A stretch of 64,000 bases of DNA from Nocardia ninae NBRC 108245 (GTDB taxonomy: Bacteria > Actinomycetota > Actinomycetes > Mycobacteriales > Mycobacteriaceae): positions 62,001 through 126,000 of the forward strand of contig NZ_BJXA01000007.1 in assembly GCF_007990755.1 (NCBI RefSeq). The letters are read 5' to 3'. Under the pieces are notes generated by a model. That model saw only the letters and a list, made by a program, of their open reading frames with translations, was not told where the DNA came from and did not search any database. A program made the translations under genes and the position numbers. Positions 1 to 64,000 of the stretch are shown here, in pieces. Position 1 is the stretch's first letter. The number at the start of each line of letters is the position of its first letter.

Positions 1-565
1 GCAGCGCCAGCGCGGTGTCGGCGATGAGGATCACCGCAAGCCGGCACGCGAACACCACCGCGGGCGGAATCGGCAACGTGCTGAACAACTCCAGCCGCGG
101 GTCGGCCCGGGGCAGGCAGGCCGCCAACGTACCGAGCTGGAACAACAGCGTGACCCCGAGCCCGAACACCGTTGGCGCAGTGGCACTTTGCTTGGTGAAT
201 ACCGCCAAGAGCAAGCAGCACACGAACCCGAGCACGCTCAGCGGAACCAGTGCTCGCGGCAACAACTGCAGCTGGGTTCGCACCAGCGCAGCGGCGACCA
301 GGAGCGATCCCCGCCAATCTGGTCGTGCGGCTACTTCCGCTGTGGCCCAGGGCATTCCGACGGCGTCGCCGAGCAATCTGTCGAAGGAGGGTGTGCGGAT
401 GGTTCCCTCCAGTTCCGCGGAAACCTGCCGCGCCGCAGCTGCCAGGTGCTGCCAACTCTCGGCGCGGGCACGACAGTCGGCGCAAGCACCCAGGTGCAGG
501 CGGGTGGCATCGTCTCGCCGGCCGACCAGCTGGTCGTCCGCGAGGTGGGGCCCGAGCGGATTCAT
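1..565 (-). CDS. Anti-sigma factor, zinc-finger type, membrane protein (C-terminus cut by window edge)
   Basis: The reading frame runs from ATG at 565 off the left edge. Residues about 20-27 read HLGACADC, the HxxxCxxC core of the zinc-binding anti-sigma (ZAS/zf-HC2) fold. After a linker come at least three hydrophobic stretches (about residues 105-125, 130-150, 170-188), so this is a polytopic membrane anti-sigma factor. The start overlaps the stop of the ECF sigma gene by ATGA, the usual translational coupling of a sigma/anti-sigma pair. By family knowledge the N-terminal domain holds the sigma factor at the membrane until a signal, often redox or envelope stress, releases it. The signal cannot be read from the sequence. 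Confidence 0.85.
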   Translation of the reverse strand, partial: MNPLGPHLADDQLVGRRDDATRLHLGACADCRARAESWQHLAAAARQVSAELEGTIRTPSFDRLLGDAVGMPWATAEVAARPDWRGSLLVAAALVRTQLQLLPRALVPLSVLGFVCCLLLAVFTKQSATAPTVFGLGVTLLFQLGTLAACLPRADPRLELFSTLPIPPAVVFACRLAVILIADTALAL

Positions 566-1131
566 TTCTCGCCTCCGTTTCCGGTGGACAGGTCGGCGGT
601 GGTCCCGGCCAGCGCAAGCGCGAGCCGCTTGCGCGCGTGCGACATTCGGCTCTTCACCGTGCCGACCGGAATGTCGAGGATCGCCGCGACGTCCGGGTAG
701 GCCAGGTCATCGACGAGGATGAGCAGCAGCACATCGCGCAGATGCTCGGGTAGGTCGCGAATGGCCGCGGCCAGCTCGGCCCGGGCGGCGTTGGCGAGGA
801 CGACGTCCTCGACGGTGCCGGTCTCATCGGAGATCTCCGGGGTGTCGTCGAGATCGACCGTGGCGAGCACGGACTTTCGCAGCTGATTGTGCGCTTGGCG
901 TTTGGCGACACCGAACAGCCAGCTGCGCGCGGACGACTCGCCGCGGAAGCTGCCCGCCGACCGCCAGACAGCCAGCCAGGTCTCCTGCAGGATCTCCTCG
1001 GCGACGCCGCTCTGCGCCGTCATCCGGCGCACCACCCGCAGCATCGCGGGCGCGTGCCGCTCGTAGAGCGCACGCAGGCCCGCCTGGTCCCCCCTGGCCA
1101 CCGCGGCCAGCAGCGCTTCGTCGGTCTCCAC
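562..1131 (-). CDS. ECF RNA polymerase sigma factor
   Basis: 189 aa, a normal ECF length. Region 2 spans about residues 20-88, with LQETWLAVWRSAGSFRGES and a following SWLFGVAKRQAHNQLRK segment that fits region 2.4. Region 4 spans about 118-170, with the helix-turn-helix DVAAILDIPVGTVKSRMSHA that reads the -35 element. The start is GTG. It lies 50 bp downstream of the ABC ATPase gene on the same strand and is translationally coupled to the anti-sigma gene behind it. It may therefore be co-transcribed with the ABC exporter and direct an envelope or antibiotic stress response; that role is inference from context only. Confidence 0.93.
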   Translation of the reverse strand: METDEALLAAVARGDQAGLRALYERHAPAMLRVVRRMTAQSGVAEEILQETWLAVWRSAGSFRGESSARSWLFGVAKRQAHNQLRKSVLATVDLDDTPEISDETGTVEDVVLANAARAELAAAIRDLPEHLRDVLLLILVDDLAYPDVAAILDIPVGTVKSRMSHARKRLALALAGTTADLSTGNGGEK

Positions 1132-1181
1132 ACCCTGGTGTGTAGCGGGCAGGCACCGAACGGTTCAACCCGGATCGCATT

Positions 1182-1892
1182 TCAGCGGATTCGCGAGCCA
1201 TCGGCATCGAGGATGCGAAAAAAGCCCTCCTCGATGTCACCGTCGCCCGCGAGCCCGTGCAGGGTGCCTTCGTAGCGTGTCTTACCTGCGACCAGCACCG
1301 CGACCCGGTCGCATACCTGGGCGATCTCCGACAGCTGGTGGCTGGAGAGCAGGATCGTGGTGCCGTCGGCGGCGAGAGAACGGATGATCCCCCGCATCTC
1401 CCGGATGCCCACGGGATCGAGGCCGTTCGTCGGTTCATCGAGCAGCAGCAACTTCGGCCGGGCCAGCAGCGCGATGGCGATGCCTAGCCGCCAGCGCATA
1501 CCGAGCGAGAGCGCGCACACCTTGCGGTTGCGGACCTCGGTCAATCGCAAGGCGGCCAGGGCGTCGTCGATCCACGCCGCTGGCACACCGCGCAACTTCG
1601 CGTGAATACGCAGGTGCGCCGACGCATCCAACTGTGGCCATAACCCGGGCGTCTCGATCAACGCCCCGACAGCCACGAGCTGACTACGGTCGAAGGGTTG
1701 TCCGAAGAGCTTGATACTGCCCTTGCTCGGCCGCTGCAAGCCGAGGACGGTCTTGAGCACGGTGGATTTCCCCGCACCGTTCGGGCCGAGCAGCCCGTAG
1801 ACCTCCCCCGAGCGGACCGACAGGTCGACACCGTCGAGCGCCCGATGCTTGCCGTAGTGCTTGTGCAGCCGTGCCACTTCCAGTGCGTACAT
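1182..1892 (-). CDS. ABC transporter ATP-binding protein (bacteriocin-immunity/ABC-2 type)
   Basis: 236 aa from ATG at 1892. Walker A GPNGAGKST is near residue 36, a degenerate signature LSLGMRW near 130, and Walker B LLLLDEPTNGLDP near 150, followed by the H-loop SSHQLSE. Family knowledge: CcmA/MutF-like ATPases energise ABC-2 permeases that expel peptides or drugs from the membrane. The permease gene ends only 2 bp upstream, so the two form one transcription unit and almost certainly one complex. Longer in-frame starts upstream would run through the permease gene and are rejected. The signature has M where Q is usual. Confidence 0.93.
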   Translation of the reverse strand: MYALEVARLHKHYGKHRALDGVDLSVRSGEVYGLLGPNGAGKSTVLKTVLGLQRPSKGSIKLFGQPFDRSQLVAVGALIETPGLWPQLDASAHLRIHAKLRGVPAAWIDDALAALRLTEVRNRKVCALSLGMRWRLGIAIALLARPKLLLLDEPTNGLDPVGIREMRGIIRSLAADGTTILLSSHQLSEIAQVCDRVAVLVAGKTRYEGTLHGLAGDGDIEEGFFRILDADGSRIR

Positions 1893-1894
1893 GC

Positions 1895-2701
1895 TCAGAT
1901 CTCCTTGCGCCGCAGGTGCATCGAGCCAGCCGCGAGCACCAGCGCCGCGAGCCCGATCGACAGCGCGATGGCGGGCAGTATGATGCCGCGGTCTCTGATG
2001 GGACTGCCTTCGGGCAGTGGAACACCATTGGGCCCGATCCCGGCCAACGGCAGGATGACGCGCATCGGCCAGGCGAACGGCACTGCCATCCACCAACTCT
2101 TGTCCGCGATGAGCATTCCGCTCATCATGCCGAGAACACCGACCGCGATGGTGGGACCAAGGCCCCACGTCATCGAGATAACCAGAGTCACTGCGGTACA
2201 GCCCAATCCGGCCAGCCACGGCAGGAAGCAGGCGGCAGCGATCGTGGCGTAGCCACTGCCGAGCCTGCCGTGCAATGCCGCACCGCAACACAGCAGCACC
2301 CCGAGCAGGGTCGTCGACACCGCCGACAGCACGGCCAGCGCGAAATACTTACCGAGCAGGAACCTGGTGCGCGGCACCGCGTAGGAGAACAGCAGCCGCC
2401 TGGCGTCCAGATCGGCCCGCACCGAGAGCGCCGCCAACAGGGCGGTCATCATCGGAATGAGAATCCCCCACCCCTCCAGTGCGACATCGCGGAACACCGT
2501 CCAGGTATGGCCGGCTCGTCCCTCCGGCGAGGCCAACGACATCGGATACAGCGGAACGGTGATCGCGGTGGGCCCGAGGACGACGAACCAGCCGATGAAG
2601 CCCCGGCGCATCCTGGACAGTTCGGTGGCACTGACAGTCCACAGGGATGGTTTGTCTTTCGGACATGTGTCCGACCCGTAACATGCTGCGGTGGTGGCCA
2701 T
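1895..2701 (-). CDS. ABC-2 type permease, MutE/EpiE-like
   Basis: 268 aa with about six hydrophobic segments in the ABC-2 pattern: an N-terminal membrane span (about 35-55), a long segment around 83-95, then spans near 125-145, 160-180, 185-200 and 240-260. The sequence resembles permeases annotated as lantibiotic-immunity MutE/EpiE, but no peptide biosynthesis gene is in view. The start at 2701 is supported by GAGGAG six bases upstream on the minus strand. It is paired with the ATPase 2 bp downstream; only one permease gene is present, so a homodimer is likely. Substrate unknown. Confidence 0.82.
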   Translation of the reverse strand: MATTAACYGSDTCPKDKPSLWTVSATELSRMRRGFIGWFVVLGPTAITVPLYPMSLASPEGRAGHTWTVFRDVALEGWGILIPMMTALLAALSVRADLDARRLLFSYAVPRTRFLLGKYFALAVLSAVSTTLLGVLLCCGAALHGRLGSGYATIAAACFLPWLAGLGCTAVTLVISMTWGLGPTIAVGVLGMMSGMLIADKSWWMAVPFAWPMRVILPLAGIGPNGVPLPEGSPIRDRGIILPAIALSIGLAALVLAAGSMHLRRKEI

Positions 2702-2791
2702 ATCGCTCCTCGAGTCGGCTGGTCTCGTAGAGTTCGTAGCCTCCGAGCCCGGAGCGGTTCATGGCACGGTGCCGCGTACCGAAGCCGTCGT

Positions 2792-3547
2792 TCAGCTGCG
2801 CAGCACGGTCATCGGTGGGCGGACGGCATCGCGGCGCTCCGCCAGTTCGGCGCGGTTGCGCACGCCGAGGGTGTTGTACAGCGCGCGAATGCGCCGGTAC
2901 ATCGACCGCTCCGAAAGGTAGTTGTGCCTGGCGATCTCGGCGACGGTCATCGACGTGCGCAGCATTCGCAGCAGGTGGGTATCGAATTCGTCCAGCTCGG
3001 CTCGCCGGTCGGTCGCGCTCGCCCGTGGCACGCGTCCGACGGCCGGGGTGACCGCACGCGCACGGGTGGACTCCTGCCGCGGGTTGTTCGCACCCCGGTT
3101 CGGCACGGTGCCGAACACCGGCGGGCTCGGCTTGTCGGGCGAACTCTGTTGGTCGATCAGATGCGCACGGAGGATCTCGGCTTGTCGTTCCACGGCTATC
3201 GCGATGTTGATCACGAAGTTGGCGCCGGCCCGAATCGCGAAATAGGTCGCGTGACCGGTGACATCGTTGGTGACCGCGACGATGAGGCCCATGGCATGGG
3301 CCGCCCGGATCGACCGCAGACTTTCGGCCTGATGCTCGGTGTTGACCGGCAGCACGATCGGAGCGCCGTCGACGTCCCTGCGTGCGGCGAGTTGGTCATA
3401 GTCGGCGTACTCGAGCCGGAACGACGATGCGAACAGTGTCCCGCACGGCCCGTTCTTCGGGTCCATATATTCGCGCAGACTCGGATGGACGAACGCGTTG
3501 GACCTGGTCACTTCTTCGGTGTCCCGGCGCAGTTGCACAGCGTTCAT
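2792..3547 (-). CDS. LuxR/NarL-type HTH regulator with degenerate receiver-like N-terminus
   Basis: 251 aa. The last about 65 residues hold a GerE/LuxR-type helix-turn-helix (MTVAEIARHNYLSERSMYRR, then a recognition region ending near RAELAE). Residues about 65-135 (APIVLPVN... then GLIVAVT, AIRAGANFVI and a helix ending ILRAHL) follow the beta-alpha rhythm of a response-regulator receiver but show no obvious phosphorylatable Asp. It may therefore be an atypical, phosphorylation-independent regulator. A Pro/Arg-rich linker (about 140-180) joins the two parts. It lies 90 bp upstream of the ABC exporter on the same strand and is the obvious candidate to control it; this is inference. Confidence 0.75.
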   Translation of the reverse strand: MNAVQLRRDTEEVTRSNAFVHPSLREYMDPKNGPCGTLFASSFRLEYADYDQLAARRDVDGAPIVLPVNTEHQAESLRSIRAAHAMGLIVAVTNDVTGHATYFAIRAGANFVINIAIAVERQAEILRAHLIDQQSSPDKPSPPVFGTVPNRGANNPRQESTRARAVTPAVGRVPRASATDRRAELDEFDTHLLRMLRTSMTVAEIARHNYLSERSMYRRIRALYNTLGVRNRAELAERRDAVRPPMTVLRS

Positions 3548-3818
3548 GGAAACCCCCCACTACTTCGATGGGTGCACCGCCGGCGCACCTGATCCTGGAT
3601 TCCGCACCCGGTGCGGTGCGGTCTCATCGAGCCATGTCGGTCAGCCGATGAAGCTGCGGATCCCCTCCGAATCCCCGCCATGGTCTGCTACGGCCCGCTG
3701 ATCCCGGGACCGCCGATCACTCCTCTCTTTCCTCGTTACCTTCCTTGGACGCGGCGAACGCCCGATCGGTTCCATTCCGAGCCAATACTTTTGCAACCCC
3801 GCACTACCTGCGCAAAAA
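3548..3818. other. Intergenic region without a convincing gene
   Basis: This stretch lies between the start of the LuxR-type gene and the terminator of the indolepyruvate oxidoreductase gene. Open frames here lack ribosome-binding sites and consistent codon bias. It must carry the promoter of the LuxR/ABC/ECF group, but no clear -35/-10 pair was picked out. Confidence 0.6.
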
Positions 3819-3853
3819 GAAGCGGCCCGCAACCAGAGGTTGCGGGCCGCTTC
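3819..3853 (-). terminator. Rho-independent terminator of the indolepyruvate oxidoreductase gene
   Basis: A perfect 16-bp stem (left arm gaagcggcccgcaacc, loop aga). On the minus strand it is followed directly by TTTTT (bases 3818-3814). It lies 72 bp past the stop at 3925. This is the cleanest intrinsic terminator in the window. Confidence 0.92.
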
Positions 3854-3924
3854 CCATGTGCCCGGGAGCGTGGCCTATACGCTCGACCAGGCGCGCGGTC
3901 TACTGCCCAGACCACGCCGGTGGG

Positions 3925-6900
3925 CTACACCTGCGGCGGCTCGATGCCGAGGTCGCGCAGGCTGTTTCGGTAGAGCTCCACGTTCGCGAGCTTGATGTCC
4001 TCGTAGCCACGCACGGTGTCGGCAAGGGCCGCGGCCTGGACCGCGCGGTCGTAGCCCGCCTCGTCGAGCGTGTCCGCGAGGGTCGTCACCATCTCGGTGT
4101 AGTGGGCGAGCAGGGTGCGCTCGACCCGGCGGACATGGGCGTAACCGAACGGATCGAACTTGGTGCCGCGCAACCGCTTTCCCTTGGCCAGCACCTTCAG
4201 CGTGAAGTGCCCGCGCGGCCCGATGCCGATCTTCTTCTTGCGGCCCATCGCCCGCAGCACCGGCGGGTGCAGCTTGTAGGTGAGGTTCGCGCCTTCGGGC
4301 AGCTGACCCGCGACCTCGTCCAGGAAGGCCGGGTCGGTGAGGCGGCGGGCCACCTCGTACTCGTCCTTGTAGGCGGTGAACTTGTACAGCCCCTTGGCCG
4401 CCTCTTCGCTGAACTCGGTACGCCCGGTGACCCGCAGCTGTGCGTCCCAAATGTGTTGCACGGTACGCACATAGTCGCGGGCGACCCGAAGGCCCTGGAA
4501 GCCGATCAGCTCCGCGGCACGCAGTTCGACGAGCCGCTTGGTCTCGCCCGTCGCGGTGAGGCCGTCGAAAAGATCTGCCGGAACCTGGATTTCGGCCTTC
4601 TTCGGCTGGGTACGGCCGACAGCCGCAGCGAAGTCGTCCGGCTGGGCGACCGCGACCCGGCCCCAGCGGAACGCAGCGATGTTGGCGTTCACCGCGACAC
4701 CGTTGATCTCGATGGCCTCCTCGATCGCCGCCGCGGGCAGCCGCAGGCCGCCGAGTTGATAGGCGGCGCCGACCATGAGGAAGTTGGCGGCGGCGGTATT
4801 GCCGAACAGCACCTCGGCGGCACCGAGCGCGTCGAAGGAGCGCACCTCGCGCGAGGCCTGCTCGAGCCGGGTCAGCAGCGCGGGGGTCTCCGGGTACTGA
4901 ACGGACTTGTCGTACACCATGTCCCCGGTCGGGGTCTTGCTGGTGGACGCGACCGACAGGGTGTGCGCCTTCGAGCCGTAGGCCAGATTCTTGTTGTCGG
5001 TGGCGGTGAGCAGGTCGAAGGCGACGATGCAGTCCGCCGAACCCGGGGTGAGCCGGTTCGCGGGCTCCAGTTCGCCGGTGGCGAACCGCAGGTGCGAGAC
5101 GACCGGTCCGGCCTTCTGGCTCAGGCCGATCTGGTCCAGGCTCGCCACCTCGTAGCCCGCCCGCAGCGCGGCGGTGGCCAGCACCTGGTTCACCGTGACG
5201 ATGCCGGTGCCGCCGATGCCCGCCAGGAAAACGTTCTGCGTAGTCGTCGGCGCGGACACCGGCAGGTCGGGCAGCACCGGCGGTGCAGGGCGCTGCATCA
5301 CCTTGCGCTTCTTGGCCTTTGCCGGATCCGGCAGCTCGACCGTGACGAAGGACGGGCAGTCACCGTCCAGGCAGCTGTAGTCGGTGTTGCAGGAGGTCTG
5401 ATCGATCCGGGTCTTGCGGCCGAACTCGGTGTCCACCGGCTGCACCGACAGGCAGTTGCTCTTGACGCCGCAGTCGCCGCAGCCCTCGCACACCGCCTCG
5501 TTGATGACGACCCGGGTCGTGCGGACCGGCAGGGTGCCGCGCTTGCGCTGGCGGCGCGCGTCGGCGGCGCAATGCTGGTCGTAGATGAGCACGGTGACGC
5601 CCGGGACCTCGCGCAGCGTGCGCTGGGCCTCGTCGAGCCGATCCCGGTGCCACAGCTTGGTGCCGGGGGCCAGATCGCGCTTGCGGTACTTCTTCGGCTC
5701 GTCGGCGCAGATGATGATCTGCGCGACGCCCTCGGTGGTGAGCTTGTGCGTCAGCTTCGGCACCGCGAGCGCGCCTTCGGCGTCCTGCGCACCGGTCATC
5801 GCGACGACGTCGTTGTAGAGCAGCTTGTAGGTGATGTTCACGCCGGCGGCGACGCACGCCTGCACGGCGAGCTGCCCGGAGTGGAAATACGTTCCGTCAC
5901 CGATGTTCTGGAACAGGTGCGGCACATCGGTGAACGGCGCCTGGCCGATCCACTGCGCGCCCTCGCCACCCATCTGAGTGAGGCCGGTGACCTGGCTGTC
6001 CTCCCGGCCCGACATGGTCACCATGGTGTGGCAGCCGATGCCGCCACCAGCCAGCGAACCCTCCGGCACGGCGGTGGAACGGTTGTGCGGGCACCCGCTG
6101 CAGAAATAGGCGGCGCGCTTCGCGGGCAGCACCGCCAGCGACAGTGGCTGGGGCAGCGGCCGTTTCATCTCCAGAAAGCCGTTGAGGGCCCGGCTGAGCG
6201 GCTTGGTGATCCGGCCGGTGGTGAGTTCACCGTCCTGGCTGAACAACGGGCGACCGGCGGCGTCGCGCTTGCCGATGATCTCCGGCGCGTCGGCCGTGCC
6301 GTAGAGGATCTCCCGGATCTGGGTCTCGATGAAGGCCGTCTTGTCTTCGACGACCACCAGGCGGGTGAGGCCCTTCGCGAACTGCCGGACGCGTTCGGGC
6401 GCAATGGGAAACGGCATGCCGATCCGCAGCAGCCGGACACCGGCGCGCATCAGTGTGTCATCGTCCACGCCGAGGTCGATCAGGGCCTGCCGGACGGCGT
6501 CGAAAGTCGTTCCGGTGGCCGCGATTCCGATGGTGGCGTGCGGCGGGTTCAGCTCGATGACGTCGAGGTCGTTGAGCGTGCTGTACGCCTTGACCACTTC
6601 CCAGCGCGGGCCGTACAGATCCGCCTCGGCGATCACGCTGTCCGTCGGCGCCGCCATCGGGCGCTGGAGGTAGCGGAAGAGCCTGCCCTCCCAGGTGATC
6701 TCGGGCACGATGATGTCGATGTCGCCCGCGTCGCCGTCGACCGACCAGGCGCCGTCGGCGACATCGGCCACGATCTTCAGCGCGACAAGGCAACCCGAGG
6801 CCCGCGACAGCGCGACGCCGTGCAGCCCCATCGTGATGATCTCGCGGGCGTTGCGCGGGAACAGGACCGGGATGTTCATGGCGGCCAGCGAGCGCTCGCT

Positions 6901-7398
6901 GACGGCGGGCACGGTCGAGGACTTCGAGGCCGGGTCGTCGCCGACCAGCAGCAGCACCCCGCCGTTGGCGTTGGCCCCGTACATGTTCGCGTGCCGCAGC
7001 GCGTCCGTCGCGCGGTCCAGGCCGGGGCCCTTGCCGTACCAGACGCCGACGACGCCGTCGTGCGTGGCGGCGCCCTTGGGCAGATCGGCCTGGCTCCCCC
7101 ACACCGAGGTAGCGGCGAGTTCCTCGTTCAGGCCTGGGACGAACGAAATATCGTGCTCGGCAAGCACGTCGGGCATCCCGGCCAGCATCTTGTCCACGCC
7201 GCCGAGCGGACTGCCCTGATAGCCCGACACGAACGTGCCGACCCGGCGCCCGGCGCGCAGGTCGCGCACGTGCTGCTCCACCAATTGACGCGCGATCGCT
7301 TGGACCCCGGTGAGGACAACGGTGCCTGCGCCGACCCGGTAGCGGTCGGCAAGGTCATAAGGCGCCGGAATCAGATCGTGATCGGCGAGCTCGGTCAT
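3925..7398 (-). CDS. Indolepyruvate ferredoxin oxidoreductase, fused large form
   Basis: 1157 aa, one polypeptide carrying the parts that archaea split into IorA and IorB. The N-terminal half holds the thiamine-diphosphate enzyme part (SGYQGSPLGGVDKML near residue 55, YFCSGCPHN, then GGIGCHTM). A central cysteine-rich segment (CEGCGDCGVKSNC and CNTDYSCLDGDC) binds iron-sulfur clusters. A gamma-type domain starts at VFLAGIGGTGIV. By family knowledge it oxidatively decarboxylates aryl-pyruvates to acyl-CoA with ferredoxin as acceptor, in aromatic amino acid breakdown. ATG at 7398 is chosen because the homologous region starts here; the 79 codons upstream in frame look non-coding. It is monocistronic, with its own terminator. 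Confidence 0.92.
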   Translation of the reverse strand: MTELADHDLIPAPYDLADRYRVGAGTVVLTGVQAIARQLVEQHVRDLRAGRRVGTFVSGYQGSPLGGVDKMLAGMPDVLAEHDISFVPGLNEELAATSVWGSQADLPKGAATHDGVVGVWYGKGPGLDRATDALRHANMYGANANGGVLLLVGDDPASKSSTVPAVSERSLAAMNIPVLFPRNAREIITMGLHGVALSRASGCLVALKIVADVADGAWSVDGDAGDIDIIVPEITWEGRLFRYLQRPMAAPTDSVIAEADLYGPRWEVVKAYSTLNDLDVIELNPPHATIGIAATGTTFDAVRQALIDLGVDDDTLMRAGVRLLRIGMPFPIAPERVRQFAKGLTRLVVVEDKTAFIETQIREILYGTADAPEIIGKRDAAGRPLFSQDGELTTGRITKPLSRALNGFLEMKRPLPQPLSLAVLPAKRAAYFCSGCPHNRSTAVPEGSLAGGGIGCHTMVTMSGREDSQVTGLTQMGGEGAQWIGQAPFTDVPHLFQNIGDGTYFHSGQLAVQACVAAGVNITYKLLYNDVVAMTGAQDAEGALAVPKLTHKLTTEGVAQIIICADEPKKYRKRDLAPGTKLWHRDRLDEAQRTLREVPGVTVLIYDQHCAADARRQRKRGTLPVRTTRVVINEAVCEGCGDCGVKSNCLSVQPVDTEFGRKTRIDQTSCNTDYSCLDGDCPSFVTVELPDPAKAKKRKVMQRPAPPVLPDLPVSAPTTTQNVFLAGIGGTGIVTVNQVLATAALRAGYEVASLDQIGLSQKAGPVVSHLRFATGELEPANRLTPGSADCIVAFDLLTATDNKNLAYGSKAHTLSVASTSKTPTGDMVYDKSVQYPETPALLTRLEQASREVRSFDALGAAEVLFGNTAAANFLMVGAAYQLGGLRLPAAAIEEAIEINGVAVNANIAAFRWGRVAVAQPDDFAAAVGRTQPKKAEIQVPADLFDGLTATGETKRLVELRAAELIGFQGLRVARDYVRTVQHIWDAQLRVTGRTEFSEEAAKGLYKFTAYKDEYEVARRLTDPAFLDEVAGQLPEGANLTYKLHPPVLRAMGRKKKIGIGPRGHFTLKVLAKGKRLRGTKFDPFGYAHVRRVERTLLAHYTEMVTTLADTLDEAGYDRAVQAAALADTVRGYEDIKLANVELYRNSLRDLGIEPPQV

Positions 7399-8052
7399 AC
7401 ATCCACCCGTCCGGTCGGCGCCGATCGGGCGCCTCCCTAGTTGAGCACTTGATGCCGATAGCCTGCCTTCGAAGCGCGAAATGAACAATAGGCGTCGATA
7501 AAGTTGAGCAGACTGCGCAATTTCACTGCTTGTGAATGGGCACACACTATGCACGATGTGAGGTTTGCTGTGACCTCCACCACCGGACGCCGAATCGGAG
7601 TGTTCCGGCGAGCGGGACATAGCGGCGGCAAACATCGAGTGGCGGCCTCGTCATGTCCCGCTCTACGGACCATGCGGTACGCGCCAAGGACGCCTAGCGA
7701 GAGCGACCTGCTATTACAGGCGGTTCAGCGCTTGCGGTCGGCAGTGAGCTTGGTCAAATGCACAGGTAGCGCGTTGTGAATTGTCCAATATGCCGGACCC
7801 GGTTACGCGCGACGGCATGCTTAGCGCTACGTTCGCTGCGGATGGTGCCGCTGACCGCGGCCGCCTGTAGTCGTTGAGCCGAAAGGTGGTGTGCCGGTCC
7901 GACCTTCGGTTCGGCTGTGGGTTATTGCTATCCGTCGGCCTGGCGAACGACGACGTTCGCCGCGCTTTCCCATGCAGTGGTGGTCCGTCCGAGTTGCCGA
8001 GGCGTTGTCGGGGTCGGCGAGTCGGTCACGGCCGAGAATTCGAAGGAAAACC
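7399..8052. other. Intergenic region between divergent genes; no gene seen
   Basis: Separates the divergent oxidoreductase and lipase genes. Its GC content is lower than its surroundings between about 7440 and 7560. Short open frames on both strands have no ribosome-binding site and no recognisable product. It should hold both promoters; one imperfect palindrome at 7504-7520 is listed separately. Confidence 0.6.
7504..7520. promoter_or_regulatory. Candidate operator upstream of the indolepyruvate oxidoreductase gene
   Basis: A 17-bp palindrome with a single mismatched pair, TTGAGCAGACTGCGCAA, centred about 114 bp before the start at 7398. Its size would suit a dimeric regulator, for example of the Lrp/AsnC or LysR type. 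No regulator gene adjoins, so the assignment rests on symmetry and position alone. Confidence 0.3.
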
Positions 8053-9240
8053 GTGCACAGAGTCCCGTTCAGGATCGCGATCCTGTTGTTGAGCGTCGTC
8101 TCGGTCGGCCTGCTCGGCCTACCCGCCAGCGCCCAACCGCTCTATCCCACACCGGATCCGGATGTGTTCTATGCCCCGCCTGCCGAGCTGGCGGCGCTGC
8201 GACCGGGCGACGTCGTCCGCGTCCGCAAGATCGACACCGGCCCGTACGTGGGCACCACGGGATGGCAGGTCGCGTTCCGGTCCACCAATTCGATGAACAA
8301 GCCGGTCATGGGAGTCACCACCGTCCTGCTGCCGAACGGCGTCAAGAACCCGCCGCTCGTCTCCTACCAGGCGCTGATCAATTCCCTTGGCACCCAGTGC
8401 AACCCGTCGCGGTCGCTGTTCAACGGCGAACTCCAGGACGCCGTCGGCGCCATGCTGCCGATCGGTCGCGGCTGGGCGGTGTCGCTGCCCGACTACCTCG
8501 GCCCCACCTCCGCCTACGGGGCGGCCAGGCTCAGCGGCATGATGACGCTGGACAGCGTCCGGGCCGTGCAGAAGGTGGCCGAGCTCGGTCTCGGCGATTC
8601 GCCGGTCGCGCTGGCCGGCTACTCAGGCGGCGGCATGGCCACCGCCTGGGCCGCCGCACTACAGCCGACCTACGCCCCCGATCTGAAGCTCGCGGCCGCC
8701 GTCGCAGGCGGCATCCCCGCCGACCTCGAGGAGATGGCGCTGTCGCTCGGCTTCGCCCCGCACCCCGGCTTCGGCTTGGCTTTCGCCGCCGCCATGGGCC
8801 TCGAGCGCGAATACCCGGAGAAGCTGCCGATCTCGGACCAACTCAACGAAAACGGTCTCTGGTTCCGCGAATTCACCCATGACGCGTGCCGCAGGTTCCT
8901 GCTCTTCCACGGCGCCTTCCGCAACGCCGAACAGATGGCCGCGTCGAAGAGCCTGATGGACAGCCAGGTAGCCCGAGAAGTACTGCGCGAGAACAGCTTG
9001 CGCCACTTCGACGGTATTCCCACCGTGCCCACCTTCCTGTGGCAGGGCCGCTTCGACGAACTCACCTTCTACCCACCCGTCGCCGAGGTCGCCGACCGCT
9101 ACTGCAAAGCAGGCGCCCCCGTCGATTTCCACACCTACGAGATCGCCGAACACATGACCACCGCCGTAGCCGGCTTCGCCGACGCCTGGAACTACGTGGA
9201 AGCCCGCTTCCGCGGCGACCCCGCCCCCACCAGCTGCTGA
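8053..9240 (+). CDS. Secreted lipase, LIP family (alpha/beta hydrolase)
   Basis: 395 aa from GTG at 8053, preceded by AAGGA at a good distance; a longer frame upstream has no coding look. Residues 1-27 form a signal peptide ending LGLPASA before QPLYP. The nucleophile elbow GYSGG puts the catalytic Ser at about residue 191; Asp in GRFDEL and His in AEHMT complete a plausible triad. Family knowledge: these secreted lipases (Candida antarctica lipase A relatives, PF03583) hydrolyse triacylglycerols and wax-like esters and are often multicopy in Nocardia and mycobacteria. It is monocistronic with a hairpin just downstream. Confidence 0.9.
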   Translation: MHRVPFRIAILLLSVVSVGLLGLPASAQPLYPTPDPDVFYAPPAELAALRPGDVVRVRKIDTGPYVGTTGWQVAFRSTNSMNKPVMGVTTVLLPNGVKNPPLVSYQALINSLGTQCNPSRSLFNGELQDAVGAMLPIGRGWAVSLPDYLGPTSAYGAARLSGMMTLDSVRAVQKVAELGLGDSPVALAGYSGGGMATAWAAALQPTYAPDLKLAAAVAGGIPADLEEMALSLGFAPHPGFGLAFAAAMGLEREYPEKLPISDQLNENGLWFREFTHDACRRFLLFHGAFRNAEQMAASKSLMDSQVAREVLRENSLRHFDGIPTVPTFLWQGRFDELTFYPPVAEVADRYCKAGAPVDFHTYEIAEHMTTAVAGFADAWNYVEARFRGDPAPTSC

Positions 9241-9251
9241 CCCATTCCTAG

Positions 9252-9293
9252 CGATTGTGGGCCCCGCCTTCCATGAGGTGGGGCCCACAGTCG
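9252..9293 (+). terminator. Hairpin terminator after the lipase gene
   Basis: Inverted repeat of 17 bp (arms 9252-9268 and 9277-9293, core gtgggcccc) with only G-T wobbles, 12 bp after the lipase stop. The tail TTGTG is only weakly T-rich, so this is a strong hairpin but not an ideal intrinsic terminator. Confidence 0.7.
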
Positions 9294-9651
9294 TTGTGCG
9301 CACTAATTTCTCGTCACCACCTGCGTGTTCCATCTAGTTCCGAGCCAGGGGTTGACATCGCAACAGAGTTGCGTGAAGCTTTACTCAGCGCCATAGTTGC
9401 GTCCTCTCCCGGGTTCTCCGGGAATTCCTTCACCCCAATTGATTTCGAACCACGGTCCGCCAGGTAGCTCCTGTAGCGCACCTTCGCAGCCTCGATCCCG
9501 TTCCGGGTCGGGGCTTTTCGCGTTTCGGGAAGCGTCGGCCACAGCCGATAGCGGCCCGAATCTGCCGAGTTCGATGGGGTCTCTCAATCGACCAGTACAT
9601 GAGGTGGTTTGGCATGGCGATGTTCGCGTCACGTTGCAGAACAGGCGGTGC
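9294..9651. other. Intergenic/leader region before the EndoU toxin
   Basis: Between the lipase terminator and the chosen toxin start. The toxin reading frame stays open back to 9397, but the extra residues are Pro/Ser/Arg-rich without a signal peptide or ribosome-binding site, so they are treated as non-coding. The region is the likely toxin promoter. Confidence 0.5.
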
Positions 9652-11616
9652 ATGATGGATCTGTCCTGGGTGCGTGAACACGCTAACTGGCTCACCGCGC
9701 TGATACCTGGCCTCGATAGTGGATCGAAAACCCCCGACGAGTCCGGCCGGCTCGTCGACTTCCACGACATGACACCCGACAGCGCCGCGCGCGCCGTCGC
9801 GCGAATCTTCGACGTGCAGAGCATGATGAACGCCGTCCAGCAGCAAGTCTCGCCGAATCACGGTGTGCAGCAGGCAAAGCCGATTGTCGATCCGCAGGCG
9901 TTCACGGATCTGGATGAACACGGCAACCGTATCCCCAAACCGGGCACGGTAGCCAACCCGGAGGGGCCGCCACCGCCGAGGCCGACCATTCCGGAGGTGG
10001 CGAACCTGCCTCCTGCGATCACGTCCGTCGATCCAGCACTGACGCCGACCGATCCGCCGTATTACCAAGAGGGGCCCCGGATTCTGCCCGCCGTGCCCGA
10101 GCCGCGGCAGTACAGCTACGTCGATCCGGAGACCGGCGATGTCAAGCCGATGAACCTGCCGGTTCCCGCGAAAGACCCCCGCGTGCTGCAAACGCCCGGT
10201 GGAACCACAGCCGTCGACACCGGCGACGGCACCTCGATCGAGTCCCAGCCGGTCAATCCGAATTCGCCGGACGCCAACCTGTCTCGCCATCTCATCATCA
10301 ACGGTCCCGACGGCAAACAGAACACTTACACGGCCATCTATGACAAGAACGGGAATCTCACCAGCATTCTCGACCCGGCCTCAGGTGCATACGTCAACTT
10401 TCGCTATCACAAAGGCGAGTTGGTCGTGACCGACACCGGAACGCTCGATCCGGGCCGCGCTATTGCAACCACCGACGAGGTGGAGAATTTCTTCGCTCTG
10501 GTCCTCCCTCCACTCAAGGGAGTTCGCCCGGTGATCCAGGGCGGCCGAGGTCTGTACAACCTCCTCAAGGACGAGCCCTCGGTACCGGTGGTGCCGCCGC
10601 CGGCGCCCCGCAATCCCAACACCAATCCGCCACTCACCATCAGACCGCCCTATCCCGATGTCCCCGAGATCCCCAGCCTCCCGGATAACCCTGATCTCCC
10701 CGTCATCCCAGGCGGTTCCGAGATCCCCGGCCTGCCGGACCAGCCCGAATTTCCGGAGATCCCAGGCGGTTCCGAGATCCCCAACCCGGGTGGTGACACC
10801 GGAGCACCGAGTACCGGCGCTCCCGTAATCGTGCCGATACCTTCCCCGTTGCCCGACACCAAAACACCAGGAGAGGTCCCGGTTCCGGGCGAATTCTTCC
10901 CGGTCGAGCCCGGAAAGACCGACGGGCAAGGGGAATTCCCCGGACCCTCGACACCGGAGATCCAGGGCAATGAGAATGAACAGGCGGGCCCGAGCCTGCC
11001 GCGGGCTGACGGTACGCCTGAAGACGACTGGGCAGCATACGAAGAGGAACAGCGGCGGCACGAGGAGGAACAGCGCCGCCTGATCGAGCAGGAGCAGGGC
11101 GAGGCGTGGGGTGCACGGCCCGAGACCGAGACCGCACCCACGTGGCAATCACCTCCTCGTCGCACTCCGAACAGATGGGATGACATCCCCCGAACGAAGG
11201 AGAACGGCGATGCCAATCCGGATTGGGACCGTGTTCCGCAAAGCGTCGACAGGCTCACCCAGAGCGATCTGGTGCACATCCTACGAGGCGATCCCAACAG
11301 GCCCGGCCAGGGCGGGCACGGCTTCGACAGCAAGATCGCAGGCAAAACTGTCTTTCCGAAGAGCTGGGGCGATCCAGAGGGCACGAACGATCTCAGTTTC
11401 CAGATCCCCGAGGCCGTTGAAGATATTGCACGAAATCCAGACTCCGAACCGACCTGGCAAGAGGACACGGAGACCTGGCTCGTTGAGGGAGTACGTCACG
11501 GTGTCCGAATCCACGTAATTGTCAACGAGACGGGACACATAATCACTGCTATACCCATAGATGGCCAAGACGTCATGCGTAACGACGAAAATGGTGTACC
11601 CCAACCACTTCGATAG
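9652..11616 (+). CDS. Polymorphic toxin with C-terminal EndoU-like RNase domain
   Basis: 654 aa from ATGATG at 9652 (start uncertain; ATG at 9580 is an alternative). Residues about 1-75 are a compact, possibly helical head of unknown type. A long Pro/Gly-rich stalk follows, including twin IPGGSEIP units near 354 and 371, then a charged coiled-coil EEEQRRHEEEQRR near 465. The last about 125 residues match bacterial EndoU RNase toxins: His542 in VHILRGD, His556 in GGHG, Lys565 in GKTVFPKSW, then a tail with IHVIVNETGHIITA. Family knowledge: EndoU enzymes cut RNA at uridylates through two His and a Lys, and serve as MafB/CdiA toxin tips. There is no signal peptide, WXG100 or PT-type pretoxin domain. 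The next gene is the probable immunity gene. Confidence 0.82.
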   Translation: MMDLSWVREHANWLTALIPGLDSGSKTPDESGRLVDFHDMTPDSAARAVARIFDVQSMMNAVQQQVSPNHGVQQAKPIVDPQAFTDLDEHGNRIPKPGTVANPEGPPPPRPTIPEVANLPPAITSVDPALTPTDPPYYQEGPRILPAVPEPRQYSYVDPETGDVKPMNLPVPAKDPRVLQTPGGTTAVDTGDGTSIESQPVNPNSPDANLSRHLIINGPDGKQNTYTAIYDKNGNLTSILDPASGAYVNFRYHKGELVVTDTGTLDPGRAIATTDEVENFFALVLPPLKGVRPVIQGGRGLYNLLKDEPSVPVVPPPAPRNPNTNPPLTIRPPYPDVPEIPSLPDNPDLPVIPGGSEIPGLPDQPEFPEIPGGSEIPNPGGDTGAPSTGAPVIVPIPSPLPDTKTPGEVPVPGEFFPVEPGKTDGQGEFPGPSTPEIQGNENEQAGPSLPRADGTPEDDWAAYEEEQRRHEEEQRRLIEQEQGEAWGARPETETAPTWQSPPRRTPNRWDDIPRTKENGDANPDWDRVPQSVDRLTQSDLVHILRGDPNRPGQGGHGFDSKIAGKTVFPKSWGDPEGTNDLSFQIPEAVEDIARNPDSEPTWQEDTETWLVEGVRHGVRIHVIVNETGHIITAIPIDGQDVMRNDENGVPQPLR

Positions 11617-11673
11617 AATTTGACAGAGATGAATATCATCTGCTGTAGGTCAGCAAAGACGGAGGACTCCACG

Positions 11674-12507
11674 GTGGCCCGAAAAGGGATGGAATTGCAT
11701 GATCGACTCGCTGACCTGTTGGATCGGCTGTCCGATCGACGGCCCGCCCACCAGCAAAAGTGGGATCGTGAGCTTCTCATGGGAGGCGAATGGGGCCTGC
11801 TCACCGAGGGGCTCGTCGCCGGACTTGTGAAGGGCCGCATACCGATCACTCCGGAAGAGTACGCCGCAATCTGCGAGGTCCTGTCGATTTTCAACCTTCC
11901 GGTTCGGCACGGCAAGTACGTCAACAATCGCGACGAAGCGATTGCAGGACTCGTCGTCCGGGAGGCTCTGCCTGTCGGTCCTCCCTTTGCAATTATCGCG
12001 GGTGGGCTTCCCGGTTTCGAGGCTTTCAGCACGGTCAGCGACGAGACCCTGCGCGAACTGGAGTCGATCGAATATGAGCGCCCCAGCTTCCCGGCACGAT
12101 CGTTCGATTGGCTGCTGCTGCCGTGGGCGAGCGGCGTCCTGGACATGGAGATCAACGCAACCCGCTCGCTGGATGCCTGGAACGCCAGGAAGATCGGCGA
12201 CCTCACCTACCTGCTGGGAATCCGTGACGCAATCGAAAGCCTGCTGCCGGAGTTGAGCGACGGCATTCGTCCAGCAGTGGATAGTTGGCTCGCCGAATAC
12301 GACCGCCTCTACACCTCGTTCACCGTGGACAACACTGACCGCTGGGTCGCTTGGAAAGGACGGCGCGTCAAAGACGGACTGAACTGGTGGTGGTACCGCA
12401 TCCCGCCCAGCGGGCCGGTGGCCGAGGAACACCGCGCCTACATCGCGGGATTCGAAGAATGGCAACGGAAGCGGGCTACTGAGACGGCGGCGAAAGAAGG
12501 CGACTGA
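11674..12507 (+). CDS. MafI-like immunity protein with an extra C-terminal domain
   Basis: 277 aa from GTG at 11674, preceded by GGAGG eight bases upstream; the TTG frame start at 11620 has no such site. Residues about 1-75 resemble MafI/CdiI-type immunity proteins: an amphipathic helix with LADLLDRLSDR, GGEWGLLTEGLVAGL, then ITPEEYAAICEVL. MafI proteins neutralise EndoU-bearing MafB toxins, which fits the gene just 57 bp upstream. MafI proteins are usually about 80-100 aa, so the remaining about 195 residues, rich in Trp and acidic groups, are an unexplained addition. They may be a second immunity or regulatory domain. A terminator follows. Confidence 0.72.
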   Translation: MARKGMELHDRLADLLDRLSDRRPAHQQKWDRELLMGGEWGLLTEGLVAGLVKGRIPITPEEYAAICEVLSIFNLPVRHGKYVNNRDEAIAGLVVREALPVGPPFAIIAGGLPGFEAFSTVSDETLRELESIEYERPSFPARSFDWLLLPWASGVLDMEINATRSLDAWNARKIGDLTYLLGIRDAIESLLPELSDGIRPAVDSWLAEYDRLYTSFTVDNTDRWVAWKGRRVKDGLNWWWYRIPPSGPVAEEHRAYIAGFEEWQRKRATETAAKEGD

Positions 12508-12521
12508 ATCAGGGAGTATGG

Positions 12522-12554
12522 GTGGCCCCGGAGTTGCTCTCCGGGGCCACTTTT
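12522..12554 (+). terminator. Rho-independent terminator of the toxin/immunity operon
   Basis: A perfect 12-bp stem (gtggccccggag, loop ttgct) followed directly by TTTT, 14 bp after the immunity stop. It also separates the operon from the convergent SDR gene. Confidence 0.9.
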
Positions 12555-12569
12555 CGTGCGTGGTCGAAC

Positions 12570-13406
12570 TCAGCTGATGGAGCGGACCTGCTCTTCGTAT
12601 GCGGCGCGGGTCTTTTCGTCGGCGGGGTGCAGGGCGCGGTCGCCGTCGAAGAGGCGGCGGACGAGGCGGACGGCGCGTTCGGGGGCGGCGGCCAGGGCCA
12701 GGTCGATGGGGGCGAGGTAGTTGGGGACGGCTACTTCGGCCTTGCGGGTGGCAACGGTGCGCGCGATGGCGGCGGCGACGTCTTCGGGGTCGACGGTGGG
12801 CATGCCGTGGCCGAGGGTGAGGCCGGAGGAGAGGCGGGTGCGCACGGCCGACGGCATGACGCAGCTGACGCTGACGCCCTGCGGGGCGAACTCCAAACGT
12901 GTTGCGGCGGAGAGGCCTACGGCGGCGAACTTGCTCGCGTTGTAGACGGCGAGGCCCGCGACGGGGATCTTGCCCGCCAGCGAGGCCACGTTGACGATGT
13001 GGCCGTGGCCGCGCTCGATCATGCCGGGGGCGACGGCGCGCATGCCGTGGATGAGACCCCAGACATTGATGTCGATGGTGGCCTGGCCGACCACGTCCGG
13101 CTCGTCGAGGAACGGGCCGGCCGGCATGACCCCGGCATTGTTGACCAGGACGTCGACACGACCGAGGTCGGCGATCACCTTGTCCCACTGGCCGCGTGAG
13201 CGCACATCGAGCTCGTACGCCTGCGCGCCGATCGCGGCCGCGGCGGTTTCGGCGGCGACGGTGTCGACGTCGGCGATCACCACCTCGGATCCCTTGGCCG
13301 CGAACAGTTCCGCGGTGGACTGACCGATGCCGCGGCCGGCGCCGGTGATGAGGACGCGGGCGCCCTTCAGGTCGAAGTCGGGGTAACCGTGACCGAGAAT
13401 TCTCAT
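12570..13406 (-). CDS. Short-chain dehydrogenase/reductase
   Basis: 278 aa. Rossmann motif TGAGRGIG begins near residue 21, the NNAG structural motif lies near 89, and the catalytic Ser-Tyr-Lys set shows as VASLAG and YNASK near 140-160. A C-terminal tail of about 60 residues (after NYLAPID) extends past the core, as in mycobacterial SDRs of lipid metabolism. ATG at 13406 has AAGGAG eight bases upstream and overlaps the patatin stop by ATGA, so the two are coupled. The substrate is not readable; pairing with a lipase-like patatin suggests a lipid or steroid alcohol. Confidence 0.9.
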   Translation of the reverse strand: MRILGHGYPDFDLKGARVLITGAGRGIGQSTAELFAAKGSEVVIADVDTVAAETAAAAIGAQAYELDVRSRGQWDKVIADLGRVDVLVNNAGVMPAGPFLDEPDVVGQATIDINVWGLIHGMRAVAPGMIERGHGHIVNVASLAGKIPVAGLAVYNASKFAAVGLSAATRLEFAPQGVSVSCVMPSAVRTRLSSGLTLGHGMPTVDPEDVAAAIARTVATRKAEVAVPNYLAPIDLALAAAPERAVRLVRRLFDGDRALHPADEKTRAAYEEQVRSIS

Positions 13407-14350
13407 GCGAAGGCTCCTTGTTCGAGCGCACGGCGGGTGCGGCGCAGGGTGTGCTGGAAGGTGTCGATGCGGCGGCGGCCGTCCATGAAGTTGGGGCCCA
13501 TCACCGCGAGATCGTCGGCGGTGGCGTCCAAGCGCAGGACCTTGGTTCCGGCGGCTTGCAGCTGGGCGATCTCGGCATCGAGTTTGGCGCTCATCCGGTT
13601 TCGCAGCTGCCGTTCGAAGAAGTGCCCGGCACTGGTCGCGGGAAGTTTCCCAGTCGAGGCCATCGGGGCGAGCACGACTACCTCGTCCAGCTGCTGCGGA
13701 ATCAGCAGGTCCACCGAGGCCGTCGAACCCGCCCCACCGTCGATGAAGCGGCGTCCGGCGATGGGTACCGGCGGCAACCAGCCGGGTACCGCCCACGAAG
13801 CGCGCAACGCCGCTTCGAGCGGCGCGGTCGGTGCGTCGGGCGCCCCGAACGGAACCCGTTCTCCCGTCGCGTAATCCATGCTCACCAACCAGGTCGCCGG
13901 ATGCGGTACCCAGGAACGGCCAGGGTTCAGCCGCTCGGCGAGCTGCTGCAGCCAGCTCGCGTCACCTCCGCCGACCGGCATCAGTCCGCTACCCGCGGTG
14001 AGCAGTGCTTGCCCGGAGTCGGCGCGGCGCATCGGAAGTCGCACCGAACCCAGTCGCAGGCGCGGAATCGGCGGAAACCGCCCCGGACCTGACCGCATGT
14101 GCGCCAACAGAATCGGATTCGCGGAGGTGCCCTCCTGCATGGCGACCAGCTCATCCACCGAGACGCCGCTGCCGAGCATAGTCACGTACTCCGCACCCGC
14201 GGAGGTCCCGATCAGCACATCGGCCTCGCGGGGATCCCAGTCGAGCGCGTCCCGGACCGCGGCCAGCGCCGCGACGATCCAGGCCGCGCCGAGCGTGCCA
14301 CCACAGCCGATGGCCAGGCCGCGGCGTTGCGACCCGTTGTTGTTACCCAT
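13403..14350 (-). CDS. Patatin-like phospholipase
   Basis: 315 aa. Oxyanion-hole glycines GCGGTLG lie near residue 15, the nucleophile Ser50 is in GTSAG, and the partner Asp is in FIDGGAGS near 200: a Ser-Asp dyad as in patatins. Family role: hydrolysis of acyl chains from glycerophospholipids. ATG at 14350 is favoured over GTG at 14362 because TAGTGT (14364-14359 on the minus strand) sits 8 nt upstream, a leaderless arrangement. It is translationally coupled to the SDR gene and divergent from a TetR gene that probably controls both. Confidence 0.88.
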   Translation of the reverse strand: MGNNNGSQRRGLAIGCGGTLGAAWIVAALAAVRDALDWDPREADVLIGTSAGAEYVTMLGSGVSVDELVAMQEGTSANPILLAHMRSGPGRFPPIPRLRLGSVRLPMRRADSGQALLTAGSGLMPVGGGDASWLQQLAERLNPGRSWVPHPATWLVSMDYATGERVPFGAPDAPTAPLEAALRASWAVPGWLPPVPIAGRRFIDGGAGSTASVDLLIPQQLDEVVVLAPMASTGKLPATSAGHFFERQLRNRMSAKLDAEIAQLQAAGTKVLRLDATADDLAVMGPNFMDGRRRIDTFQHTLRRTRRALEQGAFA

Positions 14351-14375
14351 GGTTCTAGACACTAGCAGAACTCAA

Positions 14376-14388
14376 ATACCAACGGTAT
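14376..14388. promoter_or_regulatory. Candidate TetR operator between patatin and TetR genes
   Basis: Perfect inverted repeat ATACC-aac-GGTAT in the 68-bp divergent gap, 26 bp from the patatin start and 31 bp from the TetR start. Its position would let one TetR dimer control both promoters. TAGAAT at 14407-14412 is the probable -10 box of the TetR gene. Confidence 0.5.
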
Positions 14389-14418
14389 CCGAAATCCGAC
14401 GGTACGTAGAATCACGGC

Positions 14419-15045
14419 ATGGCACGTCTGACCCGGTCCGAGAGCCAGGCCCGCACCCGCGCTGACCTGATCGCCACGGCACGCGACCTCTTCCTGGCCG
14501 ACGGCTACGCGAGCACCAGTTTGGAGCGGGTGGCCGAGGAGGCCGGCTACTCCAAGGGCGCGGTCTACTCGAACTTCCGCACCAAGAAAGAGCTCGGCCT
14601 CGAGGTGATCGAGCTCATCCACGCGACCAAGTTCGCCGAGGTGACCGAGCTGCTCGCGGCGGGTGACAGCTTCGAGGAACAGCTCGAACGGTTTCAGGAG
14701 TGGGCCGAGCGGACCGTCGGCGATGTCGGCTGGACCATGCTCGAATTCGAGTTCGCGACCGTCTCCCGCGACGATCCCGCATTACAGGCGGCACTGGTGT
14801 CGAGCCTCGGTGTGGTGCGCGGCGCGGTGGCGGCACAGGTGCAGACGCTGGCCGACACGATGGGGATCGAACTGCCGGTGCCCGCCGAGGATGCCGCCAC
14901 AGGGATTCTGAGCATGGGCATCGGCCTCGGCATGCAGCGCGCCATCGATCCGTCGATTCCAGCCAGGCTGATCACCGATGCCGTCCGACTGCTCGTCACG
15001 CTCGGCACGGGACCGCTCGCCGCCAAGAGCGGGGTCACGCCGTGA
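14419..15045 (+). CDS. TetR/AcrR family transcriptional regulator
   Basis: 208 aa. The N-terminal HTH spans about residues 10-57, with SLERVAEEAGYSKGAVYSNF as the helix-turn-helix; a divergent helical ligand domain follows. No Shine-Dalgarno is present; TAGAAT six bases before the ATG suggests a leaderless message. It is divergent from the patatin-SDR operon with a palindrome between them, so local repression by a lipid-like ligand is the likely job. Its 3' end overlaps the convergent phosphatase gene by 11 bp. Confidence 0.93.
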   Translation: MARLTRSESQARTRADLIATARDLFLADGYASTSLERVAEEAGYSKGAVYSNFRTKKELGLEVIELIHATKFAEVTELLAAGDSFEEQLERFQEWAERTVGDVGWTMLEFEFATVSRDDPALQAALVSSLGVVRGAVAAQVQTLADTMGIELPVPAEDAATGILSMGIGLGMQRAIDPSIPARLITDAVRLLVTLGTGPLAAKSGVTP

Positions 15046-15580
15046 AGTGCAAGGTCCATTCGCCGCGATAGTGCAGCCGGGTGACGCTGCCCGGCGGGAT
15101 GTCGATCCGCCAGAACGATTTCGGTGGTGCGTCCAGGGTCACCAGCAGGGCCGCGCGAATGACCGCGGGATGAGTGACGGCGATGGTGGACTCCCCCTCC
15201 GACGCGATCTCGGCCATCCAATACCTCGTCCGCTCGATCACATCCACCACGGATTCACCGCCGTGGCCACGGAACATCGGGTCGGTGAGCCACGCGTAGA
15301 GCTCGTCCTGGGGCACCGACATCAGCGCCCCGCCACGCCACGCCCCCGCATCGAGGTCACGTAGTCGGGTGTCCTCGTCACCGGGCAGCCCTAACAGCGC
15401 CGCCGTCTCGACCGTCCGGCGCTCGGGCCCGGTCAGCACCCGCGGCGCGGCAAGCGGAGTGCACCCGGTGATGGCCCGGCGGCCGGCTTCGGTCAGCGAT
15501 TCGTCGACTGGAAAACGTGCCTTCCGCATCGCCTCGGTCATGCCATGGCTGACCAGGTCGAGTCTGAGCACCTTTTGCAC
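15035..15580 (-). CDS. Histidine phosphatase superfamily protein with SHG in place of RHG
   Basis: 181 aa with the phosphoglycerate-mutase-like fold: LVSHGMT with the nucleophilic His12, GPERRTVETA near residue 52 carrying the phosphate-binding Arg, and the second His in VTHPAVI near 137. The usual RHG triplet is SHG here, so the first Arg of the phosphate pocket is missing. I recall similar LVSHGMT proteins in other mycolata, so the change may be subfamily-wide. Catalysis may be weak or substrate-specific. GTG start with TACGCT (15592-15587 on the minus strand) six bases upstream: probably leaderless. Confidence 0.82.
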   Translation of the reverse strand: MQKVLRLDLVSHGMTEAMRKARFPVDESLTEAGRRAITGCTPLAAPRVLTGPERRTVETAALLGLPGDEDTRLRDLDAGAWRGGALMSVPQDELYAWLTDPMFRGHGGESVVDVIERTRYWMAEIASEGESTIAVTHPAVIRAALLVTLDAPPKSFWRIDIPPGSVTRLHYRGEWTLHFTA

Positions 15581-15790
15581 GCGAGAAGCGTACGGCTATG
15601 CGCATACGGCTGTTCCGCCTCTCCGGGAATTCACGCCAGATTGAAGTTTTGTTCGGCGTTCGCAGGGCTTTCGGTCAGGTGCCCGTGCTGGCCGACCTGC
15701 GGGTATTCCGGCCGATTCAGGCGCAGCCCAGGACACCTCCCTCTCCGCGACCCTGGCTTGCTTGTCGGTGCCTCGGTGCACACTGAAGCC

Positions 15791-18700
15791 ATGGCTCAGT
15801 TCTCCCCTGCGACCCAAGAGTGGTTCGACGGCGCGTTCCCCGCGCCGACGGCGGCTCAGCTGGGCGCGTGGGCGGCGATCGCGGCGGGCGAGCACACCCT
15901 GGTGATCGCGCCTACCGGGTCCGGCAAGACGTTGTCGGCGTTCCTGTGGGCGATAGATCAGCTGGCCACCCGCGAGAAATCGACCGAGCGGGCAGGCACC
16001 TCGGTGCTGTATGTGTCGCCGCTGAAGGCGCTTGCGGTGGATGTGGAGCGCAATCTGCGGGCGCCGCTGGTGGGTGTGACGCAAACCGCGAAGCGGCTCG
16101 GACTGGATCCGCCCGCGATCACCGTGGGCGTGCGGTCCGGGGATACCAGCACGTCCGAGCGTCGCGCGATGCAGCGCACACCGCCGGACATTCTGATCAC
16201 CACGCCCGAGTCGCTGTTCCTCATGCTCACCTCCGCGGCCAAGGAGACGCTGCGGAATGTGGGCACGGTGATCGTGGACGAGGTGCACGCGATCGCCGGG
16301 TCCAAGCGTGGCTCGCATCTGGCGCTGTCGCTGGCCCGGATGGATCTGCTCACGGAGCGACCGGCGCAACGGATCGGCTTGTCGGCCACGGTGCGTCCAC
16401 CGGACGAGGTAGGCCGGTTCCTGGTCGGCAACGCCCCGATCACCGTCGTCTCGCCACCCGCACCGAAAACCTTCGACCTGTCCGTCCGGGTGCCGGTGGC
16501 CGACATGACCGAACCCGGCGACTCCGATCAACCCGGCTCGATCTGGCCGCACGTGGACGAGGCCATCGTGGATCTGGTGCTGGAACACCAGTCCTCGATC
16601 GTCTTCGCGAACTCGCGCAGGCTGGCCGAGCGGCTGACCGCGCGGCTCAACGAAACGTATGCGGCACGGCTCGGCGAGCCGGTGGAGACCGAGCACAAGC
16701 CGCCTGCCCAGCTCGGGGCGTCGACCGAGGTGGTCCACGGTGCGAGCCCGCTGCTCGCCAGGGCGCACCACGGCTCGGTGAGCAAGGAGCAGCGCGCGCT
16801 CATCGAGGACGATCTGAAGAGCGGACGGCTGCGCTGCGTCGTCGCGACCAGCAGCCTGGAACTCGGGATCGATATGGGTGCGGTCGATCTGGTGGTGCAG
16901 GTGGAAGCGCCGCCCTCGGTCGCGAGCGGATTGCAGCGGATCGGGCGGGCCGGGCATCAGGTCGGCGAGATCTCGCGCGGCGTGCTGTTCCCGAAGCACC
17001 GCACCGATGTCATCCACTGCGCGGTGGCCTCGCAGCGGATGACCGCCGGGCAGATCGAGTCGATCCAGATTCCCGCGCACCCCCTGGACATCCTGGCCCA
17101 GCAGACCGTGGCCGCGTGCGCGCTGGAGCCGATCGACGTCGACGCCTGGTTCGACATCGTCCGCGGCACCGGCAGTTACGCGTCACTGCCACGCTCGGCC
17201 TACGAGTCGGTGCTGGACCTGCTGGCCGGGCGGTACCCGTCGGACGAGTTCGCCGAGCTGCGGCCGCGACTGGTGTGGGATCGGGATGCGGGCACGCTCA
17301 CCGGCCGCCCCGGCGCGCAGCGGCTCGCGGTGACCTCGGGCGGTGCGATCCCGGACCGTGGCCTGTTCGCGGTCTACATGGTCGGCGAAAAGGCCTCGCG
17401 GGTGGGCGAACTCGACGAGGAGATGGTCTACGAGTCGCGGGTCGGTGACGTGTTCGCGCTGGGCGCGACGAGCTGGCGGATCGAGGAGATCACCTTCGAC
17501 CGGGTACTGGTGACGCCCGCGTTCGGGCAGCCGGGGCGGCTGCCGTTCTGGCACGGCGACGGCTTGGGCCGCCCCGCCGAACTCGGCGGGGCGCTCGGTG
17601 AGTTCGTGCGCAAGGTCGGCCAGCACCCGGAGAACCTGGACAAGCTCACCGCGGCAGCTGGACTGGACGCCTTCGCGACCGCGAACCTCGGTGCCCTGCT
17701 CGACGAGCAACGCACCGCGACCGGACACCTCCCCACCGATAAAACGCTGGTGGTGGAGCGGTTCCGGGACGAGCTGGGCGATTGGCGGCTGGTGCTGCAC
17801 TCGCCGTACGGGCTGCCGGTGCACGCGCCGTGGGCCTTGGCGATCGGGGCGCGGCTGCGCGAACGGTTCGGCGTGGACGCCGCGCCGAACGCCTCCGACG
17901 ACGGCATCGTGGTGCGGCTGCCGGACACCACCGACGACCCACCCGGCGCCGAACTGTTCGTCTTCGAGCCCGACGAGATCGATGACATCGTCACCGAACA
18001 AGTCGGCGGCTCCTCGCTTTTCGCCTCCCGCTTCCGCGAGTGCGCGGCGCGCGCGCTGCTGCTGCCACGCCGCGATCCGGGCAAGCGGGCCCCGCTGTGG
18101 CAGCAGCGGCAACGGTCGGCGCAGCTGCTCGACGTGGCGCGCAAGTTCCCCGACTTCCCGATCCTGCTGGAGACGGTGCGCGAATGTTTGCGCGACGTCT
18201 ACGATTTGCCGTCGCTGCGTGACCTGCTCAGCCGGGTAGCGCGCCGCCAACTGCGGCTGGTCGAGGTGGAGACGGCAACACCCTCGCCGTTCGCGAACGC
18301 CCTGCTGTTCGACTACATCGGCCAGTTCATGTACGACGGCGACAGCCCGCTGGCCGAACGCCGCGCCGCCGCACTGTCGCTCGACTCGAGCCTGCTCGCC
18401 GAACTGCTCGGCCGGGTGGAACTGCGCGAGCTGCTGGACGCCGCGGTGCTCGAGCAGACCGAGCGGGAACTGCAGCGGCTCACCCCGGAACGGCACGCCC
18501 GCGATGCCGAAGGGCTGGCCGACCTGCTGCGCCTGCTCGGCCCGCTCACCGCAGGCGAGGCCGCCGAACGCTGCACCGACGACCCGGCGCCATGGTTCGC
18601 CGAACTGGTGAAAGCCCGTCGCGCCCTGGAGGTTTCGTTCGCGAGCCGCAGCTGGTGGGTGGCCGTCGAGGACGCGTCCCGGCTGCGCGACGCGCTGGGT

Positions 18701-20425
18701 GTGCCGCTGCCGATCGGCACGCCCGCCGCTTTCATCGAGCCGGTCGCCGATCCGCTCGGTGATCTGGTGGGCCGGTTCGCCCGCACGCACGGTCCGTTCA
18801 GCACCGAGGCGGTGGCCGCGCGCTTCGGCCTCGGCACCGCCGTTGTCGCCACCGCACTGCACCGGCTGATCACCGAAAAGCGCATCGTGGAGGGCGAATT
18901 CACGCCCGGCGCGGCAGGCTCGGAATGGTGCGACGCGCAGGTGCTCCGCCGGTTGCGCCGCCGCTCCCTGGCCGCCGCCAGGCACGAGGTCGAGCCGGTA
19001 TCGACGGCCACCTTCGGCCGCTTCCTCCCGTCCTGGCAGCACATCGGCACCGGCGAACTGCGCGGCGTCGACGGCGTCGCCACCGTGGTGGAACAGCTTG
19101 CGGGCGTGCCGATCCCGGCCTCGGCCTGGGAGTCGCTCGTGCTGCCCGCCCGGGTCCGCGACTACTCCCCCGCCATGCTCGACGAACTGATGGCCACCGG
19201 CGAGGTGATCTGGTCCGGCCACGGGTCGATCACCGCCAAGGACGGCTGGGTCGCACTTCACCTGACCGACCAGGCCCCGTTCACGCTGGCACCACCCGAC
19301 GACATCGAACTGTCCGAGGTGCAACTCCGGTTGCTCACGGCACTCGGTGCGTCCCTCGTACCGTGGACACCGCCGGCCGAGTCGCCGGAGCCGGTACCGC
19401 TCGACCCGCCGAGTTCCGGTGCGGCTGCCATGGACGACACGGCGAGCGAACGGAAACCGGCTTCGAACCCGAAACTCGCCCCCGTGCCACAGGGCGGCGG
19501 CGCCTATTTCTTCCGGCAACTCTCCGATGCCACGGGTTTGCTCGACGACACTCAGGTGGCGTCCGCACTATGGGAATTGGTCTGGGCCGGGATGGTTTCC
19601 GGCGATACGTTCGCGCCGGTGCGCGCCATGCTGTCGGGCACCACGCGGACCAGTACCGCCCATCGGACCCCACGCCGGGCACCACGCGGGCGGGCCTATC
19701 TGCCCCGCCCGAGCATGCCGACGCGGTCGGGCCCGCCCGCGGTGGCGGGGCGCTGGTCGCTGCTGCCGGAGCGGGTGTCCGACAACACGGTCCGGGCCCA
19801 TGCGACGGCGGACATGCTGCTGGAGCGGTACGGCGTGCTGACCCGCGGCTCGGTGCAGAACGAGGGCGTGCCCGGCGGTTTCGCGCTGATGTATCGGGTG
19901 CTCACCGAGTTCGAGGACCGGGGGCGGTGTCGCCGTGGGTATTTCATCGATTCACTCGGCGGCGCCCAGTTCTCCACCACGGATGTGGTGGATCGGCTGC
20001 GATCGTTCGACAACGAACGCAGTCGGCCCGGTGACACCCGACCGCAGACCGGGAAAGCACTCGCGCTGGCGGCCACCGACCCGGCCAATCCCTATGGCGC
20101 CGCGCTGACCTGGCCGAAGGGTGACGGTGACGGCGGTCATCGACCCGGTCGCAAGGCCGGTGCGCTGGTCGTTCTCGTCGACGGCGAGCTGGTGCTCTAC
20201 CTCGAGCGTGGCGGCAAGACCTTGCTCACCTTCACCGAGGACCCGAACGCCCGCCAATCCGCCGCCCGAGCCCTGGCCGACCTCGTGCACACCCGCCGCG
20301 TCGACTCCCTGGTCATCGACCGGGTGGACGGGGAAACCGTGCACGGCAACACCTTCGCGGGCTTCCTCAGCGAAGCGGGCTTCTCCGCCACCCCGCGCGG
20401 CCTCCGCCTCCGGAGCCGCCCATGA
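15791..20425 (+). CDS. lhr: Lhr-type superfamily 2 DNA helicase
   Basis: 1544 aa, the full length of bacterial Lhr. The N-terminal RecA-like pair has Q-motif residues near 20, Walker A APTGSGKT (Lys46), DEVHAI and LSATV, then motifs V-VI (SSLELGIDMG and QRIGRAGH). A winged-helix/Lhr-core block and the large C-terminal domain follow. Family knowledge: Lhr is an ATP-driven 3'-5' translocase that unwinds RNA:DNA hybrids and acts in repair. ATG at 15791 begins at the conserved FSPATQEWF; the frame is open upstream but not homologous. It is followed after 18 bp by the nei2-like gene, a pairing I recall as Rv3296-Rv3297 in M. tuberculosis. Confidence 0.95.
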   Translation: MAQFSPATQEWFDGAFPAPTAAQLGAWAAIAAGEHTLVIAPTGSGKTLSAFLWAIDQLATREKSTERAGTSVLYVSPLKALAVDVERNLRAPLVGVTQTAKRLGLDPPAITVGVRSGDTSTSERRAMQRTPPDILITTPESLFLMLTSAAKETLRNVGTVIVDEVHAIAGSKRGSHLALSLARMDLLTERPAQRIGLSATVRPPDEVGRFLVGNAPITVVSPPAPKTFDLSVRVPVADMTEPGDSDQPGSIWPHVDEAIVDLVLEHQSSIVFANSRRLAERLTARLNETYAARLGEPVETEHKPPAQLGASTEVVHGASPLLARAHHGSVSKEQRALIEDDLKSGRLRCVVATSSLELGIDMGAVDLVVQVEAPPSVASGLQRIGRAGHQVGEISRGVLFPKHRTDVIHCAVASQRMTAGQIESIQIPAHPLDILAQQTVAACALEPIDVDAWFDIVRGTGSYASLPRSAYESVLDLLAGRYPSDEFAELRPRLVWDRDAGTLTGRPGAQRLAVTSGGAIPDRGLFAVYMVGEKASRVGELDEEMVYESRVGDVFALGATSWRIEEITFDRVLVTPAFGQPGRLPFWHGDGLGRPAELGGALGEFVRKVGQHPENLDKLTAAAGLDAFATANLGALLDEQRTATGHLPTDKTLVVERFRDELGDWRLVLHSPYGLPVHAPWALAIGARLRERFGVDAAPNASDDGIVVRLPDTTDDPPGAELFVFEPDEIDDIVTEQVGGSSLFASRFRECAARALLLPRRDPGKRAPLWQQRQRSAQLLDVARKFPDFPILLETVRECLRDVYDLPSLRDLLSRVARRQLRLVEVETATPSPFANALLFDYIGQFMYDGDSPLAERRAAALSLDSSLLAELLGRVELRELLDAAVLEQTERELQRLTPERHARDAEGLADLLRLLGPLTAGEAAERCTDDPAPWFAELVKARRALEVSFASRSWWVAVEDASRLRDALGVPLPIGTPAAFIEPVADPLGDLVGRFARTHGPFSTEAVAARFGLGTAVVATALHRLITEKRIVEGEFTPGAAGSEWCDAQVLRRLRRRSLAAARHEVEPVSTATFGRFLPSWQHIGTGELRGVDGVATVVEQLAGVPIPASAWESLVLPARVRDYSPAMLDELMATGEVIWSGHGSITAKDGWVALHLTDQAPFTLAPPDDIELSEVQLRLLTALGASLVPWTPPAESPEPVPLDPPSSGAAAMDDTASERKPASNPKLAPVPQGGGAYFFRQLSDATGLLDDTQVASALWELVWAGMVSGDTFAPVRAMLSGTTRTSTAHRTPRRAPRGRAYLPRPSMPTRSGPPAVAGRWSLLPERVSDNTVRAHATADMLLERYGVLTRGSVQNEGVPGGFALMYRVLTEFEDRGRCRRGYFIDSLGGAQFSTTDVVDRLRSFDNERSRPGDTRPQTGKALALAATDPANPYGAALTWPKGDGDGGHRPGRKAGALVVLVDGELVLYLERGGKTLLTFTEDPNARQSAARALADLVHTRRVDSLVIDRVDGETVHGNTFAGFLSEAGFSATPRGLRLRSRP

Positions 20426-20443
20426 CGCAGCCCGGGATGCGAC

Positions 20444-21226
20444 ATGCCCGAGGGTGACACCGTCTACCTGGCCGCGGCGCGACTGCGTGCGGCGCTGGAG
20501 GGGAAGACGTTGACCGGCAGCGACTTCCGCGTGCCGCGCTATGCCACCGTCGACCTGCGGGACCAGGTGGTGGAGAGCGTCGGCAGCTACGGCAAGCACC
20601 TGTTCATCCGGACGCCGGCCGTGAGCATCCACACCCATCTCAAGATGGAGGGCACCTGGCGGATCTTCCACTGCGGGCAGCGCTGGACGAAGCCGCGGGT
20701 GACGGCGCGGCTGGTGCTGCGCACAGCGGAGGTCGAGGCCGTCGGCTTCTCCCTCGGCAAAGTGGAGGTGGTGCGGGTCGGCGACGAACACCGGATCATC
20801 GACCACCTCGGCCCCGACCTGCTCGGCCCGGAGTGGGACGTGGCCGAGGCGGTGCGGCGGCTGGAGCGCTATCCGGATCAGCCGATCGGCGTCGCGCTGC
20901 TGGACCAGCGGAACCTGGCAGGCATCGGCAATGTCTTCCGCAGCGAGATCTGTTTCCTGCGCCGCGTCCACCCGGTGACCCCGGTCGCCGACGTACCCGA
21001 CCTGCTCGCACTGGTGCACGAGGCACACCGCGTGCTGACCGAGGCGGTGCGGAAACCACCGCGGCGTGAACTGATCTACGGTCGCACCCACCGCCCGTGC
21101 CAACGGTGCGGCACACCCATCGCCAGGGCACTGCTCGGCGATCCCGCGCCCGCGTCGGACCGCATCGCCTACCGCGAACGCGGCATCTACTTCTGCCCCC
21201 GCTGCCAGCCGGCCCCCGGCAGTTAG
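20444..21226 (+). CDS. nei2: Nei2-type DNA glycosylase/AP lyase (endonuclease VIII)
   Basis: 260 aa. It starts MPEGDTVY: after Met removal Pro2 is the Schiff-base nucleophile and Glu3 the general acid of the Fpg/Nei family. A central H2TH region includes LAGIGNVFRSEICF, and the C-terminal zinc finger uses CQRC and CPRC. It removes oxidised pyrimidines from DNA and nicks the abasic site. It is co-directional with lhr and separated by 18 bp, so one transcript is likely; the partnership suggests a shared repair task. Naming it Nei2 rests on the lhr linkage and on memory of actinobacterial homologues. Confidence 0.92.
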   Translation: MPEGDTVYLAAARLRAALEGKTLTGSDFRVPRYATVDLRDQVVESVGSYGKHLFIRTPAVSIHTHLKMEGTWRIFHCGQRWTKPRVTARLVLRTAEVEAVGFSLGKVEVVRVGDEHRIIDHLGPDLLGPEWDVAEAVRRLERYPDQPIGVALLDQRNLAGIGNVFRSEICFLRRVHPVTPVADVPDLLALVHEAHRVLTEAVRKPPRRELIYGRTHRPCQRCGTPIARALLGDPAPASDRIAYRERGIYFCPRCQPAPGS

Positions 21227-21426
21227 GTTCCGGCGCGGAAAGTCCGCCACCGGACCAAGCCGGTTGGTTCGCCGCACCGAATCAACTGTGCAATCCGACG
21301 ATGCGCTCGGCGTGCCCACCGGCTATCACCCGCCGACCACTGTAATTTGCCACTCAGTTGCTAATGATCGGCGCGCTCGGCACGACTATCTCCGTGGCAG
21401 TCACGACACAGCACAGGAGCAGGGCC

Positions 21427-21609
21427 ATGACGACGGTATCGAGATCGAGCAGGCGACCGCTGCTCGCGATCGCCTCGCGCCTCTTCTTCGCCGCGCTGGC
21501 GACCCTGGCCACCGCGCTGTTCAGTTACCTTCTGCTCCATCCGAGTTCACCCACCGATACGCCGCGGGCGCCGCACTCGCCGATCTCGTCGGTGTCGCCG
21601 CGCCCTTGA
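21427..21609 (+). CDS. Small membrane-anchored hypothetical protein
   Basis: 60 aa from ATG at 21427, chosen for AGGAG seven bases upstream. A basic N-terminus (SRSSRRP) precedes one hydrophobic span of about 20 residues (LFFAALATLATALFSYLLL), then a Pro/Ser-rich tail. It could be an anchored peptide or an uncleaved secretion signal. I do not recognise a family. Its 3' end overlaps the promoter of the next gene by a few bases. Small and unproven. Confidence 0.45.
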   Translation: MTTVSRSSRRPLLAIASRLFFAALATLATALFSYLLLHPSSPTDTPRAPHSPISSVSPRP

Positions 21610-21649
21610 CGAAGTGAGCGTACCCACATAACTTACAAGCTGTAAGTTA
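21606..21649 (+). promoter_or_regulatory. Sigma-70-type promoter with overlapping palindromic operator
   Basis: -35 TTGACG (21606-21611), a 17-bp spacer and -10 TAACTT (21629-21634). The -10 box is the left edge of a perfect inverted repeat, taacttaca-agc-tgtaagtta (21629-21649). A repressor bound there would block polymerase. The second gene of this operon encodes a TetR regulator, so autoregulation is the simplest reading. Confidence 0.75.
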
Positions 21650-21663
21650 ATGAGGAGTGCGGC

Positions 21664-23025
21664 ATGAACGATCCACGGCAGTACGTGGTCATCGGCGGCG
21701 GACTGGCCGGCCTCGCGGCCGCGGTCTGGCTGGCCCAGGCGGGCAAGAACGTCACCCTGCTGGAACGGCGCGGCCGACTCGGCGGTCGCACCCACGCCAT
21801 GAAGGTCGACGTGGTGGACGACCCGCCGGACAACGGCCAGCACGTGATCGCCAGCGGCTACGACCACCTGTTCCGCTATCTCACCAGCATCGGCACCCGG
21901 CAGTACGTCGCCTTCCCGGAGCGGGCCACGCTGCGCTGGCCCGACGGGCGCAGCGCCACCATGAGCACCAAGGGGCTCGGCGCGCTGCGCACCCTGTCCG
22001 GCGCGCACCCCGACGCCAGTCTGCTCGAACGGGCCCGCGCCACCGTCGCCACCCTCCGGCTCGGCTGGCAATGCCTGCACCAGCCCGCCGACCTGCCCGA
22101 CCTGACCACCGAGCAGTGGTTCAACCGCATCGGCATGCCAGCGAAAGCCCGTGAGGCCCTGTGGGATTGGCTGGCGCTGGGTGTCGCCGCCGAACCGGTG
22201 CAGCAGGAATCGGCGAAGGTGCTCGCCGACGTGATGGCCACCGGCATCCGCCTCGGCATCAAACACCGACGCCCGGCCACCATCGGCTACCCGACCACCG
22301 ACCTGGACACGCTGTTCATCACCGGTGCACTGAAAGTCTTTGCGCGACATGGGGTCGAGGTCAAGCATCGCGCGGTGGCCCGGCGCATCAACATCGCCGA
22401 CGGCCGGGTCACCGGGGTAGCGCTGGCCGACGGCACCACCGTCCCGGCGGACGCGGTGGTGTGCGCCGTGCCCAACTCAAACATCAACGGGCTGCTCGAC
22501 GACCTGCCCGAGCACGCCGAACTCTATGCTGCCGCAGACAAATTGGGCTACACGCCGATCGTCAGCACCAACCTGTATCTGGATCGCCCGCTGGGCACCA
22601 CGGCCGAGTTCGAGGCGTTGATCGGCGGCACCGGCGTGATCGATGAGGTCTTCGACCGCCAGCGGATGACCGGTCGCCCCACCGATCAGGCCTGGCTCTA
22701 CTGCCTGACCACCAGCGGGGCCTACGAACAGATCCACAAGACCAACGAGGAGATCGTCGCCGAGCAACTGGACCTGTTGCGCCGCTACTACCCCGCCGCC
22801 AAAGAGGCGAAAGTTGTTCAGGGACACGTGGTTCGGATGCCGAAGGCGACCTTCTCCCAGGTGGTCGGCACGCACGCGCTGCGACCCGGGCAACGCACCT
22901 CGGTGCCGACGCTGGTACTCGCCGGCGACTGGACCGCCACCGACTGGTCGGCGACCATGGAAAGCGCAGTACAGAGTGCGGCAAAGGCGGTCGATCTGCT
23001 GCTTGCGCTACCGTCAGTGCGGTGA
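21664..23025 (+). CDS. HpnE-like FAD-dependent desaturase / hydroxysqualene dehydroxylase-like protein
   Basis: 453 aa. The N-terminal dinucleotide motif VIGGGLAGLAAAVWLAQAG starts near residue 9, followed by an acidic ribose-binding region (LLERRGRLGGRTH); the C-terminal FAD motif is LAGDWTATDWSATMESAVQS. This is the amine-oxidase/phytoene-desaturase fold, closest by eye to HpnE, which reduces hydroxysqualene to squalene with FADH2. No hpnC or hpnD neighbour is present, so a carotenoid or other terpenoid substrate is possible. AGGAG lies upstream of the ATG. The downstream TetR overlaps by GTGA, and both share the operator-promoter at 21606-21649. Confidence 0.8.
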   Translation: MNDPRQYVVIGGGLAGLAAAVWLAQAGKNVTLLERRGRLGGRTHAMKVDVVDDPPDNGQHVIASGYDHLFRYLTSIGTRQYVAFPERATLRWPDGRSATMSTKGLGALRTLSGAHPDASLLERARATVATLRLGWQCLHQPADLPDLTTEQWFNRIGMPAKAREALWDWLALGVAAEPVQQESAKVLADVMATGIRLGIKHRRPATIGYPTTDLDTLFITGALKVFARHGVEVKHRAVARRINIADGRVTGVALADGTTVPADAVVCAVPNSNINGLLDDLPEHAELYAAADKLGYTPIVSTNLYLDRPLGTTAEFEALIGGTGVIDEVFDRQRMTGRPTDQAWLYCLTTSGAYEQIHKTNEEIVAEQLDLLRRYYPAAKEAKVVQGHVVRMPKATFSQVVGTHALRPGQRTSVPTLVLAGDWTATDWSATMESAVQSAAKAVDLLLALPSVR

Positions 23026-23693
23026 GCACGGATCGCGCCACGCCCGACCACGTCGCCAAGCCACGGACGGGTAAGTCGACGACCGCCAAACCCGCGGTCG
23101 ATCGACCGGCCCCCAAACGCCGGATGTCGGCGGCCGACCGGCGGGCTCAGCTGCTGGATGTCGCCCGCGACATCGTCGCCGCCGACGGTTTCGGCGCGGT
23201 CACCATCGATCGGGTGGCGCGCGAGTCCCAGGTCGCCCGCGCGCTGGTGTATCAGCAGTTCACCGACCTGTCCGGGCTGATGACCGCGCTGCTCGACCGC
23301 GAGTCCGAGATCGCGCTGGCCGGGGTCAGCAGCGTCGATTGGTCCGAGGCCGTCGACGTGGATCAGGTCGGCCGCGGCATCCTCGCCTATCTGCACGCGG
23401 CGCCGACCAGCTGGCGGATCATCCTCAGCCCACCGGACGGCGGCCCGCCCGATCTGCGCGACCGGCTCGAACTCGGCCGGTCTTACGCCCGCGCGATCGG
23501 CGCGCGCCACCTGTCCCGCTATGCGGGCGTCACTGTCGACCCGGAGGGGCCGACCGAGCGAATCCTGTTGGCGGCCATGGAAGAACTGGCCCGGCTGCAT
23601 CTCACCGATCCGGCGAACTATCCGGACGAGATGGTGCTGCGCTACCTCCGCTCGCTCGTCGGCTGGGCGGTACGCCTGGAAGCACCCCGCTGA
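23022..23693 (+). CDS. TetR family regulator, probable autorepressor of the desaturase operon
   Basis: 223 aa from GTG at 23022, overlapping the desaturase stop by GTGA. A 30-residue basic, Pro/Lys-rich tail precedes the HTH (about residues 40-88; VTIDRVARESQVARALVYQQF). The C-terminal ligand domain has an unassigned specificity. Its place as second gene behind a promoter with a perfect palindrome in the -10 region makes it the likely repressor. Ligand unknown; a polyprenoid is a guess from the partner enzyme. Confidence 0.9.
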   Translation: MSTDRATPDHVAKPRTGKSTTAKPAVDRPAPKRRMSAADRRAQLLDVARDIVAADGFGAVTIDRVARESQVARALVYQQFTDLSGLMTALLDRESEIALAGVSSVDWSEAVDVDQVGRGILAYLHAAPTSWRIILSPPDGGPPDLRDRLELGRSYARAIGARHLSRYAGVTVDPEGPTERILLAAMEELARLHLTDPANYPDEMVLRYLRSLVGWAVRLEAPR

Positions 23694-23786
23694 CCTGCGG
23701 CGTCGCCAACCTCACGAAAATCTCACGGACAGCTTGGTTTTCTTTCACCAAGGCGCGGATCTCGCGCCGGGGAGAGAGGAAAACAG

Positions 23787-24008
23787 ATGAAGTTCAGCAC
23801 TTTGCTTGCGGCCGTTGCACTTTCGGCGGGCCTCGTCGCCGGAGGGTCGGCGGTGGCCGCAGCGGAGACGATCTACGTAGGCACCTACGGCACCGAAGCG
23901 GCGTGCCGGGCGGATGGCTCCGACGCACCCGCGCATCCGGACTGGACCTGGTGGGAGTGCCAGCAGACCCCCACCGGTGAATGGGATCTGTACTACTCCA
24001 CCAACTGA
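23787..24008 (+). CDS. Small secreted protein
   Basis: 73 aa with a classical signal peptide (MKFSTLLAAVALSAGLVAGG, cleavage about residue 26 after AAAE or nearby). The mature part is about 47 residues with two cysteines (CRAD and WWECQQ) that could form one disulfide, and many aromatic residues. A GGAGAGAGG-like purine tract precedes the ATG. It matches the widespread type of tiny Nocardia/mycobacterial exported proteins with no known function. It lies 64 bp upstream of a two-component system, but nothing else links them. Confidence 0.78.
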   Translation: MKFSTLLAAVALSAGLVAGGSAVAAAETIYVGTYGTEAACRADGSDAPAHPDWTWWECQQTPTGEWDLYYSTN

Positions 24009-24072
24009 TCCCGGCCGGGCCGGTCCGGTGTGCCGGATCGGCCCGATCTGAAATGACATACTCTCTGATCTC

Positions 24073-24747
24073 GTGCGTGTGCTGGTGGTCGAGGACGACG
24101 AAGGTCTGGGAAACGAAGTCGCCGCCGGACTGCGCTCGGCGGGGTTCGCCGTCGACCTCGCCCACCACCTGGCCGACGCCGACCTGAAGATCTCCGTCAA
24201 CACCTACGACGTCCTCATCGTCGATCGCGGCCTGCCCGACGGCGATGGACTGCACCTGGTCGCCGTCCAACGTGCCGCGGGCCAGCGGGTGCCGGTGCTG
24301 ATGCTCACCGCCCGCGACGGGCTCGCCGATCGCATCGCCGGTTTCGAGCACGGCGCCGACGACTACCTGGTCAAACCGTTCGCGATGCCCGAACTGGCCG
24401 CCAGGGTGCGCGCGCTGAGTCGCCGCCGCGAACATCCGGCACCCGCGCGCCTGGTGCTCGGCGATATCGACATCGACCTGCCGCGCCGCCGGGTGCAGCG
24501 CGCGGGCATCCTGCGGTCGCTGACCCCGAAGGAGTTCGCGGTGCTCGAGCTGCTCGCCACCCGCGCGGGCAGCGTGGTCTCGCGCAGCGAGCTCATCGAA
24601 TGCTGCTGGGACGAGATGGCCGAGCCCGCCTCGAATGTGGTGGACGCCGTGATCGCGCAGCTGCGCCGCAAACTCGGGCCGCCGCAGGTGATCGAGACCG
24701 TGCGCGGCACCGGCTTCATGATCGGAAGTGACTCATTCGCACGTTGA
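24073..24747 (+). CDS. OmpR/PhoB-type response regulator
   Basis: 224 aa. Receiver residues 1-118: acidic pocket EDD (7-9), phosphoacceptor Asp51 in LIVDRGLPD, Thr in MLTARDG, Lys in LVKPFAM. The C-terminal winged helix (about 125-220) ends with the typical RGTGFMI. GTG start with TACTCT at 24059-24064, eight bases upstream and no Shine-Dalgarno: probably leaderless. The stop overlaps the TTG start of the histidine kinase gene. Target genes unknown. Confidence 0.95.
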   Translation: MRVLVVEDDEGLGNEVAAGLRSAGFAVDLAHHLADADLKISVNTYDVLIVDRGLPDGDGLHLVAVQRAAGQRVPVLMLTARDGLADRIAGFEHGADDYLVKPFAMPELAARVRALSRRREHPAPARLVLGDIDIDLPRRRVQRAGILRSLTPKEFAVLELLATRAGSVVSRSELIECCWDEMAEPASNVVDAVIAQLRRKLGPPQVIETVRGTGFMIGSDSFAR

Positions 24748-26042
24748 TTCCCTCGGCAACGGCGTTGTCCGGTCGCTCCGTGAACGTCCTACCCGCCGTG
24801 GCCAGGCTGCGCCGCACCCGCCGGCTGCTGACCGCCCTCATCACCGTGATCACCGCGACCTGTCTGATCATCCTCGGCGTGCTCGCGGCGATCATCGACG
24901 CCCGCTCACGGCACAATGCCATCGACGACAGCCTGGACCGAGTGGTCACCGGCTTGTGGCGCAGCGTCGAGTTCAACCCCGACGACCAGGCCATCGACCT
25001 CGAATTGGTGGAGAAGGACGACCTGGCCAACGGCGAGACCGCGGTCCTGATCGTCACGAACGACGACACCGGGCACTGGCGGGAGATCTACGGGCACCTG
25101 CGGTCCTGGCTGCCACCGACCACCGGCGCGGAGGCGCTGGCCGACGATGCCGTGCGGGCGGGCGAGACCGTATTCCAGGACGGATACGACAGCGCGGGCC
25201 GCCCGGTGCGGCTCGCGGCGACGCCGGTCTTCTGGGAAGACACGAAAACGGAGGCGGTCGTCGTCGCGGGCACCAATCCGGGACTGGTGGATCGGGACCG
25301 GGCGGTGCTGCTCTGGGCGCTCGTGGTCGGCGGACTGACGCTCGTCACCCTGTCCGCCCTTGCCGCACACGCGCTTTCGGGCCGCAGCATGCGCCAGGCG
25401 TTGCTGCTCGTCGAGGAGCAGGAACGCTTCCTCGGTGACGCCGCCCACGAATTGCGCACGCCCCTCACCACTTTGGGGCTGGTCACCGCGCCGCGGCGCC
25501 GCAGTCCGCACGAGGTGGAGCGCGCACTGGCCGACGCGGGCGCGCTGGGGACCCGGATGGAGCGGATCGTCACCGGCCTGCTCGCGCGGGCCCGGATGCA
25601 GGCGGGGGTGACGACGATGGAGCGGGTGCAGTTGCTGCTCGATCAGCTCACCGAGGCGGTGGTCGAGGAGTTCCAGGCGAATGTCGTGGTGCAGAGCGAG
25701 CCGACGGTCGTCGTCGGCGACCCGAGCCTGCTGAGCCTCGCGGTGCGTAACCTGATCGAGAATGCGATTACGCACGGCGCGATCAACCCGGCCGCTCCGG
25801 TGGAGGTGCACGTCGCGCAGGGGCGGGTCAGCGTGCGCGACCACGGCGCGGGGCTGCACCCGCAGCTGTCGAGCAATCCGTTCGCTCGCGGCGTCACCGC
25901 GGGGCGGGGCAGCGGCATCGGGCTGGCGTTGGTCGCGTGGATTGCCGAATTACACGGCGGCACCGCGACAATGGAGCCTGCACCGGGCGGCGGCACCATC
26001 GCGACCATCGCGCTGCCGCCGCCCGCACTCGGCCTCTCCTGA
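24744..26042 (+). CDS. Sensor histidine kinase
   Basis: 432 aa from TTG at 24744. Two membrane spans (about 28-50 and 190-212) flank an extracytoplasmic sensor of about 140 residues. The H-box is FLGDAAHELRTPL with phosphoacceptor His235. The ATPase part has the N-box NLIENAITHG and G-boxes DHGAGL and GSGIGLALV. It overlaps the response-regulator stop (TTGA), so the pair is co-translated. The sensor domain has no motif I can tie to a ligand. Confidence 0.93.
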   Translation: MIPSATALSGRSVNVLPAVARLRRTRRLLTALITVITATCLIILGVLAAIIDARSRHNAIDDSLDRVVTGLWRSVEFNPDDQAIDLELVEKDDLANGETAVLIVTNDDTGHWREIYGHLRSWLPPTTGAEALADDAVRAGETVFQDGYDSAGRPVRLAATPVFWEDTKTEAVVVAGTNPGLVDRDRAVLLWALVVGGLTLVTLSALAAHALSGRSMRQALLLVEEQERFLGDAAHELRTPLTTLGLVTAPRRRSPHEVERALADAGALGTRMERIVTGLLARARMQAGVTTMERVQLLLDQLTEAVVEEFQANVVVQSEPTVVVGDPSLLSLAVRNLIENAITHGAINPAAPVEVHVAQGRVSVRDHGAGLHPQLSSNPFARGVTAGRGSGIGLALVAWIAELHGGTATMEPAPGGGTIATIALPPPALGLS

Positions 26043-26049
26043 GACGTCG

Positions 26050-27813
26050 CTACCGATTCGGTTGCCGCACAGCCTTGTGCACGCCGTCCACCGGCACCGG
26101 CTCCAGAATCTCGGGCCGCGGTTCGGGGGCGGCGATACGCAGCGCGTCGGCGGAGTCGTCGTCGGGCTGGGTCTGCGAACGGATCTCGGCCTCGACACGC
26201 GCCCGGTAAGTCGTTATCTCCCGCTCGATTTCGGCGTCGTCCCAGCCGAGGACCGGCGCGACGAGGCGGGCCACCTGCTCGGCGCAGTCGGCGCCGCGGT
26301 CCGGGTACTCGATGGAGATGCGGGTGCGCCGGGCCAGGATGTCGTCCAGGTGCAGCGCGCCCTCGGCGGCGGCCGCGTACACGGCCTCCACCTGCAGGTA
26401 CGACGGCGCCTCGGTAATGGGCTGCAGCAGTTCGGGTTTGCCGTCCGCCAGCGCCAGCACCTCGTCGATGAGTGAGCCGTACCGATCGAGCAGGTGCTTG
26501 ATCCGGTACGGGTGCACGCCGTATTCCTCGGCCAGCTGCACCGTCTGATTGACCAGCGCGAAGTAGCCGTCGGCCCCGAGCAGCGGCACCTTCTCGGTGA
26601 TCGACGGCGACACCCGGGCCGGAATGTCCTGTGCCGCTTCGTCGACGGCGTCGTAGGCCATCACCCGATAGGTGGTGTACTTGCCGCCCGCGATGCTGAC
26701 CAGGCCGGGCGCAACCCTGGCGACGGCGTGCTCGCGGGACAGCTTGGAGGTCTCGTCGCTCTCCCCCGCCAGCAGCGGGCGCAGGCCCGCGTAGACGCCG
26801 TCGATGTCGTCGTGGGTGAGCGGGGTGACCAGCACGTCGTTGACCCGGTCCAGCAGATAGTCGATGTCGGCCTTGGTCGCCGCGGGATGGGCGAGGTCGA
26901 GATTCCAGTCGGTATCGGTGGTGCCGATGATCCAGTGAGTACCCCACGGGATGACGAACAGCACGGAAGTCGGGGTGCGCAGGATGATCGCGGCGTCGCT
27001 GACGATGCGATCGCGCGGCACCACGATGTGCACGCCCTTGGACGCCCGGACGTGGAAACGGCCGCGCTGATGGGCCAGCGCCTGCACCTCATCGGTCCAC
27101 ACGCCGGTCGAGTTGATCACCACGTGCGCGCGGATGTCGGCGGTGCGACCGTCCTCGCTGTCGCGCACCTGCACGCCGACCACCCGGTCGGCCTCGCGCA
27201 GGAAGCCGACGACCTGGGTGGAGGTGCGGATCACCGCCCCGTAGTGCGCGGCGGTACGGGCCACGGTCATGGTGTGCCTGGCGTCGTCGACGACGGTGTC
27301 GTAGTAGCTGACGCCGCCGATCAGCGCGCTGCGCTTGAGGCCGGGAGCCAGCCGCAGTGCGCCCATCCGAGTGAGATGGCGCTGGCCGGGAACGGATTTG
27401 GCGCCGCCCATGGTGTCGTAGAGCATCAGCCCCGCCGCGACGTACGGCCGCTCCCACGCGCGGTGGGTGAGCGGATAGAGGAAGCGCAGTGGTTTCACCA
27501 AATGCGGGGCGAGCGCGGACAGTGCGAGCTCGCGTTCCTTCAGCGCCTCGCGGACCAGGCCGAACTCCAACTGCTCCAGATAGCGCAGGCCACCGTGGAA
27601 CATCTTCGACGACCGGCTCGACGTGCCGGAGGCGAGGTCACGCGCCTCGACCAGCGCGACCTTCAGCCCGCGGGTGGCCGCGTCGAGCGCGATGCCCGCG
27701 CCGACCACGCCGCCGCCGACGACGACCACGTCGAAATGGTCCTTGCCGAACCGCTCCCAGGCCGTCCTGCGCTGCTCCGGACCGAGGAACTGGGACTCCG
27801 GTTTCTTGGTCAT
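26050..27813 (-). CDS. glpD: Glycerol-3-phosphate dehydrogenase (FAD, quinone-linked)
   Basis: 587 aa. FAD motif VVVVGGGVVGAGIALDAATRG begins near residue 29 (GGGVVG core), followed by SGTSSRSSKMFHGGLRYLE, the GlpD signature; a C-terminal helical cap domain is present. It oxidises glycerol-3-phosphate to dihydroxyacetone phosphate at the membrane and passes electrons to quinone. The start has GGAGGAG upstream. It is divergent from glpK across a 336-bp gap, so the two glycerol genes may be co-regulated. It converges on the histidine kinase gene with a 7-bp gap. Order recalled for M. tuberculosis: glpD2 next to lpdA. Confidence 0.95.
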   Translation of the reverse strand: MTKKPESQFLGPEQRRTAWERFGKDHFDVVVVGGGVVGAGIALDAATRGLKVALVEARDLASGTSSRSSKMFHGGLRYLEQLEFGLVREALKERELALSALAPHLVKPLRFLYPLTHRAWERPYVAAGLMLYDTMGGAKSVPGQRHLTRMGALRLAPGLKRSALIGGVSYYDTVVDDARHTMTVARTAAHYGAVIRTSTQVVGFLREADRVVGVQVRDSEDGRTADIRAHVVINSTGVWTDEVQALAHQRGRFHVRASKGVHIVVPRDRIVSDAAIILRTPTSVLFVIPWGTHWIIGTTDTDWNLDLAHPAATKADIDYLLDRVNDVLVTPLTHDDIDGVYAGLRPLLAGESDETSKLSREHAVARVAPGLVSIAGGKYTTYRVMAYDAVDEAAQDIPARVSPSITEKVPLLGADGYFALVNQTVQLAEEYGVHPYRIKHLLDRYGSLIDEVLALADGKPELLQPITEAPSYLQVEAVYAAAAEGALHLDDILARRTRISIEYPDRGADCAEQVARLVAPVLGWDDAEIEREITTYRARVEAEIRSQTQPDDDSADALRIAAPEPRPEILEPVPVDGVHKAVRQPNR

Positions 27814-28149
27814 GCTCGACTCCTCCAGCCGCGTTGTCGACGACGTAGTGGTCTTGTTCGCGCATTTCGATCGAGCTGCTCTTGCTACAGGCTATGCCAG
27901 GTGCCACGGATCTCTTCGACCACGGCGTCGCTCGTGTCGTTGAGCGCTACTCGTCGGTAACTGCTCTCGACCCTAATCGAGCGGGGCGCGGGCGGCCATG
28001 TGATCCGCAGCCCGGTCCGTCGGCGGGCAGCTCCGGTAACCACGGAGCGACGATCCGCCCGAGCATGGCGCCGGGAAGCCGCGTGACCATCGAGGACCCG
28101 CGTGGCCGCAATCGGACACAGCGCGCTCGGTGTTTAGTAACCTGCACGA
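27814..28149. other. Divergent glpD-glpK regulatory gap
   Basis: No gene seen. It carries the glpD ribosome site and, at 28138-28143, TAACCT six bases before the glpK ATG as a probable -10 box. A weak stem ctcga/tcgag near 27970 is too short to call an operator. No GlpR-type gene is nearby. Confidence 0.55.
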
Positions 28150-29649
28150 ATGCGTCGCTATGTGGCCGCCATCGACCAGGGCACGACTTCGAGTCGGTGC
28201 ATCGTTTTCGATCGGCAGGGGCGCGTCGTCGGCGTGGCCCAGCGGGAACACGAACAGATCTTTCCACGACGGGGCTGGGTCGAGCACGACGCCGAAACCA
28301 TCTGGGAGAACACCGAATTCGTGCTGGGCGAGGTGCTGAAGCAGCAAAAGCTCAGCAAAGACGACATCGCGGCGGTCGGCGTCACCAACCAGCGCGAGAC
28401 CACCGTGGTCTGGGATCGGTCCACCGGCAAGCCGATTCACCACGCCATCGTCTGGCAGGACACCCGGACCGATCGGCTGACCACCGAGCTCGGCGGCGAT
28501 ATCGGGCCGACCCGCTATCAGGAGCGCACCGGCCTGCCGCTGTCCACCTACTTCGCCGGGCCGAAGCTGCGCTGGATTCTCGACAATGTCGACGGTGCGC
28601 GCAAGCGAGCCGAGGCGGGCGAGCTGTGCTTCGGCACCATGGACAGCTGGGTGCTGTGGAATCTGACCGGTGAGCACATCACCGACGTGACCAACGCGTC
28701 GCGCACGATGCTGATGGATCTGAATACCCGCCAATGGGATTCGGAGATCTGCGCGGAGTTCGGCGTGCCTGAGTCGATGCTGCCGGAGATCCGCAGCTCC
28801 TCGGAGGTGTACGCGGAGATCAGCTCCGGTCCGCTGCAAGGGATTCCGGTCGCGGGCATCCTCGGCGACCAGCAGGCCGCCACCTTCGGCCAGGCCTGCC
28901 TGTCCCCCGGCGAAGCCAAGAACACCTACGGCACCGGCAATTTCATGCTGCTCAACACCGGGACCACGCCCGTGGTCAGCAAGCACGGTCTGCTCACCAC
29001 CGTCTGCTATCAGCTCGGCGACGAGCCCGCCGTGTACGCGCTGGAGGGGTCGATCGCGGTCACCGGCTCACTGGTGCAATGGTTCCGGGACAACCTGGGC
29101 ATCATCTCCTCGGCCGACGAGATCGAGCCGCTGGCGCGCAGCGTCGAGGACAACGGCGGCGCCTACATCGTGCCCGCGTTCTCCGGGCTGTTCGCGCCAC
29201 GCTGGCGGCCCGACGCCCGTGGCGTGATCGCCGGGCTCACCCGCTACGTGAACAAGGCCCACCTGGCCCGAGCCGTGTTGGAGTCCACCGCTTTTCAAAC
29301 CGGCGAGGTGGTCGACGCCATGCGCGCCGACGCCGAATCCGAGCAGCTCGACCTCGAACTGACCACCCTGAAGGTGGACGGCGGCATGGTCAGCAACGAC
29401 CTGCTCATGCAGTTCCAGTCCGACATCCTCGACGTGCCCGTGGTCCGCCCGGTCGTCAACGAAACCACCGCCCTCGGCGCCGCCTACGCGGCCGGCCTCG
29501 CGGTCGACTACTGGTCCGGCACCGACGACATCCGGGAGAACTGGGCGGCCGACAAGACGTGGCAGCCGACCATGTCCGCCGAGGACCGCGACGAACACTG
29601 GAAGTCCTGGAACAAGGCCGTCGAACGCACCTACAACTGGGCGGACTGA
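28150..29649 (+). CDS. glpK: Glycerol kinase
   Basis: 499 aa. FGGY-kinase signatures: [15 protein letters not shown] at residue 7, [18 protein letters not shown], then [11 protein letters not shown] and the C-terminal FGGY region around [14 protein letters not shown]. It phosphorylates glycerol to glycerol-3-phosphate, the substrate of the divergent GlpD. No Shine-Dalgarno; TAACCT ends 6 nt before the ATG, so the message is probably leaderless. The stop is 4 bp from the convergent aminotransferase stop. Confidence 0.96.
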
Positions 29650-29653
29650 CCCG

Positions 29654-30829
29654 CTATTGCGCGGCGCGGGCCAGTCGGTCCACTGCCTCGGTCAACGTGG
29701 CGCTGTCGGAGGTGGTGAAGCACATGCGCATCGAGTTGCGGTAGCCGCCGTCGACGGCGAAGGCGGAGCCGGGGACGTAGGCGACGCCCGCTTCGAGGGC
29801 ACGCGGTAGCAGCGCCTGGGTGTCGGTGTCGTCGGTGAAGTCGGCCCAGACGAACATGCCGCCGGTGGCGTCGGTGCAGCGCACGCGGTCGCCGAAACGG
29901 GTGCGCACCGCGTGCACCAGCGACTTGGCGCGCTCGCCGTAGACCGTGCGCACGTGGTCGACGTGCGCGGACAGCCAGGTCTCGTCGGCGAGCAGGTCGG
30001 CGGCGATCTGGTGGGTCAGCGCCGAACCGCACAAATCCGCACCTTGTTTCAGCAGCTCCACTGCACGGCACACCGGGTCCGGTGCGACCATCCAGCCGAC
30101 GCGCAGCGAGGGCGCGAGGATCTTCGAGGCGCTCGACAGCCGAATCACGTTGCGGGAGTGGGTGGCCACGGAGGCGGGCGGCGGGTTGTCGAACCACAGC
30201 TCGCCGTACGGATCATCCTCGATCACCCAGAAGCCGTGTGCGTCAGCGAGTTCGGCGAGTTCGGCGCGGCGCTGCGGGCTCATCGTCACCCCGCCGGGGT
30301 TGTGGAAGTTGCTCACCGTGTGCACCAGGGCCGGGCGTTCGCCGCGGGCGAGCAGGTCTGCCAGCGCGTCGGTACGCATGCCCTCGGCATCCAGCGGCAC
30401 CGCGACGATCCGCGCACCGGCGGCCCGAAACACTTGCAGCGCACCGACATACGCCGGATCCTCGACGACGACCAGCGCGCCGGGGTCGAGCAGCACCTCG
30501 GCCAGCAGCGAAAGCGCCTGCTGCGAGCCGTGGGTCACGAACACCTCGTCAATGGTCACCGACCTACCGAGCCGCAAAGACTCCCGCTCCGTGAGCACCG
30601 CGCGCAACGGCCGCCAGCCGGGCGACTCGGTGTATTGCAGGCAGCCCGCGCTGCTCAGCGCCGCGTCGGCAGCCGCGGCGATCCGCTCGCGCGGCATCAG
30701 TTCCGCATCCGGCAACCCGCCGGCCAGGCCGATGATCTCGGCGCGCGCGGTGAGCTTCAGCAGGTCACGGATCGCCGAGCTCTGCAGTCCGCCGAGCTTG
30801 GCCGCGAGCGGTGGAATGGTCGGCGACAT
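29654..30829 (-). CDS. PLP-dependent aminotransferase, class I/II (LysN/2-aminoadipate type)
   Basis: 391 aa. It has the fold-type I pattern: LAGGLPDAELMPR near residue 35, YTESPGWRPLR, SNFHNPGG, EDDPYGELWF and SSASKILAPSLRVGW, where the Lys holds PLP. The family converts amino acids such as 2-aminoadipate, kynurenine or aromatic amino acids to their oxo acids. It is a free-standing enzyme, not a MocR fusion. The start at 30829 has GGAGG upstream. Specificity is not readable. Confidence 0.9.
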   Translation of the reverse strand: MSPTIPPLAAKLGGLQSSAIRDLLKLTARAEIIGLAGGLPDAELMPRERIAAAADAALSSAGCLQYTESPGWRPLRAVLTERESLRLGRSVTIDEVFVTHGSQQALSLLAEVLLDPGALVVVEDPAYVGALQVFRAAGARIVAVPLDAEGMRTDALADLLARGERPALVHTVSNFHNPGGVTMSPQRRAELAELADAHGFWVIEDDPYGELWFDNPPPASVATHSRNVIRLSSASKILAPSLRVGWMVAPDPVCRAVELLKQGADLCGSALTHQIAADLLADETWLSAHVDHVRTVYGERAKSLVHAVRTRFGDRVRCTDATGGMFVWADFTDDTDTQALLPRALEAGVAYVPGSAFAVDGGYRNSMRMCFTTSDSATLTEAVDRLARAAQ

Positions 30830-30905
30830 GGGAACCTCCGAACGGAACGCCGAGTTACGCGAGATCCCACTGTCGCATACGAGTGACCAAGATATGAAAC
30901 TGATT

Positions 30906-30920
30906 TCTCATATAATGAGA
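30906..30920. promoter_or_regulatory. Palindrome in the aminotransferase promoter region
   Basis: Perfect inverted repeat TCTCAT-ata-ATGAGA, 77 bp before the aminotransferase start. A related ATATGAAA half lies just to its left (about 30892), so two overlapping sites are possible. It is AT-rich in a GC-rich region, which marks it as a promoter/operator zone. Confidence 0.45.
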
Positions 30921-30942
30921 CCCCGCCCATCGGCCGCAAAGC

Positions 30943-31971
30943 TCAGGACAGTGCCCGCTCCCTGATCGCGTAGATCTGCACCTTGCCGTCTCGCAACACC
31001 GTGGTGACCGTCTGCGGATACACCCGGGTCTTACCGTCGGGATGGTGCTCGGTCAGATCGACATCGAAAGTGTCTGTCGCAACCTCGGTGATCCGCACAC
31101 AGTGCGTGGTGCCTACCGGCACCTCCTCGTTGATCCCCTTTTGGATGACATCGGCCGGCGACACATTCTCGGCGTCGGGCGCCACGAAGCTCCTCGCCCG
31201 CTCGCCGCTGCGCTCCACGTAGAAGGAGTATTGGAAGCCGAGAATCGCCTCTGGTCCGCTGGTGGCATCGCCGCTGCCGTTGCCGACGGTCACTTTGCCG
31301 TCCTTGGTGGCCGGGCAGCTCAGTGCCGCAGTGGTGGTCGCGGCGGGCGGCGCGGCGGTGTCGCCGCCGGTGTTCCGGGACACCATGATCACCGTCACCG
31401 TCAATCCGACCAGGATGACGAGTGCCAGGATGCCCGCGATCACGTTGCGGCCGGTGTGCGAACCGGATTGCCGAGGCGTCGGCGGCGCCACGACCGGCGT
31501 GGTCGGCGCCAACCGCTTCGCGATCGGATCATCGGCCCAGGACAGTCCCGGCGCGCTCAGCGGCGGTGGTTTCGGCACGCTCCCCGTGTCGGTCGGGCGG
31601 TTCCACCACGAGTCCTTGTCCGGGTCCCCGGCAGGCCGCGCAGGCTGTTCACGATCGGCGGCCGGTACCCGAGGCGGCACGGGCGGCGGTCCGGGCGGCG
31701 GCTCGGCGACCGCTGCGGAATCAGGTGCACGGTACTGCGGCGGCGGTGTCGGCCCCGCGTCGGCGGCGGGCCGCCATACCAGCTCGGGGTGGTCGGCCGT
31801 CTGCTCCGGCACCTGCCAGCGCGGACCGGTATCCCCCATCGGCGGGCCGAATTCCGAGACGGGCGGTCCGAATTCTGAGACAGGCGGGCCGAATTCACCC
31901 ACCGGAGGTCCGAAATCCGACGCGGACTGGTCGTCGGATTCGTTCTCCCTCGGATCACCGTCGGAGGTCAC
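30943..31971 (-). CDS. Proline-rich single-span membrane protein with FGPPVSE heptad repeats
   Basis: 342 aa from GTG at 31971 (AAAGGA seven bases upstream; an in-frame TTG at 31989 is less likely). The cytoplasmic N-terminus of about 170 residues is Pro-rich and holds four seven-residue repeats (FGPPVSE type, residues 20-47). One membrane span follows (NVIAGILALVILVGLTVTVI), then an outer domain of about 130 residues with two Cys (LSCPAT and THCVRI). Similar architecture is common in Nocardia, where the outer domain has only a DUF number. Function unknown; a surface or secretion-related role is a guess. Confidence 0.75.
   Translation of the reverse strand: MTSDGDPRENESDDQSASDFGPPVGEFGPPVSEFGPPVSEFGPPMGDTGPRWQVPEQTADHPELVWRPAADAGPTPPPQYRAPDSAAVAEPPPGPPPVPPRVPAADREQPARPAGDPDKDSWWNRPTDTGSVPKPPPLSAPGLSWADDPIAKRLAPTTPVVAPPTPRQSGSHTGRNVIAGILALVILVGLTVTVIMVSRNTGGDTAAPPAATTTAALSCPATKDGKVTVGNGSGDATSGPEAILGFQYSFYVERSGERARSFVAPDAENVSPADVIQKGINEEVPVGTTHCVRITEVATDTFDVDLTEHHPDGKTRVYPQTVTTVLRDGKVQIYAIRERALS
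31831..31914 (-). repeat. Four tandem 21-bp coding repeats (FGPPVSE)
   Basis: 84 bp coding four heptads, FGPPVGE, FGPPVSE, FGPPVSE and FGPPMGD, without spacer. The inner copies differ at synonymous sites (gaattc/gagac core), so copy number could change by slippage. Disordered Pro-rich tails of this kind often bind partner proteins. Confidence 0.85.
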
Positions 31972-31998
31972 ACCCAATCCTTTCCCCAAGACACACGT

Positions 31999-32026
31999 GT
32001 GGGGCGGTCGCGAACGACCGCCCCAC
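31999..32026 (-). terminator. Hairpin after the secreted Pro-rich protein gene
   Basis: A perfect 12-bp stem (gtggggcggtcg, loop cgaa), 24 bp past the stop at 32050 on the minus strand. No T-run follows, so it may be a U-less actinobacterial-type terminator or an mRNA-stabilising hairpin. Confidence 0.65.
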
Positions 32027-32049
32027 CCGTCGAATCAACCCCAGTCGTC

Positions 32050-33141
32050 TCAGTACTGGAGTGAACCACCCCACTGGGTGGTCACGCCACCCACTTCGAC
32101 CGTTTGCGGAGCCAGATCGCCCGGCTGCAGCGGAAGCTTAACTTGCGCGGCCGCTTCGAGTGCCGCGGCGCCGCCCGGCTGTTCCTTGATCCAGTTCTCG
32201 ACGGCCGCCTTGGCCAGGTTGGCCTGGGTGGTGTCGAAGACGGAGACCGTCTTGTTGTCGGTCAGGCCGACACCACCGGTGTAGGTGGTGACCTTGACGG
32301 TGTTGGTGTCGACGTATTCGACCGACACACCGGCCTCACCGGCACCGGCCGGGGTGCGGTACCCGATGGTGCCGACGTAACCCGACTCGTTGTTGAAGTG
32401 GTGGGTGTTGGCCACGTGGCCCGGCAGCAGCGCACCACCGTCGATGTTCGCACCGATCTCCTGGTGCGGACCGGTCATCTCGACGACGGGCGCGGGCGGG
32501 GCCTCCTCCAGTCGCGGGGCCTGCCAGCGGGGCTGCTGCGGCTGAACCAGCGTCTCCGGCTGCGCCTGGGTGTTCTCGTCGCTGCCCGGGGTGTTCTGGG
32601 TGCGCGGCGGCGTGCTCGGTGTACCCGGCGTACCCGGCTGCTGCGGTGTGGTGCCGGGCTGGACCGGCGTCTGCTCGCCGTCCGGGGTATCCGGCGTCAC
32701 CGCGGGCTGGGCCTGACCCTGCTGGCCGGACTGACCCGGCACGGGCAGCGGCGCGATCCGCGGGGTGGTGACACCCGGCTGGGTCGGCTGTGCCAGGCGC
32801 GGATCCTTGTTCGGATTCGGCATGACCGGATCCGGCGTATTGACCCCCGGCTGGCCCGGCGTGGTGACGCCCGGCTGGCTCGGCCCCTGCGGCTTGTTGG
32901 GATCCGGCTTGTTCGGATCCGGCTTGGTGGTATCGGGGCTCGGCGGGGCCTCGTTCGCCCCTGGCTGCGCCGGAGCGGGGCTCGGCGGCGCGGTGGTGGG
33001 TGGAATGGTCGGATCATTGGGAGCTGCCCCCGCCGGCGCCGCCAAGAGAGAGGCCACAGCGGCCGCGGCGGCCAGTGGCAACGAGGTGCTCGCCATCGCT
33101 CGCTGCGCCCGACTCGGCTTACGATGTTTCACTTTTCGCAT
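32050..33141 (-). CDS. Secreted proline/threonine/glutamine-rich protein
   Basis: 363 aa from ATG at 33141 (GGGAAAGGG upstream). The signal peptide has a long basic n-region (MRKVKHRKPSRAQR) and a hydrophobic core to LAAPAGAA (cleavage about residue 39). A low-complexity stalk of about 170 residues is full of PDPNKP, QPGVTTP and similar units. A folded C-terminal domain of about 135 residues begins near GPHQEIGANIDGG. No cysteine or catalytic motif stands out. The domain is not recognised; an envelope or matrix protein is plausible. It shares strand and neighbourhood with the Pro-rich membrane protein downstream. Confidence 0.75.
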   Translation of the reverse strand: MRKVKHRKPSRAQRAMASTSLPLAAAAAVASLLAAPAGAAPNDPTIPPTTAPPSPAPAQPGANEAPPSPDTTKPDPNKPDPNKPQGPSQPGVTTPGQPGVNTPDPVMPNPNKDPRLAQPTQPGVTTPRIAPLPVPGQSGQQGQAQPAVTPDTPDGEQTPVQPGTTPQQPGTPGTPSTPPRTQNTPGSDENTQAQPETLVQPQQPRWQAPRLEEAPPAPVVEMTGPHQEIGANIDGGALLPGHVANTHHFNNESGYVGTIGYRTPAGAGEAGVSVEYVDTNTVKVTTYTGGVGLTDNKTVSVFDTTQANLAKAAVENWIKEQPGGAAALEAAAQVKLPLQPGDLAPQTVEVGGVTTQWGGSLQY

Positions 33142-33203
33142 TCCCTTTCCCGGGTGTGACCTGTGTTCGGTCGCACTCAGTTGTCTCTGACGAGACGCCC
33201 GGT

Positions 33204-33231
33204 CGTCGAACGACGCGAAGGTCGTTCGACG
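33204..33231. promoter_or_regulatory. Perfect 11-bp inverted repeat upstream of the secreted Pro-rich protein
   Basis: Arms cgtcgaacgac and gtcgttcgacg, spacer gcgaag, 63 bp before the start at 33141 and about 150 bp past the lpdA stop. It could be an operator or an RNA hairpin. No T-run follows on either strand. It is not a LexA box, since the spacing of the TCGAAC/GTTCGA halves is wrong. Confidence 0.45.
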
Positions 33232-33382
33232 TTTCGATTGGGAACGATCCATCCCCCCGAACACCGAACCACGCGACCGCCCGCCGATCGCATCTCTGCG
33301 GGAAGTGAACCATATGTAGGCCTGATGGGCAATGTGAATGAAAACTTCACACTGCACGAACGCTGCTGAAGCGCAAGACCAT

Positions 33383-34786
33383 TCAGTCCAGGTCGTCGTG
33401 GCGCATCAGCTGGCGTGCGGCTTCGGTCACCGAGCCGGTCAGCGACGGGTACACCGAGAAGGTCTGGGCCAGGTCGTTGACGGTCAGGTTGTTCTGCACC
33501 GCGAGCGCGATCGGCAGGATGAGCTCCGACGCGATCGGCGCCACCACCACACCGCCGATGACCACGCCGGTGGCGGGGCGGCAGAAGATCTTCACGAAAC
33601 CCCGGCGCAGGCCCGACATCTTGGCCCTCGGGTTGGTGTTCAGCGGCAGCATCACTGTGCGGGCCGGCGTCTCACCGTTGTCGATCGCGGTCTGGCTCAC
33701 GCCGACGGTGGCGATCTCCGGGCGGGTGAACACCGCGGACGCCACGGTCTTCAACCGGATCGGGCTGACGCCCTCGCCGAGCGCGTGGTACATCGCGATG
33801 CGGCCCTGCATCGCGGCCACCGAGGCCAGCGGCAGCAGGCCGGTGCAGTCACCCGCGGCGTAGATGCCGGGCACGGAGGTCCGCGAAACCCGGTCCACCC
33901 GCAGGTAGCCGCCGCGGTCGAGTTCGATGCCGACCCGTTCCAGCCCGAGGCCGTCGGTGTTGGGCGTGGAGCCGACGGTCATCAGCGCGTGCGTCCCGGC
34001 GACGGTCCGGCCGTCGGACAGCTTGACCACCACGCCCTCGGCGGTGCGCTCCACCGCGTCCGCGCGGGCGTGCTTCACCAGCTCGACACCGCGTTCGGCG
34101 AGCGCGTCCTCCAGCACGAGGGCGGCGTCGGCGTCCTCGCCGGGCAGCACCCGGTCGCGACTGGAGACCAGCCGCACCCGCACGCCCATTTCGGTGTAGG
34201 CAGAGACGAATTCGGCACCGGTGACACCGGAGCCGACCACCACCAGGGTCTCCGGCAGCTCTTCCAAGTCGTAGAGCTGACGCCAGTTCAGGATGCGCTC
34301 ACCGTCCGGCTCGGCACCCGGCAACACGCGCGGGCTCGCGCCAGTGGCGATCAACACAACTTCGGCCTCGATGGTCGTCTCGCTGCCGTCGGCCAGCAGG
34401 GCCCGCACGTGATGCGCGGCAAGGCCGGTAGACGTGTCGGTCAGCTCCGCGCGACCGGCCAGCACGGTGACGCCGACGGTCTGCAGCTTGGACCTGATGT
34501 CGGAGGACTGGGCCAGCGCCAGCGCCTTGACGCGGCCGTTCACCTCGGCCAGTTGCACCTTGGCCTGGTTCGGATCGAGAGTGATCCCGAGATCGCGGGC
34601 GCGGCGCAGGTCGGTGCGCACGCCGGTGGAGGCGATGAAGGTTTTCGAAGGGACACAATCCCAGAGCACACATGCCCCGCCGATGCCATCGCTATCGATC
34701 AGCGTCACCGACGCACCGTGCTGGGCTGCCACCAGCGCCGCCTCGTAGCCGGCCGGTCCGCCACCGATGATCGCTATGCGGGTCAT
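33383..34786 (-). CDS. lpdA: LpdA-like NAD(P)H quinone reductase (flavoprotein disulfide reductase family)
   Basis: 467 aa from ATG at 34786 (GGAGG upstream). FAD motif IGGGPAGYEAALVAA lies at residue 6, an active-site-like GGACVLWDCVPSK near 38, the NAD motif VVGSGVTGAEF near 175, and the FAD motif YAAGDCTGLLPL near 300. The lipoamide-dehydrogenase catalytic His near the C-terminus is replaced (SVYPSLTGSVTEA), so it should not act as a dihydrolipoamide dehydrogenase. Both cysteines of the CxxxxC pair are present; as I recall, the M. tuberculosis LpdA (Rv3303c) lacks the first. Expected role: quinone reduction and oxidative defence. Confidence 0.9.
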   Translation of the reverse strand: MTRIAIIGGGPAGYEAALVAAQHGASVTLIDSDGIGGACVLWDCVPSKTFIASTGVRTDLRRARDLGITLDPNQAKVQLAEVNGRVKALALAQSSDIRSKLQTVGVTVLAGRAELTDTSTGLAAHHVRALLADGSETTIEAEVVLIATGASPRVLPGAEPDGERILNWRQLYDLEELPETLVVVGSGVTGAEFVSAYTEMGVRVRLVSSRDRVLPGEDADAALVLEDALAERGVELVKHARADAVERTAEGVVVKLSDGRTVAGTHALMTVGSTPNTDGLGLERVGIELDRGGYLRVDRVSRTSVPGIYAAGDCTGLLPLASVAAMQGRIAMYHALGEGVSPIRLKTVASAVFTRPEIATVGVSQTAIDNGETPARTVMLPLNTNPRAKMSGLRRGFVKIFCRPATGVVIGGVVVAPIASELILPIALAVQNNLTVNDLAQTFSVYPSLTGSVTEAARQLMRHDDLD

Positions 34787-34946
34787 GGATACCTCCGCTC
34801 TTGGTTGCGCACCGGGATCTCCGGTACCTGTCAACGTTATCGGGCGAGGCACGTCACACGGTCGCCGCGCCCGGAACGCGCGACCGGAACACCGCATCTG
34901 GCCGGGATAGAGACGATCCTCGGATGTTATTGGCTACCCTTCTCTG

Positions 34947-35420
34947 GTGCCGATCTACGCCGCCTATGGGTCCAACATGGACTCAACCCAGATGCTCGAG
35001 CGCTGTCCGCACTCGCCCATGTCCGGAACGGGCTGGTTGGAGGGCTGGCGGCTCACCTTCGCTGGTGACGACATCGGCTGGGAAGGACCACTGGCGACGG
35101 TCGTCGAGGAGCCAGGTTCCCGCGTTTTCGTCGTGCTCTACGACGTGTCGCCCGAAGACGAGCAGCGACTCGATCGGTGGGAGGGCTCGGACTTCGGCAT
35201 CCACAAGAAGATCCGGCTACGCGTCACCCGCAGTGAGAGCGGCGCCGACCCGACGCTGGCCTGGTTGTACGTGCTCGACGCCTACGAGGGCGGCCTGCCC
35301 TCGGCGCGCTACATCGGCGTGATCGCCGACGCGGCCGAAAAGGCCGGTGCGCCCGAGGATTACGTGCACTCCCTGCGCACCCGCAACAGCCGCAACGTCG
35401 GCCCGGGCAACTTCGGCTGA
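34947..35420 (+). CDS. Gamma-glutamylcyclotransferase-like protein
   Basis: 157 aa. The N-terminus IYAAYGSNMDSTQM carries the YGSN loop of the gamma-glutamylcyclotransferase fold; a Glu in the RWEGSDF segment is a candidate catalytic acid. Family role: release of 5-oxoproline from gamma-glutamyl peptides or AIG2-like cleavage; the real substrate here is unknown. GTG start with TACCCT (34935-34940) six bases upstream, probably leaderless. It is divergent from lpdA, as recalled for Rv3303c/Rv3304. Confidence 0.82.
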   Translation: MPIYAAYGSNMDSTQMLERCPHSPMSGTGWLEGWRLTFAGDDIGWEGPLATVVEEPGSRVFVVLYDVSPEDEQRLDRWEGSDFGIHKKIRLRVTRSESGADPTLAWLYVLDAYEGGLPSARYIGVIADAAEKAGAPEDYVHSLRTRNSRNVGPGNFG

Positions 35421-35431
35421 CAAACGAACGA

Positions 35432-35457
35432 CGTGGCCGGCCCGCAGGCCGACCACG
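35432..35457. terminator. Hairpin between convergent genes
   Basis: 11-bp stem with one mismatch (arms cgtggccggcc and ggccgaccacg, loop cgca) placed 12 bp after one stop and 18 bp after the other. It could terminate both transcripts; there is no T-run. Confidence 0.6.
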
Positions 35458-35474
35458 CCGCGGTATCGCTCAGC

Positions 35475-36737
35475 TCAGCGTGCGTTGAGCACGATATTGG
35501 TCAGCACCCGCACGCCGACCGCGAGCGCGCGCTCGTCGATGTCGAACGTCGGCTGGTGCAGATCCAGCTGCTCGCCGTGCCCGGACCAGACGCCGAGGCG
35601 CGCCATCGCGCCGGGCACCTCTTCCAGGTACCACGAGAAGTCTTCGCCGCCACCGGATTGCATGGTGTCGGCCAGTGCGTCCGGACCGAGCTTGCGGATC
35701 GCGTCCTCGAACATCCGGGTGGACTGCTCGTCGTTGACCACCGGCGGCACGCCGCGACGGTAGTTCAGCTGGTACCGCACGCCGGTGGGGGCGAGCAGAC
35801 CGTCGACGATCTCGCGCACCATCGGCTCCAACAGCGACCAGGTCGCGTGATCGCCGGTGCGCACGGTGCCGGTGAGCATGCCGGTCTGCGGAATCGCGTT
35901 GGGCGCCTTGCCCGCACTGACCGCGCCCCACACCATCACGGTGCTGGTGCGCGGGTCGATGCGCCGGCTGAGCAGGCCGGGCAGCCCGGTGATCACGGTG
36001 CCGATGGCGTAGACCAGATCGCTGGTCAGATGCGGGCGCGAGGTGTGCCCGCCCGGCGAGTCCAACACCAGTTCGACGGTGTCGGCGGCCGAGGTGATCG
36101 CACCGACCCGGATGCCGACCCGGCCCACCTCCAGGCGCGGATCGCAGTGCAGCGCGAAGATCCGCTCCACACCCTCCATCGCGCCGGTGGCGACCACGTC
36201 GATCGCGCCGCCGGGCATGACCTCCTCGGCGGGCTGGAAGACCAGGCGCACGCCGACCGGCAGCTCCGGCACCTCGGCCAGCGCGAGCGCGGTGCCGAGC
36301 AGGATCGTGGTGTGCGCGTCGTGCCCGCAGGCGTGCGAGACGCCGGGCACGGTGGAGGCGAAGCTCAGGCCGGTGAACTCCTGCAGCGGCAACGCGTCCA
36401 TGTCGGCGCGCAGGCCGATGCGCGGGCCCTCCGGCCCGATGTCACAGATGAGGCCGGTGCCGCCGGGCAGCGGCTGCGGGGTCAGGCCCGCCTTGATCAG
36501 CCAGGAGGAGATGAACTCGGTGGTGGCGAACTCGGTGCGGGAAAGTTCCGGGTTGGCGTGGATGTGCCGCCGCCACTGGACGAGGTCGACCGAGTGCTCG
36601 GCCAGCCAGCCCTCGACCGATCCCAGTCCCGTCCCCACGGTGTTCGACAATGCGACGAGGTCCGGGCCCTCTACCAGTGCACATGCACCGGTGTCCGTGC
36701 CCGTAACCCGCTCGGCCGAACGGCCGGTAGTGCTCAC
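35475..36737 (-). CDS. M20 family amidohydrolase (AmiA1-like)
   Basis: 420 aa, GTG start at 36737 overlapping the upstream M20 gene's stop (GTGA). M20D metallopeptidase pattern: HANPELSRTE near residue 60, GLRADMDALPL near 110, SHACGHDAHTTILLG near 135, and Glu-Glu in FQPAEEVMPGG; a dimerisation domain is inserted in the middle. Family enzymes remove acyl groups from amino acids or hippurate-like amides using a metal bound by the Cys/His/Glu set. A paralogue lies directly upstream in the same operon; recalled as amiA1/amiB1 in M. tuberculosis. The first about 35 residues are not conserved, so the true start may be internal. Confidence 0.9.
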   Translation of the reverse strand: MSTTGRSAERVTGTDTGACALVEGPDLVALSNTVGTGLGSVEGWLAEHSVDLVQWRRHIHANPELSRTEFATTEFISSWLIKAGLTPQPLPGGTGLICDIGPEGPRIGLRADMDALPLQEFTGLSFASTVPGVSHACGHDAHTTILLGTALALAEVPELPVGVRLVFQPAEEVMPGGAIDVVATGAMEGVERIFALHCDPRLEVGRVGIRVGAITSAADTVELVLDSPGGHTSRPHLTSDLVYAIGTVITGLPGLLSRRIDPRTSTVMVWGAVSAGKAPNAIPQTGMLTGTVRTGDHATWSLLEPMVREIVDGLLAPTGVRYQLNYRRGVPPVVNDEQSTRMFEDAIRKLGPDALADTMQSGGGEDFSWYLEEVPGAMARLGVWSGHGEQLDLHQPTFDIDERALAVGVRVLTNIVLNAR

Positions 36738-37906
36738 CGAATCTCCTCCTGTCGTTGAACGAGCCGTTGCAACAACCTGTCCCTGTGTTCTTCATCGCCG
36801 GCCGCGGTGATCGCGGTACGCGCGAGAGCCAGCGCACCATCGACCACCGCACGATCCGCCGAGGCATTGACGCTCGCCGCGGCGAAGTCCGGCTGGTGCG
36901 TCACCGCACCACCGGCATCAATTCCGATAACCGGATGGATGCCAGGAATGACATTGGTGACGTTGCCCATGTCCGTGCTTCCGAGCGGCCGCTGTGCCTC
37001 GAGCTCGGGTGCGATCGGCACTCGCCCCAATCGGGTTATCTGCTCGCGGTAGGCAAACAGTAACGCCGGATCGGGCGTCAGCTCGGTATATGTCGGCGCG
37101 ACAGTCCGGATTTCCTGGGTGCAGCCGGTCGCAAGGGCTCCGGCTTCGAAACACGCTGACGCTCGTTGCATCAGATTGTCGAGGGATACGGAGTCGACTG
37201 CGCGTAGGTAATACAGCAGTTCCGCACGTCCGGGCACGATGTTCGGGGCTACGCCACCATCGCCGACTATACCGTGGAGTTGCTGGCCAGGCTGGAGATG
37301 CTGCCTCAGCAATCCAAGAGCTACCTGCGTGACGGTGACCGCGTCGCCCGCGTTGCGCCCGAGTTCCGGCGCGGCGCTGGCGTGCGCCTCCCTGCCGTGG
37401 AAGGTGATGGCCAGATCGGCCATCGCCAGCGAGCGCGCGCCGGCGATGTCGAGCGGGCCGGGATGCACCATCATCGCCATCGCCACGTCGTCGAAGACAC
37501 CGCGCTCCAGCATCAGCACCTTGCCACCGCCGCTCTCCTCGGCGGGTGTGCCGAGCACGAGCACGGTCAGCCCGAGCGCGTCGGCCACCTCGGCGAGGCC
37601 GAGCGCGGCACCGACCGACGAGGCGGCAATGATGTTGTGCCCGCAGGCATGTCCCATTCCGGGCAGGGCGTCGTACTCAGCGCAGATGCCGACCGTCAGC
37701 GGTCCGCTGCCGAAGCTCGCGCGAAACGCGGTCGGCAGGTCGGCCACGCCGGTCTCGACCTCGAAACCGCGCTCGACGAGCGGCGCGATGGTCTTGGCGA
37801 CGCTGCGCGTCTCCTCGAACGCGAGCTCCGGCTCGGCGTGGATCGAGTGCGAAAGATCGATCAGCTGGTCGACCGCGGCCTTGATCGCCGCGTCCGACAG
37901 CTGCAT
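36734..37906 (-). CDS. M20 family amidohydrolase (AmiB1-like)
   Basis: 390 aa from ATG at 37906, placing about 24 residues before HAEPELAFEE as in homologues; ATG at 37972 or a start at 38014 are possible, and none has a clear ribosome site. Motifs: GICAEYDALPGMGHACGHN near 86, GTPAEESGGGK near 126, then GSTDMGNVTNVIPG late in the protein, typical of the AbgB/amidohydrolase branch. Paralogue of the overlapping downstream gene; the two may form a heteromer, as AbgA/AbgB do. Likely substrates are acylated amino acids or p-aminobenzoyl-glutamate-like amides. Confidence 0.88.
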   Translation of the reverse strand: MQLSDAAIKAAVDQLIDLSHSIHAEPELAFEETRSVAKTIAPLVERGFEVETGVADLPTAFRASFGSGPLTVGICAEYDALPGMGHACGHNIIAASSVGAALGLAEVADALGLTVLVLGTPAEESGGGKVLMLERGVFDDVAMAMMVHPGPLDIAGARSLAMADLAITFHGREAHASAAPELGRNAGDAVTVTQVALGLLRQHLQPGQQLHGIVGDGGVAPNIVPGRAELLYYLRAVDSVSLDNLMQRASACFEAGALATGCTQEIRTVAPTYTELTPDPALLFAYREQITRLGRVPIAPELEAQRPLGSTDMGNVTNVIPGIHPVIGIDAGGAVTHQPDFAAASVNASADRAVVDGALALARTAITAAGDEEHRDRLLQRLVQRQEEIR

Positions 37907-38120
37907 GGCATCGGCACGCGCGACGTCGTAGTCGCTGCGCGATTCCTGGTGCCCGCTGCGCGGTGGTGGCATGGAACACAGTGTTGCACTGCGCCGCAAA
38001 CCGAGCGAAGTCATGCCGGTCCGGTCGCTGCCCGGCGCAGCGGGTCGCCGGGGCGTTACCGCAGTTCAGTACGCCGCATTCCGCCGAGGGACACAGTCGT
38101 GTCCGCCGGCCGCCGCGGGA

Positions 38121-38825
38121 TTACCCGGTGGCGAAGGCCAGGTTCTCCGGCGTGGTCGGCACGGCCAGACCCGCCAGCGCTTCGGCGTGCAGCGCGCGCT
38201 TGATCACCGGCAGGTTGGGCTTGCGATTGCTCGCCAATGCCGCGGCCTTGGCCACCGCGGTCGCCAGCAACGACTCCGCGTCGGCCTTGCCGTCCACGAT
38301 GCCCGCGGCGATCGCCTCGTCGGCCGGGTAGCGGTAGCCGGTGGTCATCGCCTGCACGCAGACCTGATTGGACAGCCGCTGGGTGAGCAGGGCGTTCATG
38401 CCCACGGTGAACGGCATGCCCAGGTGCACCTCGGGCAGGCAGTAGAAGCCGCGATCGGCGCGCATCACCCGGAAGTCGTGCGAGGTGGCCAGCATGGCGC
38501 CCGCGCCGAAGGCGTGGCCGTTGATCGCGGCAACCGTCGGCATCGGGAACGTCAGCAACCGGGTGTAGAGCGAGTGCACGCGGTCCAGGTAGCCGTGCGA
38601 GTCCTGCAGGTTGGCGAACAGCCAGTCGGTGTCCAGGCCGTTGGTGTAGAACTTGCCGGTCGCCACGGTGACCAGCGCGGCGGGGCCCTCGGAGCTCTCG
38701 ACCTTGTCCAGCACAGCGTGGAACTCGTCGATCCAGTCCGGGTGAAAGCGGTTCTCGCTGTCGGTCTGCCCCTCGTTTCCGAGGTACAGGACGAACACTT
38801 CCCCTTCACGTTCCAGATACGGCAT
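38121..38825 (-). CDS. Enoyl-CoA hydratase/isomerase family protein
   Basis: 234 aa, short for the family (about 260) but complete. Crotonase features: TVAAINGHAFGAGAMLATSHDFRVM with the oxyanion-hole glycines near residue 105, and LPEVHLGMPF near 135, where the Glu fits a catalytic acid. The other usual acid position is less clear, so hydratase versus isomerase cannot be settled. It resembles peroxisomal delta3,delta2-enoyl-CoA isomerase-like sequences by eye. ATG at 38825 with TATTCT (38837-38832 on the minus strand) six bases upstream: probably leaderless. Confidence 0.88.
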   Translation of the reverse strand: MPYLEREGEVFVLYLGNEGQTDSENRFHPDWIDEFHAVLDKVESSEGPAALVTVATGKFYTNGLDTDWLFANLQDSHGYLDRVHSLYTRLLTFPMPTVAAINGHAFGAGAMLATSHDFRVMRADRGFYCLPEVHLGMPFTVGMNALLTQRLSNQVCVQAMTTGYRYPADEAIAAGIVDGKADAESLLATAVAKAAALASNRKPNLPVIKRALHAEALAGLAVPTTPENLAFATG

Positions 38826-38955
38826 GGGTGCAGAATATCCGGCACCCGGCGCCACCCCTACTCGCGGGTAGCTATCCCGGAGCGTCGGCCGAATGCAGCT
38901 GTGGGTTGTCCGAGCGCACCCGCAAGCCCGTGCCGGGCCGACTATCGTGACGATC

Positions 38956-39735
38956 ATGCTTGCCGAACAGGCCGCCGAGGCGATCGCCGAACGTACTGGA
39001 GTGCCGCGTCACCGGGTTGCGGTGGTGCTCGGCTCGGGCTGGCAGGAGGCGGCCGCGGAGATCGGCACCCCCGTCGCGTCCGTGCCGATGCCGGAGCTGC
39101 CCGGCTTCGGGACGCCGAGTGCGCAGGGGCACGTCGGGATGATCCATTCGGTCGCCGTGGGTGCCACGCCCACGCTGCTGCTGATGGGCCGCCAGCACCT
39201 GTACGAGGGCTACCAGCCCGCCGAGGTGGTGCACCCGGTCGCCGCGGCCGTCGCGGCGGGCGCGGAGATCGTGCTGCTCACCAATGCCGCAGGCGGTATC
39301 CGCGAGGGGCTGCGGGTCGGCGAGCCGGTGCTGATCAACGATCATTTGAACCTCACCGCCCGGACCCCGCTGACCGGTGCCACCTTCGTCGATCTCGTCG
39401 ACGCGTGGGACCCCGAATTGCGCACCCTGGCACAAGAAATCGACCCCACCCTGACCGAGGGCGTGTACGCGGGCCTGACCGGGCCGCAGTACGAGACCCC
39501 GGCCGAGATCCGGATGCTGCGCACCATGGGCGCCGACCTGGTCGGCATGTCGACGGTGCTGGAGGCGATCGCCTGTCGCGCGCTCGGCGCCCGGGTGCTG
39601 GGCATCTCGCTGGTCACCAACCTGGCCGCCGGCGTCACCGGCGGGCATCTGTCGCACGCCGAGGTGCTGGCCGAAGGTCACGCGGCCGCACCGCGATTGG
39701 GCAAGCTGCTGCGCGGCGTGCTGGAACGGGTGTAG
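38956..39735 (+). CDS. punA: Purine nucleoside phosphorylase
   Basis: 259 aa, trimeric PNP family. VAVVLGSGW near residue 22 (phosphate loop), GRQHLYEGY (second phosphate site), [17 protein letters not shown], and the base-binding [17 protein letters not shown] with VGMSTV. It splits inosine/guanosine with phosphate to the base and ribose-1-phosphate. ATG at 38956 is chosen because TATCGT (38943-38948) ends seven bases before it, a leaderless pattern. The stop abuts the pmmB ATG directly, so they form an operon; the phosphomutase could interconvert the pentose-1-phosphate. Confidence 0.95.
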
Positions 39736-41232
<1,497 letters not shown>

Positions 41233-41236
41233 CCCA

Positions 41237-41261
41237 GCCGTCATCATCAGATGATGACGGC
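41237..41261. promoter_or_regulatory. Perfect 11-bp inverted repeat covering a start codon
   Basis: Arms gccgtcatcat (41237-41247) and atgatgacggc (41251-41261), spacer cag. The right arm contains the tandem ATGATG of the small zinc-ribbon gene. As RNA this would hide the start codon; as DNA it could be an operator. It lies 5 bp after the pmmB stop, so it may also be a terminator stem. Confidence 0.5.
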
Positions 41262-41478
41262 GATGCACTGTACCCACTGCGGCAGCGAGGGCATGATGCC
41301 CGGCTTCATCGAGGACTCCGGCGACAGTTCACGCGGCCATGCCCGCTGGGTCGAAGGACCGTTGGAGATCGGCTTCTGGGGCGCGAAGCGGACCGGCCGC
41401 GCGCACTGGCTGGTCGATGCCTATCGATGCAAGGACTGCTTCCACCTCGAGCTGTTCACCCGAGCCCAGGACGGATGA
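41251..41478 (+). CDS. Small zinc-ribbon-like protein
   Basis: 75 aa (72 or fewer if the ATG at 41263 is used). Two CxxC pairs, CTHC at the start and CKDC near residue 62, fit a zinc ribbon with an inserted beta-rich middle (WVEGPLEIGFWGAK). The pattern resembles PF20097/DUF6487-type proteins, often of unknown function. No ribosome site is visible; translation may be coupled to pmmB, 18 bp upstream. It converges with upp. Confidence 0.7.
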   Translation: MMTAMHCTHCGSEGMMPGFIEDSGDSSRGHARWVEGPLEIGFWGAKRTGRAHWLVDAYRCKDCFHLELFTRAQDG

Positions 41479-41528
41479 ACTCCCGCGCGACGGCGACCGG
41501 GCGCCGTCGCGCGGGTGACACCGGCGGT

Positions 41529-42152
41529 CTAACGCGGGCCGAACTGGCGATCGCCCGCGTCGCCGAGGCCGGGGACGATGTAGGCGTGCTCGTTCAGGCC
41601 CGCGTCCACGGCGGCGGTGACCAGGCGCACCGGGTGGCCCGAATCGGTCAGTGCGGCAACCCCTTCCGGTGCCGCGACGACGCAGACCGCGGTGATGTCG
41701 GTGGCGCCGCGGGCGACCAGGAGTTCGAGGGTGTGCCGCATCGAGCCGCCAGTGGCCAGCATCGGGTCGAGCACGTAGACCGGGAGTCCGGCCAGATCGG
41801 CAGGCAGCGACTCCATGTACGGGACGGGCTCGTGGGTGTCCTCGTCGCGGGCGATGCCGACGAATCCGATTCTGGCGTCCGGGATCAGCTCGGCGGCCAC
41901 GTCGACCATGCCGAGGCCCGCCCGCAGCACCGGCACCAGCAGCGGCGGCTGCGCCAGTCGCGCGCCCTCGGTCACCGCCACCGGCGTGCTGATCTCGAAG
42001 CGCCGCACCGGCGCGTCCCGCAGCGCCTCGTAGATGAGGATCCTGGTGAGATCGCGCAGCGCGGCGCGGAAGGCGGAATTGTCGGTGCGCTCGTCTCGCA
42101 TCGTGGTCAACAGGGCAGCGGCGAGCGGATGGTCCACGGTGTGAGTGCGCAT
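41529..42152 (-). CDS. upp: Uracil phosphoribosyltransferase
   Basis: 207 aa. PRPP-binding loop [13 protein letters not shown] near residue 127, then uracil-binding [16 protein letters not shown] at the C-terminus, both hallmarks of Upp. It converts uracil and PRPP to UMP in pyrimidine salvage. ATG at 42152 with TATCGT (42164-42159 on the minus strand) six bases upstream: probably leaderless. It sits between the purine and pyrimidine salvage genes of the window. Confidence 0.96.
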
Positions 42153-42257
42153 GAGGGAACGATAAAGTGACCGGTGGGTCCGCCGCCGACGCTCTACCCG
42201 AAAGTTTTTTCGGATCGGTGGGAACCGAACGGGAAGAGGGCGCGTCGAACCAAGTGA

Positions 42258-42623
42258 ATGACGTACTCTGCCTGGGAACAACAGATGGGGGAAGCTCTGA
42301 TGCGGAAGATGTCGGCGGACACCGAGGGCATCGCAGCCTACGGCGCGACCGCCCATGTGATGGCCGGGGAGATGGCCACGGCCGGTGCCAGTGCCGCGGC
42401 GGCCGAGCCCGCGCTGCTCGGCCCGATCATGGGGTTGATCGGTGGTGATTTCATGGCCGCCTACGCCGCCGCGCACGCGGGACATGTCGCCTCGATCGGC
42501 CAGCTGTCGGCGGTACTCGCCAGCATGGGCGGCGCGGCCACCGGCGCGGCGACGGTGCTCACCGAGACCGACCTGAACAACGCGGGAGCGCTGCGGACCG
42601 TGGCCACCGAATTGGACGGCTGA
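42258..42623 (+). CDS. EspC-like (DUF2580) type VII secretion-associated protein
   Basis: 121 aa, Ala/Gly/Met-rich and mostly helical, with no signal peptide. The first half ([20 protein letters not shown]) and the later helix with [11 protein letters not shown] fit the EspC-type, WXG100-like hairpin of ESX-1 substrates (DUF2580). A glycine-rich middle ([20 protein letters not shown]) is unusually hydrophobic. It is the first gene of a four-gene unit with an NlpC/P60 protein, an EspD-like protein and a YbaB-like protein. By family knowledge such proteins leave through ESX machinery together with partners. The family call is by eye. Confidence 0.68.
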
Positions 42624-42627
42624 GCCT

Positions 42628-43749
42628 GTGATCGATATCAACGCACTGGCCAAGCCGATATTCGACCTGCTTTCCAGCTTCGGCTCCGGCGTGCTACCCA
42701 CCGGCGGCCCCTCCGACGCGCTGCGCAGCACGTCGAGCGTGGTGGACCAGATCCACCAGATGGGCCGCGACAGCATCAACGGCATGAACACCGCGTGGGA
42801 CGGCCAGGCCGCCGACGCCGCCACCTCGAAGGCGCTGCGGGTACAGACCTCCGCCGCCACCATTTCCGACCGTGGCAACGAGATGGCAACCGTGGTGAAT
42901 CAGGCTGCGGCCGAGGTCGAGACGGGTCAGAAGGACCTCGCGGGGATTGCCCAGTCGTTCGTGAACACCGCGGCGAGCGCGGGCCCTGCCCTGGCCACCC
43001 CCGCGGGCTTGACGATGATCGTCGGCTCCGCGATCGACCATCTGGGCCAGGCGCTCAACGTGGTCGGCCGGGTGCAGAACGAACTCGGCACGCACACCGC
43101 GTCGATGTCCGAACTCACCCCGCCGCCGCCCACTCCATCACTCGCGGGCACGGCCACCTCCGCAGCGGGCGCGCAGCAGCTGGCCTCGACCGCGACCAGC
43201 GCGCTGAGCGGTGTCGGTTCGATGGCGAGCAGCCTGATGAGCACCGCGATGCCCTCGACCACCAACTCGACGACAGTCGGCACCAAGTCCACCACCCCGA
43301 GCCCGGCGGGCACACCCAAACCCGACACCGGCTCCTCGGGCATGGCCGACGGCACCGGCGTGAAGATCACGCTGCCCGACGGCAGCACCGTGGAGGCGCC
43401 GAACGAGAAGGCCGCGACCGCGGTGCGCTCGGCGATCAGCGCGGTCGGCACGCCGTACGTGTGGGGCGGCAACACCCCCGGCGCCGGCCTGGATTGCAGC
43501 GGGCTGACCAAATTCGCCTACGGCGAGGCGGGCGTGGAGCTGCCACGCCTGGCCGCCGAGCAGGCCACCGGCACCTCGGTCTCCCCCGGCGACCTGATGC
43601 CCGGCGATCTGGCCATCTGGGATGGCCACGTCGCGATGGTGATCGGCAACGGCCAATTCGTCGAGGCAGGCGACCCGGTCCAGATCAGCTCGATTCGAAC
43701 GGAGAACTCAGGGATGGGCTTCTACGGCTTCTACAGGCCGACGTCATGA
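42628..43749 (+). CDS. NlpC/P60 peptidoglycan hydrolase with ESX-substrate-like N-terminus
   Basis: 373 aa from GTG at 42628, 4 bp after the EspC-like stop. Residues 1-130 are helical with a central WDG ([11 protein letters not shown]), the WXG-type turn of ESX substrates. A Ser/Thr/Pro linker follows (about 165-250). The C-terminal NlpC/P60 domain has Cys in [11 protein letters not shown], His in DGHVAMVIG and a polar partner after QFVEAGD. It probably cleaves the D-Glu/mDAP bond of peptide stems. There is no Sec signal, so export is expected via type VII secretion with the EspC-like partner. Translation of the next gene is coupled by ATGA. Confidence 0.85.
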
Positions 43750-44087
43750 CTCAACCGCAGGTTCCCAACGTCACGGTCGCGGCCAGCACGAATCGGTCGG
43801 GCACCATCTCGGTGCGGGCCACCGATCAGGGCATGCCGGTGGAGATCAAGTTCGAGCGCAGCGAATACCGTTACGGCGCACAATCTCTCGCGAACGAGAT
43901 CCTGCGGCTCACCAAACGCTCCACCGTCGCCGCGAAGGCGCGCCGCCGCGAGCTGCTCGCCGAGGCAGGCATGCCCGCCGACATCCTGGACCGGCTCGGC
44001 CTGCCCACCCGCCAGGCAGCGGTGGACGAGCTGGACCGGATCGATGACGCGGACACCGGACCTACGACGTGGATGAGGCCTGTATGA
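43746..44087 (+). CDS. EspD-like (DUF2694) protein
   Basis: 113 aa, ATGA-coupled to the NlpC/P60 gene. The middle segment (VEIKFERSEYRYGAQSLANEILRLTKRS) matches the core pattern I recall from EspD: a short beta region followed by a helix with SLA(S/N)EIL. EspD stabilises EspA/EspC in M. tuberculosis; this one is shorter and lacks the acidic ends. Its stop overlaps the first codon of the 84-bp repeat element. Family call by eye. Confidence 0.6.
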   Translation: MTQPQVPNVTVAASTNRSGTISVRATDQGMPVEIKFERSEYRYGAQSLANEILRLTKRSTVAAKARRRELLAEAGMPADILDRLGLPTRQAAVDELDRIDDADTGPTTWMRPV

Positions 44088-44167
44088 GTGAGCGGAGCGA
44101 GCGAACAATGAGCACAGCTGCCCCGGCGCTCATGGCGGAGCCGAGCGCCAGCGAGGTGGAGGCATGA
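44084..44167 (+). repeat. 84-bp mini-ORF repeat, copy 1
   Basis: Encodes 27 aa beginning MSERSERT and ending SASEVEA. Its ATG overlaps the EspD-like stop (ATGA), and its TGA overlaps the ATG of the YbaB-like gene. It is 69/84 identical to copy 2 at 51489-51572 by hand count, with no gaps. The tail GAGGTGGAGGC supplies the ribosome-binding site of the next gene. Peptide identity is 19/27. Confidence 0.85.
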
Positions 44168-44511
44168 GTGCGGAAATGGACGCTCTGGTCGCCAATGCGA
44201 CGCAGAAGCTGGAAGCACTCGAGGCCGCGCTGTACGGCCTCAAGCAGGTGCGCGGGCGGCACACCACCGAGGACGGCACGGTCACCGTCGAGGTCGACAG
44301 CGACGGCGCGCTCGTCGGTTTGAGCCTCGCCGAGACGGTCACCTCGCTGCCGCCCGCCGAGGTCGGACAGCTGATCGTCTGGGCTTGCAGGCAGGCCGCC
44401 GAGGACGCGGGCAACCAGCGCTCGAAGGTCGTTGCGACACTGAACGAGTCATTCGTTCCCGGGGCGAACGACGCCCAAGGAACCGTTGGGGGCGGGCCGG
44501 ATAGTGCCTGA
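44164..44511 (+). CDS. YbaB/EbfC-family protein (EspL-like)
   Basis: 115 aa. An N-terminal helix (MDALVANATQKLEALEAALYGLKQVRG) is followed by a short beta sheet (VTVEVDSDGALVGLSL) and a second helix, the YbaB/EbfC layout. EspL of the ESX-1 locus belongs to this family and, as I recall, works with EspD, which fits the EspD-like neighbour. The start is ATGA-coupled to the 84-bp mini-ORF. A nucleoid role is possible, but the setting favours a secretion chaperone. Confidence 0.72.
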   Translation: MSAEMDALVANATQKLEALEAALYGLKQVRGRHTTEDGTVTVEVDSDGALVGLSLAETVTSLPPAEVGQLIVWACRQAAEDAGNQRSKVVATLNESFVPGANDAQGTVGGGPDSA

Positions 44512-44537
44512 CGCGGAAGGTCGATAGGCTTCCGCTC

Positions 44538-45788
44538 ATGGCTTCTGGAGACATCGTCCCGATCGAGCTCGGCCTGACCGACGGCGATCTCGTCACCCTG
44601 TGGGCACCGCGCTGGCGAGACGGTGACGACGAGTGGGAGGCGTTCCTCGGACACGAGGACGCCCTCTACGGTTTCGAGACCGTTGCGGAGCTGGCCGCGT
44701 TCATCCGGACCAACTCCGACAACGACCTCGTCGAGCATCCGGCATGGAAGGTCGTCGTCGCGCTGTCGGCGGTCGAGCTGGAGCCGGAGGAGAACTTCTC
44801 CTTCGATCTGGTCGCGGTGCCCGAACTGGCCGCGGGCGAGCCCGACGTGGACACCATCGCCGAGCTCGAAGACACCCTCAGCATGGTCCGCAACATCGGC
44901 GAGGTGTGCGAGCTGGAGACGGTGACCAAGTTCTTCGGGTCGCACCCGGTGCTCGGCGCGCTGCCCGGCGGCGTGAACGCCTTCGTCGGGCGCGACGGCG
45001 AAGAACTCTGGGACCAGATCGGCGCCGCCATCGCCAAGGGCTGGGACAGCGTCCTCGACGCCATCGACTCCGTCGTGAAAACCCCCGAGGTCGACGCGGA
45101 AGCCGTCGCCGTCGCGGAGGCCGAGCTGCTGGCCGCCGAGGAGAACGTGGTCGACGCCGACGACGCCGCGGACAACGAGGAAGACGAGTTCGAACCCGTC
45201 GACCTCGACGCGGACGACGAGGACGAAGAAGACGAGGACGAGACGTTCTGGCACGAGGTCGGCATCGACCCGGTCAAGATCATCACCTCCGACGGCACCT
45301 ACTTCACGCTGCGCTGTTACCTCGACGACGAGCCGATCTTCCTCGGCTCCGACAACGCCATCACGGTGTTCAACTCCGAGCGGGCACTGGCCAGGTACCT
45401 GGCCGACGACCACGAACACGACCTCGCCAGGGTCAGCACCTTCGCCGACGTGCAGACCGCCGCGGTGGACGGTTCGCTCGAGGTCGAGGTCAGCGACGAA
45501 AATGTCTACGTGCTGCCCGGCCTCGCCGACGACCTCGCCGAAGGACCGGAAGCCGTCGACATCGAGCAGCTCGACCTCGCGGTCGAACTGTTCACCGACG
45601 CCTCCGACTACGCGGGCGACGACGTCGTGGAACAGGCGCTGGCCCAGTCCAATCCGCTCGGCTGGTACGTCTCGTACCTGCTCAACCCGGACCCCAACCG
45701 GATGGCACCCAACCCGCCGTTCGCGGCGGAAGCGCAGTCCTGGCGGGAACTGGAGCGCAACTTCGAGTCCCGGCTCAACCCGCAGTAG
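44538..45788 (+). CDS. Conserved acidic protein (Rv3311-like)
   Basis: 416 aa, strongly acidic, with a run of Asp/Glu between about 200 and 238 that separates two related halves: the N-terminal part (YGFETVAELAAFIRTN) and the C-terminal part (FNSERALARYLADD) share a similar alpha/beta unit. No signal peptide, membrane span or catalytic motif. It matches my memory of Rv3311 in length and place, sometimes mislabelled as primosomal. TAGGCT (44525-44530) sits seven bases before the ATG, so the message is probably leaderless. Function unknown. Confidence 0.8.
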   Translation: MASGDIVPIELGLTDGDLVTLWAPRWRDGDDEWEAFLGHEDALYGFETVAELAAFIRTNSDNDLVEHPAWKVVVALSAVELEPEENFSFDLVAVPELAAGEPDVDTIAELEDTLSMVRNIGEVCELETVTKFFGSHPVLGALPGGVNAFVGRDGEELWDQIGAAIAKGWDSVLDAIDSVVKTPEVDAEAVAVAEAELLAAEENVVDADDAADNEEDEFEPVDLDADDEDEEDEDETFWHEVGIDPVKIITSDGTYFTLRCYLDDEPIFLGSDNAITVFNSERALARYLADDHEHDLARVSTFADVQTAAVDGSLEVEVSDENVYVLPGLADDLAEGPEAVDIEQLDLAVELFTDASDYAGDDVVEQALAQSNPLGWYVSYLLNPDPNRMAPNPPFAAEAQSWRELERNFESRLNPQ

Positions 45789-45983
45789 GGGCTGCTGTTC
45801 CGCCTCTCCGTGTATTCGGCCAGACCCAGGTGCCACGGGAAGTGGGCGGGCGACCGGCGGGTCGAGGAGTCGGCTAGGTCAGCTGGTCCCCGCGGAGTTA
45901 TCCATGTGCTCACGAAATCAGTTGGTGCGTCGAGTAGCTGGACACAGCGCAGCAGGCCTCGAACTGGCCAGTTGCGCTGGGTC

Positions 45984-46640
45984 TTACTTCAGTCGGATCC
46001 AGATCTGCTCGGCTCGGCCAAGTAGGCGGTTGTCGGCGCCGTAGACGGCGGTGGAGGAGAAGGCTTTACGGCCCTGTTCGCCGTGGCTCTCGCCGACGAC
46101 GACGCACTGTTCGCCGACCTCGGGGAGGTCGTGCACGGCGGCGGTCATGGAGCCGAGGAGGGCGGGGCGGTCGAACATATCGGGCAGCGACCAGCCGCCG
46201 GGGCAGTCCATCGCGGCCCACAGCACGGCGTGGCCGAGCGGGAGCGAGTCGTCGGGGATCCACGGTGCGGCCACCAGGCCGTCACCGACCGCGCCCGCCT
46301 CGATGCGCAGCCCGTCCGGGCGACCGCTGCCGCAGACGAAGCAGGACGCGAACATCTCGTTGCTCCGGTAGGAGCTCGCCGCCTCGGCCGCGGTCGCGAA
46401 GGGCACGGATGGCGGTGCGTCCCGGTCGAATTCGCCTATTCGGGATTCCGCTAGCAAGGTGTCGCCGTCGTACAACTCCCCCGCACGCACTTCGAGCGGC
46501 TTGTCCAGCGGCGGCGGGCTGCGCAGGATCACCGTGACCGCGGCATCCGCGTGCTGCTCGGCCAGCAGTCCACCCACGTAGCCGCCGTTGCCGGAATCGG
46601 GCGGGCCGTTGAATCGACTGGGGATCCGCAATGTCGCCAT
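45984..46640 (-). CDS. Hotdog-fold thioesterase-like protein
   Basis: 218 aa from ATG at 46640. The opening RFNGPPDSGNGGYVGGLLAE is the glycine-rich start of a thioesterase-like hotdog family; a second hotdog half appears near ALLGSMTAAVHDLP. CFVCGSGRP near residue 113 has a CxxC that could hold a metal, or simply be structural. TAGCGT (46654-46649 on the minus strand) lies eight bases upstream: probably leaderless. An acyl-CoA-type substrate is a family-based guess. Confidence 0.65.
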   Translation of the reverse strand: MATLRIPSRFNGPPDSGNGGYVGGLLAEQHADAAVTVILRSPPPLDKPLEVRAGELYDGDTLLAESRIGEFDRDAPPSVPFATAAEAASSYRSNEMFASCFVCGSGRPDGLRIEAGAVGDGLVAAPWIPDDSLPLGHAVLWAAMDCPGGWSLPDMFDRPALLGSMTAAVHDLPEVGEQCVVVGESHGEQGRKAFSSTAVYGADNRLLGRAEQIWIRLK

Positions 46641-47005
46641 AGTTCGCCACGCTAGCGAACCGGCGAACCGGCACCCGCGCACCCCCACCACGACCGAGGT
46701 CGGAACGGCCGCACCGCCAGTCCCCGAGAACACCGACACCGGCGTGCCGACCGCGGCGTCGAACTACAACGCACCGGCGGCCCGTGTTCGTCGCTGCGCA
46801 CGATGACCCGGTCACCTGACACCGCCGACCACCCGAGAAGCGGCCGCACCACCGACGTTCTCACCCCAAACCCTCGCCGAACGCACGTCGTCGACCCGCC
46901 GAGCGGTCGCACGCCCGGCCGAGGGGGAACTGGTGACGGCATCGCCCGAGAGAGCACACCACCAGTTCCCTTCCGCAAAGGATCGGAATTTGTTGCGTCC
47001 CTTTG
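46641..47005. other. Intergenic region; no gene seen
   Basis: Between the start of the hotdog gene and the end of add. Short frames on both strands (for example 46803-47027) are Arg/Pro/Thr-rich with no ribosome site. It contains the long hairpin at 46925-46970. Confidence 0.6.
46925..46970 (-). terminator. Stem-loop downstream of add
   Basis: Perfect 11-bp arms gggaactggtg and caccagttccc with a 24-nt loop, 36 bp past the add stop on the minus strand. There is no T-run, so it may act as a U-less terminator or an mRNA 3'-end protector. Confidence 0.5.
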
Positions 47006-48103
47006 TTATCCGAGGAGCACCGCGTAGCCGGGCTTGATGATGTCGTCGATGATGCGCAGCCGCTCCGGGAACGGGATGAACGCCGACTTCATCGCGTTGA
47101 TGGTGAAGCGCTCCAGATCGGTCCAGCCGTAGCCGAAGGTGTCGGAGAGCTTGAGCATTTCCTGGCTCATGGTGGTGTCGCTCATCAAACGGTTGTCGGT
47201 GTTCACCGTGACGCGGAAGCGCAACCGGGCCAGCAGGTCGAACGGGTGCTTGTCCAGCGAGGGCACCGCACCGGTCTGCACGTTCGACGACGGACACAAC
47301 TCGAGCGGAATACGCATGTCGCGCACGTAATTCGCGACGAGGCCCAGGCGCGCGTCCTCGATCGCACCGGGCACGCTGATGTCGTCGGTGATCCGCACGC
47401 CGTGGCCGAGCCGGTCACAGCCGCAGAACGCCAGCGCCTCGTGGATCGACGGCAAGCCGAACGCCTCACCCGCGTGAATGGTGAAGTGCGCGCTGTTGGC
47501 TCGCATGTATTCGAAGGCGTCGAGGTGCCTGCTGGGCGGGTACCCGGCCTCCGCGCCCGCGATGTCGAAGCCGCCGACGCCCTGGTCGCGGAAGCGCACG
47601 GTGAGTTCGGCGATCTCGCGCGAGCGTGCCGCGTGCCGCATGGCGGTGAGCAGGCAGGTGACCACGATCGGCCGTCCGGCCGCGGCGGCCGCCGCCTCGC
47701 CCTCGCGGAACCCCGCCAGGGTGTGTTCCACCACTTCGTCGAGCGTCAATCCCCGTTCCAGGTGTTGTTCGGGAGCGAAGCGCACCTCGGCGTACACCAC
47801 GCCGTCGGCGGACAGGTCCTCCGCGCATTCCCGGGCGACCCGGCGCAGGCCCTCCGGCGTCTGCATGACGGCGACGGTGTGCGCGAAGGTCTCCAGATAC
47901 AGCTCCAGCGAGCCACTGTCGGCCGCGTCCCGGAACCAGTTGGCAAGTGCTACCTCATCGTTGGCGGGTAGGTCCTCGTAACCACACTCGGCGGCCAGCT
48001 CCAGCACCGTGGCAGGCCGTAGACCACCGTCGAGGTGGTCGTGCAGCAGCGCTTTTGGCGCCTGGCGGATCGAGGCAAGGGTCAATGCGGTCGGTCCAGT
48101 CAT
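47006..48103 (-). CDS. add: Adenosine deaminase
   Basis: 365 aa. Zinc and catalytic motifs in order: HDHLDGG (residues about 21-27), HAGEA near 213, GHGVR near 247, and NTDNRLMS near 313, where the second acidic residue of the usual TDD is Asn, a change I recall in mycobacterial homologues. It deaminates adenosine and deoxyadenosine to inosine forms, which PunA then cleaves. ATG at 48103 with TACCGT (48115-48110 on the minus strand) six bases upstream: probably leaderless. Confidence 0.95.
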
Positions 48104-48495
48104 GTAACGACGGTAGCCGCACCGCGCCGGAACGGCACCAGACTGCTGAAGTGGCAACCATCTCGTTGCCCGACCACCCCGCGCCGTCCCACACCCGGAC
48201 ACCAACCGCCCGCACCGCGCACCCCGCTGACCTCCGATAACAACCGATATGTGCGGTCCAGAACACACGTCTATACCGGCGCGTGAGATCACTGACGATC
48301 TGCGGCGCACACCAATTCACGTGCCCCGTCCCCGACTCCGTGCGGATTTGCCCTCAGCTATCGCCGAGCTTGCCTGGAGTTCCATGCTCGAGGCACCTGG
48401 CTTCGCGATTTACCGAGTGGTCATTATCTTGCGCCGTCGACCATCAGCTGCCAGAAACGCCGCGCCGCAGGCAGATTCGCGGACTGCGAGCGAGG
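48104..48495. other. Intergenic region between deoA and add; no gene seen
   Basis: Both flanking genes are on the minus strand, so this gap holds the add promoter and any deoA terminator. Longer frames crossing it are extensions of shadow frames in neighbouring genes. No inverted repeat stood out. Confidence 0.55.
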
Positions 48496-49785
48496 TCAGG
48501 CGTCGATGCGGCCGAGTATCAGTGGGGTCGAAGGCTTTTCGGCCGACTCACCCACGGCGAAGGCATCCTGCAGCGCGGCTCGGGCACCGGCGAAAGCCTC
48601 CGGTGTATCGGTGTGCAATGTCAGCAAGGGCTGGCCAGCGGTCACCGAATCGCCTGGCTTGGCATGCATTTCGATGCCCGCCCCGGCCTGAACCGGATCA
48701 CCCTGCCGGGCCCGGCCCGCGCCGAGACGCCATGCGGCGATGCCAACGCCCATGGCATCGAGGCGGGTCAGCACGCCGTCGTGCTCGGCGCGCACGACCT
48801 CGGTGTGCCGCGCCGTCGGCAGCGGCGCGTCGGGGTCGCCGCCCTGGGCGCGAACCATCGCGCGCCACTGGTCCATTGCCCGACCGTCGGCGAGCACGTC
48901 GGCCGGGTCGGTGTCCAGGCCCGCCAGAGCGACCATCTCCCGTGCCAGCGTGATGGTGAGTTCGACGATGTCGGCGGGCCCTCCGCCTGCCAGCACCTCG
49001 ACCGACTCGGCGACTTCGAGAGCGTTGCCCGCGGTGCGGCCGAGCGGGGTGTCCATCGCGGTCAGCAACGCCACCGTTCGCACCCCGGCATCAGTGCCCA
49101 ATTCGACCATAGCCGTAGCCAATTCGCGGGCACCGTCGAGCGTTTTCAGGAAGGCGCCCGCGCCGACCTTTACGTCCAGCACCAATGCGGCGGTGCCCTC
49201 GGCGATCTTCTTGCTCATGATCGAGCTGGCGATCAGCGGAATGGATTCGACCGTGCCGGTGACGTCGCGCAGCGCGTAGAGCCGCTTGTCGGCTGGTGCG
49301 AGATCGGCACCCGCCGCGCACACCACCGCGCCGATCGCGGGGTCGGCGAGGATCTCGCGCATGCGCGGCACCGAGACGTCGGCCTGCCAACCTGGAATGG
49401 CTTCCAGCTTGTCGAGCGTGCCACCGGTGTGCCCGAGCCCGCGCCCGGACAGCTGCGGCACCGCGGCGCCGCAGGCCGCGACCAGCGGTGCCAGCGGCAG
49501 CGTGATCTTGTCCCCCACCCCGCCGGTCGAATGCTTGTCGACGGTCGGGCGCGGCAGATCGGTGAAGTCCAGCCGACTGCCCGACGCGATCATCGCGCCG
49601 GTCCAGCGCGCCGTCTCCCGCCGCGTCATCCCGCGCCACACGATCGCCATCGCCAGCGCCGACATCTGTTCGTCGGCCACCGCTCCCCGGGTGAAGCCAT
49701 CGACCACCCAGTCGATCTGCGCGTCCGACAGCTCGCCGCCGTCCCGCTTGGTCGTAATGATCGAAACCGCGTCCAGTGCCGTCAC
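48496..49785 (-). CDS. deoA: Thymidine phosphorylase
   Basis: 429 aa from GTG at 49785, just before the conserved TKRDGGELSD; a frame start at 49851 would add 22 residues of low likelihood. Motifs: KHSTGGVGDK near 82 (phosphate site), then GRGLGHTGGTLDKLEAIPG, the pyrimidine phosphorylase signature; C-terminal biotinyl-like domain. It splits thymidine and deoxyuridine to base plus deoxyribose-1-phosphate. It lies in the add-deoA-cdd salvage block, all on the minus strand but separated by gaps, so separate promoters are likely. Confidence 0.95.
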   Translation of the reverse strand: MTALDAVSIITTKRDGGELSDAQIDWVVDGFTRGAVADEQMSALAMAIVWRGMTRRETARWTGAMIASGSRLDFTDLPRPTVDKHSTGGVGDKITLPLAPLVAACGAAVPQLSGRGLGHTGGTLDKLEAIPGWQADVSVPRMREILADPAIGAVVCAAGADLAPADKRLYALRDVTGTVESIPLIASSIMSKKIAEGTAALVLDVKVGAGAFLKTLDGARELATAMVELGTDAGVRTVALLTAMDTPLGRTAGNALEVAESVEVLAGGGPADIVELTITLAREMVALAGLDTDPADVLADGRAMDQWRAMVRAQGGDPDAPLPTARHTEVVRAEHDGVLTRLDAMGVGIAAWRLGAGRARQGDPVQAGAGIEMHAKPGDSVTAGQPLLTLHTDTPEAFAGARAALQDAFAVGESAEKPSTPLILGRIDA

Positions 49786-49884
49786 ATTCGCCAGTCTGGC
49801 ATGAGAACCGAGCCAAGTCTGGTTCTTGTCGGACAGGTTCGATAGCCTCACCGCATCAATCTTTCGAGGGGCTAGGGGGCATCA

Positions 49885-50118
49885 ATGACATCCGCACACA
49901 TCGACCGCCGCGTGGGGAAGCTCGAAGCGCCGGTGGCCGACATCGAGGACACGCACGGCGACGCGCTGTACGACCTGAAGCGGGAGGTCTGCGAAGTCAG
50001 GATCGTGCAGAAACGCAGCTTCGCGCTGCTCTTGGAGTACATCGGCATCCCGCCGAACCGCGTAGCAGAGATCACCACCGCGGCCGAAGTCGACGCGGCA
50101 CTCGACGCGGACTGCTGA
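49885..50118 (+). CDS. Small coiled-coil protein, tandem copy A
   Basis: 77 aa, no family recognised. The N-terminal heptad-like helix (HIDRRVGKLEAPVADIEDTHGDALYDLKRE) is followed by LLLEYIGIPPNR and the tail VDAALDADC. The next gene repeats this layout, and both end in the same last seven residues, ALDADC preceded by A. It is inserted between deoA and cdd on the opposite strand. Cytoplasmic, with no signal. AGGGGGC lies before the ATG. Role unknown. Confidence 0.68.
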   Translation: MTSAHIDRRVGKLEAPVADIEDTHGDALYDLKREVCEVRIVQKRSFALLLEYIGIPPNRVAEITTAAEVDAALDADC

Positions 50119-50126
50119 CGCCGACG

Positions 50127-50396
50127 ATGACATCCATACACATCGAACACCGTGTGGCGATGCTGGAGACACGGGTCACTGACATCGAAGACACGCACAG
50201 CGAGTCGCTCTACCAACTCACCAGAAGTAGTGCTGGCTGCCGGATCGAGACCGGCAGGCTGATCGACCACGCCAACAGCGTGAGTCGAGCTTTCACGCTG
50301 ATCATGGAACGGCTGGGGATTCCACCGATCCAGTTCCCGCCGGTGGCTCGTGCCACCGAAGCCGAGATCGACGCGGCGCTCGACGCGGACTGCTGA
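50127..50396 (+). CDS. Small coiled-coil protein, tandem copy B
   Basis: 89 aa, 8 bp after copy A. Shared points: MTSxHIxxRVxxLExxVxDIEDTH at the N-terminus, LGIPP in the second half and AALDADC at the end. Copy B has about 12 extra residues in the middle (SSAGCRIETGRLIDHANSVS). The 3' ends are nearly identical in DNA too, which supports a tandem duplication. C-terminal Cys in both could allow covalent dimers. No function known. Confidence 0.68.
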   Translation: MTSIHIEHRVAMLETRVTDIEDTHSESLYQLTRSSAGCRIETGRLIDHANSVSRAFTLIMERLGIPPIQFPPVARATEAEIDAALDADC

Positions 50397-50408
50397 AGCC
50401 TGCGCCGG

Positions 50409-50810
50409 TCACACCTGGCCGGCGTCCAGGTCGTCGGGGCCGAAGGCATGGGGTAGCAAGTCGCGGAGCGGAACGGGTCCGTCCTTGTGGTCGACCAGAA
50501 GGTCGGGTCCACCGTGTTCGTAGAGGAGTTGGCGGCAGCGCCCGCAGGGCATCAGAATTTCGCCGCGGGAATCGGTGACCGAGATGGCCAGCAACCGGCC
50601 GCCCCCGCCCGAATGCAAGTTACCGACGAGTACACATTCGGCACACAGGCCCAATCCATATGAGACATTTTCCACATTGCAACCGCTCACAATTCGGCCG
50701 TCGGCGCTGAGAGCCGCCGCACCGACCGGAAACCGCGAGTACGGCGCATAGGCGTTGTGCATAACTTGAATCGCGTTGTCGTGCAGGGATTTCCAGTCGA
50801 TTTGCGACAT
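50409..50810 (-). CDS. cdd: Cytidine deaminase
   Basis: 133 aa, homotetrameric type. Zinc site: CAECVLVG near residue 55 (Cys and catalytic Glu) and PCGRCRQLL near 90. Substrate loop PYSRFPVGAA and CNVENVSYG. It deaminates cytidine and deoxycytidine to the uridine forms. ATG at 50810 with AGAGG seven bases upstream. A candidate iron box (50881-50899) lies about 70 bp upstream in the gap shared with sdhC. Confidence 0.94.
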   Translation of the reverse strand: MSQIDWKSLHDNAIQVMHNAYAPYSRFPVGAAALSADGRIVSGCNVENVSYGLGLCAECVLVGNLHSGGGGRLLAISVTDSRGEILMPCGRCRQLLYEHGGPDLLVDHKDGPVPLRDLLPHAFGPDDLDAGQV

Positions 50811-50880
50811 CGGGAACCTCTTCTGGAGCAAGCCGAACCAGGCCGTGCGGGGCCCTCGCAGGAACCCTTCACACATCAAG

Positions 50881-50899
50881 AAAGGTAAACCTAACCCGC
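50881..50899. promoter_or_regulatory. Possible IdeR/DtxR-type iron box
   Basis: The 19-mer aaaggtaaacctaacccgc matches 14 of 19 positions of the IdeR consensus (TWAGGTWAGSCTWACCTWA) as I recall it. It lies between divergent cdd and sdhC, about 70 bp from cdd and 190 bp from sdhC. The left half is good, the right end poor. Confidence 0.3.
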
Positions 50900-51087
50900 C
50901 AGACTGTAGCGCAACGCACGGCACGCCGAATTAGTTCCGGCAAACCTAGAGGATTAGAGTCCAGAACAGATCGGTTCAGGTTCCCGGCAGCGGGCCGCAG
51001 CGCAGCCACCTGGGCATTTGCGCCCAACGCAGCCGGCCTCGGATCAATGAACCGGGTCCATCAACGACGTTGGAGGCACCGCACTCT

Positions 51088-51486
51088 ATGACCACGATAG
51101 AAGCTCCGGCACAGCCGAAGCGGAAGACGCTGTACCGAGGCGACCCTGGCATGTGGTCCTGGGCGCTGCACCGGATCACCGGTGTCACCATCTTCTTCTT
51201 CCTCTTCGTGCACGTCTTGGATACCGCGCTGGTCCGGGTCAGCCCGGACACCTACAACCGGGCCATCGAGACCTACAAGAGCCCCATCGTCGCGCTGATG
51301 GAAATGGGACTGGTCGTCTGCGTCCTGTTCCACGGATTCAACGGCGTCCGCGTGATCCTGATCGACTTCTGGGCCAAGGGCCCGAAGTACCAGCGCGTGA
51401 TGCTCTGGGTCGTTCTCGCGGTGGTGTTCGTGCTGGCCGCGCCCGCGATCGGGCGCATGTTCTTCTACTTGTTCACGGAGCACTGA
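51088..51486 (+). CDS. sdhC: Succinate dehydrogenase cytochrome b556 subunit
   Basis: 132 aa from ATG at 51088 (GGAGG 11 bases upstream). Three membrane spans at about 27-50, 66-85 and 105-125; WSWALHRITGV carries the Ser/Arg quinone region and HVLDTAL/LFHGFNGVR the candidate haem His residues. It anchors the complex and, with SdhD, forms the quinone site. It is separated from sdhD by the 84-bp mini-ORF repeat. Confidence 0.93.
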   Translation: MTTIEAPAQPKRKTLYRGDPGMWSWALHRITGVTIFFFLFVHVLDTALVRVSPDTYNRAIETYKSPIVALMEMGLVVCVLFHGFNGVRVILIDFWAKGPKYQRVMLWVVLAVVFVLAAPAIGRMFFYLFTEH

Positions 51487-51488
51487 CA

Positions 51489-51572
51489 ATGAGCGCGCGA
51501 AGCGAGCGAACAATTAACACAGCCGCCTGTGCGGTCATGCCGGCACCGAGCGTCAGCGAGGTAGAGGCATGA
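51489..51572 (+). repeat. 84-bp mini-ORF repeat, copy 2, inside the sdh operon
   Basis: Encodes 27 aa beginning MSARSERT and ending SVSEVEA. Its ATG is 2 bp after the sdhC stop and its TGA overlaps the sdhD ATG (ATGA). The length is exactly that of copy 1, with 15 base differences. The tail GAGGTAGAGGC is the sdhD ribosome site. It links translation of sdhC and sdhD. Confidence 0.85.
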
Positions 51573-52000
51573 GCGCACCTGTTCTCGGTAAGTCTTACGA
51601 CAGGCCGGCCAGCTTGGACTCGCCGCGCTCGCCACGTGCCCGCGCGAACAACAATTTCGAGAAGTACGCGTGGCTGTTCATGCGCTTCTCCGGCCTGCTG
51701 CTGATCATTCTGGTGCTCGGCCACATGTCGATCATGCTGCTGCTCGACGGCGGCGTGAAGCGGCTCAACTTCGGCTTCGTCGCCGGCCGCTGGGCCAGCC
51801 CGTTCTGGCAGCTGTGGGATCTGTCCATGCTCTGGCTGGCCCAGCTGCACGGCGGCAACGGCCTGCGCACGGTGATCGCGGACTACTCCCGCAAGGACTC
51901 GACTCGATTCTGGCTGAACACGCTGCTGGCCATCTCGATGATCCTGATCCTGGCCGTCGGCACCTACGTCATCTTCACCTTCGACCCCAACATCAGTTAG
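51569..52000 (+). CDS. sdhD: Succinate dehydrogenase membrane anchor subunit
   Basis: 143 aa. Three membrane spans (about 35-58, 80-98, 115-138). WLFMRFSGLLLIILVLGHMS holds a conserved Arg/Ser and a likely haem-binding His. The start is fixed by the ATGA overlap with the repeat mini-ORF and its GAGGTAGAGG. It partners SdhC; sdhA follows after 15 bp. Confidence 0.93.
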   Translation: MSAPVLGKSYDRPASLDSPRSPRARANNNFEKYAWLFMRFSGLLLIILVLGHMSIMLLLDGGVKRLNFGFVAGRWASPFWQLWDLSMLWLAQLHGGNGLRTVIADYSRKDSTRFWLNTLLAISMILILAVGTYVIFTFDPNIS

Positions 52001-52015
52001 GAACAGGCCACTCCG

Positions 52016-53782
52016 ATGAGTGAATCGCGGATTCAGGAGCATCGCTACGACGTCGTGATCGTCGGTGCCGGTGGCGCCGGCATGCGCGCGGCGATCGAGG
52101 CAGGGCCCCGGGCGCGCACCGCCGTCCTGACCAAGCTCTACCCGACCCGCAGCCACACCGGCGCGGCGCAGGGTGGCATGTGCGCCGCACTGGCGAATGT
52201 CGAAGAAGACAACTGGGAATGGCACACCTTCGACACCGTCAAGGGTGGCGACTACCTGGTGGACCAGGATGCCGCGGAGATCATGGCCAAGGAGGCCATC
52301 GACGCGGTGATGGACCTGGAGAAGATGGGCCTGCCGTTCAACCGGACCCCCGAGGGCAAGATCGACCAGCGCCGCTTCGGTGGGCACACCCGCGACCACG
52401 GCAAGGCGCCGGTGCGCCGCGCGTGTTACGCCGCCGACCGCACCGGCCACATGATCCTGCAGACGCTGTACCAGAACTGCGTCAAGCACGACGTGGAGTT
52501 CTACAACGAGTTCTACGTGCTCGACCTGGTGATGAGCGAGACCGACCGCGGTCAGGTCGCGACCGGCGTGGTGGCCTACGAGCTGGCCACCGGCGACATC
52601 CACGTCTTCCACGCGAAGTCGATCGTGTTCGCCACCGGCGGCTCGGGCCGGATGTACAAGACCACCTCGAACGCGCACACGCTGACCGGCGACGGCATGG
52701 CGATCGTGTTCCGCAAGGGTCTGCCGCTGGAGGACATGGAGTTCCACCAGTTCCATCCGACAGGCCTGGCCGGGCTCGGCATCCTCATCTCCGAGGCCGT
52801 CCGCGGCGAGGGCGGCATCCTGCGCAACGCCAGCGGCGAGCGGTTCATGGAGCGCTACGCCCCCACCATCAAGGACCTCGCGCCGCGTGACATCGTCGCC
52901 CGCTCGATGGTGCTCGAGGTGCTCGAGGGCCGCGGCGCCGGACCGAACAAGGACTACGTCTACATCGACGTGACCCACCTCGGCGCGGACGTGCTCGAGG
53001 AGAAGCTGCCCGACATCACCGAGTTCGCCCGCACCTACCTCGGTGTCGACCCGGTGACCGAGCTGGTTCCGGTCATGCCGACCTGCCACTACGTGATGGG
53101 CGGCATCCCCACCAAGATCCGCGGTGAGGTGCTGCGCAACAACACCGACGTGGTGCCGGGCCTCTACGCGGCCGGTGAGTGCGCGTGCGTCTCGGTGCAC
53201 GGCTCCAACCGCCTCGGCACCAACTCGCTGCTCGACATCAACGTGTTCGGCCGCCGCGCGGGTATCGCCGCTGCGGAGTACGCGCACCGCACCGAGTTCG
53301 TGGAGATGCCGGAGCAGCCGGCGCGGATGGTGCAGGACTGGCTGGCGCTGATCCTGTCCGACCACGGCAACGAGCGGGTGGCCGACATCCGCACCGAGCT
53401 GCAGTACACGATGGACATGAACGCCGCCGTGTTCCGCACCGAGGACACCCTCAAGCAAGCCCTCACCGATATCCACGTGCTCAAGGAGCGCTACAGCCGG
53501 ATCACGGTGCAGGACAAGGGCAAGCGCTACAACAGCGACCTGCTCGAGGCCGTCGAGCTCGGCTTCCTGCTCGAGCTGGCCGAGGTCACCGTCGTCGGTG
53601 CGCTCAACCGGAAGGAATCGCGCGGCGGCCACGCCCGCGAGGACTACCCGGACCGCGACGACGTGAACTTCATGCGGCACACGATGGCCTACAAGGAGAG
53701 CCCGGATCTCATCTCGGATATCCGCCTCGACTTCAAGCCGGTGGTGCAGACCCGTTACGAGCCGATGGAGCGTAAGTACTGA
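52016..53782 (+). CDS. sdhA: Succinate dehydrogenase flavoprotein subunit
   Basis: 588 aa. FAD motif VVIVGAGGAGMRAA near residue 13; RSHTGAAQGG near 47 contains the His for covalent FAD; substrate-site HQFHPTGLAG near 246 and catalytic Arg region near 290. It oxidises succinate to fumarate in the TCA cycle and feeds the respiratory chain. sdhB starts within its stop codon (TGATG). Confidence 0.97.
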   Translation: MSESRIQEHRYDVVIVGAGGAGMRAAIEAGPRARTAVLTKLYPTRSHTGAAQGGMCAALANVEEDNWEWHTFDTVKGGDYLVDQDAAEIMAKEAIDAVMDLEKMGLPFNRTPEGKIDQRRFGGHTRDHGKAPVRRACYAADRTGHMILQTLYQNCVKHDVEFYNEFYVLDLVMSETDRGQVATGVVAYELATGDIHVFHAKSIVFATGGSGRMYKTTSNAHTLTGDGMAIVFRKGLPLEDMEFHQFHPTGLAGLGILISEAVRGEGGILRNASGERFMERYAPTIKDLAPRDIVARSMVLEVLEGRGAGPNKDYVYIDVTHLGADVLEEKLPDITEFARTYLGVDPVTELVPVMPTCHYVMGGIPTKIRGEVLRNNTDVVPGLYAAGECACVSVHGSNRLGTNSLLDINVFGRRAGIAAAEYAHRTEFVEMPEQPARMVQDWLALILSDHGNERVADIRTELQYTMDMNAAVFRTEDTLKQALTDIHVLKERYSRITVQDKGKRYNSDLLEAVELGFLLELAEVTVVGALNRKESRGGHAREDYPDRDDVNFMRHTMAYKESPDLISDIRLDFKPVVQTRYEPMERKY

Positions 53783-54555
53783 TGACTGCCGTACTCGAGA
53801 AGACACCCCCGGCCAAGCCCGCCCCGGTCCCCGAGGGCTCGGTGATGATCACCGTCAAGGTCGCCCGGTTCAATCCGGAGGACGACAAGGGCGCGCACTG
53901 GGAGTCGTTCCAGGTGCCGGTCCTGCCGACCGACCGTTTCCTCAACGTGCTCATCTACATCAAGTCCTACCTCGATGGCACGCTCACCTTCCGGCGCTCC
54001 TGCGCGCACGGTGTGTGTGGCTCCGACGCGATGCGGATCAACGGCGTGAACCGGTTGGCCTGCAAGGTCCTGATGAAGGACATGCTGCCCAAGGGCGGTA
54101 AGTCCATCACCATCTCCGTCGAGCCGATCCGCGGACTGCCCGTGGAGAAGGACCTCGTGGTGAACATGGAGCCGTTCTTCGACGCGTTCCGTGCCGTGAA
54201 GCCGTACCTGATGACCTCGGGTAACGAGCCGACCCGCGAGCGCATCCAGAGCCAAGCCGACCGCGCCCGCTTCGACGACACCACCAAGTGCATCCTGTGC
54301 GCCTGCTGCACCACCTCCTGCCCCGTGTACTGGAGCGACGGCAGCTACTTCGGCCCGGCCGCGATCGTGAACGCCCACCGCTTCATCTTCGACAGCCGCG
54401 ACGAAGGCGCCCGCGAACGCCTCGACATCCTCAACGACGTCGAAGGTGTCTGGCGCTGCCGCACCACCTTCAACTGCACCGACGCCTGCCCCCGCGGCAT
54501 CGAGGTCACCAAGGCCATCCAAGAAGTCAAGCGCGCACTCCTGTTCGCCCGCTGA
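53782..54555 (+). CDS. sdhB: Succinate dehydrogenase iron-sulfur subunit
   Basis: 257 aa. [2Fe-2S] ligands in RRSCAHGVCGSDAM and NRLAC near 75-95; the two further clusters use CILCACCTTSCPVYW near 172 and CRTTFNCTDACPRGI near 225. It carries electrons from SdhA to quinone. It overlaps the sdhA stop by one base and ends the operon before a hairpin. Confidence 0.97.
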   Translation: MTAVLEKTPPAKPAPVPEGSVMITVKVARFNPEDDKGAHWESFQVPVLPTDRFLNVLIYIKSYLDGTLTFRRSCAHGVCGSDAMRINGVNRLACKVLMKDMLPKGGKSITISVEPIRGLPVEKDLVVNMEPFFDAFRAVKPYLMTSGNEPTRERIQSQADRARFDDTTKCILCACCTTSCPVYWSDGSYFGPAAIVNAHRFIFDSRDEGARERLDILNDVEGVWRCRTTFNCTDACPRGIEVTKAIQEVKRALLFAR

Positions 54556-54570
54556 CCTTCCCCGGCACCC

Positions 54571-54606
54571 GAAGGCCGTCCGCATCGAAAGATGCAGGCG
54601 GCCTTC
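54571..54606 (+). terminator. Terminator hairpin of the sdh operon
   Basis: 16-bp stem with one mismatch and one G-T pair (left arm gaaggccgtccgcatc, loop gaaa), 15 bp after the sdhB stop. There is no strong T-run after it. Confidence 0.75.
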
Positions 54607-54757
54607 GCCGTTCGCACCCACCCGACTGACGCCTGCCAACTAATGGCACCGACGTTTCATCGATCGCGAGTCCACACTCATCCAGCGGTCGCTGCGCGAC
54701 GAATAGTTTCTGGCGTGATTGATTCGGTACGCCGCGATTGAGTCGACAGGGGTATGA

Positions 54758-56266
54758 ATGTTCAGCTGGCCCAGCGGAAGCAGCCCATCGGCACGAGCCT
54801 CGATTCGGCTTGGGGTGGTCGCCGCGATGCTCTTCGTTGCCGGAGGCGGTGCGGTCCACGCCGAGTCGAATCCGGGGTTGGACCGGTTCTACAAGCAGTC
54901 GCTGGACTGGGGTTCGTGTGACGAGTACGCGGGCGGTGCGGGGTTGAGTGCCGCGGGGATCGAGTGCGCGCGGGTAACCGTGCCCATCGATTACGACAGG
55001 CCCGACGGACCTACCGCTCGGATCGCGATCTCGCGGCTGCGGGCCGATGGTGCGCGCGTCGCCTCGGTGCTGACCAATCCGGGCGGACCGGGCGCCCCAG
55101 GACTGGATTTTCCGCGCCGATTGGCCGAAAAGTCCGCGTTGGCGCAACGGTTCGATGTCATCGGGGTCGACGTGCGCGGACTCGGCGCATCGACACCTAA
55201 GGTCGAGTGCCTGACTTCCGACGAATTTCGGGCACAGCGACAAGACCTCGATATCGACACGTCGCCGATGGGTATCGCGCAGACCGAGTGGGAGCACGCC
55301 GACTATGCCGCGAAGTGTGTGCAGCGCACCGGTCTCGACATGCTCGGCCACGTCGGAACCACAGAGGTCGCCCGCGATTTCGATGTCATCCGCGCCGTAC
55401 TCGGTGACGAGAAGCTGACCTACTTCGGTGGCTCCTATGGCAGCAAGCTCGGCGCAGCCATCGCGGAGATGTTCCCGAACCAGGTGCGCGCGATGGTCCT
55501 GGACGCGGCTATGGATCCTGCGGCGGACTTCCTCGATCCTCGGTACGCAGTGGCGGGCTTTCAGCGAGCATTCGATGCCTACGCGGCCGACTGCGCCGAG
55601 CACCCGGGCTGCCCACTCGGCGCTGACGCGACAACCGGACTGCGAAACCTGCTCAACCCCTTGATCAAGCGACCCGCCGACACCGCCGATCCGCGCGGGC
55701 TCGCCTATCCTGACGCGCTCGAAGCGGTGACCGGTTTGTTGTACAGCGAACAGACCTGGCCGGTGCTTACCAAGGGCCTGGCCGAGCTGGCGCAGGGACG
55801 CGGCGACACCTTGCTGACTGTCGCGGACAAGTGGGCAGACATTGCCGACACCGACCTGCACAACGCGGTGAAGTGCCTCGATGGGTTTCGGCATACCGAT
55901 CGCGCCGCCGCCGCTGCCGCCGACCGCCGGGCCCGCGAAGCCGCGCCGGCCTTCTTCGACGGCCCCGGCACCGGCCAGGCACCGTTGGGCCTTTGCGCCT
56001 TCTGGCCGGTACCACCGACCTCTCTGCCCCATGTGCCTGCGGTACCCGGCTTGCCGAAGACCGTGGTCGTAGCCACGACCGGCGATCCGGCCACTTCCTA
56101 TGCGGGCGGGCGCAAGCTGGCCGAATATCTCGGCGCCGCACTGATCACCAACACCGGTTTCGTGCACGGCGCCGCGTTGCACGGCGATTCGTGCATCGAT
56201 GGCCCGGTACTGACGTATCTGATCGACTTGGTCCCGCCCGCGGACATCACCTGCGGAGGTAACTGA
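54758..56266 (+). CDS. Secreted alpha/beta hydrolase, TAP/SlpD-type
   Basis: 502 aa. Signal peptide of about 36 residues (basic start, core LGVVAAMLFVAGGGAV, end VHA). Oxyanion region NPGGPGAPG near 110; nucleophile in GGSYGS near 225; the C-terminal TAP-like lid/peptidase part ends near HGDSC. The family includes mycobacterial CaeA/Hip1-type proteases and Streptomyces tripeptidyl aminopeptidases, acting at or outside the cell wall on peptides or esters. Several cysteines suggest disulfides. It converges with the membrane protein gene 17 bp downstream. Confidence 0.88.
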   Translation: MFSWPSGSSPSARASIRLGVVAAMLFVAGGGAVHAESNPGLDRFYKQSLDWGSCDEYAGGAGLSAAGIECARVTVPIDYDRPDGPTARIAISRLRADGARVASVLTNPGGPGAPGLDFPRRLAEKSALAQRFDVIGVDVRGLGASTPKVECLTSDEFRAQRQDLDIDTSPMGIAQTEWEHADYAAKCVQRTGLDMLGHVGTTEVARDFDVIRAVLGDEKLTYFGGSYGSKLGAAIAEMFPNQVRAMVLDAAMDPAADFLDPRYAVAGFQRAFDAYAADCAEHPGCPLGADATTGLRNLLNPLIKRPADTADPRGLAYPDALEAVTGLLYSEQTWPVLTKGLAELAQGRGDTLLTVADKWADIADTDLHNAVKCLDGFRHTDRAAAAAADRRAREAAPAFFDGPGTGQAPLGLCAFWPVPPTSLPHVPAVPGLPKTVVVATTGDPATSYAGGRKLAEYLGAALITNTGFVHGAALHGDSCIDGPVLTYLIDLVPPADITCGGN

Positions 56267-56283
56267 GGCAGGACCATCTCCAG

Positions 56284-58110
56284 TTAGTTGTCGTAGGAGG
56301 CGACACCCACCGGTCCGGAACCCAGGCAGACGACGAGGTGCTCTGTGCGGGAGGAGATTTGGAGGGCAGAGCCGCTGCCTACCAGTCGGACGAAGACGGT
56401 GTTGAGTCCTTGGTGGACCGGGACGGAGACGGTTTTGCCGTGTTCGAAAGCTACGGCCAGTTGACCGTCTCGGCTGGCGAGGTAGTTGAGTTGGGCGGTC
56501 CATTCGTGCTCGAGCATGGGGCCGTTGAGTGGAATCGGGACTTTCGCGCCACCCTCGATTCGGTAGCCGCAGTGGGGGTCCGGGCCGGGGATGATCTGGC
56601 GATTCCACCAGACCTGCGCCTCGACGACGGTGCCGCTGTCGGTGATCATGCGCAGGTGCGGGGTCGAGTCGGCGAAGGTGCCCGGTGCGGCGAGGGGTGC
56701 GAGGACCTGGCTGGTCAGGTTCTGCGGGTAGGCCAGCGGGTTCAGGACGTCCCAGGGGACTTCCTGCTCCAGCAGTGGCACGCCGTCCCAGTGTTCGAGG
56801 GCCGACTTCACGTTCGTGACATAGGTTTTGGCCGGACTGGGGCGCCAGGATCGGACGAAGGTGTAGGTGGAGCACAGGCTGCTCACGACGAACAGCACCA
56901 CCAGCGGTATCGCGATGCGCGGGCCGAGGCGTGCGCTGCCGCGGGGACTCGCCCGCAGTATCAACGCACCCAGGACTGCCAGTGTCACGCCGAGGTCGGC
57001 GAAGTAGCGCAGCGACTGCATGAGTTCGGCCGCAGTGTTCGGACCGCCGCGAACAAGCGCCACGGGCAACTGCATCAGCAGCACATACGCTGCGGCGAGC
57101 AACCAGACCGGCCACACCCGGCGGCGTGCCCGAATGGACAGTGCCACCACCGAAATCAGCACCACCCACGCCGCGATCACTGCTACACTCGGCGGATCGG
57201 CCCACGGCGCGGCGGGCAACCAACGCTCCCAGCGCCACGGTCCGCCGACCAGCGCGGGCACCACGCCGAGCGAGGTCGTGTTGGGCAGCCAGTCGCGCAG
57301 GCCTTGCGGGTTGTTGTGCACCCCGGAAACACCGACCACCGCCAGATACCCCGCCAGCCAGCAGAGCAACACCAGGCCCGATCCCACCCACAATCGCAGG
57401 CCGCGCCGCAGCACCACACGAACGGCGGATTCCCGCCCGTCGACATAGTGGGCAAGCACCGCGACGGCGAACGCGACGAACGGGACGATCACCGACTTCT
57501 CGAAGAACAACAGCGCGACCGCGAGCACCACGATCCCGGACCAGGCGTATCGGCGCCGCCCGCTGCGCATCAGGAGCAGCGCGTCCCCGATGACCCAGGC
57601 GAGCGCGAATTGCAGTGGCAGCGCATTCAACGCCGCCGCCCACCAGGCGAACGCCGGCAACGTCACGGGTGAGAACAGAAAGAACGTGAGCGGTACGAGC
57701 AGCACCCATCGGGCCCCGAGCAGGATCCACAACACGCGGAGCACCGCCGACGACACCGCGAGCTGCCAGACCAGCAGCGAAATCACCGGCGCGGTCCAGA
57801 CGAAGGGTGCCGCCTTGGTCACCACCCAAGCGGTGGCGAAGGCGAGCGGCATGAAATGCCCGTCGTGGTCGTGCAACAGCAGGTCTGCGGAGAGCAGCGG
57901 ATAGCGGCCCGCCCGGCCGACCAGGATGAGGTCGTCCCAATAGAAGTAGCCGCTACCCGCCACCCAACCGCGTAGCGCGAGTTGCAGCAGGATCAGACAT
58001 CCCGCCGCGACCACAACGGGTGGCACGCGCCCGGACCGACGCCGAACCGGCGGCACCGCCGAACGCTCGATGGGCACAACCCTCGTCGGCGCGATCGCGG
58101 CGGTGTCCAT
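56284..58110 (-). CDS. Polytopic membrane protein, glycosyltransferase (GT-C)-like
   Basis: 608 aa with about 11-12 membrane spans in the first 410 residues and an outer C-terminal domain of about 190. Loop 1 holds YFYWDDLILVGRA, an Asp pair after the first span, the place where GT-C enzymes keep their catalytic acid. A second acidic loop, LLHDHDGHFMPL, lies near residue 80. GT-C proteins use polyprenyl-phosphate sugars on the outer side of the membrane to build lipoglycans. The exact sugar is unknown and the family call is by topology. Confidence 0.65.
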   Translation of the reverse strand: MDTAAIAPTRVVPIERSAVPPVRRRSGRVPPVVVAAGCLILLQLALRGWVAGSGYFYWDDLILVGRAGRYPLLSADLLLHDHDGHFMPLAFATAWVVTKAAPFVWTAPVISLLVWQLAVSSAVLRVLWILLGARWVLLVPLTFFLFSPVTLPAFAWWAAALNALPLQFALAWVIGDALLLMRSGRRRYAWSGIVVLAVALLFFEKSVIVPFVAFAVAVLAHYVDGRESAVRVVLRRGLRLWVGSGLVLLCWLAGYLAVVGVSGVHNNPQGLRDWLPNTTSLGVVPALVGGPWRWERWLPAAPWADPPSVAVIAAWVVLISVVALSIRARRRVWPVWLLAAAYVLLMQLPVALVRGGPNTAAELMQSLRYFADLGVTLAVLGALILRASPRGSARLGPRIAIPLVVLFVVSSLCSTYTFVRSWRPSPAKTYVTNVKSALEHWDGVPLLEQEVPWDVLNPLAYPQNLTSQVLAPLAAPGTFADSTPHLRMITDSGTVVEAQVWWNRQIIPGPDPHCGYRIEGGAKVPIPLNGPMLEHEWTAQLNYLASRDGQLAVAFEHGKTVSVPVHQGLNTVFVRLVGSGSALQISSRTEHLVVCLGSGPVGVASYDN

Positions 58111-58209
58111 GCCGACTCACCCTAGGCGCTGGATCGAAGTCCGGCCGGAGGCGCCGGACAGGACTTCGACACCGGGCCTAATGGCGTGTCGACCATGCCT
58201 GAGCCGTTG

Positions 58210-58605
58210 TCAGGCCGCGTATCCGGTCGCCTTGTCGATCTCGACGCGGACCGCGACCCGGACCTGACCCGGTGCGGGCTCGTCGTGGTCCTTTCCGTCG
58301 TACTTCCACGACAGCCGGTGGCCGACCCGGAGGTCGTCGTCGTGGGTGATGGTGGCCCGGCCGCGCAGCTCGACGTAGTTCTCGCCGTCGGCGAAGTCGA
58401 GCACGGTCACGCTGACGCGCGGGTCGCGCAGCATGTTGCGGTGCTTGAGCCTGCCTTCCAGGGTGGAGAACAGCAGGTCGTCACCGTCGCGCAGCACCCA
58501 CATCGCGGAGGTCTGCGGGCTGCCGTCGGCGTTGAGGGTGGCCAGTACCGCGTAGTTCTTGCCGTCGAGCAGGGCGATGGTGGCGTCGCTGAGCGTGATT
58601 CCCAT
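58210..58605 (-). CDS. PPOX-class F420-dependent enzyme
   Basis: 131 aa. The split-barrel flavin/F420 fold shows in NYAVLATLNADGSPQTSAMWV near residue 17, LLFSTLEGRLKHRNMLRDPRVSVTV and ELRGRATI. This matches the TIGR03618-type F420-dependent pyridoxamine-oxidase-like proteins of actinobacteria, which reduce varied substrates. It is monocistronic with no neighbour hinting at a substrate. Confidence 0.88.
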   Translation of the reverse strand: MGITLSDATIALLDGKNYAVLATLNADGSPQTSAMWVLRDGDDLLFSTLEGRLKHRNMLRDPRVSVTVLDFADGENYVELRGRATITHDDDLRVGHRLSWKYDGKDHDEPAPGQVRVAVRVEIDKATGYAA

Positions 58606-58778
58606 GCCGTGGACAGTAATGGCGCGCCGAACAACCGGCTCACCGCTGCTTGCGATAGCAATATGCCATCAATCCCGGAAGGTTGCCGGTAGGTTGATCT
58701 TGAACGTGCTCGCCGGACACATCGTCGGCCACGCCACGACGCCGTCGTGCGCAGGCCCGGGAGGAAGGCGCTCAACCC

Positions 58779-59732
58779 ATGTACGTGCTCCGAACGGCGA
58801 TCGCCACCACCATGCTGACCTGCCCCGCGCTCGTCGCGGCGGCGGCGACGGCGTCGGCCCCGACCAGCGCCGTACCGCACCAGCATTCGGTCCCGGCATA
58901 CGCGACCTCGGCGGTCGCGACGACACACGCCCCGGGCTCCCGCCGCACAGTTCTCAACTCCGTACTGATCCCGGGACTCGTCGACACCGCGGGCCCCCGC
59001 CGCACAGTCCTCAACTCCGTGCTGTTTCCTGGGCTCGTCGACACCGCGGGCCCACTCGGCACCAGTGGCGCGGCATTCGGACTCGGGCTTGCCGCCCTGA
59101 TCGGCACCGGCAGCGCGGCCTTGGGGACCGGCAGCGTCGCCGCCGCACCATGGGCGGCCTTCCTAGGCACCGGTAGCGCGGCGGCCGGAACCGGTAGCGC
59201 CGCACTCGCACCCCTCGGGGTGGTCCTCGGCGCGGGCGCCGCATTGCTCGGCACCGGCAGCGCTGCCGCAGGCGCCTCCGGCAGCGTCGCCACCGGCGGA
59301 CTCGGCACCCCGCTGGCCGTCCTCGGCGCGGGCAGCGCGGCCGCGGGTACCGGTAGCGCGAGCCTGGCGGGCGCGGGTGCGGCTGCCGCACCCTTCGCCG
59401 CGATGGCGGGCACCGGTAGTGCGATGGCGGGCACCGGTAGCGTCGCGGCCGTCCCGTTCGGCGTCGCACTCGGCGCGGGTGTCGCCGCTGGAATCGCCAC
59501 CGGCAGTGCGGGAATGGCATCGCTCAGTGCAGCGTCTCCGGTCGCGGGCGAAGACGCCACCCAGGACGGCAAAGCCAGTGCCGCCGCTGATAAAGCGAGC
59601 GCCGCGAGTCCAGCTGACAAGGCCGGTGTCAGTCCCGCCGAGAAGGCGAGCACCTCCCGCCCCGGCGACGCGGACGGCACCGAATCAGCGGAGCCCGGAT
59701 ACCGCCCGCTGAAGCTGGGGCCATCGACCTGA
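58779..59732 (+). CDS. Secreted low-complexity protein with GTGSA repeats
   Basis: 317 aa. Signal peptide ends about residue 27 (AAAATASA). A 19-residue unit RRTVLNSVLIPGLVDTAGP occurs twice back to back (residues about 55-92). Then about 150 residues are built from GTGSA/AGTGSA motifs at roughly 8-20-residue spacing, with Ala/Gly/Leu between, and a charged Lys/Ala/Ser/Asp tail. GGAGGAAGG precedes the ATG at 58779. It has an elastin-like or PE_PGRS-like look but no PE domain. No enzyme motif; likely a surface or matrix protein. Confidence 0.62.
   Translation: MYVLRTAIATTMLTCPALVAAAATASAPTSAVPHQHSVPAYATSAVATTHAPGSRRTVLNSVLIPGLVDTAGPRRTVLNSVLFPGLVDTAGPLGTSGAAFGLGLAALIGTGSAALGTGSVAAAPWAAFLGTGSAAAGTGSAALAPLGVVLGAGAALLGTGSAAAGASGSVATGGLGTPLAVLGAGSAAAGTGSASLAGAGAAAAPFAAMAGTGSAMAGTGSVAAVPFGVALGAGVAAGIATGSAGMASLSAASPVAGEDATQDGKASAAADKASAASPADKAGVSPAEKASTSRPGDADGTESAEPGYRPLKLGPST
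58941..59054 (+). repeat. Tandem 57-bp coding repeat
   Basis: Two 57-bp units (58941-58997 and 58998-59054), encoding 19 residues that differ only at one site (Ile/Phe). Most base differences are synonymous, so the copies are kept under protein-level constraint or are a fairly recent duplication. Confidence 0.85.
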
Positions 59733-59800
59733 CCCGTCGGGGAAACGATTTCCGACGGCACGGCCGCCGAGCGCCCCGCTCACTCCGTCCCGGCTCTCAC

Positions 59801-59847
59801 GAGACGTCGGCCGCACCATCGAAAGATGGCTGCGGCCTTCACGTCTC
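59801..59847. terminator. Long hairpin between convergent genes
   Basis: Outer stem gagacgt/acgtctc and inner stem ggccgc/gcggcc closed by a gaaa loop, with small bulges. It lies between the GTGSA-repeat gene and the convergent LLM oxidoreductase gene and could serve both. Confidence 0.65.
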
Positions 59848-59863
59848 AGAAGTAGTCGCGGAT

Positions 59864-60670
59864 CTACAGCGCCGCACGGACTTTCGCGGCGAACTCATAG
59901 TCCCGCTGCCATTCGGGCCCGGTCGGCACCAGGATCGCTCGCCCTACGCCCCGCGCCGCGAATGCGGACAGCCGGGCGGCCGCCTCGTCGACATCCGAGG
60001 GCAACCCCGGAACCACGGCGGCGACCGAAAGCGGCGCACGGTCGCGCTGCGCGGCGAACTCCTGCAGCTCGGCAATGTCTTTGGTCAACTGCTCCAGATC
60101 CGATTGGATGGTGATCCATCCGTCGGCGTACGTAGCTGCCCTGCGCCGCGCCCGAACACTGTTGCCCGCCACCAGAACCGGCGGCAGCACCGAACCCGGC
60201 GCGAGGGTAACCTCCAGCCCCTCGTCCAACACGGTCGGCTGTCCGGTGACGAGCCCGGGCAGCACCCGCAACGCCTCGTCGGTGCGCCGACCACGGTCGG
60301 CGTAGGAGGCGCCCGCCGCGCGCCAACCGATGTCGCCGTGCGCCGGATTCCCGGTGCCGACACCGACCACGAGCCGGTTGCCGGACAGCTGTTGCAGGGT
60401 GCTGATCTGCTTGGCGGCCCAGGCGACCGGGCGCAGCGCCAGCAGCATGACGTTGAAACCGATACTGACGCGCTCGGTGACCGCCGCGGCGGTGGCCAGC
60501 GTGACGGTGCTGTCCAGCATCGGCGCGCTCGCCACCAGGTGGTCGGTGGACCAGATCGAATCGAGACCGAGCTCTTCGGCGAAACGGGCACTCGCCCGCA
60601 CATCACCCAGGATCGGCTGCGTGGGATCAGGGGTCGAAGTGGGCAGGATTACCCCGATTTCGATGGTCAT
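59864..60670 (-). CDS. LLM-class F420-dependent oxidoreductase
   Basis: 268 aa. Luciferase-like TIM barrel: EIGVILPTSTPD at the start, FAEELGLDSIWSTDH near 30, LRPVAWAAKQISTLQQLSGNRLVVGVGTGN near 80. The GVGTGN turn and missing second luciferase subunit fit the F420-dependent branch. Substrate unknown. ATG at 60670 is chosen; a GTG five codons upstream is possible. Confidence 0.88.
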   Translation of the reverse strand: MTIEIGVILPTSTPDPTQPILGDVRASARFAEELGLDSIWSTDHLVASAPMLDSTVTLATAAAVTERVSIGFNVMLLALRPVAWAAKQISTLQQLSGNRLVVGVGTGNPAHGDIGWRAAGASYADRGRRTDEALRVLPGLVTGQPTVLDEGLEVTLAPGSVLPPVLVAGNSVRARRRAATYADGWITIQSDLEQLTKDIAELQEFAAQRDRAPLSVAAVVPGLPSDVDEAAARLSAFAARGVGRAILVPTGPEWQRDYEFAAKVRAAL

Positions 60671-60825
60671 CTTTCGTCCAATCACTCGCTATCGGCTGGT
60701 ATATCGCAACGCTACGGACCGACAGTGAGCGTCTCAATGGTCTGTTGGCTCACGGTCATGTCGCAAACGCTCATCGAATCGAACGATGGCGATCGGCCAC
60801 CCGGCCCGCCGATATACCCTGACGT

Positions 60826-62478
60826 ATGGGTCTGTCGCGACGGCAACTGTTGAGATTCGGGGGTGCCGGGTCGGCTGCGGTGCTGGTGGGCGCCGCGGCG
60901 GCCAGCAGCGGGCCGTTCCGGGTGCCGCGCTGGTCCGATGATCCGTTCGGTCTCGGTGTCGCGTCGGGGGAACCGACGGCCGACGGGGTGGTGTTGTGGA
61001 CGCGGCTCGCACCGGATCCGTTCGCGCCGGATGGGCTGGGCGGCATGCCGTTACGGCCGGTGACCGTGGAATACGAAGTCGCGCACGACGAGAACTTCCG
61101 GCAGGTGGTGACGCGAGGGACCGCGGTCGCGACGCGCGAGTTGGCGCACAGCGTGCACCCGGAGGTCACCGGGCTGGCACCGGATCGCTGGTACTTCTAT
61201 CGGTTCCGGGCCGGGTCGGTGCTCTCGCCGGTCGGGCGAACACGCACGGCGCCGCCGCCGGGGCAACCCACCGCGCGGATGCGGTTCGCGTTCGCCTCGT
61301 GCCAATCCTGGAGTTCCGGCTACTACACCGCGTACCAGCACATGAGCGACGAAGACCTCGATCTGGTGGTGCATCTCGGCGATTACATCTACGAACGTGG
61401 CTGGAATCGCGGCCGTACGGGAATGTCGATGGAACCCCATCTTCAGGCCGAAGCCGTTGATCTGGCCGGCTATCGGCTGCGGTACGCCCAGGCCAAAGCC
61501 GACGAACCGCTGCGGGCCGCGCACGCAGCCTTTCCCTGGCTGGTCACCATGGACGACCACGAGATCGACAACAACTGGGCGGGCGAGGCGCCGGGCCTCG
61601 GCTTCGACATCTATCGGATCCCGGCGGTGTTCCGTAGGCGCAAAGCCGCTGCCTTCCAAGCCATGTACGAACACCAACCGCTGCGCATCGCCCAGTTGCC
61701 CGCCGGGCCGAGCATGCACCTGCACCGCCGCTACGGCTTCGGTGACCTGGCCCAGATCACCATGCTCGACACCCGGCAGTACCGCGACAAGCAGGCCTGC
61801 GGCGACGGCAACACGGTCATCGACTGCACGGACCGGTTCGCCGCCGACCGCACCATATTGGGTGCACGACAACGTGATTGGCTGATCGACGGCTTCACCG
61901 ACTCGCCGGCCCGCTGGCAGATCCTCGGCAATCAGGTATCGATGGGCCAGTCCGACCAGGATGCCGGCCCGGTCACCGCCGTCGGCACCGACTCGTGGGA
62001 CGGATACGTCGCCGACCGCAACGCCGTACTCGGCGCCGCCGCCGACCGCAACGTGGCCAACCTCGTCGTGATCACCGGCGACCGCCACCAGAACCACGCG
62101 GCCGATCTACGCCGTGACTTCGCCGACCCCCAATCCCCGGTCGTGGCATCGGAATTCATCGGAACGTCGATCTCCAGCGGCGGCGACGGCGCCGACATGA
62201 CCGAATCGGGCCGCAACCTGCTCGCCGCCAACCCCGACCTCAAATTCTTCAACTCCCAACGCGGCTACGTCCGCGTCGAACTGGACCACAGTGTGTGGCG
62301 CAACGACTTCCGAGTCGTCCCCTACATTCGCCGCCCAGGCGCCCCCATCCACACGCGCGCCAGTTTTGTGGTGCAGGACGGAGTTCCGGGCGTCACACAA
62401 GCCTCGGAATCGGACAGCTCGTCTCGGCTACCCGACCCCGGTGTCACGGCGAGCCCGCCGGACAACGGCCCGCGATAA
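60826..62478 (+). CDS. phoD: PhoD-type alkaline phosphatase/phosphodiesterase, Tat-exported
   Basis: 550 aa. Twin-arginine signal: SRRQLLRFGGAG at residue 4, then a hydrophobic stretch. N-terminal PhoD domain (GVASGEPTADGVVLWTRLAP) and metal-site motifs FASCQSW, HLGDYIYE, TMDDHEIDNNW and TGDRHQNHA. Family knowledge: PhoD uses Fe/Ca and releases phosphate from di- and monoesters outside the cell, usually under phosphate starvation. TACCCT (60815-60820) is five bases before the ATG, probably leaderless. I could not confirm a Pho box. Confidence 0.92.
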   Translation: MGLSRRQLLRFGGAGSAAVLVGAAAASSGPFRVPRWSDDPFGLGVASGEPTADGVVLWTRLAPDPFAPDGLGGMPLRPVTVEYEVAHDENFRQVVTRGTAVATRELAHSVHPEVTGLAPDRWYFYRFRAGSVLSPVGRTRTAPPPGQPTARMRFAFASCQSWSSGYYTAYQHMSDEDLDLVVHLGDYIYERGWNRGRTGMSMEPHLQAEAVDLAGYRLRYAQAKADEPLRAAHAAFPWLVTMDDHEIDNNWAGEAPGLGFDIYRIPAVFRRRKAAAFQAMYEHQPLRIAQLPAGPSMHLHRRYGFGDLAQITMLDTRQYRDKQACGDGNTVIDCTDRFAADRTILGARQRDWLIDGFTDSPARWQILGNQVSMGQSDQDAGPVTAVGTDSWDGYVADRNAVLGAAADRNVANLVVITGDRHQNHAADLRRDFADPQSPVVASEFIGTSISSGGDGADMTESGRNLLAANPDLKFFNSQRGYVRVELDHSVWRNDFRVVPYIRRPGAPIHTRASFVVQDGVPGVTQASESDSSSRLPDPGVTASPPDNGPR

Positions 62479-62535
62479 TTCAGCTGCGGCAGCCAATGGC
62501 AACTCGTACCGAAGCTGCCACTGAGCCAAGGAGTT

Positions 62536-63240
62536 TCACGCGGTCGCCAGGTGACGTGCTGCCGGTAGCGCGTCGCTCGCAGACTGCCCGAGCCCCTTGC
62601 AGATCAGGTACACCGCCAGACTCACCTCCCACGCGAAGACCGGCAGCGCGGCGACGGATCCCCATGCGGAGAGCTGATCGTAGCGCCCGAACAGCACGGC
62701 GGTCGCCGACGCGCAGATGAGCGGGCCACCGATCAAGCCGAGGACGGCGATGGGCCGCGGCACCAACTGGGAGCGGTACATCAGGGTGGCCAGCAACAGA
62801 CTGTTCGCACCGAGGATGAAGTTCGGCCCGAGCAAGAAGGTCCAATCATGGACGGCGACAAGGGCTTTGCTCACGGCGATCAGCGTCGGATCGTCGATTC
62901 CCGCACTACCTCTGCGCAATGTCACGACCGACAGCACACTCACGGTGCCCATTGCGATGACAGCGCCCTCGAGCAGCCGAGCGCAGAGATACCCGAGCGC
63001 CAGGCTCTTGCCGTGCCGCTCCAGCACCGGATACAGCGTGGTCGCGGTGCCGATGACAGCTGCGACGAGCACGAGTTCGAGCAGACCGCCCAGCAGCACT
63101 CGACCGTCGGAGCCCGCGCCGACAACGTAATTCACATCGGTGAGCACCGGCTGATACAGCAGCAGGCCTGCCACCGCGGCGACCTCGGTGATCAGGAAGA
63201 GCACACCCGCGACCACCGCCGTCGTTCTCATCGATTTCAT
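62536..63240 (-). CDS. DUF4386-type membrane protein
   Basis: 234 aa, about six membrane spans (VVAGVLFLITEVAAVAGLLLY first). The pattern is that of DUF4386 proteins: LLGGLLELVLVAAVIGTATTLYPVL, the ARLLEGAVIAMG helix and FLLGPNFILGANSLLLATLMY. Function of the family unknown. ATG at 63240 with GGAGGAG six bases upstream. It is divergent from a TetR gene with two identical-type operators between, so it is probably that TetR's target. Confidence 0.8.
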   Translation of the reverse strand: MKSMRTTAVVAGVLFLITEVAAVAGLLLYQPVLTDVNYVVGAGSDGRVLLGGLLELVLVAAVIGTATTLYPVLERHGKSLALGYLCARLLEGAVIAMGTVSVLSVVTLRRGSAGIDDPTLIAVSKALVAVHDWTFLLGPNFILGANSLLLATLMYRSQLVPRPIAVLGLIGGPLICASATAVLFGRYDQLSAWGSVAALPVFAWEVSLAVYLICKGLGQSASDALPAARHLATA

Positions 63241-63261
63241 GGGGACTCCTCCACTGCACCG

Positions 63262-63280
63262 AGGTGTACGACGTACACCT
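63262..63280. promoter_or_regulatory. TetR operator O1
   Basis: Perfect inverted repeat aggtgtac-gac-gtacacct, 22 bp before the DUF4386-like start. Same core as O2 at 63300-63316; centres are 37 bp apart. Confidence 0.78.
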
Positions 63281-63299
63281 CTTCTGTCGAGCACCCTAA

Positions 63300-63316
63300 G
63301 GTGTACGCTGTACACC
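63300..63316. promoter_or_regulatory. TetR operator O2
   Basis: Perfect inverted repeat ggtgtac-gct-gtacacc, 21 bp before the TetR ATG. With O1 it brackets the divergent promoter region, so one repressor could shut off both genes. Confidence 0.78.
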
Positions 63317-63336
63317 CGTCAAGAGGAGAGCGCTGA

Positions 63337-64000
63337 ATGGCCAACCGGGACACCGCCGCACCCCGCACCCCGCTGAACAGAGAGCGCGTGCTGCGCGCCG
63401 CCGTCGCGCTCGCCGACGCGGCAGGCATCGACACCCTGAGCATGCGCAACCTCGCGCAGGAACTCGGCGTCGTGCCGATGGCGCTGTACAAGCACGTCGC
63501 GAACAAAGACGAGTTGCTCGACGGCATGGTCGATCTACTCGTCGCGGAGATCGGTCCACCCGAGACCGGGCTCGACTGGAAACCCGCGGTACGGCAGCGA
63601 ATCCTGGTGGCGCGGCGCACCCTTCAGCGGCACCCGTGGGCGTCCCGGGTGATCGAGTCTCGCCCGGCACCGACCCCGGCAGTACTGGCGTACCTGGACT
63701 CGATGATCGGGATGTTCCGGGCGGGTGGCCTCTCCGTCGACCTGACCCATCACGTGATGCACGCGCTGGGCAGCCGCGCGTTCGGCTTCACGCAGGAGCT
63801 GTTCGACACCGCACCGAGCCCGGACCCGCAGACGCAAGCCGCCGCCCTGCCCGACATGTCGTCCAGGTATCCGCACATCGCCGAGATCGCGGCGCGGGCC
63901 GCACACGACGACCAGTCCGTGGTCGGTCCGGGCTGCGACGATCAGTTCGAGTTCGAATTCGCCCTCGACCTGCTCTTGGACGGTTTCGAGCGGCTGTGGC
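63337..64000 (+). CDS. TetR family regulator (C-terminus cut by window edge)
   Basis: 221 residues visible and open at the right edge. HTH at about residues 14-60 (TLSMRNLAQELGVVPMALYKHVANK), followed by a TetR C-terminal domain of the kind linked to tetracycline-repressor-like proteins. ATG at 63337 with AGAGGAGAG upstream. It probably represses itself and the divergent DUF4386-like gene through the twin operators. Confidence 0.93.
   Translation, partial: MANRDTAAPRTPLNRERVLRAAVALADAAGIDTLSMRNLAQELGVVPMALYKHVANKDELLDGMVDLLVAEIGPPETGLDWKPAVRQRILVARRTLQRHPWASRVIESRPAPTPAVLAYLDSMIGMFRAGGLSVDLTHHVMHALGSRAFGFTQELFDTAPSPDPQTQAAALPDMSSRYPHIAEIAARAAHDDQSVVGPGCDDQFEFEFALDLLLDGFERLW

Follow-up and report, generated by a model that had tools for sequence, protein, structure and literature searches.

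MIRUs (mycobacterial interspersed repetitive units) are repeats of 46-101 bp that form the basis of a standard tuberculosis typing method. The relevant passages of PMC12548453 describe them as dispersed mini-ORFs that have been inserted at start codons and show -4 overlaps, and those of PMC4213456 give the senX3-regX3 units as 77 and 53 bp long and as confined to M. leprae and the M. tuberculosis complex. A statement in PMC4473831, citing Supply et al. 1997, holds that MIRUs have no dyad symmetries. Among the open-access papers listed there was none on hairpins in MIRUs, nor on MIRU-like elements in Nocardia or in Actinomycetes at large. Translational coupling is treated in PMC12548453 through RNA-unfolding and reinitiation models, in which ribosomes arriving from the upstream frame open an inhibitory stem that holds the downstream RBS and start. 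Two further systems are relevant: in its part on IS200/IS605 elements, PMC6006769 describes elements that are flanked on the left by a fixed tetranucleotide and finish on the right with a tetranucleotide of their own, with hairpins near the ends and base interactions between the tetranucleotides and nearby bases; its part on REPs presents these as largely intergenic, their hairpins having a GT[AG]G guide on the 5' side.

The window analysed here, a stretch of 64,000 nucleotides from Nocardia ninae NBRC 108245, holds two copies of an 84-nt element on the forward strand, copy 1 at 44084..44167 and copy 2 at 51489..51572. The original prediction had placed one 84-bp block at these two positions, with 69/84 bases identical and no gaps, and we found precisely this; its figure of 19/27 identical residues between the two mini-ORF peptides also held when counted by hand. 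Each block translates as exactly 27 codons followed by a stop (MSERSERTMSTAAPALMAEPSASEVEA in copy 1 and MSARSERTINTAACAVMPAPSVSEVEA in copy 2), again as predicted. Copy 1 begins inside the ATGA at 44084..44087, a left DTGA that contains both the upstream stop TGA and the mini-ORF's start ATG, while copy 2 begins 2 nt past the TGA (51484-51486) of the gene at 51090..51486 (+), which has no Pfam match at 0.01 and is assigned to the SdhC position by its place before SdhD- and SdhA-like genes. At its end each block shares an ATGA with the gene that follows, as had been claimed, and both carry a ribosome site in their last bases (GAGG, 7 nt ahead of the next gene's ATG). Behind copy 1 lies a gene of 115 aa (44164..44511, +) that is YbaB/EbfC-like (PF02575, E 2e-6) and whose ATG is the last DTG of the element; behind copy 2 lies the SdhD-like gene, an Sdh_cyt transmembrane subunit (51569..52000, +; PF01127). 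The label 'Esp-like' for the operon of copy 1 found no support in these searches: the frame upstream has no Pfam or NCBIfam match, and the downstream gene is the YbaB/EbfC-like one. GC-rich simple GAGCG tracts could resemble each other, so that the two copies might have arisen by chance or local gene conversion, but we give this practically no credence: the next-best ungapped 84-mer in the window, on either strand, reaches 43/84 matches, dozens of further matches exist in the genome, and the 80-bp difference to empty sites in relatives (see below) contradicts it.

We think it probable that the block is a small, non-autonomous, MIRU-like mobile element that inserts directly 3' of a host DTGA (where D stands for A, G or T) at start codons and couples its own translation to that of the gene. 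The copies elsewhere in the genome, on which the original prediction depended, are plentiful. BLAST with copy 1 gave 44 matches in the genome (9.70 Mb), copy 1 itself included. A covariance model (R1), built on 28 of the 30 loci returned by BLAST, with L017 (equal to L016) and the degenerate L020 excluded, gave 85 matches at E<0.01; two were partial and were dropped, leaving 83 full-length copies, the clean-ended ones being 57-87 nt long. Some copies form head-to-tail arrays in which neighbouring units overlap by the four bases of DTGA: three lie in this genome (G000:C45:5813-6056, locus L016; G000:C56:4620-4780, L027; G000:C10:38587-38959, L141) and one in genome G586 (L257), where units of 85 nt merge their mini-ORFs into a single open frame of 77 codons. 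Pairwise identity among the copies of this genome in alignment A2, which includes only one of two identical tandem copies, is at most 89%, which gives no sign of recent movement within the genome. By eye, remnants of about 20 bp (GTGAGCGAGGTGCAGGCATGA type) are seen just upstream of the element in L009 and L028; they resemble element copies deleted between GAGCGAG direct repeats, as perhaps does the window site in G010 (L230).

The mini-ORF is a general property of the copies. Their length is a multiple of 3 in 70/83, and among the 63 copies with DTGA at both ends (80 aligned matches minus 17 without DTGA at one end), the frame is open exactly to the final TGA in 57, which span eight lengths between 57 and 87 nt; when interiors of the right length are shuffled, 62% are open. 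Such openness, together with recurring SER and SASEV motifs, would also be expected of a genuine family of short protein genes of about 27 aa. However, several copies read their middle in another frame (VSERQR... versus VSERSER...) and return to the original frame before the end, and the copy-1 peptide has no NCBIfam match, which makes a protein family very improbable. Since the middle is read in different frames that are then restored, the open frame is conserved more than the peptide; this and the lengths in multiples of 3 speak for the adaptor reading.

The copies do not stand at random positions relative to genes, as the original prediction had required. In 53/61 clean-ended copies of this genome (taken from 72 rows read), the 3' DTG starts a coding frame, against 667/1902 control DTGA sites, so that the element's ORF overlaps the downstream gene in the same direction. 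Overlap at the 5' end occurs in about a third: an upstream stop overlaps the left DTGA in 21/61 copies, against 60/1902 control sites. A stop lies 1-60 nt upstream in a further 10/61, and 30/61 have no coding stop within 60 nt, thus many copies stand at the start of a first gene. By sequence, the host DTG becomes the first codon of an in-frame mini-ORF; an SD-like sequence and a second DTGA come with the element, the latter providing the gene's start with its DTG and ending the mini-ORF with its TGA.

The last 38 nt of the element fold as a hairpin of the form TCAHGCC...GGCDTGA, with the SD-like GAGG inside and the downstream start codon as its 3' arm. In copy 1 (44130..44167, TCATGGC...GGCATGA) the hairpin has one G.G mismatch and an RNA fold z-score of -1.7; in copy 2 (51535..51572) all 7/7 terminal pairs form, with an RNA MFE of -18.7 kcal/mol and a z-score of -4.0 when folded with one extra 5' base. 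Folded as DNA, copy 2 has a z-score of -2.6, and copy 1, at -0.2, is no better than shuffles; a search for perfect inverted repeats of at least 6 detected the stem of copy 2 and missed that of copy 1. The same type of search (perfect repeats, seeds of 6) found no inverted repeat linking the two termini in the window copies, and no Rfam family matched the window at gathering thresholds. None of 500 shuffles reached the hairpin's covariation score in the plain MAFFT alignment A1 (28 copies), and four further alignments (A2-A5), which were fitted to the model's structure, gave the same covariation result. In the own, genus, cross-genus and far sets, not only this score but also the percentage of standard pairs lay above all 500 shuffles, and the signal was lost on sliding the partner by 1-3 columns; in the far set the count of pairs with changes on both sides was unremarkable (91 of 500 shuffles). 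The input of A4 left out L190, L191, L193, L195, L203, L204, L196, L201, L202 and L206. The base pair that involves the start codon was UA in 33, CG in 32, AU in 1 and UG in 1 of 80 rows from this genome, with 9 unpaired and 4 gapped. All together, comparison of the copies shows that the 3' end of the element is a conserved, covarying hairpin with the start codon as its 3' arm. In many copies a sequence-variable third stem (CAGC...GNC) seems, by eye, to sit 5' of this hairpin, for example at 44115-44130.

Strong covariation, with an SD and a start codon inside the stem, and copies that are at most 89% identical in A2 are also what one would expect of a pure cis-regulatory RNA, that is, a structured leader or attenuator under selection gene by gene and no longer mobile. 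Comparison of orthologous sites argues against such a leader. At the sdhC-sdhD junction, 23 rows from the same genus (two further rows were set aside as other families) comprise 3 filled sites (G000, the present genome, G007 and G009), 19 empty ones and one unusable. The copy-1 site is readable in 21/24 genomes, and a recognisable element is present in four (G000, G008, G017 and G021). In nine genomes there is no element and the upstream frame meets the DTGA directly (the frame is partly supported for eight and judged by eye for G011), and four have a short spacer. Four other congeners, G003 (L227), G013 (L218), G014 (L228) and G019 (L220), carry different mini-ORFs of 45-78 nt with the same closing overlap. 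These mini-ORFs, which precede the YbaB-like gene, do not visibly resemble the element and are possibly decayed copies or other adaptors. The form found in G000 is the empty form, in which the ATGA is already present, plus 80 bp after that ATGA, a net insertion of 80 bp for an element of 84 nt. Besides this patchiness, the genes downstream of the copies are unrelated, and the copy number in 36 genomes of the genus, the present one included, ranges from 0 (in four genomes) to at least 78, the top values being lower bounds since 77 candidates were scored per genome. We therefore regard a purely cis-regulatory RNA as improbable, and patchy presence at orthologous sites suggests mobility. Dozens of dispersed copies, empty sites in congeners and in-frame positions at start codons favour what the original prediction had put forward, a translational adaptor that is mobile and not a gene for a protein. 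It had allowed for an element that was either mobile or gene-converted: the dispersed copies and empty sites support the former, and the latter is not needed.

At both window loci and two further sites, relatives without the element show that the insertion lies at a start codon (a DTGA site). The unlike ends of the copies at the two further sites bear on the origin of each DTGA. The L132 copy has ATGA on its left and GTGA on its right, and the start codon is ATG in 9/9 assessable relatives (12 of the 21 matched genomes were examined; 2 match only from farther inside the gene and one is the present genome). The L014 copy has GTGA on its left and ATGA on its right; its nearest relative, G008, listed as 100% identical over 200 aa, has GTG, and the other 15 relatives examined have GTG in 5, TTG in 3 and ATG in 7 cases (17 of the 31 matched genomes were examined, the present one included). 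G021 at the copy-1 site is a third site with unlike ends, where the start codons of relatives vary. By these comparisons the host contributes the left DTGA and the element the right one, clearly at L132 and by the closest relative at L014. With a right DTGA borne by the element, the gene's start codon was replaced upon insertion; the data thus indicate that insertion can alter the start codon of a gene. A simple 4-bp target duplication was set aside, because the unlike ends point to the right DTGA as the element's own.

The element is not confined to one genome or genus. With R1, 56/401 genomes of the family match at 1e-3 (11 candidates per genome were scored), and with a broader model (R2) 59/394 genomes of the class, from 21/137 genera, match at 1e-4. 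Among 22 far loci that were read, the length is a multiple of 3 in 20, the frame is open exactly to the end in 19 and 14 overlap an upstream stop. In a sister genus of the same family (g50), 30/198 genomes match at 1e-6; 27/28 of its loci are readable, and 26 of these 27 have a length of 69 nt and a frame that stays open to the end. Looser R1 matches were followed up in 15 chosen genomes of other genera, in which 28 loci were read. R1 matches in G302, G372, G418 and G216 (L190, L191, L193, L195, L203 and L204) were set aside as having another architecture. In genus g27 (L193 and L204 in G302; L191 in G372) a repeated hairpin, GCATCGCGTACCGAGCGCCAGCGAGGTCCGCGATGC, is seen that shares the CCGAGCGCCAGCGAGG core but is apparently not at a start codon.

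No vehicle of the phage or plasmid kind was found with the few, short queries used: BLAST with a window copy at E 0.01 gave no match in plasmids or phages, BLAST with two elements of far families gave no plasmid match and the exact element pattern occurred in 0 viral contigs. The Y1 transposase (PF01797, E<=1e-5) has no match in G000, G005, G008 and G009, the four copy-richest genomes, and was thus rejected as the present mobiliser in the genome studied here; PF01797 matches were found in 6/36 genomes of the genus, each with 4 to 12 copies of the element.

The first 23 nt of the element can also pair, as DT-GA-GC-GA-GC / GNA / GC-GA-GC-GA-AY (44084..44106 in copy 1 and 51489..51511 in copy 2). 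Tandem G.A pairs in this proposed left hairpin would hide the palindrome from Watson-Crick searches. Some copies have standard pairs in place of G.A: L183 (GTGAGCGAGCTTGCGAGCTCAC) and L198 (ATGAGCGAGCTTGCGAGCTCAT) in genome G050, and L026 in the present genome, with C-G and T-A at two positions. In three alignments the covariation score and the percentage of paired positions of the left hairpin lay above all 500 shuffles, largely through the terminal pair; the count of further pair types was unremarkable (26, 69 and 500 of 500 shuffles). The hairpin is weak in the window itself, where the terminal pair is A.C, not Watson-Crick, in both copies and the left end of copy 1 has no DNA fold under standard energies (0 kcal/mol).

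The terminal pairs of both hairpins were tabulated in 172 distinct clean-ended copies, those from other genomes being mostly each genome's best match and not a random sample (of 55 excluded rows, 13 were duplicates, 38 did not have DTGA at both ends, 3 were gapped and 1 had a mis-set start). The left D and its arm base were A-T in 79, A-C in 29, G-C in 51, G-T in 3 and others in 10; the arm base is C in 29/108 copies with an A as left D and T or C in the arm, and in 51/56 copies with a G. The right D and its arm base were A-T in 110, G-C in 51, T-A in 1 and others in 10. In the 27 copies with unlike ends, which are related and not independent, the left arm base fits the D of its own end in 20 and that of the opposite end in 4, and the right arm base fits its own D in 25 and the opposite one in 2. 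A tree test of independent compensatory changes found only 1 and 4 pairs on supported branches, too few to decide; on a tree of poor support, parsimony gave 17 and 29 changes. The rule that emerges from the data is a host DTGA on the left and an element DTGA on the right, each fitting the arm of its own hairpin.

A different route to the same arrangement is site-specific recombination, in which the element would move as double-stranded DNA and cross over within a shared TGA core, the mode of action of serine or IS110-type recombinases, the hairpins then serving translation only. A crossover in the TGA core would equally leave the left D from the host and the right D from the element, units in tandem arrays share DTGA, and the lack of Y1 matches in the copy-richest genomes is in line with it. 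The agreement of the left arm base with the left D, as seen with C opposite a left G and with 20 to 4 in the unlike-end copies, is not expected under this route, which we consider a serious but less likely rival.

Our favoured reading, a mobile translational adaptor acting by coupling, is the most likely one, the coupling being suggested by the anatomy of the element. Ribosomes loaded from the host's original signals would start at the left DTG and translate the mini-ORF, opening the right hairpin as they proceed; they would then terminate at the TGA of the overlap and start again from the DTG of the gene. We propose that coupling via the mini-ORF is the reason why insertion is tolerated and why the sequence of the peptide is largely irrelevant. 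More tentatively, the specificity of insertion may lie in pairing between each hairpin arm and the DTGA of its end. Should the hairpin act in the way we propose, the element is a ready-made, portable translational coupler. Start-codon hairpins, a start codon carried by the element, its wide spread and the MIRU precedent described in PMC12548453 all go beyond the original prediction.

A wider reading, possible rather than probable, is that these are mobile elements of a single-strand type found across the class: both hairpin ends would read DTGA by pairing, the elements would home into start codons and replace the host's start, and the built-in coupling hairpin and mini-ORF would keep them harmless. 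Classical MIRUs might then be a branch of these elements with unnoticed hairpins, masked by G.A pairs.

Compared by published description rather than by sequence, the element works like a MIRU. In both cases, going by what the passages cited say of MIRUs, short dispersed mini-ORF repeats stand at start codons with a -4 overlap and in the orientation of the neighbouring genes, with tandem copies, and the 77- and 53-bp units of senX3-regX3 correspond to the 81-nt and 57-nt forms of the Nocardia element minus the shared 4 nt. The element is not filed as a MIRU because MIRUs are stated in PMC4473831 to lack dyad symmetries, whereas it has a strongly covarying right hairpin and a weaker left one. 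Moreover, its family occurs in many genera, in contrast to the range that PMC4213456 gives for the senX3-regX3 MIRUs; MIRU-type repeats are thus now visible in many actinobacterial genera. With IS200/IS605 elements, as the section cited from PMC6006769 presents them, it shares a host tetranucleotide on the left, its own on the right, hairpins near both ends and interactions of the tetranucleotides with bases close by. However, the guide is not found 5' of each hairpin foot: the right partner is 5' but lies in the stem, as does the element's tetranucleotide, and the covarying base on the left is 3' of the hairpin; a Y1 transposase match is also lacking in its own genome and in the high-copy G005, G008 and G009. 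REPs (TnpA-REP/RAYT) are likewise short multi-copy hairpin elements, but differ, judging from the same part of PMC6006769, in that the Nocardia element has an ORF, an orientation set by the gene and a location at start codons. A further parallel is the stem with RBS and start codon in the coupling models outlined in PMC12548453; in the Nocardia element, the coupling module itself appears to be mobile.
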